Assembly: GCA_016213735.1 (NCBI GenBank)
Contig: JACQZU010000017.1
Location: 124,001 to 188,000, forward strand
Source: Acidobacteriota bacterium
GTDB taxonomy: Bacteria; Acidobacteriota; Holophagae; Holophagales; Holophagaceae
DNA length: 64,000 bases
Direction: 5' to 3'
Under the pieces are notes generated by a model. The model was not told the DNA's origin, did not search any database, and saw only the letters and a list, made by a program, of their open reading frames with translations. Both the position numbers and the translations under genes were made by a program. Below, in pieces: positions 1-64,000 of the stretch; the first letter of the stretch is position 1, and every line of letters starts with the position of its first letter.

Positions 1-1
1 C

Positions 2-613
2 AGCGCGGCCCAGATCGTAAGCTACGAGGTCCCTCTCACCTTCAGCCTGCTGGTGCCGGTGGTGCTTTCCGGGACCCTGAACTTCACCCAGATGTCCCAG
101 TACCTTTCCGGGGCCCCCATCCAGACCTCAGCGGGACCGGCCCAGATGCCCGCCCTCGCCATCCTGCCCCTCTTCATCGGCTTCTTCATCTACCTCACCT
201 GCGGCTTCGCGGAGACCAACCGCGTGCCCTTCGACCTTCCCGAGGCGGAGACGGAACTGGTGGCGGGCTTCCACACCGAGTACACGGGCATGAAGTTCGG
301 CCTCTTCTACCTGGCCGAATACGCCAACATGATCATCGTCGCCGCGGTGGCCGCGGCCTTCTTCCTGGGGGGGCACCACTTTCTTCCCTTCGGTCTCCAA
401 CGCTTCATCCCCCCCTCCGTCCCGGTCGTCGGGGGCGCCAGCTTCGGCTGGTTCCTGCTCTGGATGGCCCTGATCCTCTTCTCCTACCTCTGGGTGCGGG
501 CAACCCTGCCGCGGTACCGCTACGACCAGCTCATGCACGTGGGCTGGAAGTGGCTGATACCGCTCTCACTCGCCAACCTGTGCCTTGCGGCCCTCGTCCG
601 CTATTTCGCGTAG
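2..613 (+). CDS. nuoH: NADH-quinone oxidoreductase subunit H (5'-truncated by window edge)
   Basis: This is the C-terminal 203 codons of NuoH, the membrane subunit that shapes the quinone-binding chamber of respiratory complex I with NuoB and NuoD. The start lies before the window; the frame is open from base 2. The conserved cytoplasmic loop ETNRVPFDLPEAETELV, with its Glu-rich quinone-site segment, is intact and is followed by GFHTEYTGMKFGLFYLAEY. At least four hydrophobic spans are visible. It is the first gene seen of a nuoH-I-J-K-L-M-N run in the standard order, 9 bp ahead of nuoI. Confidence 0.97.
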   Translation, partial: SAAQIVSYEVPLTFSLLVPVVLSGTLNFTQMSQYLSGAPIQTSAGPAQMPALAILPLFIGFFIYLTCGFAETNRVPFDLPEAETELVAGFHTEYTGMKFGLFYLAEYANMIIVAAVAAAFFLGGHHFLPFGLQRFIPPSVPVVGGASFGWFLLWMALILFSYLWVRATLPRYRYDQLMHVGWKWLIPLSLANLCLAALVRYFA

Positions 614-622
614 GGGGACACG

Positions 623-1135
623 ATGGCCTCGTTCCTTCGCACCCTGATCCCCCTGGACATCTACGGGGGCATGAAGCTCACGGGCAAGTACTTCGGCAAA
701 GTCCTGCGCGAGGCCAACCGGGCCCGGATCCGGACCCACGTGGTCTGCGAGTACCCCGAGGTCCCCGTGAAGCTTCAGCCCCGCTTCCGGGGGCGCCTCA
801 CCCTCCTCAAGGACGAGCAGGGGGAGATCAAGTGCATCTGCTGCCTCGCCTGCGAGAAGATCTGCCCCACCCAGGTCATCACCATCGAGAAGGGCAAGAA
901 GGAGGGCCGCAAGCTGCCCTACCCGGTGCGCTACGACTTCGAGATGGAACGCTGCATCTTCTGCGAGTTCTGCGTGGAAAGCTGCGGCTTCGACAGCATC
1001 ATCCTGAACCACCAGTTCGAGCTGGCGGCCTACAACCGGGAGGACTTCTCCATCGGGATGGAGGGGCGATTCCAGAACATGTTCGAGCTGTCCCCGGTCG
1101 CCCGGTACTCGGTGGCCGAGGAGGCGCAGAGGTAG
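623..1135 (+). CDS. nuoI: NADH-quinone oxidoreductase subunit I (2x[4Fe-4S])
   Basis: NuoI carries clusters N6a and N6b, which pass electrons from the peripheral arm of complex I towards quinone. Two ferredoxin motifs are complete: Cys71-x2-Cys74-x2-Cys77-x3-Cys81-Pro and Cys111-x2-Cys114-x2-Cys117-x3-Cys121. In the second motif Gly replaces the usual Pro after the last Cys. At 170 residues it is normal for the family. A GGGGGA ribosome site precedes the ATG. It lies between nuoH and nuoJ, 2 bp from the latter, so co-transcription is expected. Confidence 0.97.
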   Translation: MASFLRTLIPLDIYGGMKLTGKYFGKVLREANRARIRTHVVCEYPEVPVKLQPRFRGRLTLLKDEQGEIKCICCLACEKICPTQVITIEKGKKEGRKLPYPVRYDFEMERCIFCEFCVESCGFDSIILNHQFELAAYNREDFSIGMEGRFQNMFELSPVARYSVAEEAQR

Positions 1136-1137
1136 CC

Positions 1138-1692
1138 ATGGAAAACGCCCTCGCCTTCATCGGCCGCAACTTCTTCCTCATCTTCGGCCTGATGGCCGTA
1201 GGGGCGGCGGTGGCCATGGTGTTCTCCAAGAGCGCCGTCCACAGCGTCCTGAGCTTCCTCTTCGCCATGCTCAGCATCGCGGGCTGCTACCTGAGCCTCC
1301 AGGCGGAGTTCGTCGGGGTGGCCCAGATCCTCGTCTACGCCGGGGGCATCGTGGTGCTCTTTCTCTTCGTGGTGATGCTGGTGGAGCTCACCCGCTTCAA
1401 GGAGGCCGGCGGGATCTTCCACGTGCAGACGCCCTGGGCCGTCGTGGCGGTGCTCGGGGCCTGCGCGGTCTTCATCTACGTCTTCCGGGGCCTGATCTTC
1501 GATCCCGCCTCCAAGGACGCCCTGGTGCTGAAGCCGGAGCTGGCGCAGGGCCTGGACGTGGCGAGCCAGAACGCCCAGGCGGTGAGCCGGGGGCTCTTCG
1601 CCGAGTACCTGCTCCCCTTCGAGATCCTCTCGGTGATCCTCCTGGTCGCCCTGGTGGCGGCGGTGGCCATCGCCAAGCAGGAAAGGGCCTGA
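1138..1692 (+). CDS. nuoJ: NADH-quinone oxidoreductase subunit J
   Basis: NuoJ is a small membrane subunit of complex I. The 184-residue product begins MENALAFIGRNFF and has five hydrophobic segments. The family signature in TM3, YAGGIVVLFLFVVMLVEL, forms the pi-bulge hinge near the E-channel. The frame is open far upstream (to 550), but the ATG at 1138, immediately after the nuoI stop, gives the correct family N-terminus. Its stop lies one base before the nuoK start, consistent with translational coupling. Confidence 0.96.
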   Translation: MENALAFIGRNFFLIFGLMAVGAAVAMVFSKSAVHSVLSFLFAMLSIAGCYLSLQAEFVGVAQILVYAGGIVVLFLFVVMLVELTRFKEAGGIFHVQTPWAVVAVLGACAVFIYVFRGLIFDPASKDALVLKPELAQGLDVASQNAQAVSRGLFAEYLLPFEILSVILLVALVAAVAIAKQERA

Positions 1693-1693
1693 A

Positions 1694-1996
1694 ATGGTTT
1701 CCATGAACGGCGTCCTCCTCATCTCGTTCCTGCTCCTGGCGGTGGGCATCGCCGGCGTCCTCATCCGCCGGAACGCCCTGGTGATCCTCATGTGCGTGGA
1801 GCTCATGCTGAACGCGGCCAACCTGAACTTCGTGGCCGCCGCCCGGCACTCCGGCACCGTGAACGGGCAGGCCTTCGCCCTCCTGGTGATGGGTTTCGCA
1901 GCCGCCGAGGTGGCCGTGGGATTGGCCCTGGTGGTGGCCCTCTACCGCCGCAGGGACACCGTGAGCGTGGACAAGATCGACCTCCTGAAGGGCTGA
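1694..1996 (+). CDS. nuoK: NADH-quinone oxidoreductase subunit K
   Basis: NuoK is a three-helix antiporter-like subunit (MrpC type) of complex I. The product is exactly 100 residues, the family norm. The two membrane glutamates needed for proton transfer are present at Glu36 (VELMLNAANL) and Glu72 (AAAEVAVGLAL), the same positions as in the E. coli protein. A second in-frame ATG three codons downstream could also serve as start. It sits one base after nuoJ and 10 bp before nuoL. Confidence 0.97.
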   Translation: MVSMNGVLLISFLLLAVGIAGVLIRRNALVILMCVELMLNAANLNFVAAARHSGTVNGQAFALLVMGFAAAEVAVGLALVVALYRRRDTVSVDKIDLLKG

Positions 1997-2006
1997 CGGG
2001 AACGCC

Positions 2007-4340
2007 ATGATGAACCTCGAACACGCCAGCGCCGCCGCCACCGCAGCCACAACCCACGTCGGGTGGCTGTGGCTGATCCCCTTCCTCCCGGCCTTCGGTG
2101 CCCTCCTGAACGGCCTGCGCGGCCTCGTGGCCCGCAAGCGGGGGACCTCCACCCCTCGTCCGCCCTCCGTGGACGTCTTCGCCCTGGGCAGCGTGGGCAT
2201 CGCCTTCATCCTCTCCGTGGCCGCCTTCGTGAAGCTCGCCGGCATGGATCCTGGCTCCCGCTCCCTGGACCAGCGGCTCTGGACCTGGTTCAGCCTCGGG
2301 GGCTCCAGCGTGAACGGGGGAATCGCCCAGAACGTGATGGAGTGGGCCTACAAGTTCGATCCCCTCAGCGGCGCCATGGCGCTCCTGGTGACGGGCGCCG
2401 GATTCCTGATCCACCTCTTCAGCACGGGCTACATGGCGGAGGAGCGGAACGACGGCCGCTACTACCGCTTCATGGCCTACCTGAACCTGTTCGTCTTCAG
2501 CATGTTGAACCTGGTCCTGGGCGCCAACATGATGATGATGTTCCTGGGCTGGGAGGGCGTGGGCCTCTGCTCCTACCTTCTCATCGGCTTCTACTTCGAC
2601 AAGGAGTATGCCGCCGTCGCGGGGAAGAAGGCCTTCGTCACCAACCGCATCGGGGACTTCGGCTTCTGCATCGGGATCTTCCTGATCTTCATGATCTTCG
2701 GGACCGTGGACTTCGACACCCTCATGGGGATGACCCGGGGCATCGCCGCCCAACCCGCCATCACCCTCTTCGGCCTGACCCACAGCCCCACCTGGTGGTT
2801 CAACCTCATCGGCATCTGCCTGTTCGTGGGGGCCGCAGGCAAGTCGGCCCAGATTCCCCTGTACGTCTGGCTTCCCGATGCCATGGCGGGTCCGACCCCG
2901 GTCAGCGCGCTGATCCACGCGGCCACCATGGTGACCTCGGGCCTCTACATGATCACGCGGATGAACTTCATCTACGTGCAGGCCCCCACGGCCCTGGCGG
3001 TGGTCCTGGCGGTGGGGGCCCTCACGGCCTTCGTGGCGGCCACCATGGGCCTGGCCCAGTACGACATCAAGAAAGTCCTGGCCTACTCCACGGTCTCCCA
3101 GCTGGGCTTCATGTTCATGGGCCTGGGGGCCGGAGCCTTCACCGCGGGCATGTTCCACGTCTTCACCCACGCCTTCTTCAAGGCCACGCTCTTCCTCGGC
3201 TCCGGATCCGTGATCATGGCCTGCCACCACGAGCAGGACATGCGGAACATGGGCGGACTGAGGAAGCACCTGCCCTGGACCTACCTGTCCATGCTCCTGG
3301 CGACCATCGCCATCGCGGGGATCTTCCCCTTCAGCGGTTTCTTCTCGAAGGACGAGATCCTCTGGAAGGTCTTCGAGGGCTGGTACAACCACGGCCACTA
3401 CGACGGGCCGGCACTGAACCTGGTGGCCTGGGTCCTGGGCATGCTGGGCGCCTTCTGCACCGCCTTCTACATGACACGCCTCATGGTGATGACCTTCTTC
3501 GGCACCTACCGCGGGGCGGGGGAGGACCCCTACGGTCACACGGTCCCCTCCGAGGCCCACCACGCCGCCGATGACCATGGCGATGCCCATGGTCACGGTG
3601 ATCACGGTCATGCCGCCGGGCACGGCCACGATGCCGGGCACGGCCACGGTTCCGGCCATGGCGACCACCACGGCCCGCAGGAGGTGCCCTGGAACATGTG
3701 GGTGCCGGTCTTCATCCTGGCCTGCCTGGCCGTGGTGGGTGGATTCCTCAACTACCCGGGCAGCCTCCATCGCATCCTCCCGCTCGTGCCCGAAGACCTC
3801 TTCAGCAAGTGGATCGAGCCCCTGCTCTATCAGGTGGCCCCGGCCCACCACGGCGCCGGCCACGTGCCGCCGGCCATCGAGTACGGACTGATGGCCTGGG
3901 CCACCTTCGTCTGGGCCCCGGGCGCCATGCTGCTGGCCTGGTTCATCTACGGCCGGGATCCCGCCTGGACCATCGCCGTGAACTTCGTGAAGCGCTTCCC
4001 CAGGGTTTTCGAGTGGGTCAACGCCAAGTACTACGTGGACGAGTTCTACGAGTGGGCCCTCATCGGCCCCTGCAAGCAGCTCAGCGCCCAGCTCTGGGCC
4101 TTCGACACCTGGGTGGTGGACGGCATGGTGAACGGCGCGGCGCGCACCACCGTGCTGGTGGCCCACGCCTCCTTCTGGGTGGATGCCAAGATTGTGGACG
4201 GTACCGTGAACCTCGTGGCCGATTCCACCCAGTGGTTCTCCGCCGGCCTCAAGCTCCTCCAGAGCGGCCGGGTGCAGAACTACGCCTTCCTGATGTTCCT
4301 CGGCTTCCTCGTCTTCGCCTTCTGGAAATTCCTGGCCTGA
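2007..4340 (+). CDS. nuoL: NADH-quinone oxidoreductase subunit L with His-rich insertion
   Basis: NuoL is the distal proton-pumping antiporter-like subunit of complex I. At 777 residues it is much longer than the usual 610-650. The core is typical: WEGVGLCSYLLIGFY with the TM5 Glu, the quoted-family segment VWLPDAMAGPTPVSALIHAA, and the discontinuous-helix Lys/His region. Residues about 511-557 are a hydrophilic insertion between helices containing some 15 His, mostly as HGH/GHGD units. The C-terminus holds the usual lateral amphipathic helix and the final anchoring helix (AFLMFLGFLVFAFWKF). It follows nuoK by 10 bp and precedes nuoM by 15 bp. Confidence 0.96.
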   Translation: MMNLEHASAAATAATTHVGWLWLIPFLPAFGALLNGLRGLVARKRGTSTPRPPSVDVFALGSVGIAFILSVAAFVKLAGMDPGSRSLDQRLWTWFSLGGSSVNGGIAQNVMEWAYKFDPLSGAMALLVTGAGFLIHLFSTGYMAEERNDGRYYRFMAYLNLFVFSMLNLVLGANMMMMFLGWEGVGLCSYLLIGFYFDKEYAAVAGKKAFVTNRIGDFGFCIGIFLIFMIFGTVDFDTLMGMTRGIAAQPAITLFGLTHSPTWWFNLIGICLFVGAAGKSAQIPLYVWLPDAMAGPTPVSALIHAATMVTSGLYMITRMNFIYVQAPTALAVVLAVGALTAFVAATMGLAQYDIKKVLAYSTVSQLGFMFMGLGAGAFTAGMFHVFTHAFFKATLFLGSGSVIMACHHEQDMRNMGGLRKHLPWTYLSMLLATIAIAGIFPFSGFFSKDEILWKVFEGWYNHGHYDGPALNLVAWVLGMLGAFCTAFYMTRLMVMTFFGTYRGAGEDPYGHTVPSEAHHAADDHGDAHGHGDHGHAAGHGHDAGHGHGSGHGDHHGPQEVPWNMWVPVFILACLAVVGGFLNYPGSLHRILPLVPEDLFSKWIEPLLYQVAPAHHGAGHVPPAIEYGLMAWATFVWAPGAMLLAWFIYGRDPAWTIAVNFVKRFPRVFEWVNAKYYVDEFYEWALIGPCKQLSAQLWAFDTWVVDGMVNGAARTTVLVAHASFWVDAKIVDGTVNLVADSTQWFSAGLKLLQSGRVQNYAFLMFLGFLVFAFWKFLA

Positions 4341-4355
4341 TCCCCTGATCCCCTG

Positions 4356-6020
4356 ATGCCGTCCGGAGTCCCCATGCTTGCCTGGTACCAGAACCTCCCC
4401 CTCTGGGTCACCGCCCTCCCCATGCTCGGGGCCCTGCTGCTGCTCTTCGTCCCGAACACGCAGCGCAGGACCTTCGAACTGGGGGCCCTCGCCATCACGG
4501 TGGCCGACTTCCTCCTGAGCGTGCCCCTCTGGTTCCAGTACCAGAGCAGCGACGCGGTCCAGTGGGTGACCCGGATCCCCTGGATCCCCTCCATCGGGGT
4601 GAACTTCCACATCGGCATGGATGGCATCAGCCTGGTCCTCTTCCTGCTCACCACCTTCATCGGCTTCATCTCGGTGTGGTGCAGCTTCACGGCCATCGAG
4701 GAACGGCACAAGGAGTACTACATCTGGATCCTGGTGATGCAGTTCACCATGCTGGGCGTCTTCATCTGCCAGGACATGTTCCTCTTCTACCTGTTCTGGG
4801 AACTGATGCTGGTGCCCATGTACTTCCTCATCGCCATCTGGGGGGGCCCCCAGAAGCTGTACGCTGCCATCAAGCTCTTCCTCTACACCCTCGCCGGCTC
4901 CGTGCTGATGCTGGTGGCGATTCTCGCGATCTACTTCCTGCAGCACAAGACCACGGGCACCTACAGCTTCGGCATCGCGGAATTCCAGGCCATGGCCCCC
5001 GCGATCGCCAAGCAGTCCCTCACCTTCCAGATTCTGCTCTGCCTGGCCTTCTTCATCGGCTTCGCCATCAAGGTGCCGATGTTCCCCTTCCACACCTGGC
5101 TTCCGGACGCCCACGTGCAGGCCCCCACCGCCGGTTCGGTGATCCTCGCCGGCATCCTGCTGAAGATGGGAACCTACGGCTTCGTGCGCTTCCTCCTGCC
5201 CATCGTCCCGGAAGCCACCAAGCTGCTCATGCCCTGGTTCCTGGCCCTGACCCTCATCGGAGTGATCTACGGGGCCCTGGTGGCCATGATCCAGAAGGAC
5301 ATCAAGAAGCTGGTGGCCTACTCCTCCGTGAGCCACCTCGGGCTCTGCATGCTCGGGATCTTCGCGCTCAATCCCAACGGGATCATGGGCGGCATGTTCC
5401 AGATGATCAACCACGGCATCTCCACCAGCGCGCTCTTCCTCCTGGTGGGCATCGTGTACGAGCGCCGGCACACCCGCATGATCGCGGACTACAGCGGCCT
5501 CTCGAAGCAGATGCCGGTCTACGCCACCATCTTCATGATCATGACCATGAGCAGCATCGGGCTCCCCGGCCTGAACGGCTTCATCGGGGAGTTCGCCATC
5601 CTCCAGGGGGCCTTCCAGGCCCAGCCCTGGTGGGCGGTGGCGGCCACCAGCGGCATCATCCTGGGCGCGGCCTACATGCTGTGGCTGTACCAGCGGGTGA
5701 TGTTCGGGCCCCTGGACTCGGCCAGCGTCCACATGAAGGACCTGAATGCCCGGGAGATCGCCTACTTCGCGCCCCTCGTGGCGGCGGCCTTCTGGATCGG
5801 ACTCTATCCCAAGCCCCTCATGGATCGCCTGGAGAAGCCCATCGCCAAGCTCGTCACCCAGGTGGATCCCGGGTTCTTCGAACGGGAACGCCTCGAGAAG
5901 GTCCAGGCCGAGGCCCGCAGGATGGGCATGAAGGCCATGGAGGCTCCCGCCCACGCCGCACCGGGGGCCGCCGGCCACGCCCCTGAAGCGCACGCGGCCG
6001 TGCCGAAGGGAGGCCACTGA
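4356..6020 (+). CDS. nuoM: NADH-quinone oxidoreductase subunit M
   Basis: NuoM is the middle antiporter-like proton-pumping subunit of complex I. The 554-residue product has the TM5 glutamate in LFYLFWELMLVPMYFLI and the conserved PFHTWLPDAHVQAPTAGSV segment. The C-terminal 30 or so residues are a hydrophilic Ala/His/Pro-rich tail not needed by the fold. The ATG at 4374 (MLAWYQ) is an alternative start. The stop overlaps the nuoN start as ATGA, so the two are probably translationally coupled. Confidence 0.96.
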   Translation: MPSGVPMLAWYQNLPLWVTALPMLGALLLLFVPNTQRRTFELGALAITVADFLLSVPLWFQYQSSDAVQWVTRIPWIPSIGVNFHIGMDGISLVLFLLTTFIGFISVWCSFTAIEERHKEYYIWILVMQFTMLGVFICQDMFLFYLFWELMLVPMYFLIAIWGGPQKLYAAIKLFLYTLAGSVLMLVAILAIYFLQHKTTGTYSFGIAEFQAMAPAIAKQSLTFQILLCLAFFIGFAIKVPMFPFHTWLPDAHVQAPTAGSVILAGILLKMGTYGFVRFLLPIVPEATKLLMPWFLALTLIGVIYGALVAMIQKDIKKLVAYSSVSHLGLCMLGIFALNPNGIMGGMFQMINHGISTSALFLLVGIVYERRHTRMIADYSGLSKQMPVYATIFMIMTMSSIGLPGLNGFIGEFAILQGAFQAQPWWAVAATSGIILGAAYMLWLYQRVMFGPLDSASVHMKDLNAREIAYFAPLVAAAFWIGLYPKPLMDRLEKPIAKLVTQVDPGFFERERLEKVQAEARRMGMKAMEAPAHAAPGAAGHAPEAHAAVPKGGH

Positions 6021-7483
6021 TGTCCTTCGCCCGCGCGCTTCTCGAGGCGCTGCTCAGGGACAGCCGCCTCATCACCCCCCAGCTCCTGCTCGTGGGGGCG
6101 GCCACCCTGATGCTCTGGCCCCTGGACGGGATCCTCTTCCAGAGGGGGGAGAAGCGGAAGTGGGCTCCGGTCACCCTCGTGGTCCTCGCCCTCACCGGGC
6201 TCCTGATGCTGGGGGTGCCCTCGGGCAGCGGCTTCTCGGGCATGTACAAGGTGGACGGCCTGGCGCGCGGCTTCCAGTGGATCAGCCTCCTTTCCGCCAT
6301 CGCCACGGTCTTCCTCAGCCAGCGCATGCTCGACGGAATGGAGGAACAGACCGTCGAGTACTACGCCATGATCCTCTTCGCCCTGTCGGGGATGTTCTTC
6401 CTAGCCGGCGCGACCGACCTGGTCAGCATCTACTTCTCCCTCGAACTCATGGCCGTCTGCATCTACATCCTGGCGGCCTACCTCCGGAACCAGGACCGAA
6501 GCATCGAAGCCGGAGTGAAATACTTCCTCCTGGGGGCCTTCTCCAGCGGAATCCTGCTCTACGGCCTGAGCCTGCTGTTCATCGCGGCGGGGGGTCAGGG
6601 CACGAACCTGTCCGCCCTCAACCAGGCCCTGGCCATGGCGCCGAAGAACAGCGACTTCCTGGTGTTCGCCGGAGTGCTGATGGTCCTGGTGGGATTCGGG
6701 TTCAAGGTGGCGGCGGTGCCCTTCCACCAGTGGTCCCCCGACGCCTACGACGGCGCGCCGACTCCCATCACCGCCTTCATGGCCACCGCCCCCAAGGCGG
6801 CCGCCATCGCCGCCTTCATCCGCCTCTTCGGAACCGGGCTCCACGGCGTCTCCTCGGACTGGGTCCCGCCCCTGTCCTTCGTGGCGGGCGCCAGCATGGT
6901 CTGGGGCAACGTGGCGGCCCTGCGGCAGAGCACCATGAAGCGCATGCTGGCGTACAGTTCCATCGCCCACGTGGGGTACATGCTCATGGGCGTTCTGTCC
7001 ATGGACGTGGCCCAGGGGGCCCAGGTGATCTGGCTGTACATGGGGATCTACCTGTTCATGAACATGGGGGCCTTCGCGGTGGTGATCCACCTCCAGGGGA
7101 AGGGGGAAGGCGAACGGATCGAGGACTTCCGGGGCCTGGGCCGCCGCCAGCCGGTGCTCGCCTTCGCCATGATGGTCTTCCTCCTCAGCCTGGCGGGCAT
7201 CCCGCCCCTGCTGGGCTTCTTCGGGAAGTTCTTCCTCTTCAAGCTGGCCATCGAGCAAGGCTATGTGTTCCTCACCACCCTGGCCCTGGTCACCAGCGCC
7301 ATCAGCGCCTACTACTACCTGATGGTGGTGAACCAGATGTACTTCCGGGAGGCCCCGGAAGGGGATCGGCCCGCCCTGGGCACCGCCATCGCGGCCGTCG
7401 TCACGGCCGCCTGCGCGGTGACCCTCATCGGCACGGCCTTCGGGCCCTGGCTGCTGGAGTGGGCTGGGCGGATCGGGGTGTAA
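6020..7483 (+). CDS. nuoN: NADH-quinone oxidoreductase subunit N
   Basis: NuoN is the third antiporter-like subunit of complex I, next to NuoA/J/K. The 487-residue protein is almost wholly hydrophobic, with about 14 helices. It has the family segments VYFSLELMAVCIYILAAY-like (seen as IYFSLELMAVCIYILA), FKVAAVPFHQWSPDAYDGAP and MKRMLAYSSIAHVGYML. It starts inside the nuoM stop (ATGA) and is the last nuo gene here; a repeat-rich spacer separates it from the ATP synthase genes. Confidence 0.97.
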   Translation: MSFARALLEALLRDSRLITPQLLLVGAATLMLWPLDGILFQRGEKRKWAPVTLVVLALTGLLMLGVPSGSGFSGMYKVDGLARGFQWISLLSAIATVFLSQRMLDGMEEQTVEYYAMILFALSGMFFLAGATDLVSIYFSLELMAVCIYILAAYLRNQDRSIEAGVKYFLLGAFSSGILLYGLSLLFIAAGGQGTNLSALNQALAMAPKNSDFLVFAGVLMVLVGFGFKVAAVPFHQWSPDAYDGAPTPITAFMATAPKAAAIAAFIRLFGTGLHGVSSDWVPPLSFVAGASMVWGNVAALRQSTMKRMLAYSSIAHVGYMLMGVLSMDVAQGAQVIWLYMGIYLFMNMGAFAVVIHLQGKGEGERIEDFRGLGRRQPVLAFAMMVFLLSLAGIPPLLGFFGKFFLFKLAIEQGYVFLTTLALVTSAISAYYYLMVVNQMYFREAPEGDRPALGTAIAAVVTAACAVTLIGTAFGPWLLEWAGRIGV

Positions 7484-7490
7484 AGAAGCT

Positions 7491-7573
7491 GGACACAGAA
7501 GGCACAGAAGGCCGCAGAATCCACAGAAGTTTCTTTTTCTGCGTCTTCTGTGCTCTTCTGTGTCTTCTGTGAC
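7491..7573. repeat. CACAGAAG repeat cluster forming an imperfect palindrome
   Basis: The 99-bp gap between nuoN and atpZ is built from a short word, CACAGAAG(G/A), present several times on one strand and then several times in inverse orientation. The arms GACACAGAAGGCACAGAAG (7492-7510) and its near reverse complement (7545-7564) could form a long hairpin around a T-rich centre. Base composition is clearly more A/T-rich than the flanking genes. It could act as an RNA processing or termination signal between the nuo and atp transcripts, or be a dispersed intergenic repeat; function is not shown. Confidence 0.8.
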
Positions 7574-7582
7574 CAGCGCCTT

Positions 7583-7891
7583 ATGATCTTCCGCCCGCGA
7601 AAGGATGACGCCGACCCGAGGGAGCGCGCCCTGTGGGGGGACCTGCTCTCCCTGGGTCTGGTCTTTCCCATCGCCATCGTCCTCGGTTTTTTTCTCGGCC
7701 GCTGGATCGGCGGGTTCTTCGGGCACCCCGAGCCGGGCCAGTGGATCGGCCTGCTCTGGGGTGTGGCCACCGGCTTCTGGGAACTCTACAAAGTGACCCT
7801 CCGGGCCAACGCCCTCGACCAACCCCCGGCGGAACCAGGGAAGGGGCCCCAGCCTGGACCCCATGGGGACGGAGACGATGACCGTCCCTGA
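7583..7891 (+). CDS. AtpZ/AtpI-family small membrane protein
   Basis: This encodes a 102-residue protein with two membrane helices and Gly-rich packing faces (FPIAIVLGFFLGRWIGGFFG and WIGLLWGVATGFWELYKV), the usual layout of the AtpZ family that accompanies F0 genes and is thought to help assembly or cation handling. The ATG at 7583 (MIFRPRKDD) was chosen over an upstream in-frame codon at 7550 because the latter lies in the repeat. The Asp/Gly-rich C-terminus overlaps the next gene. Position just before atpI-, atpB- and atpE-type genes supports the call. Confidence 0.8.
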   Translation: MIFRPRKDDADPRERALWGDLLSLGLVFPIAIVLGFFLGRWIGGFFGHPEPGQWIGLLWGVATGFWELYKVTLRANALDQPPAEPGKGPQPGPHGDGDDDRP

Positions 7892-8285
7892 GGAGCGGGA
7901 CCCGGGAGCCTCCCACCTGGACTGGATCCTGCGGTTCCAGTTCATCCTCCTTCCGGCGGGTGTCCTGGCCTGGGGGCTGCGTTCCCGGTGGGCAGCGGCG
8001 GCCTTCCTGGCCGGGGCCGCCGGAAGCCTGGCCTTCTGGGGCCTGCACCGCTTCCTCGTGGCCAGGATGCTCACCCCATCCCTGCGCCGTCGCTGGTTCT
8101 ACGGTCTCCTGACCCTGGGGAAACTGGCGTTGATCGCCCTGCTGGTGCGTGGGATGATGGAAGTGCTGCCTGACGAGGGTCTTCCCCTCGCGACGGGGAT
8201 CCTCCTCTTCGTCGCAGGCATCCTGCTCGAAGCCATCCGCCTCGGATTCCGGGCCTCCGAAGCCCCCCCGTCCGATGGACCCTGA
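7878..8285 (+). CDS. ATP synthase subunit I-like membrane protein
   Basis: The product is about 135 residues with four hydrophobic segments arranged as in AtpI-type proteins, which assist c-ring assembly in other bacteria. Sequence conservation in this family is weak, so the call rests on size, topology and position between the AtpZ-like gene and atpB. Starts at 7863 and 7878 are both possible; 7878 (MTVPEERD) gives the smaller overlap with the preceding gene and has GGGGA eight bases upstream. Confidence 0.65.
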   Translation: MTVPEERDPGASHLDWILRFQFILLPAGVLAWGLRSRWAAAAFLAGAAGSLAFWGLHRFLVARMLTPSLRRRWFYGLLTLGKLALIALLVRGMMEVLPDEGLPLATGILLFVAGILLEAIRLGFRASEAPPSDGP

Positions 8286-8294
8286 GGGCCCCCC

Positions 8295-9026
8295 ATGGAA
8301 CATCACGCCTCCGAACTCTCGAAATGGCTGACCCAGGTCCTGGGTCTGTCCCAGCACAGCTGGGGGGTTTTCGGGCACGGCGCCCCGCTCTCGGTCCTGG
8401 AGCGCTACGACCACCTGTTGAACGCCCTTCTGGCAGCCTGCCTCGCCCTCCTCATCACGGGCGTGGTGAGGGCCCGAATGAAACAGGTGCCGGGCCCCCT
8501 GCAGCAGGTCCTGGAGTTCGTGGTGCAGGGGTTGAAGGACCTGGTCGGCGACAACATTCACCACCACCCCGAGAAGTACCTGCCCTTCGTGGGCACCATG
8601 GCCCTCTTCGTGTTCTTCAACAACCTGTTCGGCCTGCTGCCGGGGCTCAGTCCGGCGACGAGCAACTGGAACGTGACCCTTGCCTGCGCCCTGGTGGTCT
8701 TCCTCTACTACAACTTCCACGGGATGAAAGAGCAGGGCTTCCTCAAGTACTGGGCCCACTTCGCCGGCCCCATCTGGTGGCTGGCGCCCCTGATGTTCCC
8801 CCTGGAGATCCTGGGCCTCCTCTCCCGCATCCTCAGCCACAGCCTCCGGCTATTCGGCAACATCGGAGGGGAACACATGGTGGCCGGCATCTTTTTCGGA
8901 CTCCTTCCCATCCTTCTGCCGGTGCCCCTTCTGGCCATGGGTCTTTTCTTCGGACTCATCCAGACCTTCGTCTTCACCATGCTCACCGTGATCTACCTCT
9001 CGGGCGCCGTGGCCCACGAGCATTGA
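8295..9026 (+). CDS. atpB: F0 ATP synthase subunit a
   Basis: Subunit a forms the two proton half-channels against the c-ring. The essential arginine is present at about residue 185 in SHSLRLFGNIGGEHMVAG, and the last helix ends in the family-typical MLTVIYLSGAVAHEH. The 243-residue length and LFVFFNNLFGLLPG loop are normal for the AtpB family. It lies 9 bp after the atpI-like gene and is followed by a 150-bp leader before atpE. Confidence 0.97.
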   Translation: MEHHASELSKWLTQVLGLSQHSWGVFGHGAPLSVLERYDHLLNALLAACLALLITGVVRARMKQVPGPLQQVLEFVVQGLKDLVGDNIHHHPEKYLPFVGTMALFVFFNNLFGLLPGLSPATSNWNVTLACALVVFLYYNFHGMKEQGFLKYWAHFAGPIWWLAPLMFPLEILGLLSRILSHSLRLFGNIGGEHMVAGIFFGLLPILLPVPLLAMGLFFGLIQTFVFTMLTVIYLSGAVAHEH

Positions 9027-9079
9027 AATCCTCGTGGGGGCAAACGGCCTTCGGCCCGGGCCCCCACACCCCACACCCC

Positions 9080-9096
9080 GCGCCCCTCGCGGGCGC
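9080..9096 (+). other. Stem-loop in the atpB-atpE spacer
   Basis: A 6-bp GCGCCC/GGGCGC stem with a five-base loop lies in the C-rich 150-bp spacer between atpB and atpE. No U-run follows, so it is not an intrinsic terminator. A hairpin here could stabilise the downstream atpE message, whose product is needed in large excess; this role is an inference. Confidence 0.4.
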
Positions 9097-9176
9097 AGCC
9101 CGCTCAGGGCTTCCCCATTCCGACCTACCGTCCCCGGGATTCCGAACCCCCAGGACCCTTTTCAAGGAGCAGTCCC

Positions 9177-9476
9177 ATGAAGAAGTTCCTCACCACCGCC
9201 TTCCTCTTCTGCGTGGCCGTGGCCGCCTTCGCCCAGGGCGCCGAGCCCTCCGCCACGGCCTCCTTCTTCGCCGGCAAGTACCTGGCCCACCTCTCCCTCG
9301 CCATCGGCGCCGCAGGATGCGGCCTGGGACAGGGGAAGGCCGTGGCCGCAGCCTGCGAGGGCATCGCCCGGAATCCCCAGGCCGCTGGCAACATCCGTAC
9401 GACCATGATCATCGGGCTCGCGCTCATCGAAGCCCTCGTGATCTACGTGCTGGTGGCCGCCTTCGCCGTCAAGTAA
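9177..9476 (+). CDS. atpE: F0 ATP synthase subunit c with N-terminal signal peptide
   Basis: Subunit c builds the rotating ring. Residues 1-20 ([20 protein letters not shown]) form a signal-peptide-like extension. Then come the two ring helices joined by the polar loop Arg65-Asn-Pro. The ion-binding carboxylate is Glu85 (LIEALVIY) with Gln52 in helix 1 (GLGQG) and Ala86 after the Glu. That pattern resembles proton-type rings such as the chloroplast one rather than Na+ rings, which have Ser/Thr at that place. AAGGAG precedes the ATG. No F1 genes follow; a strong hairpin does. Confidence 0.95.
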
Positions 9477-9496
9477 TCAGCCCTTCCGCTCCACCC

Positions 9497-9520
9497 ATGG
9501 GCGCCCTTCGGGGCGCCCAT
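9497..9520 (+). terminator. Hairpin with UUCG tetraloop after atpE
   Basis: A perfect 10-bp stem ATGGGCGCCC/GGGCGCCCAT closes a cTTCGg loop, an unusually stable RNA hairpin, 20 bp after the atpE stop. Only a short T-containing tail follows, so it may terminate or protect the 3' end of the nuo-atp transcript. Confidence 0.7.
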
Positions 9521-9563
9521 TATCATGTCATCCAGTTCCAGGACGATAGGATGGGGAACGGTC

Positions 9564-10739
9564 ATGTACCTCGAACACCCCTTTTCCCTGCCTCCTGAGA
9601 TCCCCCGGGTGATCCTCGGAGGGGATTCGGCCATTGATCTCGAAGGGCTGCACCTGGGGACGGAGGAGGAGGCCAGGACCTTCGCCCTCCACTACGGCTA
9701 CGACATGGATTCCCCGCCCCAGCGGCTCCAGGTGGTCCAGGGATTCGAGGAGGCCCTCGCCTTTCTGGAAGAGGTGATCCTGGAAGGCACGGGGATGGAC
9801 ATCCCCGAGGACATCTCGGGGCTGCGGGACCCCCTGCAACTGCTCCTGTGGGCCTCGGAACGGCCCCGGAGCCTCCGGTCCCGGTGGGCCTGCGCCGTGC
9901 TCCGCATCATGCACACGCTCTTCCACATCGGCCACAACTTCATCCTCCGCTTCCTGCCCGAGATCCAGGCCCAGGTCTTTTCCGCCTACGATCGCCACCT
10001 GGTGCAGCGCGAGGACGGGAGTTGGCTGCTCCGGGGACGCTACGAGGTCCCGCTGGTGGCGGTGGAGCGCAAGCAGAAGAAGGATCGCCTCTCCATCCTG
10101 CTCAAGCTGCTCCACAAGCCGGAGAACGTCGCCGAGACGATCTACGACCAGGTGGGGATCCGCTTCGTCGCCGAGGACCGGGTTGGGGTCCTCGAGGTGT
10201 TGCGTTTCCTCGTGGACCACCACGTCACCATGGCTGCCCACGTCAAACCCTCCCGGGCACGGAACCTGGTTTTCGACCTCCAGACCCTCAGCGCCTGGGC
10301 CGAGGAACTGCCGGGGGATTTCCAGCCGGCCCACCTGGACGCCGAGGAGCGGGCCGCCCTCGGGCGCCATCTGGCCCTGGAATCCCCCCGGCGTGAAGAT
10401 AACCCCTTTTCCAGCAAGGATTATTCCGCGGTCCAATTTACGGCCAGAACTCTGATCCGGCTGCCCAATCCCGCCGCCCGGACCTTGGAACGGCTACAAT
10501 CGGACTTTGCAGCCATCGGCAAACCTGAACTGGCGGACCTCCTCCACATTCCAGAGTTGATCCAATCCCAGGACGAGTTTACTTTCTTCTTCGCGCACGA
10601 AGTTCAAGTCATGGAAAAGGCCGGGTTCCTGAACGCCCGCGAGGGTCCCGCCTCCCACCAGGAGTACAAGCTACGGAAACGTGAGGCGGCCAGGAAACGA
10701 GTTTTGCAGGGCATCTTGAGGGAGGAAGTACCATGCTGA
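9564..10739 (+). CDS. Uncharacterised protein with RelA/SpoT-like synthetase landmarks
   Basis: I do not recognise a characterised homologue with certainty; the 391-residue product may belong to an unnamed conserved family seen in myxobacteria (TIGR04552/04562-like, from memory, unchecked). Residues 168-369 follow the order of the RelA/SpoT nucleotidyltransferase fold: a basic ERKQKKDRLS segment (169-177), YDQVGIRFVAED with Asp195 where RelA has its Mg-binding Asp, SSKDYSAVQF with Tyr287 where RelA has NGYQSIH, AHEVQVM with Glu346 and Gln348 where RelA has EIQIR, then GPASHQEYK like AAHWxYK. No HD hydrolase, TGS or ACT domain is present. The start at 9564 (MYLEHPF) is preferred to 9525, which lies in the atpE hairpin tail. 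The stop overlaps the next gene. Confidence 0.55.
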   Translation: MYLEHPFSLPPEIPRVILGGDSAIDLEGLHLGTEEEARTFALHYGYDMDSPPQRLQVVQGFEEALAFLEEVILEGTGMDIPEDISGLRDPLQLLLWASERPRSLRSRWACAVLRIMHTLFHIGHNFILRFLPEIQAQVFSAYDRHLVQREDGSWLLRGRYEVPLVAVERKQKKDRLSILLKLLHKPENVAETIYDQVGIRFVAEDRVGVLEVLRFLVDHHVTMAAHVKPSRARNLVFDLQTLSAWAEELPGDFQPAHLDAEERAALGRHLALESPRREDNPFSSKDYSAVQFTARTLIRLPNPAARTLERLQSDFAAIGKPELADLLHIPELIQSQDEFTFFFAHEVQVMEKAGFLNAREGPASHQEYKLRKREAARKRVLQGILREEVPC

Positions 10740-11071
10740 ACATCCAGACCCGCCAGGAGGGCAGCGCTGCGGTGGTGACCATCCAGGGGAAGGTCAATTT
10801 CGAGGTCACGGCCCAGTTGCGGGACGTGATCCGGGATACCGTGGCCCAGGAGCAGCCCAAGCTCCTGGTCATCAACCTCGAAGGGGTCAGCTTCATCGAC
10901 TCCTCGGGCCTGGGGCTCCTGGTGGCGGCCCGCAACAGCGTGGACAAGAACAATGGCAAGCTCCACCTCTGTTCCCTCCCCGTCCAGGTGAAGAAAACCT
11001 TCGACCAGACCAACCTGACCAACTACTTCTCCATCTTCGCCACCGAGCAGGACGCCCTGCGCGGGGCTTGA
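10733..11071 (+). CDS. STAS-domain anti-sigma factor antagonist
   Basis: The 112-residue single STAS domain resembles SpoIIAA/RsbV. The phosphorylatable serine region FIDSSGLGLL places Ser57/Ser58 at the usual position. Such proteins bind an anti-sigma kinase when dephosphorylated and release the sigma factor. Its ATG lies seven bases inside the end of the preceding gene, with GAGGAAG as ribosome site, so translation of the two is probably coupled. The next gene is a PP2C-type phosphatase that could dephosphorylate it. No anti-sigma kinase gene lies in the window. Confidence 0.93.
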   Translation: MLNIQTRQEGSAAVVTIQGKVNFEVTAQLRDVIRDTVAQEQPKLLVINLEGVSFIDSSGLGLLVAARNSVDKNNGKLHLCSLPVQVKKTFDQTNLTNYFSIFATEQDALRGA

Positions 11072-11084
11072 GGCGACCCCAGCC

Positions 11085-12251
11085 GTGAACAAGGGGGTGG
11101 TCCTTGTCGTGGACGACGAACCCCCCATCCGGGACATCCTGAGCTTCTACCTGAAGCGCGCGGGTTACCAGGTCCTGCTGGCGGAAGATGGCCGGAAAGG
11201 TCTTGAGGCCATGGCCAAGCTGCAGCCGGACCTGATCCTCTCTGACCTTCGAATGCCCGAGATGGCCGGGGACGAATTCTGCAAGACGGTGAAGGGAGAC
11301 CCCGCCACCCGGGACATCTACTTCATCTTGGTCTCGGCCCTGGACGGGGCCGTCTCCAGGATCGGCGGGCTCGCCTTGGGTGCGGACGACATGATCGCCA
11401 AGCCCTTCCACGCCCAGGAAGTGATGGCCAAGGTGGAATCCGCCTTCCGCATCATCGAGATGCAGAAGGAAATCAAGCGACAGAACCAGGAGCTCACCCG
11501 GTTCCAGGAGAAGGTGAAAGGCGAACTGGAACTCGCCGCCAAGTTCCAGATGGGCCTCCTGCCCGAGATCCCAGGGCGGGCCAACGGGATCCGCTACACC
11601 CACCGCTACCTTCCTGCGGAAGGAATCGGCGGGGACATCTACACCATCCTTCCCACCCAGGACGGGGGCGCCGCCGTTCTGGTGGCGGATGTCAGCGGGC
11701 ATGGGGTGACCGCCGCCCTCATCAGCGCCATGGTGAAGACGAGTTTCGAGGCCCAGGTCCGACTCGGAGGCGGGCCCATGGACTGGGCCCGTGAGATGAA
11801 CCGCCACCTGTGCGCCAGCACCCTGAGCGAGCAGTTCGCCACGGCCTTCCTGGCCTGCATCGAGCCTGGCCGCCCCGAAATCCGCTACGTGATCGCGGGG
11901 CATCCGGCGCCCTTCCGGCTCCACCGGGGCGCCGCCGGAGGCCTGCACCGCCCGGAGCAGCTGGGCGGGAGGGGATTCATGCTCGGGATCGATGCCACCC
12001 TCCCCTTCGAGGAGCATCGGGCCCCCCTCCTCCCGGGGGACCGCCTCCTCCTTTTCACCGACGGCCTCGTGGAGGTGGAGCGGGAAGACCGTCGCCTGCT
12101 GGGGGAAGACGGCCTGATGCGCCTTTCCGCGGAACTCCCGGCGGACGGGGACCTGGCCGCGGACCAGCTCGTGGGCCAGACCCGAAGCTTCAACCATCCG
12201 GTGGAATTCACCGACGACGTCACCCTGGTGGTGATCGACCGGGTGGACTGA
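11085..12251 (+). CDS. Response regulator with PP2C (RsbU/SpoIIE-type) phosphatase output
   Basis: Residues about 4-120 are a receiver domain with the acidic pair Asp10-Asp11, phospho-acceptor Asp54 (LILSDLRMPEM) and Lys in ADDMIAKPF. A short coiled segment rich in Glu/Lys/Gln (about 128-150) leads to a SpoIIE-type PP2C domain with GGDIY and VADVSGHGV metal-binding motifs and DGLVE near the end. It likely dephosphorylates a phospho-STAS protein, most obviously the product of the gene 13 bp upstream. The start is GTG. This is a phosphorylation-controlled partner-switching module. Confidence 0.93.
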   Translation: MNKGVVLVVDDEPPIRDILSFYLKRAGYQVLLAEDGRKGLEAMAKLQPDLILSDLRMPEMAGDEFCKTVKGDPATRDIYFILVSALDGAVSRIGGLALGADDMIAKPFHAQEVMAKVESAFRIIEMQKEIKRQNQELTRFQEKVKGELELAAKFQMGLLPEIPGRANGIRYTHRYLPAEGIGGDIYTILPTQDGGAAVLVADVSGHGVTAALISAMVKTSFEAQVRLGGGPMDWAREMNRHLCASTLSEQFATAFLACIEPGRPEIRYVIAGHPAPFRLHRGAAGGLHRPEQLGGRGFMLGIDATLPFEEHRAPLLPGDRLLLFTDGLVEVEREDRRLLGEDGLMRLSAELPADGDLAADQLVGQTRSFNHPVEFTDDVTLVVIDRVD

Positions 12252-12329
12252 AGCGGTCTGCGCTTCCTCGTCCAAAGGCTTGCCGGGAACCTCCCGCCCA
12301 GGTTAGACAGGACACTGTTGGAGGCTGCC

Positions 12330-12923
12330 ATGCGACCCCTTGTCATTGCCCTGCTCACCGTCCTGGGCCTCGCGGCTCCGGCCCAGGACCTGAAGCAGCG
12401 GTTCGGCCTGAATTTCAGCGCCACCATCCCCTCCGACACCGCCGGGAAGCTCTACGGGAAGGGGTGGAAGATCGGCGTGCCCTTCTACTTCAGGATCGGC
12501 ATGCCGGTGGAAGGGCGCCTCCGGGTCGAATTCGGCCATTTCAACCAGGGGAAGGCCATGGCGGGATCCTACGGCGTGACCTACGGGCCGACGTCCGCCT
12601 CCACCCGCCTGGTGAGCTACGACTGGCTCATCAACCTGGGGGAGCGGCGGCAGGAGACAGGGGTGGACTTCATCATCGGGATCGGTGGCGCCCACTGGTG
12701 GCGGGAGTACACCTACACCTACTCCAGCCCCGGGTTCTCCAACACCCGCCAGGAATCCGACCACGAACTGGCCTTCGCCGGGACCGTGGGCTTCAGATTC
12801 CGGATCAATCCGAACCTGGCGGTGGAACTCCACCAGGTGCTCACGAGCCTGCCCGGCAGCAGCCGGGACTTCAAGGACGCGGAGTTGAGCCACACGTCCA
12901 TCGGGCTCGGGGTCCGGTTCTAG
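12330..12923 (+). CDS. Secreted outer-membrane beta-barrel-like protein
   Basis: The 197-residue product has a signal peptide (MRPLVIALLTVLGLAAPAQ) followed by alternating hydrophobic/aromatic strands and ends GLGVRF with the C-terminal Phe typical of barrel insertion signals. It looks like a small OmpA/OmpW-type eight-stranded barrel, but I cannot assign a family. The ATG at 12330 is preceded by GGAGG; a TTG twelve bases upstream is less likely. Its stop overlaps the hldD stop on the other strand by 4 bp. Confidence 0.7.
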   Translation: MRPLVIALLTVLGLAAPAQDLKQRFGLNFSATIPSDTAGKLYGKGWKIGVPFYFRIGMPVEGRLRVEFGHFNQGKAMAGSYGVTYGPTSASTRLVSYDWLINLGERRQETGVDFIIGIGGAHWWREYTYTYSSPGFSNTRQESDHELAFAGTVGFRFRINPNLAVELHQVLTSLPGSSRDFKDAELSHTSIGLGVRF

Positions 12924-13861
12924 CCGGTTTCCTCCAGGGTGGCCGCGATGCCGGCCTCCAGTTCCATGAACGAAGCTTGGTAGGCTCCGTCTCCCCTCAG
13001 GGAGGAAAGGTCCGCCTGGGTGAAATTCTGGTACTTTCCGCGCAGTTCCTCGGGGAATGGAATGTAGGCGACCCTCCCGGACCCCAGGTGCCGGATGAGG
13101 GTACGGGCGATGTCATTGAAGCTGCGGGCCTTCCCTGTCCCCCCGTTGAAGATTCCGGCCCGGAAGGGACCGAATCCGAAGTGCAGGTTGAGGGACACGA
13201 TGTCCCCGACGAACACGAAGTCCCGCACCTGCTCCCCGTCCCCGTAACCCTCGCAACCCTCGAAGAGCCGGCATTCCCCCTCCTCCCGGAGTTGTCGAAG
13301 GAGCTGGTGAAGCACGCTCATCATCCGGCCCTTGTGGGCCTCCCGGGGGCCGAAGACGTTGAAATACCTTAGCCCCACGACGGGGCTGGAAACCCCCGGG
13401 AGGACCTGCCGGACGTGCTGGTCGAAGGCCAGCTTGGAGTAGCCGTAGATGTTCAGGGGGCGCTCGTTCACGGGCGACTCGGTGAAGTTCCTGCTCGACC
13501 CGTACACGGCGGCGCTGGAGGCGTAGACGAACGGAGTGCGTCGGCCCAGGCACCAGTGCAGGAGGGCCTTTGAATCCCCGAAATTGTTCTCCATCATGTA
13601 CCGGCCGTCGCGCTCCATGGTGTCGCTGCAGGCCCCGTTGTGGAACACGGCCTCGGCCTTGGCGTCGAAGCGTCCCCCCTCCAGCCGGGCCCGGAAGTCC
13701 CGTTTGTCGAGGTAGTCCGAGATCCGGAGGTCCGCGAGGTTCGCGACCTTCTCGGGGCGGTCGAGGTTGTCCACCACCAGGATGTCGGTGGAGCCCTGGG
13801 CGTTCAGCCTCCGCACGAGGTTGGAGCCGATGAAGCCCGCTCCCCCGGTGACGATCAGCAT
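12920..13861 (-). CDS. hldD: ADP-L-glycero-D-manno-heptose 6-epimerase
   Basis: HldD (RfaD) makes ADP-L-glycero-beta-D-manno-heptose for the LPS inner core. The 313-residue protein starts MLIVTGGAGFIGSN, the NAD(P) Gly-rich motif, and has the extended SDR pair Tyr139-x3-Lys143 (YGYSK), YASSAAVYGS and RYFNVFGPREAHKG; these match the E. coli protein closely along its length. The frame is open further upstream, but ATG 13861 gives the correct N-terminus. It is the last gene of a five-gene minus-strand envelope cluster. Confidence 0.96.
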   Translation of the reverse strand: MLIVTGGAGFIGSNLVRRLNAQGSTDILVVDNLDRPEKVANLADLRISDYLDKRDFRARLEGGRFDAKAEAVFHNGACSDTMERDGRYMMENNFGDSKALLHWCLGRRTPFVYASSAAVYGSSRNFTESPVNERPLNIYGYSKLAFDQHVRQVLPGVSSPVVGLRYFNVFGPREAHKGRMMSVLHQLLRQLREEGECRLFEGCEGYGDGEQVRDFVFVGDIVSLNLHFGFGPFRAGIFNGGTGKARSFNDIARTLIRHLGSGRVAYIPFPEELRGKYQNFTQADLSSLRGDGAYQASFMELEAGIAATLEETG

Positions 13862-13881
13862 GGGCCCCCTCCCGCCCCAGC

Positions 13882-14853
13882 CTACCCGATGGCCTCTTCC
13901 TCCGGAGCCCCCCGGGCGAGGATCCTGGGTCCCAATTCCGCCCAGAGGAGGCCCAGGACGATCAGGGCGCCCCCCAAGACCTGCAGGAGGGAGAGATGCT
14001 CCCGGATTCCGGGGACCCAGCCGCTCACGGCCAGGGCCGCACTGAAAACCGGTTCCAGGCTGAAGAGGATGGCGGCCTCGGTGGCCCCCAGGTGGGCCTG
14101 CTGGCTGGCCTGAAGGTAGAAGGCCACACAGGTCGCAAGGACGGCCAGGAAGAGCATGGAGATCCAGACCAGGGGCCGTGCCAGGGCGGCGAGGGAGCCC
14201 GAGAAGCCTCCGAGGCGGGACCCGTCCGCCAGGGCCTGGGTCGGGGCGAAAGGCGTGATGGCCAAGGACAGGAGGGCCACCACGGCCACCTGGAGGGTGG
14301 CCAGCACCCAGCCGTCGCTGCGGCGCGAGAAATGCGCCGTCATCGAAATGTGCACCCCGCAGAGGACCGCGCACAGCAGGGTCTCGGAATCCCCGAAGTT
14401 CCAGCCGCCGAAGGGTTTTCCGGGTTCATTCACCAGGAAGTAGAGACCAAGGGCGGCGCAGAGGGCCCCCAGGGCGTGGGCGGAACGGAGGCGGTCACCC
14501 ACCACCAGGCTCACCACGGGGGTGAAGATCACGTACAACCCCGTGATGAAACCGCTCTTGGACGTGGTGGTGTAGCGCAGCCCGTCGGTCTGGAGCCAGA
14601 AAATGACCGTGAGGACGAGCCCCAGCAGCAATCCATCCCGGACGCTCTGGCGATCCCAGCGCGCCTTCAGGACCAAGGCAAGGCCCAGAAGCAGGGCGGT
14701 GCCCAGGAGAAAACGGAAACTGAGCAGGGCGCCCACGCTGAGTCCGCCCTGGACGACGGCCTTCATGGCGGCGAAGCTTCCCCCCCACACCAGGGCGGTG
14801 AAGGCGATTCCCAGGGTCGCGCGGAAATGGCGACCGCGGTGGGCATCAGGCAT
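13882..14853 (-). CDS. EamA/DMT-family membrane transporter
   Basis: The 323-residue protein has about ten hydrophobic helices in two EamA halves. The first half has the typical ALVWGGSFAAMKAVVQG start and LRYTTTSKSGFITGLYVIFTP; the second has QAHLGATEAAILFSLEPVFSA and ends LGGALIVLGLLWAE. The substrate cannot be read from sequence; members export amino acids, nucleosides or drugs. It lies between the DUF1573 gene and hldD with gaps of 15 and 20 bp, so it probably shares their transcript. Confidence 0.92.
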   Translation of the reverse strand: MPDAHRGRHFRATLGIAFTALVWGGSFAAMKAVVQGGLSVGALLSFRFLLGTALLLGLALVLKARWDRQSVRDGLLLGLVLTVIFWLQTDGLRYTTTSKSGFITGLYVIFTPVVSLVVGDRLRSAHALGALCAALGLYFLVNEPGKPFGGWNFGDSETLLCAVLCGVHISMTAHFSRRSDGWVLATLQVAVVALLSLAITPFAPTQALADGSRLGGFSGSLAALARPLVWISMLFLAVLATCVAFYLQASQQAHLGATEAAILFSLEPVFSAALAVSGWVPGIREHLSLLQVLGGALIVLGLLWAELGPRILARGAPEEEAIG

Positions 14854-14868
14854 GGGAGGGCCCGGAAC

Positions 14869-15843
14869 TCAGCGGAGGATGGCGGCGACCCGCACGTCCA
14901 CCTCGGGCTGTTCGGGGAGGGTGGTGGTGAAGGTGAGGCGCTCGTTGAGGCTTCCGGCCTTGGAGGAGGAGGACAGCACCACCTGGAGTTCGTGAAGGAC
15001 CTGGGCCTTCTTCCCGATCCCCTCGACCCGGATCAGGGGGTTGCTGGATTTCACGCCCGTCACGAGAAAGGCCTTGCCGTCGGCCGCGCTGAGGGTGAGG
15101 GTGGCCCGCAGTTCCTTCCCCGCAGGCTCGGCCCAGGCCACACGCTCGGGCTTGGCGGTGACGAAGCTCTTCAATTCCCACTGGGCGTTGATGGCAATGA
15201 GGGGCTGGTTCTGGCTCGAGGTCCTCACGGTGATGGCGTCCACTCCCCGGACCTGGCCTCCGGGGACCTTGGATCCGTCGAAGGTGAGCTCCAGCACCAC
15301 GTCGTTTCCTTCCTGCCGGGTGGCGGTGCTGAGGTAGGGGGCCCCTGGGACCTTCACCTCGGTCACCTGCACGGGCTGGCCGTTGCCCGAGGAGAGCCGG
15401 ACCACACCCTTCCTGGGGGTGGTTCGGGGCACCTCGCTGAAGAACAGGGAGGTGGTGCTGGGCATGATCTCCTGGATGACCTCGGCCTCCATGGTGAGGG
15501 CCACCACGGGATTGGCGGGATCGTTGCTCGTGACCTGAATGGATTTCCGCACGACCCCTCGGTTGCCCTTGGGGTCGAAGGTGGCTTCCAGGAACTCGCT
15601 CTCCCCAGGGGCCAGGGACCACTTGCCCAGCATGGTGGAGGTGCACCCGCAGCTCGGATTGATGTTGGTGATGTTCAGGTAGGCCTTTCCGGTGTTGGTG
15701 ACCTTGTAGCGCGCGGCCACCTTCTTGTCGGGAGAGATCTTCCCGAAATCGTGGTGCACCTTTTCGAAGGAAATCGCTGGCTGGGCCGTGGGGGCTTGGG
15801 CGCAGAGGATCGCGGGGAGGGAAAGGGTCAAGAGCAGTCGCAT
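14869..15843 (-). CDS. Secreted DUF1573-domain protein
   Basis: The 324-residue product has a signal peptide (MRLLLTLSLPAILCAQA) and an N-terminal DUF1573 module (ASPM/SPD-2/Hydin-like immunoglobulin fold): HHDFGKISPDKKV, YKVTNTGKAYLNI and INPSCGCTS. The rest, rich in beta strands, may hold one or two further Ig-like domains. The function of DUF1573 proteins is unclear. ATG 15843 with GAGGAA upstream gives a clean signal peptide; longer frames are not coding. It is in the envelope cluster. Confidence 0.85.
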   Translation of the reverse strand: MRLLLTLSLPAILCAQAPTAQPAISFEKVHHDFGKISPDKKVAARYKVTNTGKAYLNITNINPSCGCTSTMLGKWSLAPGESEFLEATFDPKGNRGVVRKSIQVTSNDPANPVVALTMEAEVIQEIMPSTTSLFFSEVPRTTPRKGVVRLSSGNGQPVQVTEVKVPGAPYLSTATRQEGNDVVLELTFDGSKVPGGQVRGVDAITVRTSSQNQPLIAINAQWELKSFVTAKPERVAWAEPAGKELRATLTLSAADGKAFLVTGVKSSNPLIRVEGIGKKAQVLHELQVVLSSSSKAGSLNERLTFTTTLPEQPEVDVRVAAILR

Positions 15844-15868
15844 GGAGATTCCTCGCAGGACATCCATT

Positions 15869-16834
15869 CTATGCCGAGACCAGCCCTTCCAGTTCCTCCA
15901 GCACTCGGCGCGGGCTGAGGTCCGACAGGCAGGGCTGGCCTTCCACGCTGCAATCCCGCTTGAAACAGGGGCTGCAGGGGAGGCCACCCCGGCGAAGGGC
16001 CTGGCTCCGGGGCCCCCAGGGCGTGGACCCTCCTGGGTCCGTGGCCCCGTAGAGGGCCAGCACCGGGGTGCCACAGGCTGCGGCCAGGTGGGACAGGCCC
16101 GAGTCGTTGCCCAGGGCGGCCCTGGCCCCCCGGAGCCAGGCCGCGGCCTCCCGGAGGGTCGTCCTTCCGCACAGGTCCAGGGCCCCCTCCGAGGCCACGA
16201 AGGCGCAGTCGTCGGCCTCCTCCTTCACCCCCAGGACCACCACCTCCAGCCCAGCCCCCCGCGCCAGGCGGGCCAGCTCCAGGTAGTGGACCCGGGGCCA
16301 GGCCTTGGAAGGCCAGGTGGAGCCGGGCATGAGGCAGAGGTAGGGACCCGCGGGCCTGGGGATTTCGACGCCGGGGTCATAGTCGGCGTAGGGCATCGGC
16401 GGGAGCCCGGGCCATCGCTTCGCCAGCACACCGTGGTAGCGCAGGAGGAAGGGCCCCTCGGTCCCCCAGAAGGGGCCGGAATGGGTGTTGAAGGGGCCCT
16501 GGCCGCTCTCGTCCACGCCGATCCGCTCCGGCACCCGGGCCATCCAGGCGGCGAGGGCAGGGCGCAGGGATTTCGGAAAGTGAATGCTGCGGGCGGCGCG
16601 GTGGGTCTTCAGGATTCGGGCCAGGGCAAAGGGGGAGGGCTTCCCTGCGTCCGCCAGCACCGCGTCCGCCAGGGGATGAGCCTCCACCAGGGTCACCGCC
16701 GGCCGGGGGCCCCAGACCACGAGGGGGCCCACCTCCATCTGCCGGAGGAGGCGCAGCACGGGAAGCTGCATGGCGGCGTCGCCCACGAAGCGGGGGAAAC
16801 GCACCCAGGTGGCGCCTGGAGGAATCACAGCCAC
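15869..16834 (-). CDS. Glycosyltransferase family 9 (heptosyltransferase-like)
   Basis: The 321-residue protein resembles ADP-heptose:LPS heptosyltransferases (WaaF/WaaC). It has LMPGSTWPSKAWP for the nucleotide-sugar site, the GT9 signature NDSGLSHLAAACGTP followed by LYGATDPGGSTPWGP, and a Cys-containing tail (PCSPCFKRDC) often seen in this family. It probably adds a core heptose using the product of the HldD pathway. The start is GTG, overlapping the end of the GT4 gene by 10 bp. WaaF is the closest guess, but specificity is not proven. Confidence 0.88.
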   Translation of the reverse strand: MAVIPPGATWVRFPRFVGDAAMQLPVLRLLRQMEVGPLVVWGPRPAVTLVEAHPLADAVLADAGKPSPFALARILKTHRAARSIHFPKSLRPALAAWMARVPERIGVDESGQGPFNTHSGPFWGTEGPFLLRYHGVLAKRWPGLPPMPYADYDPGVEIPRPAGPYLCLMPGSTWPSKAWPRVHYLELARLARGAGLEVVVLGVKEEADDCAFVASEGALDLCGRTTLREAAAWLRGARAALGNDSGLSHLAAACGTPVLALYGATDPGGSTPWGPRSQALRRGGLPCSPCFKRDCSVEGQPCLSDLSPRRVLEELEGLVSA

Positions 16835-17961
16835 GCCCCCAGGGCTTCGCGGAAACGCCTCGCAGCGTCGTAGCCCCGGGTGAGCTCCGTCGCGAAAGCG
16901 TGGGCCTCCCTCCGCTGGGCCTCCCAGGCTTGAGGGTCGGAAAGCAGCGGGGCGAGCCTGGCGGCCGCCTGTTCGAGGAGATCAGGCGGAACGGAGGCCC
17001 GGTCGTCGGGTTTGGACATGAGGAAGCCCCCATGCCCATCCTTGAGCACCGTTCCGATGCCCCCCACGGTGGGAGCAAGGACAGGAACTCCCAGTTCCAT
17101 GGCCTCGATGAGGGCCAGGGGGAAGAACCCCTCGTTGCGGCTGCTCATGACGTAGAGGTCCAGGGCGGCAAAGGCGGGCCGAAGGTCCGGGAGGGCCCCC
17201 AGCCGGTGCAGGCGCTCGCCCAGGCCCAGGCTTCCCGCCCGGTCCAATTCCCGGGCGAGGGCAGCCTCCTCCCGTCCCGCCAGCAGCACACGGATCCCGG
17301 GGAGGAGGCGGTCCAGAGAGGCCGCAAAGCGGAGGAGGGCCAGGGGATCCTTGCGGCCGTCGATCTGGCCGCAGTAGCCCACCACGAAACCCTGCTCGGG
17401 GATCCCAAGGGTCCGCCGGGCCTCCCGGCGTCCGGCCTCGTCGATGGCGGGGCGTTCGGCCCTGGGGTAGAGGGGATGAATGATGGAGGTGGGGGCGGTC
17501 CCGAGCTGGCGGGCCACCTGCGCCTGGAAATCGTAGGTGAGGAGCCAGCGGTCCACCCAGGGGGCGACGCCCCGGTACTTGGCCAGGTGGCGATCGTAGT
17601 GCTCGTGGAGGGTCACGGCGGTGGGGATCCGGGTTCCCATCCGGGCCACCCAGGGCAGCGCCCGTTGAACACCCTTGTGGTTGCAGAGCACCAGGAGGTC
17701 CGGGGGATCCCGCCGCAGGTGGGCGAAGCAGCCCAGGGCGCCGGGAAGGTGCCGGACGTCCCGGACGCGGGGATTGCGCTCCCTCAGCTCCGGCTCGATG
17801 TCCCGTCGCCCGGGCTCCTTGCGGAAAACCACGTCCACCTGGACTGGAAGGTCCGCCATGGCGGCCACCTGCTCGACCAGGACCCGCTCTCCCCCGCCGA
17901 AGGAGAGCTTTCGATGGGCGAAGAGGACGCGCTTCACGGAACCTCGGGAAAGAATCATCAT
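16825..17961 (-). CDS. Glycosyltransferase family 4
   Basis: The 378-residue protein has the GT-B architecture of family 4. An N-terminal acceptor domain begins RVLFAHRKLSFGGGERVL. The donor domain has VVGYCGQIDGRKDP and the retaining-GT motif EGFFPLALIEAMELGVPVL. It probably builds LPS core or another surface glycan with the adjacent GT9 and hldD. Two adjacent ATG codons (17961, 17958) could serve as start. The start lies only 22 bp from a divergent regulator gene, so their promoters must overlap each other or the coding regions. Confidence 0.9.
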   Translation of the reverse strand: MMILSRGSVKRVLFAHRKLSFGGGERVLVEQVAAMADLPVQVDVVFRKEPGRRDIEPELRERNPRVRDVRHLPGALGCFAHLRRDPPDLLVLCNHKGVQRALPWVARMGTRIPTAVTLHEHYDRHLAKYRGVAPWVDRWLLTYDFQAQVARQLGTAPTSIIHPLYPRAERPAIDEAGRREARRTLGIPEQGFVVGYCGQIDGRKDPLALLRFAASLDRLLPGIRVLLAGREEAALARELDRAGSLGLGERLHRLGALPDLRPAFAALDLYVMSSRNEGFFPLALIEAMELGVPVLAPTVGGIGTVLKDGHGGFLMSKPDDRASVPPDLLEQAAARLAPLLSDPQAWEAQRREAHAFATELTRGYDAARRFREALGAWL

Positions 17962-17983
17962 AAGGCACCCCCCGCGGAGCCCC

Positions 17984-19429
17984 ATGCCCCAGGCCACCCT
18001 CTCCAAGCGCGTGCTCATCGTCGAGGACGAGGCCGGTTTCCGCGAAGTGCTCCAGATCGGCCTGGAACCCAAGGGCTTCGCCACCGAAGGCACCGGCACC
18101 CTGGAGGAGGCCAAGCGGCTCCTTCAGGAGGAGCGCTATGACGCCATCGTGTCCGACCTGCGCCTCAAGGACGGCACGGGGATCGAACTCCTCACCTGGA
18201 TGAAGGAACGGGGCCTGGACACCCCTGTGCTCATCATGACGGCCTTCGCCACCACCGAGACCACCGTGCAGGCCCTCAACCTGGGGGCGGTGGACTTCCT
18301 GACCAAGGCGCGCAACGACATCGAGGAAGTGGCCAAGGTCCTCAAGGGTCTCTTCGCCCAGGCGGCCCCCCCCGCCCCCGAGGTCCACGACATGGGCGAC
18401 CTGGTGGGGGTGGGAGAGACCATCCGGCGGGTGCAGGCCCTGGTGGGGAAGATCGCCCGGGCCGACACCACGGTGCTGGTGACCGGGGAGAGCGGCACGG
18501 GCAAGGAGATCGTGGCCCGGCTGGTGCACCGCTACTCGGACCGCTCCAAGGGCCCCTTCGTGCCTGTGAACTGCGGAGCATTGCCGGAGGCCCTCCTGGA
18601 GTCCGAGCTGTTTGGTTACGAAAAAGGCGCCTGCCCCGGCGCCAACGCCACCCGGCGGGGCCTCTTCGAGACCGCCGAGGGGGGCGTGCTCTTCCTGGAC
18701 GAGATCGGAGAGATGCCCCTGCCACTCCAGGTAAAACTGTTGCGGGTGCTCCAGGAACACAGGGTCCGCCGGGTCGGGGGCACCGAGGAGCGGCCCGTGG
18801 ACGTGCGAGTGATCGGCGCCACCAACCGGGACCTGCGGGCGGAAATCGCTCGGGGGAGGTTCCGGGAAGACCTCTTCTTCCGGCTGAACATCCTGGGGAT
18901 CGAAATCCCCCCCCTTCGTGAGCGGAGGGAGGACCTGCCGGTGCTGGTGGACCACTTCCTTCGCCGCTTCTGCGCCAAGCTGGGCAAGCCCCCCATGCAG
19001 CTGGACGCCGAGGCCTTCGAGGTGTTGAGGGGATACCCCTTCCCGGGGAATGTCCGGGAACTCGAAAACCTGATGGAGCGGTGCGTGGCCCTCAATGCCG
19101 GCGGACCCGTCTCCAGCGCCTTCTTCCCCGGCGAGGTCCTCCACCCCCGGACCGGCCAGGAATTCCCCCCGGGGAGCGCCCTGGTCCCGCCGGAGCGGGG
19201 ATTCGACCTGGAGGCCTTCCTCACCGCTCTCAAGGGCCACTACCTCCGCGCCGCCCTGGAGCAGTGCGGGGGCAACCGCACGAAGGCCGCCCGCCTCCTG
19301 GGCATGGGCTTCCGGGCCTACCGCTACTGGCTCCAGCATCTGGGAGGTCCCGAGGCCCTTCCCGCCCAATTCCCGCGACCGGGCGAATTTCCCCCCCAGG
19401 CGCCGGAGGAAGGCTCCGAAGAACCCTGA
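17984..19429 (+). CDS. NtrC/PilR-type response regulator with altered GAFTGA loop
   Basis: The 481-residue protein has a receiver domain (acidic pair near residues 14-15, phospho-acceptor Asp in [10 protein letters not shown]), an AAA+ sigma54-activation domain (Walker A GESGTGKE at 168-175, Walker [10 protein letters not shown], arginine-rich LRERREDLP) and a C-terminal Fis-type helix-turn-helix ([14 protein letters not shown]). The sigma54-contacting loop, normally GAFTGA, reads GACPGA at 215-220. The next gene is pilin-like, so a PilR role is plausible, but no histidine kinase partner is adjacent. A GGAG site precedes ATG 17984. Confidence 0.9.
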
Positions 19430-19512
19430 ATCCTTGTCACTTTCAGCGTTTCTGGCACACTGGGATGCTTGGGTGGCCCCGTGAGCGGGGACGCCAGCCG
19501 AGGGTCGAAACC
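19430..19512 (+). promoter_or_regulatory. Pilin leader with hairpin; weak sigma54-like and structured-RNA candidates
   Basis: The 83-bp leader contains TGGCAC (19453-19458) and GC at 19467-19468, like a sigma54 promoter but with one base too many between the GG and GC elements. Downstream is a CCCCG-TGAG-CGGGG hairpin (19477-19490) followed by ACGCCAGCC, faintly like the core of type I cyclic-di-GMP riboswitches, though I cannot trace the second arm. GAGGG at 19500-19504 is the ribosome site for the pilin ATG. Confidence 0.3.
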
Positions 19513-20013
19513 ATGGGCAACCGACAGCGCCAGCGCGGCTTCTCCTTGATGGAACTGCTGATCGCCTTGATGATCATCGGCATCATCGCGACCCTGGGCA
19601 TCAAGGGCTACCAGAAATACTCGGACGCCGCCCGCTACGAGAAGGCCCGCTACACCATCAAGGTCGTGGGGGAAGGGCTGGACCAGTTCTACCTGGCCAA
19701 CGGCCGCTACCCCGACCTCACCACCTGGGACGCCATGGTGTCCGCAGGTTCACCCCTGGTGCAGAAAAACATGATCCCGGCCGACACTCCCGCCCTCGAT
19801 CCCTGGGGTACACCCTACGAAGGCAAGTCCGGAAAGGGCGACTACCTCCTGAAGTGCGCTGGGGATCCCCACAACCCCGAGGAACGGGGAGAGATCACCC
19901 GGGCCCCGGGCCGCTTTTCGGGTGGCGGGGCGGGGCAGGGCGCCGCGGCGCCCGGAGGTCAGGGCGCGCCCGCGGGAGACAAGAATCCAGGCCCGGCCGG
20001 GGGCGGGAAGTGA
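19513..20013 (+). CDS. Type IV pilin / GspG-like pseudopilin
   Basis: The 166-residue protein has a class III signal: nine-residue basic leader ending Gly9, then FSLMELLIALMIIGIIATLG, with Glu at mature position 5. Prepilin peptidase should cut before Phe10. The globular part has the GspG-type features NGRYP and LDPWGTPYEG, which favour a type II secretion major pseudopilin or similar minor pilin over a classic PilA. The last 35 residues are an unusual Gly/Ala/Pro-rich tail. Its stop overlaps the DUF177 start as GTGA, linking a pilin to a ribosome/lipid gene run. Confidence 0.88.
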   Translation: MGNRQRQRGFSLMELLIALMIIGIIATLGIKGYQKYSDAARYEKARYTIKVVGEGLDQFYLANGRYPDLTTWDAMVSAGSPLVQKNMIPADTPALDPWGTPYEGKSGKGDYLLKCAGDPHNPEERGEITRAPGRFSGGGAGQGAAAPGGQGAPAGDKNPGPAGGGK

Positions 20014-20531
20014 TCGACCTCGCCCGGCTGCCCCAGGAGGGCATGCGCCTGGAGGGCCGCCTGGCCCAGCTCCCCCTGGAGGGCCAGGAGGGGCTGCGGG
20101 ACCTGGACTTCACAGTCCTCGCCATGCCCAGCGGGGCCGACGTCTTCCTGGACGTGAAGGGCCGCGGGGTCTGGGAAGGGGTCTGCAGCCGCTGCCTCGA
20201 GCCCTTCGACCGCCACCTCGAGGTCGGCAGCCAGTTCCTGGGAAGCAAGGACCCCGACCTGGTGGCGCGCGGGTCCCACACGCTCGGGACCCAGGACCTG
20301 GACGTGGTGTTTCTGCCCGAACCTCTTCTGGACGAGGAGGCCCTCGTTCGGGAGCAGTTCCAGCTCCAGGTGCCCATGAGCCCCTTGTGCCGCGAGGACT
20401 GCCAGGGACTCTGCCCGAGCTGCGGAAAGAACTGGAACAAGGGGAAATGCGCCTGCCACCCTGAGAGGCTGAAAGAACCCTCCGCTTTGGCCAAGGCCCT
20501 CTCAGGCCTGAAGCTCAACCTGGAACCCTGA
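20010..20531 (+). CDS. DUF177 / YceD family protein
   Basis: YceD proteins precede rpmF in many bacteria and are implicated in 23S rRNA accumulation. The 173-residue product has CSRCLEPFDRHLEV in the middle and the family's Cys-rich end, LCREDCQGLCPSCGKN followed by CACH, probably a zinc site. GTG 20010 gives an N-terminus VIDLARLPQEG; longer in-frame starts run through the pilin gene. rpmF follows after 117 bp. Confidence 0.88.
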   Translation: MIDLARLPQEGMRLEGRLAQLPLEGQEGLRDLDFTVLAMPSGADVFLDVKGRGVWEGVCSRCLEPFDRHLEVGSQFLGSKDPDLVARGSHTLGTQDLDVVFLPEPLLDEEALVREQFQLQVPMSPLCREDCQGLCPSCGKNWNKGKCACHPERLKEPSALAKALSGLKLNLEP

Positions 20532-20648
20532 CATAATTCAACGGGGACCGCCCGCCCGCCGGCTTTCGCGATGTCCCCCCGAGCCACCCATCGGCGCTCG
20601 CCCTGAGCCCCGTCGTTCCTTCGACCCCCCCGTTTCCTGGAGCCTCCC

Positions 20649-20834
20649 ATGCCGAATCCCAAGCGCCGCCATTCCCGCGCCCGCCGCGACCGCCGCCGAA
20701 CCCACGACGCCCTGGACATGATGAGCGCCAGCACCTGCGCCAATTGCGGGGCCCCCAAGCTGCCCCACCGCGTGTGCCCCGCCTGCGGGCACTACCGCGG
20801 CAAGCTCGCCGTCCGCGTCGCCACCAGCGGGTAG
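20649..20834 (+). CDS. rpmF: 50S ribosomal protein L32
   Basis: L32 is a small large-subunit ribosomal protein. The 61-residue product starts MPNPKRRHSRARRDRRR and carries the zinc-ribbon cysteines in TCANCGAPKLPHRVCPACG. GGAG lies before the ATG. It sits between yceD and plsX, the common bacterial order. Confidence 0.97.
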   Translation: MPNPKRRHSRARRDRRRTHDALDMMSASTCANCGAPKLPHRVCPACGHYRGKLAVRVATSG

Positions 20835-20841
20835 GACCCGC

Positions 20842-21882
20842 TTGACGGCCCACCGCATCGCCCTCGATGTGATGGGGGGGGACCATGCCCCCCAGGCCAC
20901 GCTGGCCGGGGCCCGGGAGGCCCTGGCCGCATGGCCCGAGCTGCGCATGATCCTGGTGGGGGACGAGGGCCGCATCCGTCCCCTGCTGCCGGGCCTGGGC
21001 TTCACCGCCCCCTTCATGGACCGCACCCACGTCGTCCACGCCTCCCAGGTGCTGGACTTCCACGACGAGCCCAAGGCGATCCTGAAGGAGAAGAAGGACT
21101 GCTCCATCCGCGTGGCCGCCCAGCTGGTGCGGGAGGGCCAGGCCGAGGGCATGGTCAGCATGGGGCACACCGGCGGCGCCATGATGGCCAGCGTCCTGGT
21201 GATCGGGAAGGTCGAGGGCGTGGACCGGCCGGGCCTGGCCTCCCTCATGCCCAACCTCCAGGGTTCCCCCACGGTCTTCATCGAGGTGGGGGCCAACATC
21301 GACAGCCGTCCCGAACACATCGCAGGCTTCGCCATCATGGGGGCGGTGTACGCGGAGGAGGTCCTGGGCGTGAAGGAGCCGCGGGTGGGCATCCTCAGCG
21401 TGGGCGAGGAGGACACCAAGGGCACCGAGGTCACCCTGGAGGCGGCGTCCCTGCTCCGGGGCCATCCACACTTGAACTTCGTGGGTAACGCGGAGGGGCG
21501 GGACATCTGGAACGGCCGCTTCGATGTCATCGCCTGCGATGGCTACGTGGGGAACGTGGTGCTCAAGAGCGCCGAGGGCATCGCCCGCCTCGTCAAGGAC
21601 GGACTCAAGGAGGCGCTCACCGCGAACCTGTGGACCATGGCCGGGGCGGCCATCGTGAAGCCCGCCCTGATGAATTTCTTCAAAAGGCTGGACTACCGGG
21701 AATACGGCGGCCTTCCGCTCCTGGGGGTCAAGGGCGTCTCCGTCATCGGCCACGGCAGCAGCGATGCCCGGGCCGTGAAGAACGGCATCGGAGCCGCCGT
21801 CCGGGCCGCCGAGGGTCGGCTGCACGATCGCATCCAGGCGCGCATGGCCGAACGGATGCCGGGCGGATCGAACGGGAAATGA
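20842..21882 (+). CDS. plsX: Phosphate acyltransferase PlsX
   Basis: PlsX converts acyl-ACP to acyl-phosphate for phospholipid synthesis. The 346-residue protein begins with the family signature ALDVMGGDHAPQ and contains GHTGGAMMAS and the conserved VGANIDSRPEH and CDGYVGNVVLKSAEG segments. The start appears to be TTG at 20842, 7 bp after rpmF. It acts with fabD downstream and peripheral to the inner membrane. Confidence 0.96.
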   Translation: MTAHRIALDVMGGDHAPQATLAGAREALAAWPELRMILVGDEGRIRPLLPGLGFTAPFMDRTHVVHASQVLDFHDEPKAILKEKKDCSIRVAAQLVREGQAEGMVSMGHTGGAMMASVLVIGKVEGVDRPGLASLMPNLQGSPTVFIEVGANIDSRPEHIAGFAIMGAVYAEEVLGVKEPRVGILSVGEEDTKGTEVTLEAASLLRGHPHLNFVGNAEGRDIWNGRFDVIACDGYVGNVVLKSAEGIARLVKDGLKEALTANLWTMAGAAIVKPALMNFFKRLDYREYGGLPLLGVKGVSVIGHGSSDARAVKNGIGAAVRAAEGRLHDRIQARMAERMPGGSNGK

Positions 21883-21887
21883 TCCAC

Positions 21888-21928
21888 CACGAAGGGCCGA
21901 CGGCCCCGAAGGGCTCCCGCCCTTCGTG
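21888..21928 (+). other. Stem-loop between plsX and fabD
   Basis: CACGAAGGGC (21888-21897) pairs perfectly with GCCCTTCGTG (21919-21928) around a 21-base loop. There is no U-run, so it may be an mRNA processing or stabilising hairpin rather than a terminator. Confidence 0.5.
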
Positions 21929-21967
21929 CGCTCCAGGCCATCGTGGCGAAGATTTTGGGGGGTAATC

Positions 21968-22915
21968 ATGGGCAAGGTGGCATGGCTGTTCCCTGGGCAG
22001 GGCTCCCAGGCGGTGGGCATGGGTCGGGCGCTGGCCCAAGCGGTTCCCCAGGCGGCCGGGGTGCTCCAGGAGGCGGACGAGGCCCTCGGGTTCGCCATCT
22101 CCACCGTGATGGCCGATGGGCCGGAGGAAACCCTCAAGCTCACCGAGCACACCCAGCCCGCGATCCTCGCGCACAGCACCATGGTGGTGCGGGCCTACGG
22201 AGAACGCCTGCCGGCCCCCGACTTCGTGGCGGGTCACTCCCTGGGGGAATACAGCGCCCTGGTGGCCGCCGGCAGCCTGGCCTTCCCGGAGGCCCTGCGG
22301 ACCGTGCGGGAACGCGGCCGGGCCATGCAGAGCGCCGTACCCGTAGGCGTCGGCGCCATGGCGGCCCTGATCGGCATGTCCCTGGAGGAGGTGGAAGCCA
22401 GTTGCGCTGAGGGTGCCGAGAAGACCGGGAAGGTCGTGGTGCCGGCCAACTTCAACGGCCCGGGACAGATCGTCATCGCCGGACACGCCGAGGCCGTGGA
22501 TGCGGCCCTGGAGGCCGCCAAGGCCCGGGGCGGCCGCCGGGCCCTGAAGCTTCCCGTGTCCGCGCCCTTCCACAGCCCCTTGATGGCGCCGGCCCAGGCC
22601 CGCATGGCCCCGGTGCTGGGGGCCCTGGACATCCGCGCCCCGCGCTGTCCCCTGGTGAACAACGTGGACGCCGAGGCGGTCTCCGACCCCGCCGCCCTGC
22701 GGGATGGACTGCTGCGCCAGATCCCCGGCGCCGTCCGGTGGGAGGCCCTGACCGACCGGCTCCTGGAGGCGGGGGTGACGCACTTTTTCGAATTGGGTCC
22801 GGGGAAGGTCCTGGCGGGCCTCGCCAAGCGACAGGCCAAGGAGCGCGCCCTGGAGATCGAGGCCATCTCCATCGGGGGGCCGGAGGATTTCGCCGGGTTT
22901 GAGGGAGGCCGTTAG
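21968..22915 (+). CDS. fabD: Malonyl-CoA:ACP transacylase
   Basis: FabD loads malonate on acyl carrier protein for fatty acid synthesis. The 315-residue protein begins MGKVAWLFPGQGSQ, has the nucleophile Ser91 in GHSLGEYSALVAAG (E. coli Ser92) and the catalytic His in PVSAPFHSPLM. The ATG at 21968 fits the family start; an open frame to 21926 is not needed. Its stop overlaps the convergent helicase stop by 4 bp. The usual fabG/acpP/fabF neighbours are absent here. Confidence 0.96.
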   Translation: MGKVAWLFPGQGSQAVGMGRALAQAVPQAAGVLQEADEALGFAISTVMADGPEETLKLTEHTQPAILAHSTMVVRAYGERLPAPDFVAGHSLGEYSALVAAGSLAFPEALRTVRERGRAMQSAVPVGVGAMAALIGMSLEEVEASCAEGAEKTGKVVVPANFNGPGQIVIAGHAEAVDAALEAAKARGGRRALKLPVSAPFHSPLMAPAQARMAPVLGALDIRAPRCPLVNNVDAEAVSDPAALRDGLLRQIPGAVRWEALTDRLLEAGVTHFFELGPGKVLAGLAKRQAKERALEIEAISIGGPEDFAGFEGGR

Positions 22916-24411
22916 GCCACCTGCTTGCGCTTGGGGAGGGGACGTCCCAGGGGGCGATGGTGGCCCGGGGCGGAGGAGGGGGATTGGGGTTTGGCTTGCC
23001 AGGGCTTCCGGGAGCCCTTGGCGGCGGGGGGCCCGCCTTCCCACCGGCGGGAGCCTTGGGGAGCGTCGGCCCGCTTCCCCCCCGGGAACCTTGAGGACGC
23101 GGGGCGTCTCTCTTCAGGGGCTTCCGGCACGAAGGCGCCCTCCTGCCCCTTCCCCAGGACATGCTCCAGGAGCGCGGCCACGAGGCTTTCGGCTGGGTGG
23201 TGCTCCAGCAGGCCCGCCGCAGCCGCGCGGGACCATCCACTGGCCACGGGGGACAGGCCTCCCGCCAGGGCCCCGAGGCGCGCCTCCCGGATCATGGCCG
23301 GAGTGGGCACGGTCCGCCAGGCCAGGGTCAGACCCCCGCGCCGGGACCAGGCCTGGAGGATGCGCGCCTCCTTGGGGTCCACGATCGCCACGCTGGTGCC
23401 CTTGGCGCCTGCGCGGCCCGTGCGGCCGCTGCGGTGGATGTAGCCCTCCATCTGGGTGGGGATGCCCAGGTGGACCACCAGGGGCAGGCCCTCCACGTCC
23501 AGTCCCCGGGCCGCCACGTCCGTGGCAACGAGGATGGGCAGGCGGCCCTCCTTGAACTGGGCCAGGATGCGGTTCCGGGCGCCCTGGTTCAGGTCTCCGT
23601 TGAGGTGGTCCGCCTGCAGGCCGGCGTTGCGCAGGGCCTGGGCCACGCTCTCGCTCTCCTGTTTGGTGGCGGTGAACACCAGGGCCGAGCTTGGGGTCTC
23701 GTGCAGCAGCAGGTTCACCAGGGCCTGGGTGCGGTGTCCCCGCGCGACGCGGCAGGGGGTGTGGGCGATGTCCGCGTGGGCCGCGGCGCCCGGCTCGTCC
23801 AGACGCACCTGGCAGGGGTCCGAGAGAAACTTCTTGGCCAGGCCGGCGATGGGCCCGGGAAGGGTCGCGGAAAAGAGGAAAGTCTGGGGGTGCTCCCTGA
23901 CCGCGCCGAGGATTTTCTGGATGTCCTCGATGAAGCCCATGTTGAGCATTTCGTCCGCCTCGTCCAGGACCACGGCGCGAAGGCCTGAGAGGTCCAGGGT
24001 TCCCCGCTCCAGGTGGTCGATGACGCGGCCGGGAGTGCCCACCGCAACCGGGGCGCCGTTCTTCAGGGCCCGCAGCTGAGGAACGTAACCCAGGCCGCCC
24101 ACCAGGAGGGCGATGTCCAGCTTGGCGTCGAGGCTGCGGAACTCCGCCGCCACCTGCTGCGCCAGCTCACGGGTGGGAGCGAGGATGAGGGCCTGGAGGC
24201 CCCGCCGGGGATCCAGACGCTGAAGGATCGGCAGGCCGAAAGCCAAGGTCTTGCCCGAACCCGTGCGGCTCTGCACCAGGAGGTCCCGGCCCTCCAGGGC
24301 TGGTGGGATGGCCGCCGACTGGACCGCCGTCGGCGCCTCGAAGCCTCGGCCGGACAGGGCGGACAAGTAGGGAGCGCGGCAGCCGAGGGCTGCGAAGGAT
24401 GAGGGCGTCAC
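22912..24411 (-). CDS. DEAD-box RNA helicase
   Basis: The 499-residue protein has all DEAD-box motifs: Q-motif region GFEAPTAVQSAAIP, Walker A SRTGSGKT, PTRELAQQ, TPGR, DEAD in VVLDEADEML, SAT, and the second-domain motifs TATKQESESVA, ATDVAARGLD and HRSGRTGRAG. About 100 residues after the helicase core form a basic Pro/Gly/Arg-rich tail (KGSRKPWQAK, PLPKRKQVA) suited to RNA binding. GTG 24411 with GGAG five bases upstream is the chosen start. Likely roles are ribosome assembly or mRNA decay. Confidence 0.94.
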   Translation of the reverse strand: MTPSSFAALGCRAPYLSALSGRGFEAPTAVQSAAIPPALEGRDLLVQSRTGSGKTLAFGLPILQRLDPRRGLQALILAPTRELAQQVAAEFRSLDAKLDIALLVGGLGYVPQLRALKNGAPVAVGTPGRVIDHLERGTLDLSGLRAVVLDEADEMLNMGFIEDIQKILGAVREHPQTFLFSATLPGPIAGLAKKFLSDPCQVRLDEPGAAAHADIAHTPCRVARGHRTQALVNLLLHETPSSALVFTATKQESESVAQALRNAGLQADHLNGDLNQGARNRILAQFKEGRLPILVATDVAARGLDVEGLPLVVHLGIPTQMEGYIHRSGRTGRAGAKGTSVAIVDPKEARILQAWSRRGGLTLAWRTVPTPAMIREARLGALAGGLSPVASGWSRAAAAGLLEHHPAESLVAALLEHVLGKGQEGAFVPEAPEERRPASSRFPGGKRADAPQGSRRWEGGPPAAKGSRKPWQAKPQSPSSAPGHHRPLGRPLPKRKQVA

Positions 24412-24582
24412 GGAAACTCCAGGGGGGGCGCGGGCGACGAACAGTGCCCAGGCGGGCCCAAACAGCCAGTGTCCCATGGAAAGGCAACCCCTTGAAGCGC
24501 AATTCCACAAGGGATCCCGCCAATGTCCTGCCGGGGAGGACTTCTTTCCCCCGGGAGTTGCGGTAGGCTTTGACCTCCGAAC

Positions 24583-25275
24583 ATGGGCGCCCTGGTCTAC
24601 CTCCACGGATTCGCCTCGGGCCCCGCGGGCTCGAAGGCGAGTCATTGCCGAGCCTGGGCGGAATCCAGGCGCCTCCCTTTCCATGCCCCCGACCTCAACC
24701 TGCCCACCTTCGAGGAACTCACGCTGACCGCGCAGGTGCGCGCGGTGGAGCGGCTGCTGCGGGAGTTCAAGGATCCTCCCGTCGTGGTGGGGAGTTCCCT
24801 GGGGGGCCTGGTGGGCGCCGCGGCGGCTCACCGGGGCTGCGCCATCCGTCAGCTGATCCTCCTGGCTCCCGCCTTTGGCTTCGCCCAGCGCCGGATGCAC
24901 AGCCCCGAATGGACGGTGTATCGGGAATGCGGCGAGATGGAAGTTTTCCACCATGCCTTGGGCCGGACCCAGTGCCTCGGTCCGGCCCTGCTGGGAGACC
25001 TGCCCCACTGGGCTGACGACGGCACCTGGCGGCTCCGGGTTCCCACGGTCGTCATCCACGGCAAGCGGGACGAATCGGTGCCGCTCAGCGAGAGCGAGGC
25101 CTTCGCGGTGCGCAATCCCCAGGCCAAACTGGTGATCGTGGACGACGACCACGCCCTCCTGTCCCCGGCCACCCTTGCCAAGCTGGACAGCCTGCTGGAG
25201 GGGGTCTGGTCCCAGGCGCCTTCCCCGACCGGCGGCCCAGGCCTCCACCGTCCTCGACGCCCTTCCCCGGGGTAG
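24583..25275 (+). CDS. YqiA-like alpha/beta hydrolase (UPF0227)
   Basis: The 230-residue cytoplasmic protein starts MGALVYLHGFASGPAGSKA, typical of the small YqiA esterase family. The nucleophile is Ser72 in GSSLGG; the acid is in HGKRDESVP and the base in DDDHALL. The C-terminal 20 residues are disordered and Pro/Arg-rich. It is divergent from the helicase gene with a 171-bp shared upstream region. Substrate unknown; acyl-CoA or short ester hydrolysis is reported for relatives. Confidence 0.8.
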   Translation: MGALVYLHGFASGPAGSKASHCRAWAESRRLPFHAPDLNLPTFEELTLTAQVRAVERLLREFKDPPVVVGSSLGGLVGAAAAHRGCAIRQLILLAPAFGFAQRRMHSPEWTVYRECGEMEVFHHALGRTQCLGPALLGDLPHWADDGTWRLRVPTVVIHGKRDESVPLSESEAFAVRNPQAKLVIVDDDHALLSPATLAKLDSLLEGVWSQAPSPTGGPGLHRPRRPSPG

Positions 25276-25343
25276 GGGATGGGGGGGAAATTCACGAAAT
25301 TCCTGATGGCTCCTGCCCTCGCCGATGAGGTTGTGGGGTACCC

Positions 25344-28025
25344 ATGGGTATCCCAGCCCGGGCCTCTGCGGACTCCCCCTCCGAACACGAGCCCACTGCG
25401 CAGGAGCCGGACTCCGTGACGCCCTTGCTCGCCCCCAGGAAGAAGGCCGGATTCCTCCCGGCCCTGGTGCTTCTGCTCACCGGCATGGGGCTGAGCTTGG
25501 CCGGGTTCCTCCAGGTCCGCGCGAATCACCGGCATCAAGTCCTGGCGGAATTCGATGCCGCCGCCCGGGAGCGGATGGAAGCCATCCAGCGCGAGCTCTT
25601 GCACGGCCAGGAGGCCGTCCTGAGCCTGCGGGATCATCTGGGGGCGACGGAGCGCCTGGACGAGGCCTCCTTCCGGGCCTTCGCCGGCCCCCTCGCCGCG
25701 CGCCACCCCTACCTCCAGGCCCTGCAGTGGCTCCCCGAACTGCGACCCGAGGACCGGGCGAGGATCGAGGGGGCCGCGCGGGAGCGAGGCGGAGGCCTCC
25801 GCTTCTTCACCCGCGGGAGCATGGGGGAAACCCAGAACCTCCCACCGACCGGAAATTTCTTTGCCGTGCTCTTCGTCGAGCCGCTCAGGGGGAACGAAGC
25901 CGCCCTGGGTTATTCCGCCCACCAGGTCGAGACGAGACAACTCGCCCTCCGCCGGGCCCTGGAGACGGGGGAGGCCAGCGCAACGGGTCCGCTGAAGCTG
26001 ATTCAGGAACCCGGCCGTCAGCTTGGATTCCTCCTGATGGTGCCTCTGCCGGCGGCGGGCGTCCGGCCCCGGGGGGTGGTCCAGGGGGTCTTCCGGGCGG
26101 GGGACATGGTCCACAAGTCCATCGCCTTCCTCTCTCCGAGGGGAGTGGACTTGACCCTCCTGAGCAGCTCCCCGTCCGAGGGCCGCGCGGTCCTTCACCA
26201 GGAGGGGAGTCGCCAGAGCTCCGGGGCCGCGGCGGAGGAGACCGGCCTCAGGACCGAGCGCTCCTTCGGGTTGGCCGGTCGCACCTGGACCGTGGAAGCC
26301 CGGGCGGCCCCGGGACATTTCCAGCAGGGAGGAAGCGGGGCGGCGTGGGGCCTCCTCCTGGGCGGCCTTGCGGGGTCTGGGCTTCTGGCGGGCCTGGCCA
26401 AGTCCACCCTCGAACGGAGCAGGGAAGTTCAGGTCCAGGTGGAGGCCCGGACCGAGGAACTCCAGCGCGAGACCGAGAATCACCGCAAGGACGCGGAGGA
26501 CCTCCGGCGGAGCCGGGCGCGATACCGGGACCTGGTGGAGCTCATGGAAGAAGGCATGTGGGCCTTGAATCGTCAAGGGGTAGGGACCTTCGTGAACCGG
26601 CGCCTGGTGGAGATGCTGGGCTACGGGCGGGAGGAGATCCTGGGGAGGCCTCTCGAGGACTTCCTGCATCCCCAGGCCTCCCCGGCCGTCCGCCGGGGAG
26701 TCGAGGCCCTGCTCCAGGGCCTTCGGACCCGGGAGGACATCCATTTCCAGCGGAGGGACGGGACCGAGCTGTGGGCCATTGCCACCTCGACCTCCGGGGC
26801 CGACAGTGCCGTCGAGGGTGAGGAAATGGCGGGGGGCGCCCTGATCATCCTCACGGACGTCACCGAGCGGCGGCGGGTCGAAGCCTCCCAGAGGGAGGCC
26901 CAGAAACTCGAATCCCTCGGGGTCCTCGCGGGGGGCATCGCCCACGATTTCAACAACCTCCTGGGCGCCATCCTGGGAAACCTCAACCTGGCCCAGCTTC
27001 ATGTGCCCGAGGGCAGCCCGGCCCTTCCCTTCCTGGACAACATCGAGCGCTCGGTATCCCGGGCCACGGCCCTGACGCTCCAGATGCTGGCCTATTCCGG
27101 TCGCGGGAAGTTCACGCTGGCTCCCCTCGACCTCAATCTGGCGGTGGGGGAGATCACCCACCTCCTCAGCGTCTCCATGTCCAAGAAGATCCGGCTGGCC
27201 TTCGACCTGCGAAAGGATCTGCCCCTGGTCCTGGTGGATCCCTCCCAGATCCAGCAGGTCGTCATGAACCTGGTGACCAATGCGGCCGAGGCCATTGGGG
27301 ACCGGGAGGGGACCGTCACCATCCGCACGGCCACCCAGGAACTGGACGGGGAACGTCTGGCCAGGGACTTCCCCGGTCAGGGGATGGACCCCGGCCTTCA
27401 CGTCCTCCTCGAGGTGAAGGACACCGGCCAGGGCATGACCCCCGAGGTGCAGGCCCGGATCTTCGAGCCCTTCTTCACCACCAAGTTCGCGGGGAGGGGC
27501 CTGGGGCTCTCCGCCCTGCAGGGCATCCTCCGGGCCCACCGGGCGGGCGTCCTCCTCCACTCCGACCCGGGGAAGGGAACCTCCTTCAGCATTTTTATCC
27601 CGGCCATTTCCTCGGTGGACCTGGAGGAGGAGGCCATCCGGGAGCAACCCTGGACGTCCGAGGGGCGGATCCTGGTGGTGGATGATGAACCGGCCGTGAG
27701 AACGGCCGCCTCAGACCTGCTGGCTGGCCTGGGCTTCGAGGTGGTGCAGGCGGGGGACGGGGAAGAGGCTGTGGGACTGTTCGGGGCTGCCCGGGAACCC
27801 TTCCGGGCCGTCCTGATGGATCTCACGATGCCCCGAATGGGAGGCCTGGAGGCCGCCCGGCAGATCCGGGCGCGGAACCCCCAAACCCCCGTGCTCTTCA
27901 TCAGTGGATTCACCGAACAGGAACTCCTTCGCACGGAGGATGGGGTGGCCCCTGGAGCCTTCCTGCAGAAACCCTTCAACCGTGCCTCACTGATCCGTTC
28001 GATGCGAGAACTCCTGGGAGAGTGA
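25344..28025 (+). CDS. Hybrid sensor histidine kinase (CHASE-PAS-HisKA-HATPase-receiver)
   Basis: The 893-residue membrane sensor has TM1 at about 36-57, a periplasmic CHASE-type domain (about 75-300, with QWLPELRPEDR and LGYSAHQVE), TM2 near 330-350, a coiled coil, a PAS domain (about 385-510), the phospho-acceptor His534 in GGIAHDFNNLLGAI, ATPase boxes MNLVTNAAEAI, DTGQGM and GLGLSAL, and a C-terminal receiver with Asp826 (VLMDLTMPRMGG). The HDFNN form of the H-box is common in hybrid kinases. No separate regulator is adjacent; output may go through a phosphotransfer protein elsewhere. Confidence 0.94.
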   Translation: MGIPARASADSPSEHEPTAQEPDSVTPLLAPRKKAGFLPALVLLLTGMGLSLAGFLQVRANHRHQVLAEFDAAARERMEAIQRELLHGQEAVLSLRDHLGATERLDEASFRAFAGPLAARHPYLQALQWLPELRPEDRARIEGAARERGGGLRFFTRGSMGETQNLPPTGNFFAVLFVEPLRGNEAALGYSAHQVETRQLALRRALETGEASATGPLKLIQEPGRQLGFLLMVPLPAAGVRPRGVVQGVFRAGDMVHKSIAFLSPRGVDLTLLSSSPSEGRAVLHQEGSRQSSGAAAEETGLRTERSFGLAGRTWTVEARAAPGHFQQGGSGAAWGLLLGGLAGSGLLAGLAKSTLERSREVQVQVEARTEELQRETENHRKDAEDLRRSRARYRDLVELMEEGMWALNRQGVGTFVNRRLVEMLGYGREEILGRPLEDFLHPQASPAVRRGVEALLQGLRTREDIHFQRRDGTELWAIATSTSGADSAVEGEEMAGGALIILTDVTERRRVEASQREAQKLESLGVLAGGIAHDFNNLLGAILGNLNLAQLHVPEGSPALPFLDNIERSVSRATALTLQMLAYSGRGKFTLAPLDLNLAVGEITHLLSVSMSKKIRLAFDLRKDLPLVLVDPSQIQQVVMNLVTNAAEAIGDREGTVTIRTATQELDGERLARDFPGQGMDPGLHVLLEVKDTGQGMTPEVQARIFEPFFTTKFAGRGLGLSALQGILRAHRAGVLLHSDPGKGTSFSIFIPAISSVDLEEEAIREQPWTSEGRILVVDDEPAVRTAASDLLAGLGFEVVQAGDGEEAVGLFGAAREPFRAVLMDLTMPRMGGLEAARQIRARNPQTPVLFISGFTEQELLRTEDGVAPGAFLQKPFNRASLIRSMRELLGE

Positions 28026-28069
28026 CCCCCCTGGAGGGCTCCCCCCTGGAAGGAATTCCCGGAGTACCC

Positions 28070-29062
28070 ATGATCCTGGCGCCCCTGGCCATGCTGATGG
28101 CCCCACCACCCCCGACCCCGTCCCCCTCGGAGCGGGAAGTGATCTTTCCAGGTTTCAACGCTGTCCAGCTCAAGGGGAGCGTGCGACCCGCCGCCGGGCA
28201 TCCTTTTTTCGCCGTGCTCGTGGCGGGTTCCGGGCCCACGGACCGGGACTGGTCCAATCCCCTCATCCCCGTCCCCAGCCACTCCGGGCGGGATGTCGCG
28301 GCCTGGCTCCAGAGCCAGGGCCTCGGGTCCCTCCGCTTCGACAAGCGCTACATCGGGTCCCGGGATTCCGGGCTGGACATTTCCCTGGACGCGCAGGTGG
28401 GGGACATCCGGGCCGCGCTCCGGGCGGCGAAGGCGCTCCCGGAAGCGAAGGGCCGGAAACTGCTCCTCGTGGGCCACAGCGAGGGGGCCGTGCTCTCGCT
28501 GCTCGCGACGGCGGAGGCGGATGCCCTGCTTCTGTTGGCCATGCCGGGGGAGCCCCTGGGAAAGCTGGTCTTGACCCAGGTCCGGGAGCAATTCGAACAG
28601 GCAGGCGCTGCGGCGCATGTCATCAGGGCCAACATGGATTTCCTCGAATCGGTTCTGGAGGCCATTCGGAAGGGGTCCACCCCTCCACCGGCCGGAGAGG
28701 AGGTCCTCCCCAACATTTCCATCCTGGCCAGGTCCCTGGCCAACCCGAGGTCCCTGGCCTTCTTCCGGGCCGAAATGGACCTGGACCCCTGGATGCTCGC
28801 GGCCAGGGTCCCCGTCCCCATGGCCGCAGCCTGGGGGGACCGGGACGTCCAGGTCCGTAGACCCCGGATCCCGTCTTCCTTCCCCGGCGAGGTGATTGAC
28901 CTGCCCGGGGCCAACCATCTGCTTCGCCGGGAAACCCTGGCCCTCAAGGAACTGAACCCTGCTTTGGCGATGGGAGGCTACGGCGACGGCACCCCGCTGG
29001 CGGACCTGGGGCCCCTCGCCGCCTGGCTCGCCCGCCTGGGGAGGGCGGAACCCCTCCGGTAG
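28070..29062 (+). CDS. Alpha/beta hydrolase
   Basis: The 330-residue protein has the oxyanion-hole region VAGSGPTDRDW, the nucleophile elbow GHSEGAVLS with Ser137, and a C-terminal GANHLLRR with the catalytic His. The short hydrophobic N-terminus (MILAPLAMLMA) may be a weak signal peptide. ATG 28070 has GGAG five bases upstream; the GTG at 28022 overlapping the kinase stop is an alternative start. Relatives include dienelactone-hydrolase-like serine esterases or peptidases. Substrate unknown. Confidence 0.8.
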   Translation: MILAPLAMLMAPPPPTPSPSEREVIFPGFNAVQLKGSVRPAAGHPFFAVLVAGSGPTDRDWSNPLIPVPSHSGRDVAAWLQSQGLGSLRFDKRYIGSRDSGLDISLDAQVGDIRAALRAAKALPEAKGRKLLLVGHSEGAVLSLLATAEADALLLLAMPGEPLGKLVLTQVREQFEQAGAAAHVIRANMDFLESVLEAIRKGSTPPPAGEEVLPNISILARSLANPRSLAFFRAEMDLDPWMLAARVPVPMAAAWGDRDVQVRRPRIPSSFPGEVIDLPGANHLLRRETLALKELNPALAMGGYGDGTPLADLGPLAAWLARLGRAEPLR

Positions 29063-29104
29063 GCGGCGCATTCCTCCAGAGCCGAAGGCTTAGGAGGGTT
29101 GAAC

Positions 29105-29554
29105 ATGATCCTGCGAACGGGAAGTCTGCTGTTGGCCGGGGCGATGCTCTTCGCCCAGGGGAATGAATGGGAGCGCGCGCTGCAGAATGCGCGGCGCTTC
29201 ATGGAGAAGGGAGGCCGGGCGGTGGTGGTCATGCTCCACCGCACGGACCCCTCCACGGTGAAGGTGCAGGTCGCCGCCCTCGGATCCAGTTTCCGGGAGA
29301 TCCGGTGCATGGCCCACGGCGCAAAGGGCGGACAGGAAGCCCTGGCCCTGGAATCCGCCCGGGCCATGGACCAGATGGAGGGGGCGGCCCTCCTGGACGA
29401 GCAGACCACAGACATGGAGGTCAGCTTGAAAGGCGAGGATCTCCGCCCCAGGATCCGGCTCCGGGTCCCCCGGCAAGGGGAGGCCCCCCAGATTGGCACC
29501 ATCCTCGCAGGAACCGCCCCTGAATCAGGTCTTTCCGTAAAATCCAAAATTTAA
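29105..29554 (+). CDS. Small secreted protein of unknown function
   Basis: I do not recognise a family. The 149-residue product has a signal peptide (MILRTGSLLLAGAMLFAQG) and a mature domain with mixed alpha/beta character and no cysteine-rich or catalytic pattern. AGGAGGG six bases before ATG 29105 makes the start firm. It is followed by two stem-loops, the second a textbook terminator, so it closes a transcription unit with the hydrolase or stands alone. Confidence 0.7.
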   Translation: MILRTGSLLLAGAMLFAQGNEWERALQNARRFMEKGGRAVVVMLHRTDPSTVKVQVAALGSSFREIRCMAHGAKGGQEALALESARAMDQMEGAALLDEQTTDMEVSLKGEDLRPRIRLRVPRQGEAPQIGTILAGTAPESGLSVKSKI

Positions 29555-29632
29555 TCCCGGCCGGGGAACCTCACCCAATGCAGGGGCATTGGGTAGGTGG
29601 CGGGCGTGAAGTTGGGAATCCCGCCAGAGTGA

Positions 29633-29653
29633 CCGGCCCTTCATGCGGGCCGG
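29633..29653 (+). other. Stem-loop upstream of the terminator
   Basis: CCGGCCC (29633-29639) and GGGCCGG (29647-29653) form a 7-bp hairpin with a seven-base loop, without a U-run, between the small secreted gene and the intrinsic terminator at 29670. Confidence 0.45.
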
Positions 29654-29669
29654 CCCAGGGGAAGGGGAG

Positions 29670-29706
29670 GGCGGAGCATCCAACCAATGCTCCGCCTGTT
29701 TTTTTT
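29670..29706 (+). terminator. Strong rho-independent terminator
   Basis: A perfect 10-bp stem GGCGGAGCAT/ATGCTCCGCC with loop CCAACCA is followed by TG and eight T residues. It ends plus-strand transcription just before the stop codon of the convergent OPT transporter gene. Confidence 0.92.
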
Positions 29707-29714
29707 CGGGACCC

Positions 29715-31751
29715 TCAGCGGGATGCCTGGGCGCGGCGGCTGTATGCAACGGTCCAGATGCAGAGGGCCGCCATGGCCAGAAGGCCCAGCCACTCGCCCA
29801 GCGCGCCCTCGTAGGCGTGCTCGGAGAGGATCCAGAGACGCTCCCGGGCGATGCCCAGCTTCTCGAAGACCAGGAAGACCAGGGCCGAGAAGACGCCCAT
29901 GAGGGCCCCGCCCGCCATGAGGCCGCTGGCGATGAGGATTCCGCTGTTTTCCCGGGCCTTCAGGTCCCCTTCCTGGACATCCGCCCGGGGTTTGTTCACC
30001 AGATGGCTGAGGAGCCCCCCCAGGGCAAGGGGGGTGTTCAGTTCCATGGGGAGGTACATCCCAAGCGCGAATCCCAGGGCAGGAACCTCGGCGAGGCGCA
30101 GCACCAGGGAGAGCGCCACCCCCAGGCCGAAGAGGTACCAGCGCAGGGGTGTGGTGGTGGATCCGAAGATGCCTTCCAGGATCTCCTTCATCGCGCTGGC
30201 CTGGGGCGCCGAGAGCGCCGTGGTCCCGAAGCCCTGCTTGGAGAGCAGCCACATGGCGAGGCCGCAGAAGACGGCCGCCACGAAGGTCCCGAAGAACTTG
30301 AGGCCCATCTGGCGGGCGGGGGTGGCCCCGATCCAGTGGCCGATCTTGAGGTCCGTGGAGAAGGCCCCGCTGGCCGAAAGGGCGGTGCAGACCACGCCGC
30401 CCACCATCATGGTGACGAAGGCTCCCGGACCCCCGCCCAACCCCATGCGCAGCATCACGAAACCCGTGATGATGAGGGTGAGCATGGTCATCCCGCTGAT
30501 GGGGTTGGTGCCGATGGTGGCGATGGCCCGGGCCGCCACGGGGGCGAACAGGAAGGCGATGGCCATCACCAGGAGGGTGGCCGCCAGGGCGGCCACCAGA
30601 CTTCCCTTCAGGCCGATGCCGAAGCTGAAGAAGAGAAAGGCCGCCAGGGCGAAGAGAAGGAGGCCTACTCCCACGAAGGAGAGGGGCAGGCTGCGCTCGG
30701 GCCTGGGCAGCATCTCCGCGGCCCTTCCGTCCTGGTGCTTGAGGCCCTCCAGGTTGCTCCGGATGGAGCGGATCATGCTGGGCAAGGACGCGAGCACCCC
30801 CATGATGCCCGCCCCGGCGATGGCCCCCACGCCGACGATGCGGACATAGCTCCGGAAGACCTGCTCGGGGCTCATCTGGGCGATGGGGAGGGCGCCGGGG
30901 GGGAGGGCTCCCGGGGCGTGCTGGCCGATGGCGTGGATCAGGGGCACCAGCACGAACATGGATAGAAAGCTGCCGGCCGCAATGACGGCGGTGTAGCGCA
31001 GGCCGAGGATGTAGCCGATCCCCAGGGTGGCGGCGCTGTTGAGGAAATTGAAGGCCAGGAACTTTTCCCTGAGCTGGGACCCCACCCAGACGTGCCGGAG
31101 GGTGATGGACTCTCCCATGCCCCGGAAGAGGGTGGCCAGGCCGTCGTAGAGAGCCCCGATGCCCGCAGCGCCCGCAAGAATCTTGGCCTGGTTGCCCGCG
31201 GCTTCTCCGGTGACCAGGATCTCGGTGGTGGCCGTGGCCTCGGGCCAGGGGAAGACCCCGTGGTTCTCCACCATGAAGTGGTAGCGCAGGGGGATGAGGA
31301 AGAGGATCCCGAGGCAGCCCCCGAGAAAACTCACCGTGATGATCTGGAAGATGCTGGGCTGGGGGAGACCGTAGGCGGGGTTGCCCGCCAGCATGTAGAG
31401 GGCGGGGATGGTGAACACCGCCCCCGCCACCACGTGGCTGGAATTGGCGCCGATGCTGGTGGCAATGACGTTTTCGAGGATGCTGCTGCGTCGGGTGAAG
31501 AGGCGCCCCAGGCCGATGGCCAGGATGGCGATGGGGATCGCAGCCTCGATGCCCTGGCCCACCTTCAGGGCCAGGTAGGCCGCCGCCATGCTGAAGACCG
31601 CGCAGAAGAGCCCCCCCAGGGCCAAGCTGCGCAGGGTGATCTCCGGGACCCCGTCCCCGGGGACGAGGGGGATGTAGACCTCCCCGGGTCCGAGCTCCCG
31701 CCTCGCGTTCTCGGGCAGGCCGTGGATGGACGGTGGGGCGTCGTGGGACAT
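29715..31751 (-). CDS. OPT-family oligopeptide transporter
   Basis: The 678-residue inner-membrane protein has 14-16 hydrophobic helices and matches the prokaryotic OPT family: ITLRSLALGGLFCAVFSMAAAY near the N-terminus, ENVIATSIGANSSHVVAGAVF, and FPWPEATATTEILVTGE. Members import oligopeptides or metal-peptide chelates with protons. It lies near several secreted peptidase genes and could take up their products. The start ATG 31751 gives a hydrophilic N-tail of about 35 residues, usual for the family. Confidence 0.93.
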   Translation of the reverse strand: MSHDAPPSIHGLPENARRELGPGEVYIPLVPGDGVPEITLRSLALGGLFCAVFSMAAAYLALKVGQGIEAAIPIAILAIGLGRLFTRRSSILENVIATSIGANSSHVVAGAVFTIPALYMLAGNPAYGLPQPSIFQIITVSFLGGCLGILFLIPLRYHFMVENHGVFPWPEATATTEILVTGEAAGNQAKILAGAAGIGALYDGLATLFRGMGESITLRHVWVGSQLREKFLAFNFLNSAATLGIGYILGLRYTAVIAAGSFLSMFVLVPLIHAIGQHAPGALPPGALPIAQMSPEQVFRSYVRIVGVGAIAGAGIMGVLASLPSMIRSIRSNLEGLKHQDGRAAEMLPRPERSLPLSFVGVGLLLFALAAFLFFSFGIGLKGSLVAALAATLLVMAIAFLFAPVAARAIATIGTNPISGMTMLTLIITGFVMLRMGLGGGPGAFVTMMVGGVVCTALSASGAFSTDLKIGHWIGATPARQMGLKFFGTFVAAVFCGLAMWLLSKQGFGTTALSAPQASAMKEILEGIFGSTTTPLRWYLFGLGVALSLVLRLAEVPALGFALGMYLPMELNTPLALGGLLSHLVNKPRADVQEGDLKARENSGILIASGLMAGGALMGVFSALVFLVFEKLGIARERLWILSEHAYEGALGEWLGLLAMAALCIWTVAYSRRAQASR

Positions 31752-31772
31752 GAAGGCTCCGTCGGGCAGGTC

Positions 31773-32129
31773 TCAGGGGCGGGGAGCCCGCCTGGGGTCC
31801 TGGGGATCGGTGAATTGAAGGAGTTCAACCGGCAGGCCGTCGTGCTCGATGAAGGCCACGCGGACGCCGTCCGAGGGGGCGTTGGGAGGGATGAGGATGG
31901 GCTGGCCCTCCAGGGCCGCGTCCAGGTCGTCCACCTCGAAGGCCAGGTGGGGCACGCGCCGCACCAGGTCGGGCACCTTGCAATGGGGCTCGAAGCGCAT
32001 GAACTCGATGCCGAATGGGTTTGAGTTCCAGGGCACCAGGTGGACCCCCAGGGCCTCCAGGTGCTCCTCGCCCTCGCGGGGCGTCTCCGTGGGGACGCCG
32101 AAGTGGTGGTAATGGAATCCAGGTTTCAT
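31773..32129 (-). CDS. VOC (glyoxalase/bleomycin-resistance fold) protein
   Basis: The 118-residue single VOC module has the metal-ligand-type segments GFHYHHFGVP, VPHLAFEVDDLD and LPVELLQF. It probably binds a divalent metal and a small organic ligand, but the reaction is unknown. It lies between the OPT transporter and the M1 peptidase, with 3 bp to the latter's stop, so co-transcription with the M1 gene is likely. Confidence 0.82.
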   Translation of the reverse strand: MKPGFHYHHFGVPTETPREGEEHLEALGVHLVPWNSNPFGIEFMRFEPHCKVPDLVRRVPHLAFEVDDLDAALEGQPILIPPNAPSDGVRVAFIEHDGLPVELLQFTDPQDPRRAPRP

Positions 32130-32132
32130 GGG

Positions 32133-33905
32133 TCAGGCCGCGTAGGCGTCCAGCACGCCCTGGACCACACGGCGGGACAGGCCGTGGTAGCCCGGGCTGG
32201 CCTCCTCGAAGATCGAGCGGGCCAGGGCGCGGGTACGGGCCGTGGCCCCAAGGGCCATGAAAAGGGGCCGAAGGTACTTCATCCGGCCCACGCGGGTGAG
32301 CACGGCGCGGAGGGCGGGAAAGGCAGGTTCGAAATCGCTGGCCGCGGCTATGCAAAGCCATTCCACCAGGAGTTCGTGGTTGCCCTTCGCGGATAGGCCG
32401 AAGCTGCGGTCCAGCCAGTCACAATCCTCGGCCGGAAGCGGTCGGGGAAGGTTCTGGAGGTAGATGAGCTGCCGGGCGGGACTCCAGCCCTCCCAGGCGC
32501 CCGGTGCGGGGCGCTCGGGCCAGGCCTTCGCGTGGCGGATCAGGCCATCCAGGGCCGGGGAATCGAAGACGGGCGCGTCCCGCGGCATGCCCGGCATGTG
32601 GAACCAGGTGTCCGCCTCAACGCGGCGGAGGAGGCCCGGGAGCTTCTCCTCGAGGAAGGCGCAGAACTGCTCCGTGGTCAGCGCCTGGAACCGCCACTGG
32701 GCCATGTAGTCCCGAACGAAGGCCCTCCAGGCCTCGGGGCCCGCAGCCCGTTCCAGGGACGCGATGAGCCGGGCGCCCTTCTCATAGGGAATGCTGCTGA
32801 AGGCGTCGTCCGGGTCCACCCCCTTGAGCCGGGTCCGGAGCAGGGTGAGCTGTGGCTGTGCCTTGAAGCGTTCCAGGCTGTCCTCCAAGGCTTTCTGTCC
32901 CAAAGCCCAGCCCAGGCGGGCGGCCTCCTCCCCATGGAGGGCGGCCAGGATCTTCCGCTCGGCCCAAACGGTCCAGCCTTCGTTGAGCCAGAAGTGCTCC
33001 GCCGTGGCGTTGGTGACCAGGTTCCCGGTCCAACTGTGGGCCAGTTCGTGGGCGACCACGTCCACCAGGCTGCGGTCCCCCGCCAGGAGCGTGGGGGTGA
33101 GGAAGGTCATGCGGGGATTCTCCATTCCTCCGTAGGGGAAGGAGGGCGGCAGCACCAGGAGGTCGAAGCGCTCCCATTCGTAGGGCCCGAAGAGGGCCTC
33201 GGCCTTCTGGATGATCCCCTCCACCTCGGCGAACTCCCAGGCGGCCTGCCCGACGGTCTCGGGTTCGGCCCAGACCCTGGAACGTGGGCTGAGTTCCCTG
33301 GACTCCAGCCGCCCGATGGCAAGGGCCAGCAGGTACGGGGGAATGGGCTGGGGCATGGCGAAACGAAAGGTGCGGGTGCCGTCAGCATTCACGACGTCCC
33401 CAGCGGGGCCCGCGCTCATCACCGCGGACAGATCCCCCGGAACAGTGATCTCCCCGGTGTAGGACACCCGGGCCCCGGGACTGTCCTGGCAGGGCACCAT
33501 GGCCCGGGCATGGATGGCCTGGCACTGGCTGAAGAGGAAGGGCCGGACCTTGCCTTCGGTCTGCACGGGCTCCAGCCACTGGAGCGCGGAGGATTCAGGG
33601 ACCGTCTCGTAGGCCACGGTCACCGCGGCGGTGTCGGCGGGCAAGGTGATCCGGAGCCGGGAGCCCAGGATGGACTCCTCGGGGTGGAGCTCGAAAGGGA
33701 GGTCCTGCCCGTGACCGCCGGTGACCCGATGGATCACCAGGCCCCGGGTGTCCAGGTCCAGCGGGCCTTCCCCAGGCCAGGCGAGGTGCAAGGTCACGGA
33801 CCCCCTCAGCACCTTCCCCTCGAAATCCGCAACAAGGTCGAGGTTGAGGCTAGCGGTCCTGGGCTGGGCATCGTCGAAACAGGAGTGAGGATCGGGGCAG
33901 GCCAT
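32133..33905 (-). CDS. M1-family aminopeptidase
   Basis: The 590-residue protein resembles leukotriene-A4-hydrolase-type M1 aminopeptidases. It has the exopeptidase motif GGMENPRM (near residue 258) and zinc site His286-Glu287-x2-His290 (HELAHSW) with the downstream Glu in NEGWTVWAER. The N-terminal beta-domain and C-terminal helical repeats are present. No signal peptide is seen, suggesting a cytoplasmic enzyme. ATG 33905 with GAGG upstream was chosen; the long frame upstream is not coding. Confidence 0.93.
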   Translation of the reverse strand: MACPDPHSCFDDAQPRTASLNLDLVADFEGKVLRGSVTLHLAWPGEGPLDLDTRGLVIHRVTGGHGQDLPFELHPEESILGSRLRITLPADTAAVTVAYETVPESSALQWLEPVQTEGKVRPFLFSQCQAIHARAMVPCQDSPGARVSYTGEITVPGDLSAVMSAGPAGDVVNADGTRTFRFAMPQPIPPYLLALAIGRLESRELSPRSRVWAEPETVGQAAWEFAEVEGIIQKAEALFGPYEWERFDLLVLPPSFPYGGMENPRMTFLTPTLLAGDRSLVDVVAHELAHSWTGNLVTNATAEHFWLNEGWTVWAERKILAALHGEEAARLGWALGQKALEDSLERFKAQPQLTLLRTRLKGVDPDDAFSSIPYEKGARLIASLERAAGPEAWRAFVRDYMAQWRFQALTTEQFCAFLEEKLPGLLRRVEADTWFHMPGMPRDAPVFDSPALDGLIRHAKAWPERPAPGAWEGWSPARQLIYLQNLPRPLPAEDCDWLDRSFGLSAKGNHELLVEWLCIAAASDFEPAFPALRAVLTRVGRMKYLRPLFMALGATARTRALARSIFEEASPGYHGLSRRVVQGVLDAYAA

Positions 33906-34271
33906 GAGGTCCTCGGAGCCTCTGGCATTATCCCCGGGGCTGCGGCGATGGCACGGGAAGATATGCTCCCTTTCACATCCATGCCCCCCTGTGTAGCATC
34001 GGCGACCCTCCCGGGGCCCCCCGCACCCCCCTGGGGGGTCGTCCCCCGAGGTCGAGGCCCCTTCCTCCAGGTCCCGGCCCACTGGGGGCTGGCCAGGTAC
34101 CGATGAGAGCGGGGGGCGTACGGATGAAGGATGGGTGCGTTGCGGCTGGAGGGTTGCCCCCGCATCCTGCTGTGGTTGGGCATTCTCGGCGCCTGGCGGC
34201 CCCGATCGGGGAAGACACGGGGAAGCGGGCCTTGGGAGCCGAGGTGGGGGGACACCCCTTTCGGAGGCGAC
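33906..34271. other. 366-bp divergent intergenic region
   Basis: This C/G-rich stretch separates the M1 peptidase gene (minus) from the MFS gene (plus). It includes an inverted repeat ACCCCCC-T-GGGGGGT at 34025-34039. Several frames are open, but none shows a recognisable protein or good start context. It probably holds both promoters; I see no clear -10/-35 pair. Confidence 0.5.
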
Positions 34272-35528
34272 ATGAACCCCGGAGAACTCGAGCGGCATGG
34301 ACGCAGGACCGTGGCCATCCTCTTCGCGGCCCAGAGCCTGTACTCCGCCGGCTATGTCATCGTGTTCACCATCAGTTCGATCCTCGCCGTGCAGATGGGA
34401 GGAAGCCCAGCCTGGACGGGGGTCCCCATCACCGTGATTCTTTCCGGAGCGGCGCTGGGAGCGTGGCCCATCGGGCGGTACATGGGCCGGCGGGGCCGCC
34501 GCCTCGGGCTCTCCATCGGCCAACTCTGCGGATTCTTCGGCTCCCTGGTGGCCGGAGCAGGGATCCTGACCAGGAATTTGGGTCTGTTCCTGGCGGGTCT
34601 CTTCTTCCTGGGGATCTCCCGGGGGACCCTTGACATGGGACGCTACGCCGCGGCCGACGCCAATCCCGCCCACCGGCGCGCCACGGCGATGAGCCTGGTC
34701 GTCCTGGGGGGGACCGTTGGTGCCTTCCTTGGGCCGCCCCTCCTGAAGGCGATCACCGGGTTCGAACTTGCCTCGGGGCTGAGGGCCATGTCCATGCCGT
34801 GGTTCGTGATGGCCTTCGTGCTCCTTGTCTCCTTCCTTCTCGTTTTCGGGTTCCTCCGCCCCGACCCTCTGGAACTGGCGAGAATTCATGCGGCGGCGGA
34901 GGGTGGCGGGGGCGGATACCCACCCGGAAGCCGGGACCTCAAGGCCATTCTCCGGGACCGCCGCTTCTTCCTGGCCGTCCTCTCCATCGTCAGCGGGCAC
35001 CTGGTGATGTACCTCCTCATGACGGTCACGCCCGTGTTCATGAACTCCTGCCACCACGCCGTCACAGCCATTTCCTGGGTCATCGTCTTCCACATGTTCG
35101 GAATGTACGGCCTGTCGTATTTCGTGGGCCGGCTGATCGACAAGGTCGGGAGGCCGCCCATGATCGTGGCGGGTTGCCTCCTTCTGGCGGTTTCCTGCCT
35201 GTTGGCTCCCCTCGGCAAGGACGCGCCCTGGCTCGGCCTGGTGCTCTTCCTGGTGGGACTCGGCTGGAACGCCTGCTTCGTCGGGGGGTCCACGCTGCTG
35301 AGCGATATCCTTCACCCCGCGGAGCGGGGCCGCACCCAGGGACTCGTGGACACGCTGATCAACCTCGCGGCTGGAGCGGGAAGCCTCGGCAGCGGATTCC
35401 TGTTCGCGGCCCTGGGATTCAACGTCCTGGTCTGGATCAGCCTCCTCGTCTCCCTGCTTCCCTGCCTGGCCATCTGGGCTTTCACCAGCCGAGGCGATGT
35501 TCGGGCCCCGGTGCTGCCGGACACCTGA
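34272..35528 (+). CDS. Major facilitator superfamily transporter
   Basis: The 418-residue protein has 12 hydrophobic segments. The MFS loop 2-3 signature appears as GRYMGRRGRRLGLSIG and its second-half counterpart as GRLIDKVGRPPMIVAG. The long cytoplasmic loop lies around residues 195-220. ATG 34272 is preceded by GGAGGCGAC. Substrate is unknown; the set of motifs suggests a drug- or metabolite-exporting subfamily. A candidate terminator follows. Confidence 0.92.
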   Translation: MNPGELERHGRRTVAILFAAQSLYSAGYVIVFTISSILAVQMGGSPAWTGVPITVILSGAALGAWPIGRYMGRRGRRLGLSIGQLCGFFGSLVAGAGILTRNLGLFLAGLFFLGISRGTLDMGRYAAADANPAHRRATAMSLVVLGGTVGAFLGPPLLKAITGFELASGLRAMSMPWFVMAFVLLVSFLLVFGFLRPDPLELARIHAAAEGGGGGYPPGSRDLKAILRDRRFFLAVLSIVSGHLVMYLLMTVTPVFMNSCHHAVTAISWVIVFHMFGMYGLSYFVGRLIDKVGRPPMIVAGCLLLAVSCLLAPLGKDAPWLGLVLFLVGLGWNACFVGGSTLLSDILHPAERGRTQGLVDTLINLAAGAGSLGSGFLFAALGFNVLVWISLLVSLLPCLAIWAFTSRGDVRAPVLPDT

Positions 35529-35572
35529 ACCTCGGCCCCCACCTCCCGCCGACCGCTACCCAACAAACCGAA

Positions 35573-35610
35573 GGCCGGGATCGTCGGATGTGGGCCGGAC
35601 CATCCCGGCC
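35573..35610 (+). terminator. Candidate hairpin terminator after MFS gene
   Basis: GGCCGGGAT (35573-35581) pairs with ATCCCGGCC (35602-35610) around a 20-base loop, 45 bp after the MFS stop. There is no U-run, so it may be a rho-linked or stabilising hairpin. Confidence 0.45.
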
Positions 35611-35717
35611 AACCCCATTCCGACGCCCGGTGCTCGCAAGGACTTCTGGCCCTGCAGAAAGGGTGGGCAGATACTCATCTCCAAGCCCCCAGGTCCTGGG
35701 GAATCATGGAGCCCATC

Positions 35718-36149
35718 ATGATCCGCTTCCTCGTGCCGGCCTTGATCATCGGAATGGCTGTCCCCGGCGTGGCTGGGGGCCTGGAAGGCTTCCTGGCCCA
35801 GTTGGACGCACGCGCCCGTGCGGACCTGAAGGGTTTCTCCGCCCAGGTGAGTGCCCAGTTCAACATTGGGGAGGGCCAGGTGCGGACCCTCCTCGGCAGC
35901 TTGCCGAGGCCCTCGGACGCCTTCATGGTCCTCCAGCTTGGCCAGTGGTCAGGGAAGTCCGTGGACCGCGTCCTTCCCGTCTATCGCGCCCGGAAGGGCC
36001 AGGGCTGGGGCGCCGTCGCCAAGGACCTTGGAATCAAGCCAGGGTCCCCCGAATTCCACGCCCTCAAGCGGGGAGACCTGCGCCTCGGTCCCGAGGGCTC
36101 GGGCCCGCCCCCAGGCAAGGGGAGGGGGCGGGGAAAAGGTCGAGGCTAG
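35718..36149 (+). CDS. Small secreted protein of unknown function
   Basis: I do not recognise a characterised family. The 143-residue product has a signal peptide (MIRFLVPALIIGMAVPGVAGG), a helical middle with a repeated-looking segment LPRPSDAFMVLQLGQ and GWGAVAKDLGIKPGSPEF, and a basic Gly/Arg/Lys-rich tail. ATG 35718 has GGAG six bases upstream and is preferred to 35706. It converges on the C69 dipeptidase gene with 8 bp between the stops. Confidence 0.65.
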   Translation: MIRFLVPALIIGMAVPGVAGGLEGFLAQLDARARADLKGFSAQVSAQFNIGEGQVRTLLGSLPRPSDAFMVLQLGQWSGKSVDRVLPVYRARKGQGWGAVAKDLGIKPGSPEFHALKRGDLRLGPEGSGPPPGKGRGRGKGRG

Positions 36150-36157
36150 CCCAGCGG

Positions 36158-37798
36158 TCAATCCTCGTCCGGCGCGAGGTTTTCGACCTTCCGCACCTTG
36201 ATGGTCTCGCCGTGCTCTTTCACGATGCGCCGCAGCCAAGGTTCCGGGTGGGGCGGGTGGGTGACGTGGCCCCGGACGTCCCGGACGTTGCCGTCCAGGT
36301 ACTTCCACATCAGGAATTCACCGAGCTTCCTCCAGCGGGCCACGAGCTCGGCGCTGTTCTTCGCCACATGGCTGGTGAGGAAGGCCTTGGCCGCTCCGGG
36401 ATCCTGCCTGTGGAGCGTCAGGGCCTGCCGCTCCAGGTCCGGCTGCTCGGCCTGGTAGCGGCCCTCGAACTCCCGCTGCACTTTCTGGATGTCCACGATC
36501 ATGTCGCTCCAGCGCGAGTAGGCCCAGTTGGTGACGAAATTGAAGGTCCAGAAGGCGCTGTCCCAGTTGAATTCCCCGAAGTTCCCCGTGCCCACGGCGA
36601 AGGCCTTGGGGGGTTCCTGGATGCTGCAGTAGACGGGCATGTAGCAGGTGGCGAAGGTGTCGTCCACGCCGAACCAGAGCACGCCCCCGATCTCGTTGGG
36701 CAGCCAGGACCGGCTCTGGGTCACGAAGGAGAAGCCCGTCTGCTGGGTGCTGATCGCCCGCTCGTGGACGAAGTCCTGGCCATCCACCTTGAAGCTCATG
36801 GGGCGCCAGCGGTAGGGCAGGGACCATTCCCCGGCCCCGGGATCCTTCGTCATGTCGAAGTCCGTGCCCTCGAAGTGGTCGCGCATGAGCTCCATGGCGT
36901 CCCGCACGTCCAGCTTCTGGTCGGGCTTGATGTAGAGGGGCAGGCGCTTGAGACCGAGCTCGGGGCGCACGTACTCGTGCCCCAACTTCAGGCTGGGGGC
37001 CGCGCGGCGGAAGATGCTCCAGACCCGGCCCTCGCAGGCCCGGAGGCTGCCGAAGCTCAGGGGGGCATAGGTGTCGGCGAATCGGAAATCCTTGTCCTCG
37101 CCCTTGAACCAGCCCTTCTCCCGGGCCAGGGGAATCAGGTCCTTGTGGTAGAGGGCGGTCTTGGGATCGTTCAGGGGGAACTTCTGGATCCTGGCCTGGT
37201 TGGCATGGGCGCTGATGGTGCCGTCCGGGAGCTTCACGGCGACCCAGACCGCCCCCTTCTGGCCCTTCCCCTTCCCGATCATCTCCAGGATCCAGACCTC
37301 GTGGGGGTCGGCGATGGAGAAGGATTCTCCGGAGCTGGCGTACCCGAAGTCCTCCACCAGCTTCGTCATCACCTCGATGGCCTCACGGGCGGTCTTGGCC
37401 CGCTCCAGGGCGATGTAGATGAGGCTCCCGTAGTCCACGATGCCGCTGGGGCCGGCCAATTCCTTGCGGCCGCCGAAGGTGGTCTCCCCGATGGCAACCT
37501 GGTGTTCGTTCATGTTGCCCACCCGGGTGTAGGTCACCGGGGCCTCCGGGATGCGGCCAAGGAACTTCCCCGTGTCCCACTCGACGACGTCCAGCTTCTC
37601 GCCGGGGAGGTGGCGCCCCCCCCGCTTGAAGTAGAGCTCCCCGTAGAGCTCGTGGCTGTCCGCGGCGTAGGTGATCATGGTCGCCCCGTCCTTGCTGGCG
37701 CCCTTGGTCACCAGCAGGTTCGTGCAGGCGTCGAGGGAAGCCCCGGCTGTGATGAGGAGAGCGGTGGCGGTGAACAGGCGTCGAACGGTGCAGGCCAT
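36158..37798 (-). CDS. C69-family secreted dipeptidase
   Basis: The 546-residue protein is a PepD/peptidase C69-type N-terminal nucleophile hydrolase. The signal-like segment ends just before Cys25 in DACTNLLVTKGASKDGA, so processing exposes the catalytic Cys as the new N-terminus. Further family blocks are VTYTRVGNMNEHQVAIGETTF, here seen in pieces, and ISAHANQARI. It probably cleaves dipeptides in the periplasm, which fits the nearby peptide transporter and peptidases. Confidence 0.92.
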   Translation of the reverse strand: MACTVRRLFTATALLITAGASLDACTNLLVTKGASKDGATMITYAADSHELYGELYFKRGGRHLPGEKLDVVEWDTGKFLGRIPEAPVTYTRVGNMNEHQVAIGETTFGGRKELAGPSGIVDYGSLIYIALERAKTAREAIEVMTKLVEDFGYASSGESFSIADPHEVWILEMIGKGKGQKGAVWVAVKLPDGTISAHANQARIQKFPLNDPKTALYHKDLIPLAREKGWFKGEDKDFRFADTYAPLSFGSLRACEGRVWSIFRRAAPSLKLGHEYVRPELGLKRLPLYIKPDQKLDVRDAMELMRDHFEGTDFDMTKDPGAGEWSLPYRWRPMSFKVDGQDFVHERAISTQQTGFSFVTQSRSWLPNEIGGVLWFGVDDTFATCYMPVYCSIQEPPKAFAVGTGNFGEFNWDSAFWTFNFVTNWAYSRWSDMIVDIQKVQREFEGRYQAEQPDLERQALTLHRQDPGAAKAFLTSHVAKNSAELVARWRKLGEFLMWKYLDGNVRDVRGHVTHPPHPEPWLRRIVKEHGETIKVRKVENLAPDED

Positions 37799-37881
37799 GG
37801 GACTCCCTCGGGCGCCATCAGGCGCAGGGTTCAGGATAAGCCAAGCCTCGCGAGTCGAGGCTCATGCCCTTCATCACAAGC

Positions 37882-37978
37882 CCCCCGGAGAATGAAGCCC
37901 GAGCAGGGCTATGCCGCGTAAGGGCGCGGGGGTCCGGGGGGCCCAGGCGGCGCAGCCGCCGTTTGCCCCCCGGAGAAC
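37882..37978. repeat. Nested palindrome flanked by a 13-bp direct repeat
   Basis: TCCGGGGGGC (37933-37942) pairs with GCCCCCCGGA (37965-37974), enclosing a second stem GGCGGC/GCCGCC (37946-37960). The word GCCCCCCGGAGAA occurs both about 83 bp upstream and as the right arm. On the minus strand it begins 6 bp after the pfk stop and could terminate that transcript. It may be a REP-like dispersed element; that would need a genome-wide count. Confidence 0.6.
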
Positions 37979-37979
37979 A

Positions 37980-39089
37980 TCAATCCCCGAAGCAGATCCC
38001 CAGGTCCCTGCCCGTGAGCAGCGTGTCGCTGTCCATGGGAACGCCCTTCATGCGGCCGGCCACTTCCTCCAGAGGAACGTACTTCACGTTGGGGAAGGCC
38101 AGGGCCACCATGACCCCGCGCTGACCCTCGTCCAGGGCCCGCACCGCGGCGGCGCCGAAGCGCAGCGCCGCCAGGCGGTCGAACGTGGTCGGGCTGCCGC
38201 CCCGGAGCAGGTGGCCCAGGACCACCAGCCGGGTGTCCTTCCCCGTGAGGTACTGCAGGGCCTGGGCCACCTGTTCCCCGATCCCGCCCAGCCGCTCGGC
38301 GTGGCCCACCTCCGCCGGGGCCATGACGGCTCGGTGGCCGTCCGCAGGCTGGGCCCCCTCCGCCACCATCACCAGGCTGTAGAGGCGGCCGTGGGTGTCC
38401 CGCTCCCGGATCTTGGCAGCCACCTTCTCGAGGTTGAAGGGGATCTCCGGAATGAGGATGGCGTGGGCCCCCCCGCTGATGCCCGCGTGGAGCGCGATCC
38501 AGCCCGCGTAGCGGCCCATCACCTCGACCACCATGATCCGCTGGTGGCTCTCGGCCGTGCTGTGGAGTCGGTCCATGCATTCCGTGGCGAAGGCCACGGC
38601 GGTGTCGAAGCCGAAGGTGGTCTGGGTCTTGTCGAGGTCGTTGTCGATGGTCTTGGGCACCCCCACCACCCGCAGACCCTTCTGGGAGAGTGCGTTGGCG
38701 ATGGTGAGGGAACCATCGCCACCGATGGAGATGAGGGCGTCCAGCTCCTTCTTGGCGAAGAATTCCAGCACCTCGTCCGAGCGGTCCACCTCCTTCACCG
38801 AACCGTCCGGCATCTTCAGCGGGAAGTGGAGGGGATTCCCCTTGTTGGTGGTCCCCAGCACCGTGCCGCCCAGGTGCGCGATGCCCCGCACCCGGTCCCG
38901 GTTCAGCCGGATGACCCCGCCCTCGGGGTAGCGTTCAGGGAAGAAGATCCCGTTGAAGCCCTCCCGGATGCCGTAGCACTCCCAGCCGCGGTTGGCCGCG
39001 GCGATGGCCGCGGCCCGGATCACCGCGTTCAGGCCCGGCGCGTCCCCGCCCCCGGTGTTGATGGCGATGCGTCGGATCGGACTCGGCAT
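37980..39089 (-). CDS. 6-phosphofructokinase (long PFK family)
   Basis: The 369-residue glycolytic enzyme begins MPSPIRRIAINTGGGDAPGLN. Substrate-site motifs are GGDGS (123-127), PKTIDND (145-151) and MGRYAGWIALHAG. Gly in GGDGS is the mark of ATP-dependent enzymes, while Lys in PKTIDND is usual for pyrophosphate-type relatives; this mixture occurs in a clade of ATP-PFKs related to PPi enzymes. ATG 39089 was preferred to a GTG at 39113. It makes fructose 1,6-bisphosphate in the cytoplasm. Confidence 0.93.
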   Translation of the reverse strand: MPSPIRRIAINTGGGDAPGLNAVIRAAAIAAANRGWECYGIREGFNGIFFPERYPEGGVIRLNRDRVRGIAHLGGTVLGTTNKGNPLHFPLKMPDGSVKEVDRSDEVLEFFAKKELDALISIGGDGSLTIANALSQKGLRVVGVPKTIDNDLDKTQTTFGFDTAVAFATECMDRLHSTAESHQRIMVVEVMGRYAGWIALHAGISGGAHAILIPEIPFNLEKVAAKIRERDTHGRLYSLVMVAEGAQPADGHRAVMAPAEVGHAERLGGIGEQVAQALQYLTGKDTRLVVLGHLLRGGSPTTFDRLAALRFGAAAVRALDEGQRGVMVALAFPNVKYVPLEEVAGRMKGVPMDSDTLLTGRDLGICFGD

Positions 39090-39147
39090 GGGCGTCCCCC
39101 GGGGCGTGGGCACAGGATAGCGCCCCGCCCGGGAGAATCCCCAGGTC

Positions 39148-41229
39148 CTACTTCAACCCGCGCTTGGCCAGCAGCGCTTCCGGTTTGGGATCCCGCCCGC
39201 GGAAGCCCCGGTAGATTTCAGCGGGCTCGATCGTCTGGCCTTTCTCCAGGAGCTTTCGGAAGGCCGCCGCGGTGGCGGGGTGGAACAGGTCGCCCTTCTC
39301 CTTGAAGGCCATGAAGGCGTCGCTGTCCAGCACGGCGCTCCAGATGTAGCTGTAGTAGCCCGCGCTGTAGCCGCCCCCGGGCCCGAAGATGTGCTGGAAG
39401 TAGGGGCTTCGGTAGCGGGAGGGGATTTCCGGGATCAGGCCCCACTTCTCCAGGCTGGCCTTCTCGAAGGCGTCCGGATCCACTTCCTTGGGTTCGGCCA
39501 GGGTGTGCCAGTCCATGTCCAGGAGGGCGGCGGCCATGTATTCCGTGGTGGCGAAGCCCTCCCCGAAGCTGCGGGACTTCTTGATCTTGGCCGCCAGGGC
39601 CTCGGGAATGGGGGCCCCGGTCTTGTGGTGACGGGCGTAGACCTTGAGCACCTCGGGCTCCATGGCCCAGTTCTCCATGATCTGGCTGGGCAGTTCCACG
39701 TAGTCCTGGGCCCGGCCGCCCCCGCGGTACTGGCCCATGTAGAAGAGGTTGGCCAGGGCGTGGCCGAACTCGTGAAAGAGGGTGCGGGTCTCGTCGGGTG
39801 TCAGCAGGGCCGGGGCATCCCCCGCCGGCCGGGTGAAGTTGCACACGTTCGTGACGAGGGGCGTGACCTTGTGCCCCTCGCGGGCGGGCCGGAGGCTTCC
39901 GCACCAGGCGCCGCCCCGCTTGCCAGGCCGCGGGTGGTAGTCCGTGTACAGCAGGCCCACGTGGCGCCCGTCCTTTTCCTTGACCTCGAAGACCCGGACC
40001 TCCGGGTGGTAGACGGGGACATCCTTCCGCTCCGCGAAGGTGATCCCGTAGAGCTTCGTGGCCACCAGGAAAGCTCCCTCCCGCACCCGGTCGATGGAGA
40101 AGTACGGCTTGAGCGCCTCCTCGTCCAAGTCGTACTTGGCCTTCCGGACCCGCTCCTGGTAGAAGCGCCAGTCCCAAGGCTCCAGCTTGGCGCCGGGCAG
40201 TTCCTTGGCCATGAGGGCCCGGATCTCCTCCCGCTCCACCTTGGCCTTGGCCAGGGCCGCCTGCCAGACGGGCTTGAGCAGGCCGTAGACCCCCGAGGGG
40301 TTCTTGGCCATGTTCTCCTCGAGGACGAAGTCCGCCCAGGAGGCGTAGCCCAGGAGCCTGGCCTTTTCGACGCGCAGGGCGGCGATCTTCGCCAGGAGGG
40401 GCCGGGTGTCGGTCTCGCCGCTCCGGCAGCGGTCCAGGTAGCCCGTGAGCAGCTTCTGGCGCAGGTCCCGGTTCTCGGCGAACTGGAGGAAGGGCCAGAT
40501 GCTGGGACCGTCCAGGGTGAACAGCCATTTCCCAGCAAGACCGGCCTTCTTCGCCGCCTGGGCCGCGGCCTCCAGCTGGTTCGGGGGCAGCCCCTGGAGG
40601 TCCTCGGCCTTTTCCACCACCAGCCGGAAGTCCTTGGTGGCCTTCAGGAGGCGGTCCGCGTACTTCACCCCCAGCTGGCTGAGTTCCTCGTTGATGGCCC
40701 GCATCCGGGTCTTCTGGTCGGGGCCGAGGAGCGCCCCGGCACGAACAAAGCCCTTGTAACGGCTCTCCAGCAGCTTGGCCTGCTCCGGGCTGAGCTTCGC
40801 CTTCGCCCGGTCGTCGTACACCTGCTTCACGCGCTTCCAGAGACCCTCGTTGAAGGCGATGTCGTCCTGGTGTCGGGAGCGCAGGGGGGCCAGGTCCCGA
40901 TTGATGGCCTGGAGCTTGGGGTTGGTCTCGGCCCCGCTCAGGGCCCCGAAGACCAGGCTCACAGGCTCCAGCGCTGCCCCGGTGGCGTCCATCGCCTCGA
41001 TGGTGTTGGCGAAGGTGGGGGGCTCCTTGGCGTCCACGATGGCCTGGATGGCGGCCTTCTGCTTCGCCATGCCTTCCTTGAAGGCCGGAAGGAAGTGCTC
41101 CTCCTTGATTTCGGCGAAGGGGGGAGTCCCGAAGGGCCCCGTCCAGGCCTTGAAGAAGGGGTTGGGGGCGTCCTGGGCCACGAGCGCCGCGGCATTCAGT
41201 GCGACCAGAAGGAGGGCGATGCGGGTCAT
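39148..41229 (-). CDS. M3-family oligopeptidase (Dcp-like), paralogue 1
   Basis: The 693-residue protein has a signal peptide (MTRIALLLVALNAAALVAQ) and a complete M3 catalytic domain with zinc motif His486-Glu487-x2-His490 (FHEFGHAL) and the downstream Glu region. Family blocks include DWRFYQERVRKAKYDLDEE and YYSYIWSAVLDSDAF. It resembles dipeptidyl carboxypeptidase/oligopeptidase A and probably acts in the periplasm on short peptides. A paralogue lies directly upstream in the same orientation, 87 bp away. GAGGAG precedes the ATG. Confidence 0.94.
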   Translation of the reverse strand: MTRIALLLVALNAAALVAQDAPNPFFKAWTGPFGTPPFAEIKEEHFLPAFKEGMAKQKAAIQAIVDAKEPPTFANTIEAMDATGAALEPVSLVFGALSGAETNPKLQAINRDLAPLRSRHQDDIAFNEGLWKRVKQVYDDRAKAKLSPEQAKLLESRYKGFVRAGALLGPDQKTRMRAINEELSQLGVKYADRLLKATKDFRLVVEKAEDLQGLPPNQLEAAAQAAKKAGLAGKWLFTLDGPSIWPFLQFAENRDLRQKLLTGYLDRCRSGETDTRPLLAKIAALRVEKARLLGYASWADFVLEENMAKNPSGVYGLLKPVWQAALAKAKVEREEIRALMAKELPGAKLEPWDWRFYQERVRKAKYDLDEEALKPYFSIDRVREGAFLVATKLYGITFAERKDVPVYHPEVRVFEVKEKDGRHVGLLYTDYHPRPGKRGGAWCGSLRPAREGHKVTPLVTNVCNFTRPAGDAPALLTPDETRTLFHEFGHALANLFYMGQYRGGGRAQDYVELPSQIMENWAMEPEVLKVYARHHKTGAPIPEALAAKIKKSRSFGEGFATTEYMAAALLDMDWHTLAEPKEVDPDAFEKASLEKWGLIPEIPSRYRSPYFQHIFGPGGGYSAGYYSYIWSAVLDSDAFMAFKEKGDLFHPATAAAFRKLLEKGQTIEPAEIYRGFRGRDPKPEALLAKRGLK

Positions 41230-41316
41230 GGGAACTCCTCGGAGGGCAAACCTCATGATACGAGGTTGGTCGATATCAGGATATCCAGGCCAGCTTTGAG
41301 GCCCCTGCAAAATCCT

Positions 41317-43401
41317 CTACTTCAGGCCCCGCTTCTCCAGGAGGGGTTCCACCCTGGGATCCCGGCCGCGGAAGCTGCGGTAGAGGACCGCCGGATCCTC
41401 GCTGCCTGCCTTTGCGAGCAGGGCCCGGAAGGCCGCGGCGGTGGCCGGATGGAAGAGGTCCCCCTTTTCCTTGAAGGCCTGGAAGGCGTCGGCGTCGAGG
41501 ACCGCGCTCCAGATGTAGCTGTAGTACTGGGCGCAGTACTCGGCTGCAGAGTGGTGGAAGTAGGGCGTGCGATAGCGGGGCAGGATTTCGGGGAGCATTC
41601 CGATGCGGGCCATGGCCGCCTTCTCGAAAGTGGTCACATCCGCTTCCGCCCCCCCCCGGGTATGCCAATCCAGGTCCAGATAGCACGCCGCGAGGTATTC
41701 CACGGTCGCAAAGCCCTGGCCGAACCGCTCGGCCCGCCGAAGCTTTTCCACCAATCCCTGGGGAATCACCTCACCCGTCCGGTGGTGGCGGGCATAGCGT
41801 TTCAGCATTTCCGGCTCGAAGGCCCAGTGCTCCATCACCTGGCTGGGCAGCTCCACGAAGTCCGTGGCGACCTGACCGCTGCCCCGGTAGCGGACGCTGG
41901 AGAGGAGGCTGTGGAGGGCGTGGCCGAATTCGTGGAACAGGGTGTTCACCTCGTCGGCGCTCAACAGGGCCGGGAGACCCCCGGCGGGGCGGGAGAAGTT
42001 CCCGACGTTGGTCACCACGGGACGGATGTCCTTGCCCCCCTTGACCCACGGGTCCACGAAGTTGTTGCACCAGGCCCCGCCCTGCTTTCCGGCCCGGGGG
42101 AAAAAGTCCAGGTAGAGCACACCGAGGTGCTTCCCGTTCATCTCCAGCACCTCGAAGACCCGCACTTCGGGGTGGTAGACCGGGAGGTCCTTCCGCTCCC
42201 GGAAGCCTAGGCCATAGAGGCGCCGGGCCAATTCGAATGCGCCTGCCCGCACCTGGTCCAGGGCGAAGTAGGGGCGCATGGCCGCCTCGTCCACGTCATA
42301 GCGCGCCTTGCGGACCTGGGTCTCGTAGTAGCGCCAGTCCCATGGCTCCAGCCGCTGGCCGGGAAAGTCCTTTTCCAGCAGGGCCTGCAGGTCCGCCCGA
42401 TCCTTTCGAGCCACCTCCAGGGCGGGCCTCCAGAGCTGGTCCAGCAACCCGGTGGCCCCCTCGGGATTCAGGGCCATGTTCTCGGCGAGCATGAAGTGGG
42501 CCCAGGTGGGATAGCCCAGGAGCCGGGCCTTCTCGCCCCTGAGAGCCACGATCCGGGCGTACACCGCCTTGTTGTCGGTGGGCCCGCCCTGGTCGCAGCG
42601 GGAGGTGTAGGCCTGGAGGAGCTGCCGCCTCAGATCGCGGTTCGAGGCGTTCTCCATGAAGGGCAGGAAACTCGGGGCGTGGAGGGTGATCACCCACTTC
42701 CCGTCCAGGCCGGCGCCCTTGGCCGCTTCCGCAGCCGCGTGTACCTGGGCCTCCGGCAGCCCCGCCAGGTCGGATGACCGCTCCACCACCAGGCGGAAGG
42801 CCCCGGTGGCGGCCAGCAGGTTGTCCCCGAATTTCCCCTGCAGGGTGGCCAACTCGCCGTTGATGGCGCGGAGCCTGGCCTGCTTTTCCCCGTCGAGACC
42901 CGCGCCCCCGCGGATGAACCGGCGGTGCATGCGCTCCAGCAACCGCTTCTGCTCCGGGTCGAGGGAGAGGCGATGGCGGCCCTCGAACACGGATTTCACG
43001 CGCTGGAACAGGGCGGGGTCCAGGAACAGGTCGTCGGCATGGGCCGCCAGCAGCGGGGAGATTTCCTTGTTCACCGCCTGCAGGGCCTCACTGGTCTCGG
43101 CGCTCACCAGGTTCTGGAAGACCCCATTCACCCGGGCCAGCAATTCGCCCGAGTCGTCGAAGGCCTCCACGGTGTTCTGGAAGGTGGGCGCGGTCTTGGA
43201 GCGGGCGATGGCCCGGACTTCGGCCTTCTGGCGGGCGAACCCTTCCTGGAAGGCGGGAAGAAAGTGCTCCGCCTTGATCCGGTCGAAGGGAGGGACCTGG
43301 AAGGGTGTCGACCATTCCTGGAGGAGCGGGTTGGCGGGGCGTGGAACCTTGGCCATGGCCGGAATCATCAAGAGGGAGGCGCACAAGGCAATGGATCGCA
43401 T
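41317..43401 (-). CDS. M3-family oligopeptidase (Dcp-like), paralogue 2
   Basis: The 694-residue protein is a tandem paralogue of the next gene, colinear throughout. Its zinc motif is His490-Glu491-x2-His494 (FHEFGHALHSLL), with the same YYSYIWSAVLDADAF block and a similar ending (KRGLK). The signal peptide is MRSIALCASLLMIPAMA. The copies differ at many surface positions and loops (for example around 560-600), so distinct peptide specificity is plausible. Confidence 0.94.
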   Translation of the reverse strand: MRSIALCASLLMIPAMAKVPRPANPLLQEWSTPFQVPPFDRIKAEHFLPAFQEGFARQKAEVRAIARSKTAPTFQNTVEAFDDSGELLARVNGVFQNLVSAETSEALQAVNKEISPLLAAHADDLFLDPALFQRVKSVFEGRHRLSLDPEQKRLLERMHRRFIRGGAGLDGEKQARLRAINGELATLQGKFGDNLLAATGAFRLVVERSSDLAGLPEAQVHAAAEAAKGAGLDGKWVITLHAPSFLPFMENASNRDLRRQLLQAYTSRCDQGGPTDNKAVYARIVALRGEKARLLGYPTWAHFMLAENMALNPEGATGLLDQLWRPALEVARKDRADLQALLEKDFPGQRLEPWDWRYYETQVRKARYDVDEAAMRPYFALDQVRAGAFELARRLYGLGFRERKDLPVYHPEVRVFEVLEMNGKHLGVLYLDFFPRAGKQGGAWCNNFVDPWVKGGKDIRPVVTNVGNFSRPAGGLPALLSADEVNTLFHEFGHALHSLLSSVRYRGSGQVATDFVELPSQVMEHWAFEPEMLKRYARHHRTGEVIPQGLVEKLRRAERFGQGFATVEYLAACYLDLDWHTRGGAEADVTTFEKAAMARIGMLPEILPRYRTPYFHHSAAEYCAQYYSYIWSAVLDADAFQAFKEKGDLFHPATAAAFRALLAKAGSEDPAVLYRSFRGRDPRVEPLLEKRGLK

Positions 43402-43492
43402 GAAGAACCCTTGGAGGCCCCGAGGGGGGACCTGGCCAAGCTAACAGGGCCGCCCCTCCGGAGGCTGTGATCCGGGGACCAAGGCCGCCCGG

Positions 43493-44539
43493 TCAGGGGC
43501 GAAGCGTGGTCCGCCCCCCCCGCCACGGGTGGGGCTCCAGGCGCCGGACGGGGGGCACCTCAGGACCGGCCGGACCGTGAGGCACCAGGGCCGGCAGGTT
43601 GGCCTGGGCGTCCAGGCGCAGGAGGGTCTCCAGGATGGCCTCGGTGGTCCCCCAGTAGAACGACGCGGGGATGCGCTCGAACTTGTCCTCCGGGGTGTGG
43701 TACCAGGGGTCGTCGTCACCCACGCAGAAGAAGAGGAAGGGAATGCCGCGTTGCATGAAGGGGTGCTGGTCGGAAGCGTGGTCCCAGCGTTCGAAATCCG
43801 GTACCAGGGCCACCCGGGAGCCGGCGAAGGCCGCGGTGAGGGCAGGCTTGAGGCTGGCGGTGTAGCTGGTGCCCCCCACGAAGATCCTGCCTTGGGTCCC
43901 CTGGGCGACCATGTCCAGGTTCACCACCACGGCGATCTTCGCGAGGTCCAGGGGCGGATTGGCCACGAAGGCCTGGGAGCCGAGAAGACCCGATTCTTCC
44001 CCGTCGAAGAGGCAGAACAGGACGGTGTGCGCCGGGGGGTGCGCCGCCAGGTGGGTGGCGAGGCGCAGCAGCGCGGCGCTCCCGGAAGCGTTGTCGTCCG
44101 CGCCGGGGTGGACCTTGCCGCCGATGATGCCGATGTGGTCGAAATGGGCGGAGACCAGGATCACCCGGTCCGGGAAGGTCGTGCCCTTCAGTCGGCCCAC
44201 CAGGTTCACGCCTTCCGTGCCGCCCCAGTACCAAGGCTGTTCGTGGTGGCTCCCAAGGGGTTCGAGTCCGAGCGACGCGAAGCGGGCGGAGAGGAAGGCC
44301 CGGGCTCGCACATTCCCTGGGGTCCCGACTTTCCGGCCTTCCATGCCCGGGTCGCAAAGGGTCCGGAGGTCCGCCATCAGGGCCGCGGGATCGATCCGGG
44401 GCGACTGGGGGGTGAAATCCGAAGGGACCGAAGGATTGGCGCTCCCCGATTCACCCGCCCCGCCCCCGCCCGCGCAGGAGGCCAGCATGAGGGCCAGGAC
44501 AAGGGCAAGGAGGCCGGAGCCTCGGAGGAAGACGCGCAT
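43493..44539 (-). CDS. M28-family metallopeptidase lipoprotein
   Basis: The 348-residue protein has a lipobox (LMLASC, Cys22) and an M28 aminopeptidase domain. Zinc ligands are in SAHFDH, GADDNASG and DGEESG, then the Asp in VNLDMV and the His in WYHTPEDKFE. It is probably membrane-anchored in the periplasm or at the surface and removes N-terminal residues from peptides. The Ser/Gly-rich linker after Cys22 is typical of lipoproteins. Confidence 0.93.
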   Translation of the reverse strand: MRVFLRGSGLLALVLALMLASCAGGGGAGESGSANPSVPSDFTPQSPRIDPAALMADLRTLCDPGMEGRKVGTPGNVRARAFLSARFASLGLEPLGSHHEQPWYWGGTEGVNLVGRLKGTTFPDRVILVSAHFDHIGIIGGKVHPGADDNASGSAALLRLATHLAAHPPAHTVLFCLFDGEESGLLGSQAFVANPPLDLAKIAVVVNLDMVAQGTQGRIFVGGTSYTASLKPALTAAFAGSRVALVPDFERWDHASDQHPFMQRGIPFLFFCVGDDDPWYHTPEDKFERIPASFYWGTTEAILETLLRLDAQANLPALVPHGPAGPEVPPVRRLEPHPWRGGRTTLRP

Positions 44540-44646
44540 GCGCCATTGTAACCTCCGGCGACCCGTTCTCAGGATTTCCCCCCGTTTTCAACGGGTGGGA
44601 GACAGGGTGCGGACAGGCAGCGAGGGCCTCCCTGCTATCCTTCGCC

Positions 44647-46143
44647 ATGCCCGCATTGGTCGATCGTGCCCGTCCGGTGACCGTTCCTCCCCCTCGCGGC
44701 ATCTACTGCAACCGGACCCTCAACTTCCGGGCCCTTCGGGCCATCGGCTACGACATGGACTACACCCTGGTGGACTACCGGGCGGAGGTCTTCGAACGGC
44801 GGGTCTACGACCTGGCCCTGGGCGCCCTGGTCGCGGAGGGCTGGCCCGTGGAGGACCTTGCCTTCGATCCCGGGATGGTGGTGCGGGGACTGGTGATCGA
44901 CACAGAACTCGGGAACCTGGTGAAGGCCAACCGCTTCGGCTTCGTGAAGCGCGCCATGCACGGTACCTCGCCCCTGGATTTCCCCGCTCAGCGCGAACAC
45001 TACGCCCACGAGACGGTGAACCTCCGGAATTCGAGGTGGGTGTTCCTCAACACCCTGTTCTCGCTCTCAGAGGGCTGCCTCTACGCCCAGCTTGTGGACC
45101 TCCGGGACCAGGGGCGGCTTCCCGAATCCCTGGACTACGCCCACCTCTACCGCCGCGTCCGCGCCAAGGTGGACGCCCAGCACCTTGAAGGGCGCCTCAA
45201 GGCCGAGATCGCCGCGGCCCCGGAAGCCTTCGTGGCCCCGGATCCGGAGGCCGCCCTGGCCCTCCAGGACCAGCGGGCCTCGGGCAAGCTCCTGATGCTC
45301 ATCACCAATTCGGAGTGGAGCTACACCTCCAGGATGATGACCCACGCCTACGATCCGCACCTGCCGGTGGGGCAGACCTGGCGGGACCTGTTCGACCTGG
45401 TGATCGTCGGAGCCCGCAAGCCGGAATTTTTCACCGGTCACGGCCCCTTCTTCGAGGTGGCCACCGAGGAAGGCCTCCTGCGGCCCCTGCAGGGTCCCCT
45501 CCAGCCGGGCGGTGCCTACATGGGGGGATCGGCGGCCCAGGTGGAGCAGGATCTCGGTTTCGCGGGAGACCAGATCCTCTATGTCGGCGACCACATGTTC
45601 GGGGACGTGAACGTGAGCAAGCGGGAACTGCGGTGGCGAACGGCCCTCGTGCTGAGGGAGTTGGAGGAGGAGGTGGCGGCCCTGGCCTCCTTCGCAGGCA
45701 CCGAGGCGCTTCTCGCCGCGAAGATGGAGGAGAAGGAACGCCTGGAGGCGCGCCTTTCCAGGCTTCGCCTGGAGGTGCAGCGTCGCCGCGGGGGCTACGG
45801 ACCACCGCTGGAGCCGGGGGCCGGGGCTCCGGAGGCGGCCATGCAGGACCTGCGCACGCGGCTCCTCGCCCTGGACGCGGAGATCGGCCCCCTGGCGCAG
45901 GCGGGAAACGAGTTGGTGAGCCCGCGGTGGGGCCTGCTCACCCGTGCGGGCAACGACAAGAGCCATCTGGCTCGCCAGGTAGAGCGCTACGCCGACGTCT
46001 ACACCTCCAGGGTCTCCAATTTCCTGCACGCCACGCCCTACGCCTATTTCCGCTCCCCCCGGGGCAGCCTCCCTCACGACCCCGGCGCGCCCGGGGGGCC
46101 ACCCCTGGCACCGGTCCTGGGGACCGACCTGGATCCTGCCTGA
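44647..46143 (+). CDS. HAD-IG family 5'-nucleotidase (purine nucleotidase-like)
   Basis: The 498-residue cytoplasmic protein is related to eukaryotic cytosolic IMP-GMP 5'-nucleotidases. The HAD nucleophile motif is YDMDYTLVDY with Asp36 and Asp38; motif II is LITNSEWSYT and motif III/IV is ILYVGDHMFGDVNVSKR. A helical, Glu/Arg-rich C-terminal region follows. The likely reaction is dephosphorylation of purine nucleoside monophosphates. It is divergent from the M28 gene with a 107-bp gap. Sparse occurrence in bacteria suggests an old transfer or loss pattern. Confidence 0.88.
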   Translation: MPALVDRARPVTVPPPRGIYCNRTLNFRALRAIGYDMDYTLVDYRAEVFERRVYDLALGALVAEGWPVEDLAFDPGMVVRGLVIDTELGNLVKANRFGFVKRAMHGTSPLDFPAQREHYAHETVNLRNSRWVFLNTLFSLSEGCLYAQLVDLRDQGRLPESLDYAHLYRRVRAKVDAQHLEGRLKAEIAAAPEAFVAPDPEAALALQDQRASGKLLMLITNSEWSYTSRMMTHAYDPHLPVGQTWRDLFDLVIVGARKPEFFTGHGPFFEVATEEGLLRPLQGPLQPGGAYMGGSAAQVEQDLGFAGDQILYVGDHMFGDVNVSKRELRWRTALVLRELEEEVAALASFAGTEALLAAKMEEKERLEARLSRLRLEVQRRRGGYGPPLEPGAGAPEAAMQDLRTRLLALDAEIGPLAQAGNELVSPRWGLLTRAGNDKSHLARQVERYADVYTSRVSNFLHATPYAYFRSPRGSLPHDPGAPGGPPLAPVLGTDLDPA

Positions 46144-46185
46144 GCATCAGGAAGGGGGGGAACCTCTTCCACCGGCCAGCGGGGA

Positions 46186-47547
46186 TCAGTCGGCCTCGTA
46201 CACCGTGATCCCGTAGCGTTCAGGGTTCCGGGGGGGAGCGCTGTTCCAACGCCCGTAGGCGTGGGAATCGTCCGTTCGGTAGCGCAGGACGTAGTCCCCC
46301 CTCGGGAGCCGGAGCGCTGCCTCGGCGAGCCGGTTCTTGGAGGCACCCCCGGCGGGTAGGGTGTCAGGGAAGGCCATGCTCCAGATGCGTTCTCCCTTGG
46401 CGTCCTCGATCCAGCCCCGGTCCGCCAGGTCCTCGTCGTCCCCTTCCCCGATGCAGAGGATCCGGACGGAACGGGGCGTCCTCAGGGTGAAGGGCTGGCG
46501 GCGGTCCTGGTGGTTGCCCACCCGCACGATCTCGGCGAGCACCGAACCCTCCTTCGGGGGAGCCACCAGGACCACCTGCGGCCGTTCCGCGTCGGCGGGC
46601 ACGGAAAGGGTCAGGCCGTAGTGGAGAGGGTCGCAGGGTGGGGCGGCGTTCCAATCCGCGGGGCTGTGGGAATCGTCCGTGGAATAGCAGGCTTCGTAGT
46701 CGCCCGCGCCCAACTGGATCGTCTCCACCTGGCGCACGTTCTTCCGCGCTCCACCGGCGTATTGGGCCGTGTCCGGGCTCATCTCCCAGACCCGCTTGCG
46801 GGTTCGGGCGTCCAGGATCCACCCCTGGTCCCGGAGGCGGCGCCCGCGGGACTCGCCCTCCGCGTACACGTGCAAGGTGGTGGGACGGGTGAGGCGGAAG
46901 GCCTGCCGCCAGAAGCCGTTGTCCTCCACCGCGGCCAGGCGCAGCACGATGTTCTTCCAGTCCAAGGGAGCCTGGAAGGTCGAGGCCGTCCTGGCCCCTG
47001 GACCGTCCAGGTGGACTTCCATCCCGAAGTTGGCGGCCTGTTCGCGCCACTCCCGCAGGCGGGAGCCCGCATCCAGGCCGAAGATCCGCAGCCAGCGGTG
47101 GCGGCGCCGATCCTCGGGTTCTCCTCGTCGGCGGTCGATGTTCTGGTTCCAGTGAGAAAAGGGAGTGTGGCGGCCGTGGGCGTGGTTGCTGAAATAGGCC
47201 TCGTAGGAACCTGCGGGCAGGTCCACCCAGACGTCGGAAACGCGGTAGGGGCCCTGTTTTTCACTGTTCCGCAGGGCCATCTGCCACACCACTTCCCGGG
47301 TCAGGGCGTTGAGGATCCATCCGTAGGCGTGGAACTGGCCATCCACGGAGAAGCGGTCGTGCTCGCCAGGACCGCCTCCCCGGGCATAGATGTGGATCCG
47401 CCCGGGGCCGGGAAGGGTGAATCCCTGCTGGCGCACCTCGGCGGCCACGAAATCCTTGAGGGAGACCAGCAACCGGTCTTCCGCCCGGGAGGGGCTCAGC
47501 GCGGCGGCCAGGAACAGGGCGCAAAGAACGCGAGAGATGGCGGGCAT
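46186..47547 (-). CDS. Secreted protein with three tandem repeats, unknown function
   Basis: I do not recognise the family. The 453-residue product has a signal peptide (MPAISRVLCALFLAAALSPSRA) and three repeats of about 95 residues at 43-135, 217-313 and 353-449. Each has an opening F(T/R)L..P...I beta segment, a GWI-x-(D/N)A centre followed by (V/I)W-x-M, a (L/I)xxGxYExxY-like strand and an ending xxWN(x)APP.P..YG. Repeats 2 and 3 share TDDSH; repeat 1 is shorter at its end. A basic linker (138-170) separates repeats 1 and 2. No catalytic motif is evident; a carbohydrate- or peptide-binding beta-sandwich is possible. Confidence 0.7.
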   Translation of the reverse strand: MPAISRVLCALFLAAALSPSRAEDRLLVSLKDFVAAEVRQQGFTLPGPGRIHIYARGGGPGEHDRFSVDGQFHAYGWILNALTREVVWQMALRNSEKQGPYRVSDVWVDLPAGSYEAYFSNHAHGRHTPFSHWNQNIDRRRGEPEDRRRHRWLRIFGLDAGSRLREWREQAANFGMEVHLDGPGARTASTFQAPLDWKNIVLRLAAVEDNGFWRQAFRLTRPTTLHVYAEGESRGRRLRDQGWILDARTRKRVWEMSPDTAQYAGGARKNVRQVETIQLGAGDYEACYSTDDSHSPADWNAAPPCDPLHYGLTLSVPADAERPQVVLVAPPKEGSVLAEIVRVGNHQDRRQPFTLRTPRSVRILCIGEGDDEDLADRGWIEDAKGERIWSMAFPDTLPAGGASKNRLAEAALRLPRGDYVLRYRTDDSHAYGRWNSAPPRNPERYGITVYEAD

Positions 47548-47644
47548 GACGGCTCCCCGGAGGATGCTTCCCCAAGCCTAGGTGGCCCAGGGGAGCCGGC
47601 GCGGCCCATTCGGCGAACGGGGGGTGAGGGCCGGCGGACGGTGT

Positions 47645-48061
47645 TCATTCCCGGGGCAGGTGGATCGCGTGGCCGGCGTGCCGGAGGGCCCCCAGGGCGG
47701 TCTCCATCCGGCTCTCCTTCACCAGGAGGTAGTCCGTGTCGTAGGTGGACACCGCGAACAGGCTGACTCCTGCCGCGGCGAGGGTGGAGGACAGGGCCGC
47801 AAGGATTCCCACCGCCTCGAAGGGCAGGGGGCCTTGGACCTTGAGGGCCCGCCAGCCCCCCTCCTGGCGAACTCCTTCGGGTACCCGGCCCGAAGGACAG
47901 ACCACGGACCATTCCTCCGGGGTCCGTGTCACCGAGCACAGGGGCCCGGGGGCCAGGGCCCACGGGGGAAAGGGCAGGTCCGGCTCCAGGCGGCACACTG
48001 AGAATGCTCCAGGAAGGAGTTCCAGGGCGAGGATGGGACCGGGGCCCTGCGGCGCGTTCAT
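47645..48061 (-). CDS. ACT-domain protein
   Basis: The 138-residue protein has two ACT-like halves: the second is clear in LPFEAVGILAALSSTLAAAGVS then FAVSTYDTDYLLV, the CASTOR/ACT_7-type pattern that binds amino acids. The ATG at 48061 overlaps the mfd stop as ATGA on the minus strand, so translation is probably coupled to mfd. The ligand and any link with repair are unknown. Confidence 0.85.
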   Translation of the reverse strand: MNAPQGPGPILALELLPGAFSVCRLEPDLPFPPWALAPGPLCSVTRTPEEWSVVCPSGRVPEGVRQEGGWRALKVQGPLPFEAVGILAALSSTLAAAGVSLFAVSTYDTDYLLVKESRMETALGALRHAGHAIHLPRE

Positions 48062-51000
48062 GCCAATCCCTTCCATTCTTCCAGGACTTCCTGGGCCCGT
48101 TGGACGGGGGAAGCCCCCGCGGGGAGGGGCACGAGCACCCGGCCGTCCGGTTGAAGGCTCGCTCCGGGCCTGCGCTGGATCCAGTTGAGCAGGCGGCCTG
48201 GGTCCACGGGGGTCTGGGGGCTGAGCCGGAAGCGTAGGCGGCCCGATTCCACTCCGGCCTCGCTGACCGCCAGGGCCTGGGCCCGGAGTTTCACCTTGAG
48301 AATCTCGAAGAACCGCACGCTCTCGGCATCATCCTCGGTCAGCGGCCCGAAGCGGTCCTCCAGCTCCAGTCTGTACAGGGCCAGCTCCCGCTCGTCCCGA
48401 AGGCGGGAGATCCGCTTGTAGGCCACCACCCGCTCCCCCGCCTGGTCGATCCAGCGACGGGAGAGACCCGCGGCTCCGAAATCGAGCCTCACGTCGAAAC
48501 TGCCCGTGGGCTGGCCCTGCAGCTCGGCGATGGTCTCCTCCAGGAGGCGCACGTAGAGTTCGAATCCGATCTCGTGGATTCGGCCCGACTGTTCCCCCCC
48601 CAGGAGGTTGCCCGCGCCTCGCAATTCCAGGTCCAGGGCCGCCACCCGGAAGCCCGCCCCCAGTTCGGAGAAGTCCTCCAGGGCCTGGAGGCGTTTCCGG
48701 GCCTCCTCGGTGACCTGACCCCTCCCAGGGATGAGCAGGTAGGCGTAGGCCGGCACGTCGCTGCGGCCGACGCGGCCCCTGAGCTGGTACAGCTGGCTGA
48801 GACCGAAGAGGTCCGCGCGGTGGACGATGAGGGTGTTGGCGTTGGGAACGTCCAGCCCGTTCTCGACGATGGTGGTGGCCACCAGGACGTCCACCCGGCC
48901 CTCCATGAATCCGATCATCACCTGCTCCAGGGCCGCGTCGGTGAGCTGGCCATGGCCCACCGCCACCCGGGCATCCGGAACCAGGGCCCGTACCCTCTCG
49001 GCGATGGGCTGGATGCTCTCCACCCGGTTGTGAACCAGGTAGACCTGCCCCCCCCTCCGCAGCTCGAACTGGATGGCGCTGGCCACCAGTTCGTCGGACC
49101 AGGGGGCCACCACGGTCTCGATGGCCAGACGGTTCTTCGGGGGCGTCTCGATGAGGCTCATCTCCCGCAGCCCCGTGAGGCTCATGTGCAGCGTGCGCGG
49201 GATGGGGGTGGCGCTCATGGACAGCACGTCCACGCTGGCGCGGAGCTTCTTCAGCCGTTCCTTGTGGGCCACGCCGAAGCGCTGCTCCTCGTCGATCACG
49301 ATCAACCCCAGGTCCGCGAAGCCGACCCGGGCTCCGAGCAGCTGGTGGGTGCCGATGACCATGTCGATCTTCCCGTCCTTCAGGTCCCGGAGCGTGGTTC
49401 TGGCCTCCGCAGGGTCCACGAATCGGTTCAGCATCGCGATGCGGAAAGGAAAGGCGGCGAAACGCTCCTTGAAGGTCCGGAAATGCTGGGAGCAGAGCAC
49501 GGTGGTGGGGCAGAGCAACGCCACCTGCCGGCCCGCGAGGGCCACCTTGGCCGCCGCCCGCATGGCCACCTCGGTCTTGCCGTACCCCACGTCGCCGCAC
49601 AGGAGGCGGTCCATGGGACGCTCGGCTTCCAGGTCGGCCTTCACGGCCTCGATGGCCTCCGCCTGGTCGGGAGTGAGTTCGTAGGGAAAACTCAGATCGA
49701 ACTCCGCCATTTCCGGCCCGTCCGGGGGGCAGCCCCGGCCCTTCTCCAGGCGGCGCTGGGCGTAGAGCCTGAGGAGTTCCTCCGCCATGTCGCGGATGAC
49801 CTTCCGGGCCCGGCGCTTGACCCGGGCCCACGCGCTGCCTCCCAGCCGGTCCAGGGGCGGCGGCGTCCCCGTTTCGCCCACGTACTTCTGCACCAGGTCC
49901 GCCCGCTCGATGCTCACGTCGAGGCGGCCTCCGTCGGCGTAGCGGAGTTGGATGACCTCCTGGGCCTCGCCCCCCACGGTGATCTCACCGAAACCCAGGA
50001 ACTCCCCGATCCCGTGGTCGAGGTGCACCACCCGGTCCCCCGGCCGAAGGTCCCGAAGGTCGCTGAGGAAGGCGGAGGTGCGGCTCTTCTTCGGGGCCGC
50101 GGGCAGGGCCCGGCGTCCGAAGACCTCCCGCTCGGTGAACACGGCCACCGCCGGCTGGGGCAGGAAGAATCCCGCGCTCAGGTCCAGGTGCACCGCCCTG
50201 CAGCCCGGCTCCGAGCCCCGGCCTTCGGGCAACTCGAAGTCCCTCGCGATTTCCCGGAGGCGCTCGGCCATGCCGGGGGTGGACCCCGCCAGGTAGATTC
50301 GGGTGCTCCCCTCTCCGAGCGCCCGCAGCTCCTCCGCAAGCTCCGGCAGACGCCCCTGGAATTCCCGGGCGGGCCGGGGGTCGAAGGCGATGCTGGCCTC
50401 GGCGCGCCATTCCGTGAGCACGACCGTGGGCCTGCTGGGGTCGCCTTGCGCGAAGCGGTCTTCGAATCCCGGGCAGACCACTCCTCCCCGCCGCAGGACG
50501 GCCACGGCCTCCTCCACGCGGTCCCGCTCCTGCTCCCGGAGCCCTTCCTGCCAGGGCCCGGCGAGCTTCACCCGGAGGCAGGGGGGAACCCAGTGCAGGA
50601 GCTGGCCCGAGGGCTGGCCCAGGAGGGGATAGAACAGCTCTTCCCCCGGAAAGTGGCCGTGGGACTTGAGCCGCCCCCGCCGGAAGGCCAGGTCGTCCTC
50701 CGGGTCGACGGTGAGCCCGGCCCGGGATTCCACGGCGGCCATGAGGGTCTCCGCGCTGCGATCGGCCTCGAAGCGCGGGTAAAGGCTGAGGTGCTCCAGG
50801 CCCTCCCCCGTGCGCCTTTGGGTATCGGGATCGAAGGGGGCCAGGCGCTCCAGCTCGTCGCCAAAGAACTCCAGGCGCACCGGCGCCTCCAGATGATCGG
50901 GCCAAAGGTCCACCACCAGGCCCCGGGCGCTGAATTCCCCCGGATTCCCCGCCAGCTCCGTGCGCCGGAAGCCCAGATCCACCAGGGTTTCCAGCAGCAG

Positions 51001-51468
51001 GTCCCGGGGGGTTTCGCTTCCCCGGGCCAGGACGAGGCGCCGCTTCTCGAACCAGGCGGGGTGGGGCAGCCGTTCGAGTCCCGCGAGGGGCCCGGTCACG
51101 AGCACCTGGATCCTCCGCTCCAGGAGGCCCACCAGGGAGGACAGGCGCTCCCGGAGGACCATGCCCGGCGGGCTGGATTCTCCTCCCGCGTAGGGAGCCA
51201 GGCCGGGGAAATGGGCCACGCCCGCCTCGGGCAGCAGGTGCTGGAGGTCCCGGGCCAGGATCTGGGCCTCCGCCTCGGAGGGGGCGTCCACCCACAGGGA
51301 ACGGACGCGACCGGAGGCCGCGCAGGCCTGGGCCAGGAGGGCCGCCAGGGCCGGACCGGAGCTCCAGCGAAGGGAGGCCCCGGGGAGAAGGGCTTCCGCC
51401 GGCTGGGCCAGGGCGGCTGTCAATTCGCGGAGGCGGGCACGCTGCTCAGAATCCATCCTGTCCATCAT
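48058..51468 (-). CDS. mfd: Transcription-repair coupling factor
   Basis: Mfd displaces stalled RNA polymerase and recruits UvrA. The 1136-residue protein has the N-terminal UvrB-like part, the RNA polymerase-interaction domain (VVHLDHGIGEFLGFGEI) and a superfamily 2 translocase with Walker A GDVGYGKTE (near 625), DEEQ box VIDEEQRFG (near 722) and the second RecA domain (GRVGRSDVPAYAYLL). The C-terminal domain is normal. ATG codons at 51468, 51465 and 51456 are all possible starts. It is divergent from a hemerythrin gene 70 bp away. Confidence 0.97.
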   Translation of the reverse strand: MMDRMDSEQRARLRELTAALAQPAEALLPGASLRWSSGPALAALLAQACAASGRVRSLWVDAPSEAEAQILARDLQHLLPEAGVAHFPGLAPYAGGESSPPGMVLRERLSSLVGLLERRIQVLVTGPLAGLERLPHPAWFEKRRLVLARGSETPRDLLLETLVDLGFRRTELAGNPGEFSARGLVVDLWPDHLEAPVRLEFFGDELERLAPFDPDTQRRTGEGLEHLSLYPRFEADRSAETLMAAVESRAGLTVDPEDDLAFRRGRLKSHGHFPGEELFYPLLGQPSGQLLHWVPPCLRVKLAGPWQEGLREQERDRVEEAVAVLRRGGVVCPGFEDRFAQGDPSRPTVVLTEWRAEASIAFDPRPAREFQGRLPELAEELRALGEGSTRIYLAGSTPGMAERLREIARDFELPEGRGSEPGCRAVHLDLSAGFFLPQPAVAVFTEREVFGRRALPAAPKKSRTSAFLSDLRDLRPGDRVVHLDHGIGEFLGFGEITVGGEAQEVIQLRYADGGRLDVSIERADLVQKYVGETGTPPPLDRLGGSAWARVKRRARKVIRDMAEELLRLYAQRRLEKGRGCPPDGPEMAEFDLSFPYELTPDQAEAIEAVKADLEAERPMDRLLCGDVGYGKTEVAMRAAAKVALAGRQVALLCPTTVLCSQHFRTFKERFAAFPFRIAMLNRFVDPAEARTTLRDLKDGKIDMVIGTHQLLGARVGFADLGLIVIDEEQRFGVAHKERLKKLRASVDVLSMSATPIPRTLHMSLTGLREMSLIETPPKNRLAIETVVAPWSDELVASAIQFELRRGGQVYLVHNRVESIQPIAERVRALVPDARVAVGHGQLTDAALEQVMIGFMEGRVDVLVATTIVENGLDVPNANTLIVHRADLFGLSQLYQLRGRVGRSDVPAYAYLLIPGRGQVTEEARKRLQALEDFSELGAGFRVAALDLELRGAGNLLGGEQSGRIHEIGFELYVRLLEETIAELQGQPTGSFDVRLDFGAAGLSRRWIDQAGERVVAYKRISRLRDERELALYRLELEDRFGPLTEDDAESVRFFEILKVKLRAQALAVSEAGVESGRLRFRLSPQTPVDPGRLLNWIQRRPGASLQPDGRVLVPLPAGASPVQRAQEVLEEWKGLA

Positions 51469-51538
51469 GCCAAGGGCCGGACACCGGCACGGAGTTCAAG
51501 GGTTCCCCGGGGGGGGTTCTCTCCCAAAATGGAACCTG

Positions 51539-52195
51539 ATGCGCCTCCTGGACGAATTGCGCCACGAGCACGACCTCATCGAGGGGGTGTTGGGTTCCCT
51601 TCGGACCTTCGTGCATGAACGCGCCCGGGGGGCGGGGGATCCCGCGGACGGGGTCGCCTTCCTGCGCTTCTTCCGCCTCCACGCCGGGGACTTCCATCAC
51701 GGGCGGGAGGAGGAGCTGCTCTTCACAGCGCTGGTGGACAAGGCGGAATTGCCCGGGGACAAGGGCCCGATCCCCGCCCTGCGGGAACAGCACCACGCCA
51801 TGGCCGCCCTCCTGGAGGCCATGGCCCCTCTGTTGGGCTCGACCCTGGAGGAGACCGGGGAGCGGACGCGCCTCGTGGACCTGGCCCGGACCTACGCCCA
51901 CGCCCTCTGGCGACACATCGACGCCGAGAATTCCGTGCTCCTGCCTGAGGCCAGGGCCAGGCTCCGCCGGTCTGGGATCTTCGAACTGGAGGGTCCCCCC
52001 CCCTCTCCGCAGGAGGCCGCGGCCGGGGAGGAGGGGATGACCCTGCTGCACCGGTATCCGCCGGCCCCGGATCCCGAGGCCCTTCGGGGCGAGGGGTGCG
52101 TCATCTGCCCCTCCTTCGGCACCCTCTGCGAAGGGGTGGAGCGGGAATGGTGGAACGAATTCGAATGGGAGGAATTCCCCGACCACCTCGGCTGA
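51539..52195 (+). CDS. Hemerythrin-like domain protein
   Basis: The 218-residue cytoplasmic protein has an HHE four-helix domain with di-iron-type ligands in RHEHDLIEGVL, HAGDFHHGREEELL, REQHHAMAALL and RHIDAENSVLLPEA. A C-terminal stretch with Cys (GCVICPSFGTLCEG) then acidic-aromatic residues is unusual and could bind another metal. ATG 51539 aligns with the domain start; an upstream in-frame ATG is in low-quality sequence. Roles could be oxygen or NO sensing or iron handling. Its stop is 3 bp from the convergent gene. Confidence 0.85.
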   Translation: MRLLDELRHEHDLIEGVLGSLRTFVHERARGAGDPADGVAFLRFFRLHAGDFHHGREEELLFTALVDKAELPGDKGPIPALREQHHAMAALLEAMAPLLGSTLEETGERTRLVDLARTYAHALWRHIDAENSVLLPEARARLRRSGIFELEGPPPSPQEAAAGEEGMTLLHRYPPAPDPEALRGEGCVICPSFGTLCEGVEREWWNEFEWEEFPDHLG

Positions 52196-52198
52196 GGG

Positions 52199-52633
52199 TC
52201 AGGCGGAGGGCTCCTCCTGGATCGGGGCCGCGCCGGGCCGGCCCGCGTCCGGGTCCACCCCCTCAAGGATCCAGGCCAGCGCCACCCGCTCCCAGTCCGG
52301 AAGGATCGAGGCGTCCAGGTAGCGCTCATACGCATAGGCGCCGACCTCCCGGGAGAGGAGGAGAAGCCGCCGGGTCGCTTCCCAATGGCCGACGCCGACG
52401 GCCGATCGCTGCAGGCCCCGGGCCACCACGAATTGGTGGATCTCGACCATCAGGGAGTGGAGGTCGGGATCCAGGGGCAGGAGGTTCCGCTGGTCCACCA
52501 GCACTCCGAAGGGCTCTCGGGGCAAGGCCAGAAGCCCCTCGCACTGGGCCTTCCAGGTTTCCAATTCCCCGCGGGTCACTCGATCCGCCAGGGTCAGGCG
52601 GAACCCATAGGGCTGTTCCTCGAACCGGATCAT
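52199..52633 (-). CDS. STAS/SpoIIAA-like small protein
   Basis: The 144-residue protein has the alternating strand-helix pattern of STAS-like (SpoIIAA-type) domains without the phosphorylation Ser loop: FGVLVDQRNLLPLDPDLHSLM. It is convergent with the hemerythrin gene. ATG 52633 (MIRFEEQPYGF) is the natural start; a GTG at 52678 would add 15 residues. Function is unknown. Confidence 0.6.
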   Translation of the reverse strand: MIRFEEQPYGFRLTLADRVTRGELETWKAQCEGLLALPREPFGVLVDQRNLLPLDPDLHSLMVEIHQFVVARGLQRSAVGVGHWEATRRLLLLSREVGAYAYERYLDASILPDWERVALAWILEGVDPDAGRPGAAPIQEEPSA

Positions 52634-52728
52634 GGGTGCTTGATTCCGCGGGGCCGGAAAATTATCCCAGATCTCCACCGAAGAAATAACGATCTTTAAT
52701 TTTTGATTTTATTTCAACGAGGGTGAAG

Positions 52729-55293
52729 TCATTCGCCCAGGGCGCTCCAATGAAGGGCGTTGAAGAGCAGTTTGAACGTGCCTTCGGTCTGGGCCCGGTG
52801 CTGCACGCGGAACCCGAAAAGCACCACCCGGCCCTTGCCGACCTGGAGGGCGACGGCTGCAGCCCTTCGCTCCAGGCGTTCCGCGCCGCGGATCCACCCG
52901 CTGGCCAGGATGTCCCGGGCGTCCTCGGGGTAGGCCGCGATCACCGCCCGCTGGTTCTGGGGACCGCTGGGAGAGGTCTGGAAGGCCATGGGGTGGTCCA
53001 GGAATCCGAAGCCCTCTTTGGGCATCCCCCAGGCCACGGGATGGGATGGATCGAAATGCATGTGGAGGATGGAACCGGGGCAGTTGAAGTCCTCGGCCAT
53101 GGTGGCGGAGCGGCCCGCGCTGGCGCTGGAAGCGAGGGGGTTCCGAACGGGCAGGGGGAATTCCTCGATGGGCAGGTCGGCGCTGGAGGCCAGGGCCACC
53201 AGGGTGCCTCCCTGTTCGACGAATTCCTTCAGGGCCTTCACCCCCTCCTTGCCCAGGGACCCCTGGAACTCTGGGGGCAGTTCCTCCTGGAAGCGTCCGG
53301 GGGCGAAGCGTCCCTCCACCAGCAGGCTCTTGCCCACGTCGGGGAGCACGATGGCGTCGAAGGCCTCCCGCAGCTTGCCCGCCTGGACCTCCTTGGGGGC
53401 GAGGTTCCTGAACGAGAAGCCGTGCTGTTCCAGGATCCACCGGGTCCAGCCTTCATCCATGGACACCGACCAGGGACGGTAGAGGGCCACGCGGGGGGCT
53501 TTCTGGGCCCCCAGGCGCACCTTGGGCTCCTGGGGCAGGGTGGCCAGGCGCAGGTGGTGCTGTTTCGCCAGGGCCTCCACGGCGGGGCTGGCGGGTACGA
53601 GCACGGAACCTGCCTCGAAGCGCCGTCCCCCCTGCTCGAAGGGCGCCAGGGCCACCTGGGCCCCGCCGACCTTCAGCAGGGCGTTCAACATCGCCCCGGA
53701 GGCCACGCTGCCCCTGCCCAGGACGGCCACGGTCCCCTTGCCGTCCAAGCCCCCCGAGGGCCAATCCTCGGCCTTCAGGGGCCGGAGGGTTTCGCGTTCG
53801 GCGGAATCGAGAGAGGACTTCACCGCCTCCGACCCCATCATCATGGGCAGGGTCCAGGCGGCCACGTCGTAGGGCGCCATGGGCGGCGCGCCGGGAATGG
53901 GACGGATCTCCGGGTACCGCTGCGGTTCCAGCATTTCCTTCACGAAGCGTCCGAGGGGCTGGGCGGTGGGCACCAGGAAGTCCCCGTTCTTCCCGACGCG
54001 GACATCGGCGCCGTTCTCCGCCAGGAGGTGGGCCAGGCGGGCGCCGGCCACCGGATCCGCCTGTTTCGCGGGGATGCGGTAGTAGCTGGCGGGGTTCCCC
54101 GCCTGGATGGCGGCCTGGGCCATCCGGGCGCGGTTGCGGAGCAGGTCCTCCTTGAGGTTGGCGCAGGATTCCAGGAGGGCGTCGGACGCGATGCGCTCGT
54201 AGTCCATGATGTCCCGCAGGCGCCAGGGTCCGCCTTTCCAGGGGCTCGGGAAGTTGGTCTGGGCCTTGTACTCCACCAGGCCCTTGCCCCCGCCGCTGAG
54301 TTCGGTGGGATCCACGTTGATGGGTGTGGCGAGTCGGGCGGAGGCCACCTCGGTGAGGAGTCCCACCACGTTCTTCCACCACCCGGTGTTCTTGGTTCCG
54401 CCGGGCCAGTAGGCGTCGAACATCACGCCGTAGGCCACGCCTCCCTTGCCGCCCTGTTCCAGCCGCAAGCTCATCGTGGTTCCGAGGAGATCCACCGTCC
54501 TCCACACCAGGGGATGCACCTCCTTGGCCACGGGGTTGGCGTAAGGGGGGACGAACATGCGGGGCCCGGTGGCGCCCATCTGGTGCTCGTCCAGCCACAC
54601 CTGGGGGAACCAGGTGTGGTAGGCCGCGCGGTTCATGGCCAGGGATTCCTTCTGGGTCAGCATGTACCAGTCGCGGTTGTTGTCGTGGCCCACGTAGGGG
54701 TGGTAGAGGTACGGCAGGCGGCCGCCCTCGTACTTGGTGCCGAGGTTCTTGCGGTAGTACTCGGTCTCCATGACCTGCCCGTCGGGGTTGAGGCTGGGAA
54801 CGAGCAGGAGGATGACCTTGTCCAGGCGCCTGAGGGTCTCAGGGTCCTTGGCCGTGGCCAGGGCGTGGGCCCATTCCATGGCCATCTGGGTGGCGCCGAT
54901 TTCGCTCGCGTGAATCGCGCAGGTCACCAGCACGATGGCCTTTCCTTCCTTGGCCAGGGCATCCACCTGGGCTTCGCTGAGTCCCCGGGGGTCCGCCAGC
55001 TTCCGGGCGATTTCCTGGAAGCGGGACTTGTTCTTGAGGTTGGCCTCGCTGGAGATGACGGCCATGATCATGTCCCTGCCCTGGGTGGTGGGGCCCAGGT
55101 TCTCCACCTGCACCCGGGCGGACCCGGCGGCCAGGGCCTTGAAATAGGCCGTGATCTGGCCGTAGTCCGCGAGCTGGCGGTCCGCCCCCACCGTGAACTT
55201 CAGGAACTGGCTGGGGCTGGGGGGCTCCGCCGGGGCCGGGGCGCCGCAGAGGGCGGCGAGCAGGGTCAGGGCAGGAACACGCAGGGTGTGCAC
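52729..55293 (-). CDS. M14-family secreted carboxypeptidase-like protein
   Basis: The 854-residue protein has a signal peptide (start GTG 55293, AGGAG seven bases upstream). The N-terminal M14 metallocarboxypeptidase domain has the zinc motif His-x2-Glu in AIHASEIG, the second His in LDEHQMGATG and the catalytic Glu in LLTEVAS. The C-terminal third has a glutamine-amidotransferase-like or DUF4159-like fold (AIVLPDVGKSLLV, FVEQGGTLVALASS), common to this large M14 subfamily. It likely acts on peptides or cell-wall fragments outside the cytoplasm. Confidence 0.9.
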   Translation of the reverse strand: MHTLRVPALTLLAALCGAPAPAEPPSPSQFLKFTVGADRQLADYGQITAYFKALAAGSARVQVENLGPTTQGRDMIMAVISSEANLKNKSRFQEIARKLADPRGLSEAQVDALAKEGKAIVLVTCAIHASEIGATQMAMEWAHALATAKDPETLRRLDKVILLLVPSLNPDGQVMETEYYRKNLGTKYEGGRLPYLYHPYVGHDNNRDWYMLTQKESLAMNRAAYHTWFPQVWLDEHQMGATGPRMFVPPYANPVAKEVHPLVWRTVDLLGTTMSLRLEQGGKGGVAYGVMFDAYWPGGTKNTGWWKNVVGLLTEVASARLATPINVDPTELSGGGKGLVEYKAQTNFPSPWKGGPWRLRDIMDYERIASDALLESCANLKEDLLRNRARMAQAAIQAGNPASYYRIPAKQADPVAGARLAHLLAENGADVRVGKNGDFLVPTAQPLGRFVKEMLEPQRYPEIRPIPGAPPMAPYDVAAWTLPMMMGSEAVKSSLDSAERETLRPLKAEDWPSGGLDGKGTVAVLGRGSVASGAMLNALLKVGGAQVALAPFEQGGRRFEAGSVLVPASPAVEALAKQHHLRLATLPQEPKVRLGAQKAPRVALYRPWSVSMDEGWTRWILEQHGFSFRNLAPKEVQAGKLREAFDAIVLPDVGKSLLVEGRFAPGRFQEELPPEFQGSLGKEGVKALKEFVEQGGTLVALASSADLPIEEFPLPVRNPLASSASAGRSATMAEDFNCPGSILHMHFDPSHPVAWGMPKEGFGFLDHPMAFQTSPSGPQNQRAVIAAYPEDARDILASGWIRGAERLERRAAAVALQVGKGRVVLFGFRVQHRAQTEGTFKLLFNALHWSALGE

Positions 55294-55412
55294 GGGTGGC
55301 TCCTGGGGGATGCCCCAGCCTACCTCCCTCGCAAGATGATGCAAGCCGGAAGAGGAGGCATCCCTCCTTTGGTAGACCCGGCGTAGGCTGGTGCCTTCCT
55401 GGGGAGCCAACC

Positions 55413-56204
55413 ATGAACGACTTTTCCGTTTCCGTGGGCTGCTGGTGCTGGCCCGAGCTGGCCACCACCGATATCCAGGCCGCCAAGGCCTTCTACGGGA
55501 AGCTGCTGGGCTGGAACTCCTTCGACGTCTCCAGCGCCGGCGGGAACTACACCCTTTTCCGGGTGGGGGAGGCCGACTGTGCCGGCTGCTACGCCCAGTC
55601 CGAGGAACAGCGGCAGCGGAAGGATCCGGTTCGCTGGACCAACTACGTGAAGGTGGCCTCGGCGGATGAGGCCGCGAAGAAGGCGGAGTCCCTGGGCGGC
55701 AAGATCGTCGCGGGCCCCTTCGATGTGCCAGGAGTCGGGCGCATGGCGGCCCTGAGGGACCCCCGGGGCGTTCCCTTTGCCCTGTGGCAGGACGGGGCCC
55801 ATATCGGCCTGCGCGTGGCGGGCCGCCAGGGGGCCCACTGCTGGACCGAACTCACCACCCGGGATCCCCAGGGGGCCGCGGCCTTCTATTCAGGGCTCTT
55901 CGGCTGGACGGTCCAGGAGCAGGACATGGGCGGCTTCACCTACCGCATTTTCAACCAGCCGGGGGCGGACATGGGCGTGGGAGGACTCATGGCCATGGAG
56001 GGCCCCGAATGGGGGGACATGCCTGACCACTTCATGCAGTACTTCCTCGTGGACGACGCAGATGCGACCGCCGGCCAGGTGGCGAGTCTGGGCGGGAAGG
56101 TCTGCGTGCCGGTGAGCCCGATCCCCAAGGTCGGACGCTTCGCCGTGCTTCAGGACCCCCAGGGAGGGACCTTCTCGATCCTGGAGCCTGAGAAGGGGAT
56201 GTAG
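55413..56204 (+). CDS. Two-module VOC protein
   Basis: The 263-residue protein has two consecutive VOC modules (about 8-125 and 133-260). The first has CWCWPELATTDIQAAKAFYG and VGRMAALRDPRGVPF; the second CWTELTTRDPQGAAAFYSG and VGRFAVLQDPQGG. This arrangement resembles the mycobacterial Cfp30B-like family. ATG 55413 with GGGGAG upstream is used. Substrate unknown. A shared bidirectional terminator lies between it and the cytochrome gene. Confidence 0.85.
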   Translation: MNDFSVSVGCWCWPELATTDIQAAKAFYGKLLGWNSFDVSSAGGNYTLFRVGEADCAGCYAQSEEQRQRKDPVRWTNYVKVASADEAAKKAESLGGKIVAGPFDVPGVGRMAALRDPRGVPFALWQDGAHIGLRVAGRQGAHCWTELTTRDPQGAAAFYSGLFGWTVQEQDMGGFTYRIFNQPGADMGVGGLMAMEGPEWGDMPDHFMQYFLVDDADATAGQVASLGGKVCVPVSPIPKVGRFAVLQDPQGGTFSILEPEKGM

Positions 56205-56223
56205 GGAACACCCGCTTTCCGGT

Positions 56224-56263
56224 CGGAACCGGGCCCGGGCCTGGATCGAAGGGCCCGGTTCCG
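56224..56263. terminator. Bidirectional hairpin terminator
   Basis: A perfect 13-bp stem CGGAACCGGGCCC/GGGCCCGGTTCCG with a 14-base loop sits between the convergent VOC and cytochrome genes. Its symmetry allows it to act on both strands, though neither side has a long U-run. Confidence 0.75.
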
Positions 56264-56276
56264 ATCTTCGGGACCC

Positions 56277-56528
56277 CTATTTCTTCGGGGCCTTCTTGCC
56301 CTCCTCGGTGAGGGTCAGCTTCCCATCCGCCGCGCCGTGGCAGTCCTTGCACTTGGCTTCGGGGACCTTCGGGAACCACTTGGCCGCGGCCGCGTTCATC
56401 TTCTTGTCCTTGGGCGCGCCCTCGTGGCAGGCAGTGCACTTGGCCCCCTTGACGGTGGTGGCCTTGGCGGTGGCCGGGACGGCGGCGAGCAGAACCGCCG
56501 CCAGCAAAGTGAGGGTGATGGTTCTCAT
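56277..56528 (-). CDS. Small di-haem c-type cytochrome
   Basis: The 83-residue product has a signal peptide ending near residue 22 and two haem c motifs, Cys31-x2-Cys34-His35 (CTACH) and Cys60-x2-Cys63-His64 (CKDCH). The mature protein is only about 60 residues, among the smallest di-haem carriers, and is Lys-rich, which suits interaction with acidic redox partners. It resembles truncated cytochrome c7-type proteins. GGAGGA precedes ATG 56528. A periplasmic electron carrier role is likely. Confidence 0.88.
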   Translation of the reverse strand: MRTITLTLLAAVLLAAVPATAKATTVKGAKCTACHEGAPKDKKMNAAAAKWFPKVPEAKCKDCHGAADGKLTLTEEGKKAPKK

Positions 56529-56760
56529 GGTGCTTCCTCCTTCCGGGGAGGGTAGCAAAATTACTACCAGGTCAAGAAATGATCTAAGTCAATGTTTTTC
56601 TGCGGATTGAGACACGCCATCAATTCACCAGGGGTCGATGGGGTTGCGACCCGCGCCCTGGGTCCCGGGGTTGGAGGCGTCCTGCCACAGGCCCCCGGCT
56701 CCACCGCGGGGAGGAAGGGGCGGCGACCAGCCGGAAAGAAGGATGGGGGGCCCGGCCCCG

Positions 56761-57804
56761 CTACAGCGTCCCCATGTCCAGCACGAACCTGTACCGCACG
56801 TCGGACTTCAACATGCGCTCGTAGGCCTCGTTGACCTGCTGGACGGGAAGCACCTCGATGTCTGATACGATGCCGTGCTGTCCGCAGAAATCGAGCATTT
56901 CCTGGGTCTCGGCGATGCCCCCGATGAGGGAGCCTCCGAGGCTCCGGCGGCCTCCGATGAGGGGGAAGGCCGCCACGGGGGTCGGTTCAGGGGGCACGCC
57001 GAGGAGCACCATGGCGCCGTCCACCTGGAGCATTCCGAGGTACTTGTTGTAGTCGTGGGGAGCGGAGACGGTGTCCAGGATGAGGCTGAATCGCCCTCCG
57101 AATCGCTTGAAGGTGGCCTCGTCGCGGGTGTGGCCGAAGGCGCTGGCCCCCAGGCGCCGGGCGTCGGCCTCCTTCGAGGCCGAACTGCTGAGCAGGGTCA
57201 CCTCCGCCCCCAGGGCGGCGGCCAGCTTCACGGCCATGTGGCCCAGGCCCCCGAGGCCGACGACGCCCACCTTGTCCCCCGCCCGGACCTTCCAGTGGCG
57301 CAAGGGGCTGTAGGTGGTGATGCCTGCGCAGAGGAGGGGCGCCGCCCCCGCCAGGTCCAGCCGGTCGGGAATGCGGAGCACGAAGGATTCGGTCACCACG
57401 ATGCGGGAGGAGTAGCCGCCGTAGGTGGGGGTCACCCGGTCCATCTCCGTGCTGTTGTAGGTGAAGGCGGCGCCCTGCTGGCAGAACTGCTCCAGGCCCT
57501 TGGCGCAGCTGGGGCAGGTGCGGCAACTGTCCACCATGCACCCCACCCCCACGCGGTCCCCGGGCTTGAAGCGGGTCACGTGGGCTCCCACCGCCCGGAC
57601 GGTTCCCACGATCTCGTGCCCGGGAACCATGGGGTACCTGGAACCGCCCCACTCGTTGCGGACCTGGTGGAGGTCGCTGTGGCAGATGCCGCAGAAGGCG
57701 ATGTCGATGGCGACGTCGTGGGGTCCGGGATCCCGTCGCTCGAGGGCGAGGGGGCCCAGGGGGCTGGTGGCGTCGGGTGCGGCGTAGGCCTGGACGGTGG
57801 GCAC
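56761..57804 (-). CDS. Zinc-dependent NAD(P)-alcohol dehydrogenase (YahK/CAD type)
   Basis: The 347-residue medium-chain dehydrogenase has the catalytic zinc site [10 protein letters not shown] and GHEIVG, structural zinc cysteines in [16 protein letters not shown], and the NADP-type Rossmann motif [14 protein letters not shown]. It resembles cinnamyl-alcohol/aldehyde reductases. The start is GTG 57804 with AAGGAG upstream. It probably reduces short or aromatic aldehydes. Confidence 0.94.
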
Positions 57805-57877
57805 GGAGGCTCCTTGCGGGGATTCAGGATGAACGAAAGCGCGGCCTTGAGGGAAGCGGGCACCCGAACGTGCGTGT

Positions 57878-58666
57878 TCAGGCCAGCTTCTGGGCCCTGA
57901 ACACCCTGGCCAAATCCTTCTGGACCCCCGGGGCGCCAGCCAGGATGTCCCCGCTCTCCCACCAGGCGCCTCCGCCCTGCCAGTCGCTGACGTGTCCCCC
58001 GGCCTCGTGCACCAGCAGAGCCCCGGCGGCCATGTCCCACTGCTTGAGGCCCAGTTCGAAGAAGCCGTCGTAGATGCCGCAGGCCACGTAGGCCAGGTCC
58101 AGGGCCGCGGCCCCGGCCCTGCGGATGCCCTTGGCCCGGGGCCACACCGCCCCCAGGGCCTTTTCCCAGAGGGGAAAACGGTCCCCCAACTGGAAGGCGA
58201 AGCCCGTGGCCAGGAAGGCCCCCTCCAGGCCCTCGTGCCGGGAGACGGCCATGGGGTGGCCATTCCACCGGGCCCCTCCCCCCCGGACGGCCTCGAAGGT
58301 GTCCCCCTTGAGGGGGTCCAGGATGCAGGCGGCGGCCGGCCCATCCGCGTCCCAGAGGGCCACGCTGACGCACCAGTGGGGAACCCCCTGGACGAAGTTG
58401 AGGGTGCCGTCCAGGGGATCCACGATCCAGCGCCGGAGGGTGCTGCCGCTGGCCCCGGACTCCTCCCCCAGGAACCCGTAGTCGGGAAAGCGGTGGGCCA
58501 GTTCGGCCCGGATGGCCTCCTCCGCCCCCCGGTCAGCCTGGCTGACCAGGTCGTTCTGGGTCTTCTCCTCGATCTGGCCGGGGGTGAGCTTCCGGAAATG
58601 CCGCAGGAGCACACGGCCCCCCGCCTTCGCGCCCGCGACGCAGGCTCTCCGCTGGGCTTCGGACAT
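57878..58666 (-). CDS. Inositol monophosphatase family protein
   Basis: The 262-residue protein has the lithium-sensitive phosphatase motifs: GEESG, the metal site [12 protein letters not shown], and [16 protein letters not shown]. It resembles SuhB-type inositol-1-monophosphatase. ATG 58666 (MSEAQRRA) has GGAGG upstream; ATG 58684 is an alternative. It is divergent from the Nfu gene with 98 bp between the starts. Confidence 0.92.
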
Positions 58667-58737
58667 CCGGGCCTCCGGTCCCATTGTCGCAGGGGTCCGG
58701 GACGACTTTCCCGGGGCTCGCATTATCCTGACCGAAC

Positions 58738-58747
58738 TAGTAAACTA
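58738..58747. promoter_or_regulatory. TAGT-NN-ACTA palindrome upstream of the Nfu gene
   Basis: TAGTAAACTA lies 18 bp before the ATG of the Fe-S scaffold gene, in a short A/T-rich patch overlapping a possible -10 region. Half sites TAGT/ACTA resemble those of Rrf2-family Fe-S regulators, but spacing and flanks do not fit a known consensus well. Confidence 0.25.
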
Positions 58748-58764
58748 TTGTCGCCGAGGATGCC

Positions 58765-59307
58765 ATGCCCAAGGTCGTCAACATCGAGCCGACCCCCAAC
58801 CCCGATGCCCTCAAGTTCATCACCCAGCGACCCCTCCTGAAGAGCGGGGTCCGGAGCTTCAGGGATTTCGGCTCGGCGGTGGGGGATCCCCTGGCCAGCG
58901 CGGTGTTCTCCCTGGGCCGGGTGACGTCGGTGTTCTACATGGACCGCTTCGTCACGGTGAACAAGGAAGCCTCCGCCGAATGGAGCGAGCTCATCGACCC
59001 CATCTGCGAGGTGGTCGAGGATCTCAAGATGGAAGAAGCGGAGGGCGCCAAGCCGGCGGGCCCTCCCGACGAGGCCGCCGACGAGAAGCTCCGGAAGATC
59101 CACGAGGTGCTGGACAGCCGCATCCGGCCCGGCCTGGCGGGGGACGGGGGCGGCCTGGAGGTCCTGGATTTCGACGGCACGACCCTGCGGATCAGCTACC
59201 AGGGGGCCTGCGGCTCCTGCCCCAGCAGCGGCACGGGAACGCTCCGCTACATCGAGATGCTGCTGCAGGACACCGTGGACCCCAACATCCAGGTGGTGAG
59301 TTGGTAG
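58765..59307 (+). CDS. Nfu-type Fe-S cluster scaffold/carrier
   Basis: The 180-residue protein has the eukaryotic/NfuA-like layout: an N-terminal Nfu_N domain (VVNIEPTPNPDALKFI) and a C-terminal NifU domain with Cys149-x2-Cys152 in GACGSCPSS preceded by IRPGLAGDGGGLE. It probably receives a [4Fe-4S] cluster and delivers it to apo-proteins; complex I and other Fe-S enzymes are nearby. It is the last gene before the low-GC patch. Confidence 0.93.
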   Translation: MPKVVNIEPTPNPDALKFITQRPLLKSGVRSFRDFGSAVGDPLASAVFSLGRVTSVFYMDRFVTVNKEASAEWSELIDPICEVVEDLKMEEAEGAKPAGPPDEAADEKLRKIHEVLDSRIRPGLAGDGGGLEVLDFDGTTLRISYQGACGSCPSSGTGTLRYIEMLLQDTVDPNIQVVSW

Positions 59308-59451
59308 GGGGTCAGCCTGCGGCTGTCCCGGTCACGAAGGCGGACGCAGATGCGGAATCCGATTCCGATTCCAGGATGGTGGGCGTGGCCGCGACGGTAG
59401 CCGGAACCGTGCCGGGGACCGTGGCATGGACCTCGCGGCCATCGGTCCTCT

Positions 59452-59810
59452 GCGCTCGAAGATGCCTACCCTGGGCTGGTTGACGATCTGGACGAAGCCC
59501 AGGACCCCGTCCTGCAAGGAAGCACCGCCACGGCGGGCATGGGGGAAGACTCCATCAGCGGATCCCTCGTCTTTGGCTCCGCAGGCGCCAAGCCCGTGCG
59601 GCTGCGGGACGGCAAGCCTTGGATGCCTCTCCAACTGGAACGCGCAGGCAAGCACCTGGGATTGTGCTGAACGCGGAGGTGCGCGTGGGGGGTGGCAATC
59701 GCCTTCACCGCGAGCGGCTCTGCCGCTATCTGCTGCGCCCACCGCAGGCGAAAACACGGCTGCACGAGGCGATGGAGGGCAAGCAGGCCTGGGAATTGAA
59801 GACCCCATGA
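59452..59810 (+). pseudogene. Remnant of an IS91-type (Y2_Tnp) transposase, frameshifted
   Basis: One frame reads ALEDAYPGLVDDLDE onwards to a stop at 59668; the neighbouring frame then continues GIVLNAEVRVGG and RERLCRYLLRPPQ to a stop at 59808. Together these match, as I recall the family, the C-terminal part of IS91/Y2_Tnp transposases, whose hallmark is ERLCRY(V/L)xRPP. The N-terminal catalytic part and element ends are missing, and a frame change lies near 59645-59661. It is a decayed fragment and marks an old insertion or rearrangement at the edge of the low-GC patch. Confidence 0.7.
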
Positions 59811-60001
59811 CTCCAGCGCTGCGATGGGGCAGGAGCTGTCCAGAAGGTGATGGCCGTTTTTGTCTTTTCATCGCCAATAAAAAGGGCTCCCAGGCACCCC
59901 GGCAATGACTCGAACTTTCCTCGAGATTGAGTGCTTGCAAAACCTTCATAGACGGATGCCAAAGTAGGATCCGTCTGGATCCGCCAAATCCTTGGGATCA
60001 T
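59811..60001 (-). pseudogene. Truncated ABM-domain (monooxygenase-like) gene
   Basis: From ATG 60001, with AGGAG eight bases upstream, the frame reads MIPRIWRIQTDPTLASVYEG and SLPGCLGALFIGDE then TAITFW, like the first two-thirds of an antibiotic-biosynthesis-monooxygenase-type ferredoxin-fold protein. After about residue 58 the similarity ends, and the frame runs into the antisense of the transposase remnant (stop at 59726). The gene appears cut by the element. The full-length family is about 95-110 residues. Confidence 0.5.
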
Positions 60002-60080
60002 AGATAAAGCTCCTGAGTGCAACAAAAAAAATGGCTTGGAAGTGGGATCGCCTGCCAGGCAAATCTGATTCCCGGATCCG

Positions 60081-61532
60081 TCATTCATAGGTTTCAACAA
60101 CCCGCAGACCTGCCCCACCCTCGGATCCACCGATCAGCAGGATCCTTCCATCGGGTAATGGAGTCGCTGTGTGTTTGAACCTGGTTGATATCGGTGACGC
60201 GCTGGTTAAAATTTTCAATTTGCCAAAATCATGCACTTCGCACGTAGACGAGGCCATCGTGCCCTCGCCGAAGGTACGACCAAATGCAAACAGGATCGAG
60301 TTATTGGTTAAAAGGGTGGCGGTATGATTGGCTCTGGGATGCAACAATGACATCGATTCGGAAATCGTCAGGGAAATCGGATCGAAAATTTCGACACTGG
60401 AAGTTATATCAGTGCCCGGCAAGTCGGGTGTTATCCCTCCAGCGATCACGACTCGACCATCTGGAAGCAGGGTGGCAGTGTGCCCGTGCCTTGCCTGCGC
60501 CATCCGACCCACCCATTTGAATGTCCTGGGGCCGGGGTCAAAAATCTCAAGCGAATCCCAGACCCGTTCCGGACAATTGAACACGCACGTACTATCTCTC
60601 CCACCAACAATGAGAACCTTTCCGTCCTGGAGACGAGTCACCGTATGCCCCGTCCTGGGGACAGACATCATCCCTACAGGGGAGAATCCTTTTGTCATCG
60701 GATCATAGATCTCGACCGATGCCAGGGCGTGCACATCCGATCCCTGCGCGGGCAGACCCCCTGCGATTAACACCTTGCCGTCGTCCAGTTGGACACTTTC
60801 AAAGGACATTCTGGGAATGGTTAGAGACCCTACAGGAGTGGATTCACCGCTGGATTTCAGTACAAGCGCCCCAGCGGTCACTCCCGAGTTCCCGCAGCCA
60901 CCGCTGACCAGAATCTGGTTTTCGTTGATGGCAATCGCAGAATGAGCCCATCTGCGTTCAGGAAGTTCCGTGACCACACTCGGAATGTTGGACCCGTACG
61001 CGAGCCTTTCGACCTTGGCAGACTCCATTCCACCGAGGACCAGGACAGTGCCGTCGTTCAGGATTGTGCTCGTGTGCCCTAGACGGCTGAAGGCGAGCTC
61101 CGGTCCAACATCGATTGAATTTCGGTAAGGGACGACCTCAACCTGGGCAGTCTCATTCTCCCCAGGAGAATTGATCGGTGAGGCGATTATGTGGTACGTG
61201 CCTGAGGTGTTTGGAGCGGTGTATTCTCCCGTGTCTTTGACGGACCCGCCATCCACTTCGAGAACGGAATAGCGACTGGGCACAGTTCGGTTGTTTTCGT
61301 CACGCAAACTGATCATCACATGCGCGCCTGGTTTGAGCCTGGAGCGTGCTGGAACAACTTGATACCGTCTCCCCCCCTCAGGCGCCGTGGGAGTCGGGGA
61401 ACCGCAGGCGATTCCGGTCAATGCAGCAAGGAAAAGCAGGGTCATCCAGAAATTGAACGACCGGCGAATGGTTCGATGCGATCCATTAAGTGCATCCCTG
61501 TTGCCACTAACAGCAATTTCCGCATACTTCAT
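60081..61532 (-). CDS. Kelch-like repeat lipoprotein
   Basis: The 483-residue protein has a hydrophobic segment and lipobox-like end (LFLAALTGIACGSP), an Ig-like region, and then at least six kelch-type repeats with the pattern R-x-x-H-(S/T)-x-T-x-L-x-(D/N)G-x-(V/I)L-(V/I)-x-GG, for example RLGHTSTILNDGTVLVLGG and RHGHTATLLPDGRVVIAGG. These build a beta-propeller. It is probably an outer-surface or periplasmic lipoprotein with a binding role. ATG 61532 has GGAGAAG upstream. Codon use is richer in A/T than in the first 59 kb. Confidence 0.82.
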   Translation of the reverse strand: MKYAEIAVSGNRDALNGSHRTIRRSFNFWMTLLFLAALTGIACGSPTPTAPEGGRRYQVVPARSRLKPGAHVMISLRDENNRTVPSRYSVLEVDGGSVKDTGEYTAPNTSGTYHIIASPINSPGENETAQVEVVPYRNSIDVGPELAFSRLGHTSTILNDGTVLVLGGMESAKVERLAYGSNIPSVVTELPERRWAHSAIAINENQILVSGGCGNSGVTAGALVLKSSGESTPVGSLTIPRMSFESVQLDDGKVLIAGGLPAQGSDVHALASVEIYDPMTKGFSPVGMMSVPRTGHTVTRLQDGKVLIVGGRDSTCVFNCPERVWDSLEIFDPGPRTFKWVGRMAQARHGHTATLLPDGRVVIAGGITPDLPGTDITSSVEIFDPISLTISESMSLLHPRANHTATLLTNNSILFAFGRTFGEGTMASSTCEVHDFGKLKILTSASPISTRFKHTATPLPDGRILLIGGSEGGAGLRVVETYE

Positions 61533-61612
61533 GACTTCTCCATAACTGCCTGTTGTTTCCTCGAGATAATAAAAAATACTTGGTTCTACATAATCCATAA
61601 GAGTGGGGATTC

Positions 61613-62452
61613 TTACGAGGCAACTTGATGACTTCGCTCGTAACCAATGATCGCCATCTTCCTGGTGCAACCCCAGTGATATTGCCCAAACCCTCCGCTA
61701 GATTGAATCACGCGGTGGCATGGAATAAAGACAGCAATCGGGTTGTGACCCACCGCCGCTCCAATGGCTCTACTTGCAGACGGTGTGCCCGAGAGTTTGG
61801 CCAAATCTCCGTAGGAGATGACTTGGCCATGCGGGATTTTAAGGAGGGCTTCCCAAGCTTGCAGTTGAAAGGGTGTGCCTTTCAATACCAACCCCAATGG
61901 GGCGAGGTTCCCCTTCAACCTCATGGAAAGCAGGTTGGCATAGCGCTCAGCGACTGATTGCGATGGAACGAATTCTGCCCTTGGCCACCGCATTCGGAGA
62001 CGTTGAACGGCTGCGTCTGTTCCGTCCTCGCCGACGAACTCCATCCCGCACAGCCCCCGATCGAGAGCAGCAAAGATTGCGGGACCGAATGGGGTCTCGG
62101 CGATTCCCCAGTGGATTGTCAGTCCCGAGGCTTGTTGGCTGTACTCACCGGGTGTCATTTTCTCGATGGCAACGAATAGATCATGTAGACGGCTTGAACT
62201 GGAATACCCGACTTCGAGGCTTGTCTCCAACACGCTTCTTGATTCATGCAGCAAACGCTTTGCTTCCTGCAGGGTCAAATACTGAAGGAACCTCTTGGGG
62301 CTTACACCTGCCCATCGTTGAAACAAACGCTGGAAGTGAAATTCACTGAGACCCACTTCAGCCGAAACCTCATGCAGCGAAGGTTGCTCCTGCCGATTCG
62401 CGGCAATGAAATGAAGGGCACGTTCCACTTTGGAATAGTCACTCAACCCCAC
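61613..62452 (-). CDS. Ada-like AraC/O6-methylguanine methyltransferase
   Basis: The 279-residue protein joins an AraC-type DNA-binding domain (VGLSEFHFQRLFQRWAGVSPK, QYLTLQEAKRLLHES) to a methyltransferase domain with acceptor Cys245 in PCHRVI and the usual PHGQVISYGDLA helix. The N-terminal Zn/methylphosphotriester domain of E. coli Ada is missing. It probably repairs O6-alkylguanine and may regulate its own expression. GTG 62452 has AGGAG upstream. This gene too lies in the low-GC patch. Confidence 0.9.
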   Translation of the reverse strand: MGLSDYSKVERALHFIAANRQEQPSLHEVSAEVGLSEFHFQRLFQRWAGVSPKRFLQYLTLQEAKRLLHESRSVLETSLEVGYSSSSRLHDLFVAIEKMTPGEYSQQASGLTIHWGIAETPFGPAIFAALDRGLCGMEFVGEDGTDAAVQRLRMRWPRAEFVPSQSVAERYANLLSMRLKGNLAPLGLVLKGTPFQLQAWEALLKIPHGQVISYGDLAKLSGTPSASRAIGAAVGHNPIAVFIPCHRVIQSSGGFGQYHWGCTRKMAIIGYERSHQVAS

Positions 62453-62819
62453 GACCCAGCTCCTTGGCCTCGAAAGAACGCCATCGCCACTCCAACCCAA
62501 AACCTCCCGAATTTTCCAAAAAAACACTCAGCCAGCCATCGACCTTGTGTGAAGGCCCCCCCTTCACCCTTGCGCAGATTCGCAATGAAGCGCGGGGAAT
62601 CAAGTGCCTTGAGTCCGATGTGACTCCCAAGGGGGGCATCGGGTCCCACCGCTATCTGCCGAGCAGAGCCATCGGTGCGGGTTCGCATCATCTTCTCCCC
62701 AATCCATTGCGCCCCGATCGCCCGTGATTCCCACCGCGCCTGCTCAGTCATCCCCTGTTGCACCTGGAATGCGATGGGATGAATCAAGATGGTCTGCCTT
62801 CGCCTTGGCCACCCCGCAG
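62453..62819. other. 367-bp region without a supported gene
   Basis: A minus-strand open frame (62751 to 62443) with weak ribosome-site context reads MTEQARWESRAIGAQWIG and ends 10 bp inside the Ada-like gene. Its composition does not resemble any family I know. It could be a decayed gene or the upstream region of the Ada-like gene. Confidence 0.3.
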
Positions 62820-63284
62820 CTACCCACGTTCAATCCGGGCAATAAAACAGCACGCTTCTAGATTCTGGATCGCGATGAAAGCGATTTTTGGATCACCGAA
62901 GAGTTCTTCGATCACCTCCTCGGGGGACCGCTTGCCAAGTTTCACGTTCAAAATGAGAGAGCCGTCTGCGTAATGGCCGCGAAGGGCCATGGGGAGCTCC
63001 CGGATCTCTTCAGGGAATCCAGATTCACGATAGGCTGCACACATTGATTCGTGAATGAAAATGGGCCCCACGACTGGCACCTGTTCGGGCTCGGGGTAAG
63101 GGTTGTAACTCATCAGAAGCCGATGTTCACCCTCGCGCGTGCGACGCAGGCAGGAGCGGCATGGCCCGTACCCATCTGCAGGGGTGGTATGCGCCCTGAT
63201 GGGGTGTCCGAACCCTGGCGCACGGCGGCTAAGGCGCGCCTCCTGTGCGATCTCATTCGGGATGGGGACTACCTTGAAGCCCAT
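62820..63284 (-). CDS. DUF1203 family protein
   Basis: The 154-residue protein matches, as I recall the family, the DUF1203 pattern: FKVVPIPNEIAQEAR at the start, GYGPCRSCLRRTREGEHRLL (a Cys pair), YNPYPEPEQVPVVGPIFIHE, and EACCFIARIERG at the end. The function of DUF1203 proteins is not established. It lies alone on the minus strand with 232 bp of A/T-rich DNA upstream. Confidence 0.85.
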   Translation of the reverse strand: MGFKVVPIPNEIAQEARLSRRAPGFGHPIRAHTTPADGYGPCRSCLRRTREGEHRLLMSYNPYPEPEQVPVVGPIFIHESMCAAYRESGFPEEIRELPMALRGHYADGSLILNVKLGKRSPEEVIEELFGDPKIAFIAIQNLEACCFIARIERG

Positions 63285-63516
63285 GCGTTCCTCCTAGGGA
63301 GCAGCTGCCCTGGCTCCAAGTTCGGTTGGTGTTGGTTTCCCTGCGACCCGGTTCTTGCGCTCATCGCTCAGGGGTCTCGCCCCACCCGCCTTTTTATAAA
63401 CATCTTATTAATAAACTTTACCCAGCATGCCCTCCCGCGCCATCCGGGTTGATTCTGACGATTCACCGCAAGTTCGGGATCGCTATCCCCAATCCAGCGG
63501 GTCGAATGGATGAGGC
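63285..63516. other. A/T-rich intergenic region
   Basis: This 232-bp gap between DUF3224 and DUF1203 genes contains the most A/T-rich run of the window (near 63390-63420, including TTTTTATAAACATC). It could hold the promoter of the DUF1203 gene on the minus strand. No ORF or RNA gene is recognisable. Confidence 0.4.
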
Positions 63517-63924
63517 TCAGGAGGGATGGGGGAGGGTGTATTCCAGGACGTAGGAGTGCTCCTTGCCCTTGATGGTGATGGTGAGCTTGCCGGAAAGGCC
63601 CTTCAAGTCACCGGTTCCAGAATCGGGGACCACGGAAACAAACCACTCTCCGGGCACTCCGCGGGACATCAGGGCGTAGTGCTGGAGGAGGAAGCTGCCC
63701 TTCCGGCCCTGCAGCGATCCCTGCACCCGTTCGATGGCAGTGTAGCCTGCGGAGCCCTGCACCTCGGTTCCGGCTGCCAGCATTTCGCCTTCGCTCGTGC
63801 CTTCCAGGTCCCCGTGGAAGCGCTTGTCGATGGACATCCGTGCGGGTGACCACACGCCAGGACGGATGCCTTCCGTTAGGGGCGTGGTCTTCACTTCGAA
63901 AGTGCCTTTCGCGATGGCCGGCAT
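63517..63924 (-). CDS. DUF3224 family protein
   Basis: The 135-residue protein resembles DUF3224: [53 protein letters not shown] and a C-terminal YVLEYTLP strand. It is probably a small avidin-like or lipocalin-like beta-barrel; its function is unknown. A strong AAAAGGAG site precedes ATG 63924. The last 76 bases of the window upstream show no gene. Confidence 0.85.
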
Positions 63925-64000
63925 GCGGGTCTCCTTTTTTTGGGTCGAAGGGATGGGAGGGGCTCCCTGGGTTGAGAGCAGGGATCCCAGATTGAAAACG

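Follow-up and report, generated by a model that had tools for sequence, protein, structure and literature searches.

A RelA/SpoT-fold candidate pyrophosphotransferase gene adjoining STAS and response regulator-PP2C genes in Holophagaceae

A gene encoding a protein of 391 amino acids (gene 1; positions 9564 to 10739, forward strand) was found in the window, the 64,000-nucleotide stretch of DNA analyzed here, upstream of genes for a STAS anti-sigma-factor-antagonist-type protein of 112 amino acids (10733 to 11071, forward strand) and for a response regulator-phosphatase of 388 amino acids, RR-PP2C (11085 to 12251, forward strand, GTG start). The mechanical open reading frame of gene 1 begins earlier, at 9525. 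The start of the STAS gene overlaps the end of gene 1 by 7 bp (ATGCTGA), and the RR-PP2C gene begins 13 bp past the STAS stop codon; the coordinates, overlap, and spacing given in an earlier note on this DNA were all correct. The STAS protein matches TIGR00377 and PF01740. Its phosphosite motif, DSSG, is the same in the window and in the sequences of the window's family (here, the first family) that were listed, and the phosphorylatable serine is present. RR-PP2C joins a PF00072 receiver to a PF07228 SpoIIE-type PP2C phosphatase domain (E value, 2e-41) with invariant Asp/Gly positions.

Gene 1 encodes a full-length member of TIGR04562 (E value, 2.9e-115; 385.3 bits against a curated cutoff of 140) and TIGR04552 (E value, 8.3e-108; 360.8 bits against 125), both of which are NCBIfam families without an assigned function. 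A full-text literature search returned no paper naming TIGR04562 and one paper for TIGR04552, which names such a gene in evolved Bdellovibrio: DOE51_RS08710 of Bdellovibrio sp. NC01, in which a small indel arose in long coculture with one prey strain (PMC9888234). The Pfam RelA_SpoT model (PF04607) matches the window protein below threshold (E value, 0.098; 13.4 bits). It is the commonest Pfam match among family members (23 of 30), the best of which reaches an E value of 2e-5 and 25.3 bits, just below the gathering score of 27 bits; since all members fall under that score, gene 1 is not filed as a curated RelA_SpoT member. In the reverse search, the TIGR family models matched canonical Rel open reading frames at E values of about 1e-4 in three other acidobacterial genomes, and when the profile of the gene 1 family was compared with that of 45 Rel synthetase domains, the score was 27.6, the maximum in 60 column shuffles being 23.1. 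A profile search of PDB sequences gave nothing relevant. A distant homology of the gene 1 family to RelA_SpoT is nevertheless supported.

The AlphaFold2 model of the gene 1 protein (pLDDT, 82.6; pTM, 0.73) strongly supports a predicted RelA/SpoT synthetase fold. The leading Foldseek matches in the PDB were RelA/SpoT synthetases or SAS proteins, with probabilities mostly of 0.9 to 1.0 and E values of 2e-3 or weaker. In VIA comparisons, the model aligned with Bacillus subtilis Rel at a Z score of 13.4 (135 residues, 2.8 Å) and with SAS1 and SAS2 at 12.3 each, the Rel and SAS structures together spanning Z scores of about 11 to 13, and the first other fold, pol lambda, followed at 7.8. A viral structure library gave only weak matches, some annotated as RelA/SpoT and others unrelated. 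The earlier note had proposed this fold from the order of its landmarks; the model and the Pfam matches of divergent members bear it out, and the leading structural matches are Rel and SAS proteins rather than unrelated folds.

The synthetase-fold domain (residues 120 to 374; 9921 to 10685, forward strand) follows a helical N-terminal domain (residues about 20 to 119; 9621 to 9920, forward strand) in which D25, Y44, G45, W108, C110, and H117 are invariant and for which the PDB gave no clear known fold (best VIA Z score, 3.7). A family-specific helical insertion (residues about 235 to 279; 10266 to 10400, forward strand), placed by motif comparison with the Rel of the same genome, precedes the G-loop-like segment. 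In a 30-sequence alignment reaching down to 31% identity, K170, K173, S177, K181, Y194, D195, R200, Q291, E346, and Q348 are invariant, as are S364, H365, Y368, and K369 of the C-terminal GPASHQEYK motif; conservation of Y287 is 90% or higher. The residues singled out earlier (D195, Y287, E346/Q348, and GPASHQEYK) are therefore real landmarks of the family.

The putative catalytic set of the domain comprises K173, S177, K181, D195, R200, Y287, Q291, E346, and Q348, with roles assigned by comparison with FaRel2 (PMC11782079) and SaEAS/Apk1 (PMC12691689). In FaRel2, R64, K66, S70, K74, and R77 hold the ATP phosphates and D90 holds Mg2+, and the site also includes R95, Y128, and E145 (PMC11782079). 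The spacing of K173-S177-K181 is that of FaRel2 K66/S70/K74 and the spacing of D195-R200 that of D90/R95, the active-site equivalences of gene 1 resting on such motif spacing. Gene 1 resembles the RelA/SpoT superfamily (Rel, RelA, SAS1/RelQ, and SAS2/RelP; PF04607) in predicted fold and motif order and shares its invariant donor-site residues, Asp, Tyr, and Glu-x-Gln. It differs in falling below the Pfam cutoff, in having no matched HD, TGS, or ACT family, as the earlier note had also claimed, and in its own helical N-terminal domain and insertion of about 45 residues. Furthermore, its G-loop reads Y-x-x-x-Q, with Q291 invariant, and not Y-x-x-x-H as in canonical (p)ppGpp synthetases (the Rel of the same genome carries NGYQSIH), and the canonical R-x-K pair is shifted to K-x-x-K. 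The ATP-contact set of SaEAS, an exported alarmone synthetase, is listed as R, K, N, E, and Q (PMC12691689). Given this contact set, the His-to-Gln change, and the K-x-x-K motif, acceptor and product are not readable from the sequence; the candidate products include (p)ppGpp, (p)ppApp, and pApp as well as RNA with a modified end. One RelA_SpoT-domain gene exceeds the Pfam cutoff in the window's genome; it encodes a long canonical Rel, so gene 1 is not the only candidate synthetase of this genome. The gene 1 protein is predicted to be catalytically active, with good though not full confidence.

Of the 77 first-family genomes, 65 carry a member of TIGR04562/TIGR04552, as do five genomes from a second family in the same class; the 397-genome set of relatives otherwise contained only three weak matches, all of them Rel. 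A scan of genome contigs found five loci, all in Holophagaceae or acidobacterial MAGs. The order gene 1-STAS-RR-PP2C is kept at every first-family locus examined, and the 7-bp overlap is near universal there. In the five second-family genomes the gene 1-STAS pair is kept, but RR-PP2C is not adjacent; thus, at all gene 1 loci examined from the two families, the STAS gene lies directly 3' of gene 1. Among the acidobacterial genomes surveyed, the linkage with STAS and RR-PP2C is conserved rather than rare. The phosphosite of the second-family STAS proteins (L093 to L097) varies among DSS, DAS, DAA, and GPS.

The three genes had been described as one coupled unit, which holds for gene order in the first family but not as an obligate association. 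Six genomes of group g9 (loci L204 to L206 and L210 among them) and genome G055 have lost gene 1, with STAS and RR-PP2C still side by side (91 to 94% and 69 to 72% identical, respectively). At the five gene-1-less loci read in detail, the pair stands just after atpE, its usual place. In the atpE-STAS gap of G055 (L207), the 3' part of gene 1 survives as a remnant that can still be read in frame, and the other losses left weaker traces. A third family has STAS-RR-PP2C at 36 to 42% identity without gene 1; where its STAS protein has a TGL motif, most STAS proteins linked to gene 1 have TNL. Because STAS-RR-PP2C occurs without gene 1 in g9, G055, and the third family, the pair has other work, and the STAS protein, present in all arrangements, is the shared node.

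Within gene 1 lies the sequence TTGATC-N17-TACTTT (10557 to 10585, forward strand), which is constrained at the DNA level. In a comparison of 57 first-family genes, mutually related and hence not independent, L332 is encoded by TTG in 96% and F339 by TTT in 98% of those in which the residue is present, compared with about 6.5% TTG among Leu codons and about 22% TTT among Phe codons elsewhere than the 3' end of gene 1. Some gene-1-less loci (L207, L210, and L204) retain a similar site. A sigma-70 consensus scan of the region reported no promoter, this sequence included, so the candidate promoter rests on codon constraint and on retention in gene-1-less loci. The simplest reading is that it may be a promoter for STAS-RR-PP2C, from which the pair could be expressed alone.

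The genes atpB-atpE lie upstream of gene 1 at most first-family loci whose flank reaches that far. A 10-bp G+C-rich hairpin with a TTCG loop (9497 to 9520, forward strand) stands between atpE and gene 1; the window copy has no T run, most relatives have hairpin and T run here, and 19 of 25 relatives have at least five consecutive T residues in the gap. A functional ATP-synthase linkage of gene 1 was set aside because, in most relatives, a hairpin with a T run separates the two genes. The main rival to a functional link with the switch genes is that gene 1 encodes a RelA/SpoT-fold pyrophosphotransferase with no functional tie to STAS-RR-PP2C, the gene order behind the ATP synthase genes being simply inherited as synteny. 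The persistence of STAS-RR-PP2C after loss of gene 1 and the internal motif, as a possible separate promoter, are consistent with this, as is the retention of atpB-atpE beside gene 1, with a terminator-like hairpin between them, which extends even to a genome of the second family (L094). However, atpB-atpE is absent from the fetched stretch in the other four of the five second-family genomes, where STAS still directly follows gene 1, and nearly all first-family loci have the 7-bp stop/start overlap. We therefore consider mere synteny unlikely, although it is the strongest of the alternatives.

HATPase_c_2 matches above the cutoff number five in the window's genome, and one of them is an orphan RsbW-like kinase gene (L211, 5816 to 6331; G000:C7:425815-426330). 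None lies on the window's contig, no linked RsbW-type kinase was found, and no sigma factor was seen at the locus. A separate STAS-kinase-PP2C-like cluster is located near G000:C7:222-224.5 kb. In Pseudomonas, HsbA binds the diguanylate cyclase HsbD depending on HsbA phosphorylation (PMC5085249), and SiaC, under the kinase SiaB and the PP2C phosphatase SiaA, controls SiaD (PMC7647112).

We propose, with a probability of about 0.5, that a partner switch of kinase, RR-PP2C, and STAS protein controls the gene 1 pyrophosphotransferase. The proposal builds on the predicted fold, the conserved active-site residues, the conserved gene order, and the STAS protein as shared node, all of which were computed. 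ATP would be bound in the donor site via K173, S177, K181, and E346, with Mg2+ held by D195, and pyrophosphate would be transferred from ATP to an acceptor positioned by Y287 and Q291. By analogy with the Pseudomonas systems, the phosphorylation state of the STAS protein would be set by the unlinked RsbW-like serine kinase and the adjoining RR-PP2C, and the STAS protein would set the activity of the enzyme, such that a two-component signal at the receiver would lead to an altered nucleotide (or nucleotide-modified) product. The odds that the STAS protein regulates the enzyme directly are roughly even. Points against the model are the modest Foldseek E values, the G-loop Gln, the K-x-x-K motif, STAS-RR-PP2C without gene 1, the candidate internal promoter, and, in the second family, the varying phosphosite and the lack of an adjoining RR-PP2C.

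The earlier note had favored the opposite direction, in which the enzyme feeds the switch: the nucleotide product would lie upstream and alter the STAS/kinase/phosphatase switch and hence a sigma factor. The gene order fits this equally well, and sigma-factor stress signaling is the classical output of partner switching. Nevertheless, the locus has no linked sigma factor or kinase, an input is already available through the receiver domain, and the precedents found run from STAS-type proteins to nucleotide enzymes, namely, diguanylate cyclases (PMC5085249, PMC7647112), which makes this direction improbable.

The toxSAS and (p)ppApp synthetases (FaRel2, CapRel, Tas1/Apk1, and SaEAS) have the same fold as the gene 1 model (Z scores, 6 to 9), and FaRel2 has the same K/S/K and D/R spacing, but gene 1 scores lower against them than against Rel and SAS. 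The shared fold, the toxin-then-antitoxin order with overlap, and the loss of gene 1 with its neighbor kept, which is allowed for a toxin, would suit a toxSAS-like toxin with the STAS protein as its antitoxin. Against this, gene 1 is single-copy in nearly all carrier genomes and keeps one constant chromosomal position, being present in 65 of the 77 first-family genomes, a distribution like that of a chromosomal core gene; PADLOC and PHROGs gave nothing useful for gene 1, with no PADLOC match and no antitoxin or defense match; tblastn against plasmids and a scan of viral contigs found no relatives; and STAS is a signaling fold, not a known antitoxin. A toxin is therefore highly improbable. Least probable of all is a catalytically dead or repurposed fold that only binds a ligand and signals through STAS binding, as the G-loop His-to-Gln change, shifted basic motif, and large insertion might suggest, because the residues of the donor site, those for Mg2+, and those contacting adenine do not vary even in sequences of 31% identity.

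Control of the gene 1 enzyme by the partner switch has its closest parallels in HsbR-HsbA-HsbD and SiaABC-SiaD of Pseudomonas aeruginosa, which likewise place a PP2C phosphatase and a STAS-type switch near a nucleotide-messenger enzyme. Their messenger enzyme is a diguanylate cyclase, whereas that of the window locus has the predicted RelA/SpoT fold, and the kinase is not linked here. The combination of a RelA-like enzyme with a STAS switch is not described in the literature searched. Tentatively, this could be the first described RelA/SpoT-fold pyrophosphotransferase with activity under the control of a STAS partner switch, so that a two-component input would lead directly to an alarmone-type product unlike that of the canonical Rel of the same genome.

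The analysis provides a family without an assigned function with an enzymatic identity that can be tested, and it adds a previously unrecognized branch to the RelA/SpoT fold. The natural losses of gene 1 with STAS-RR-PP2C intact offer ready comparisons. Partner switching acts on sigma factors and diguanylate cyclases; the gene 1 locus suggests that alarmone-type enzymes may also be among its targets.
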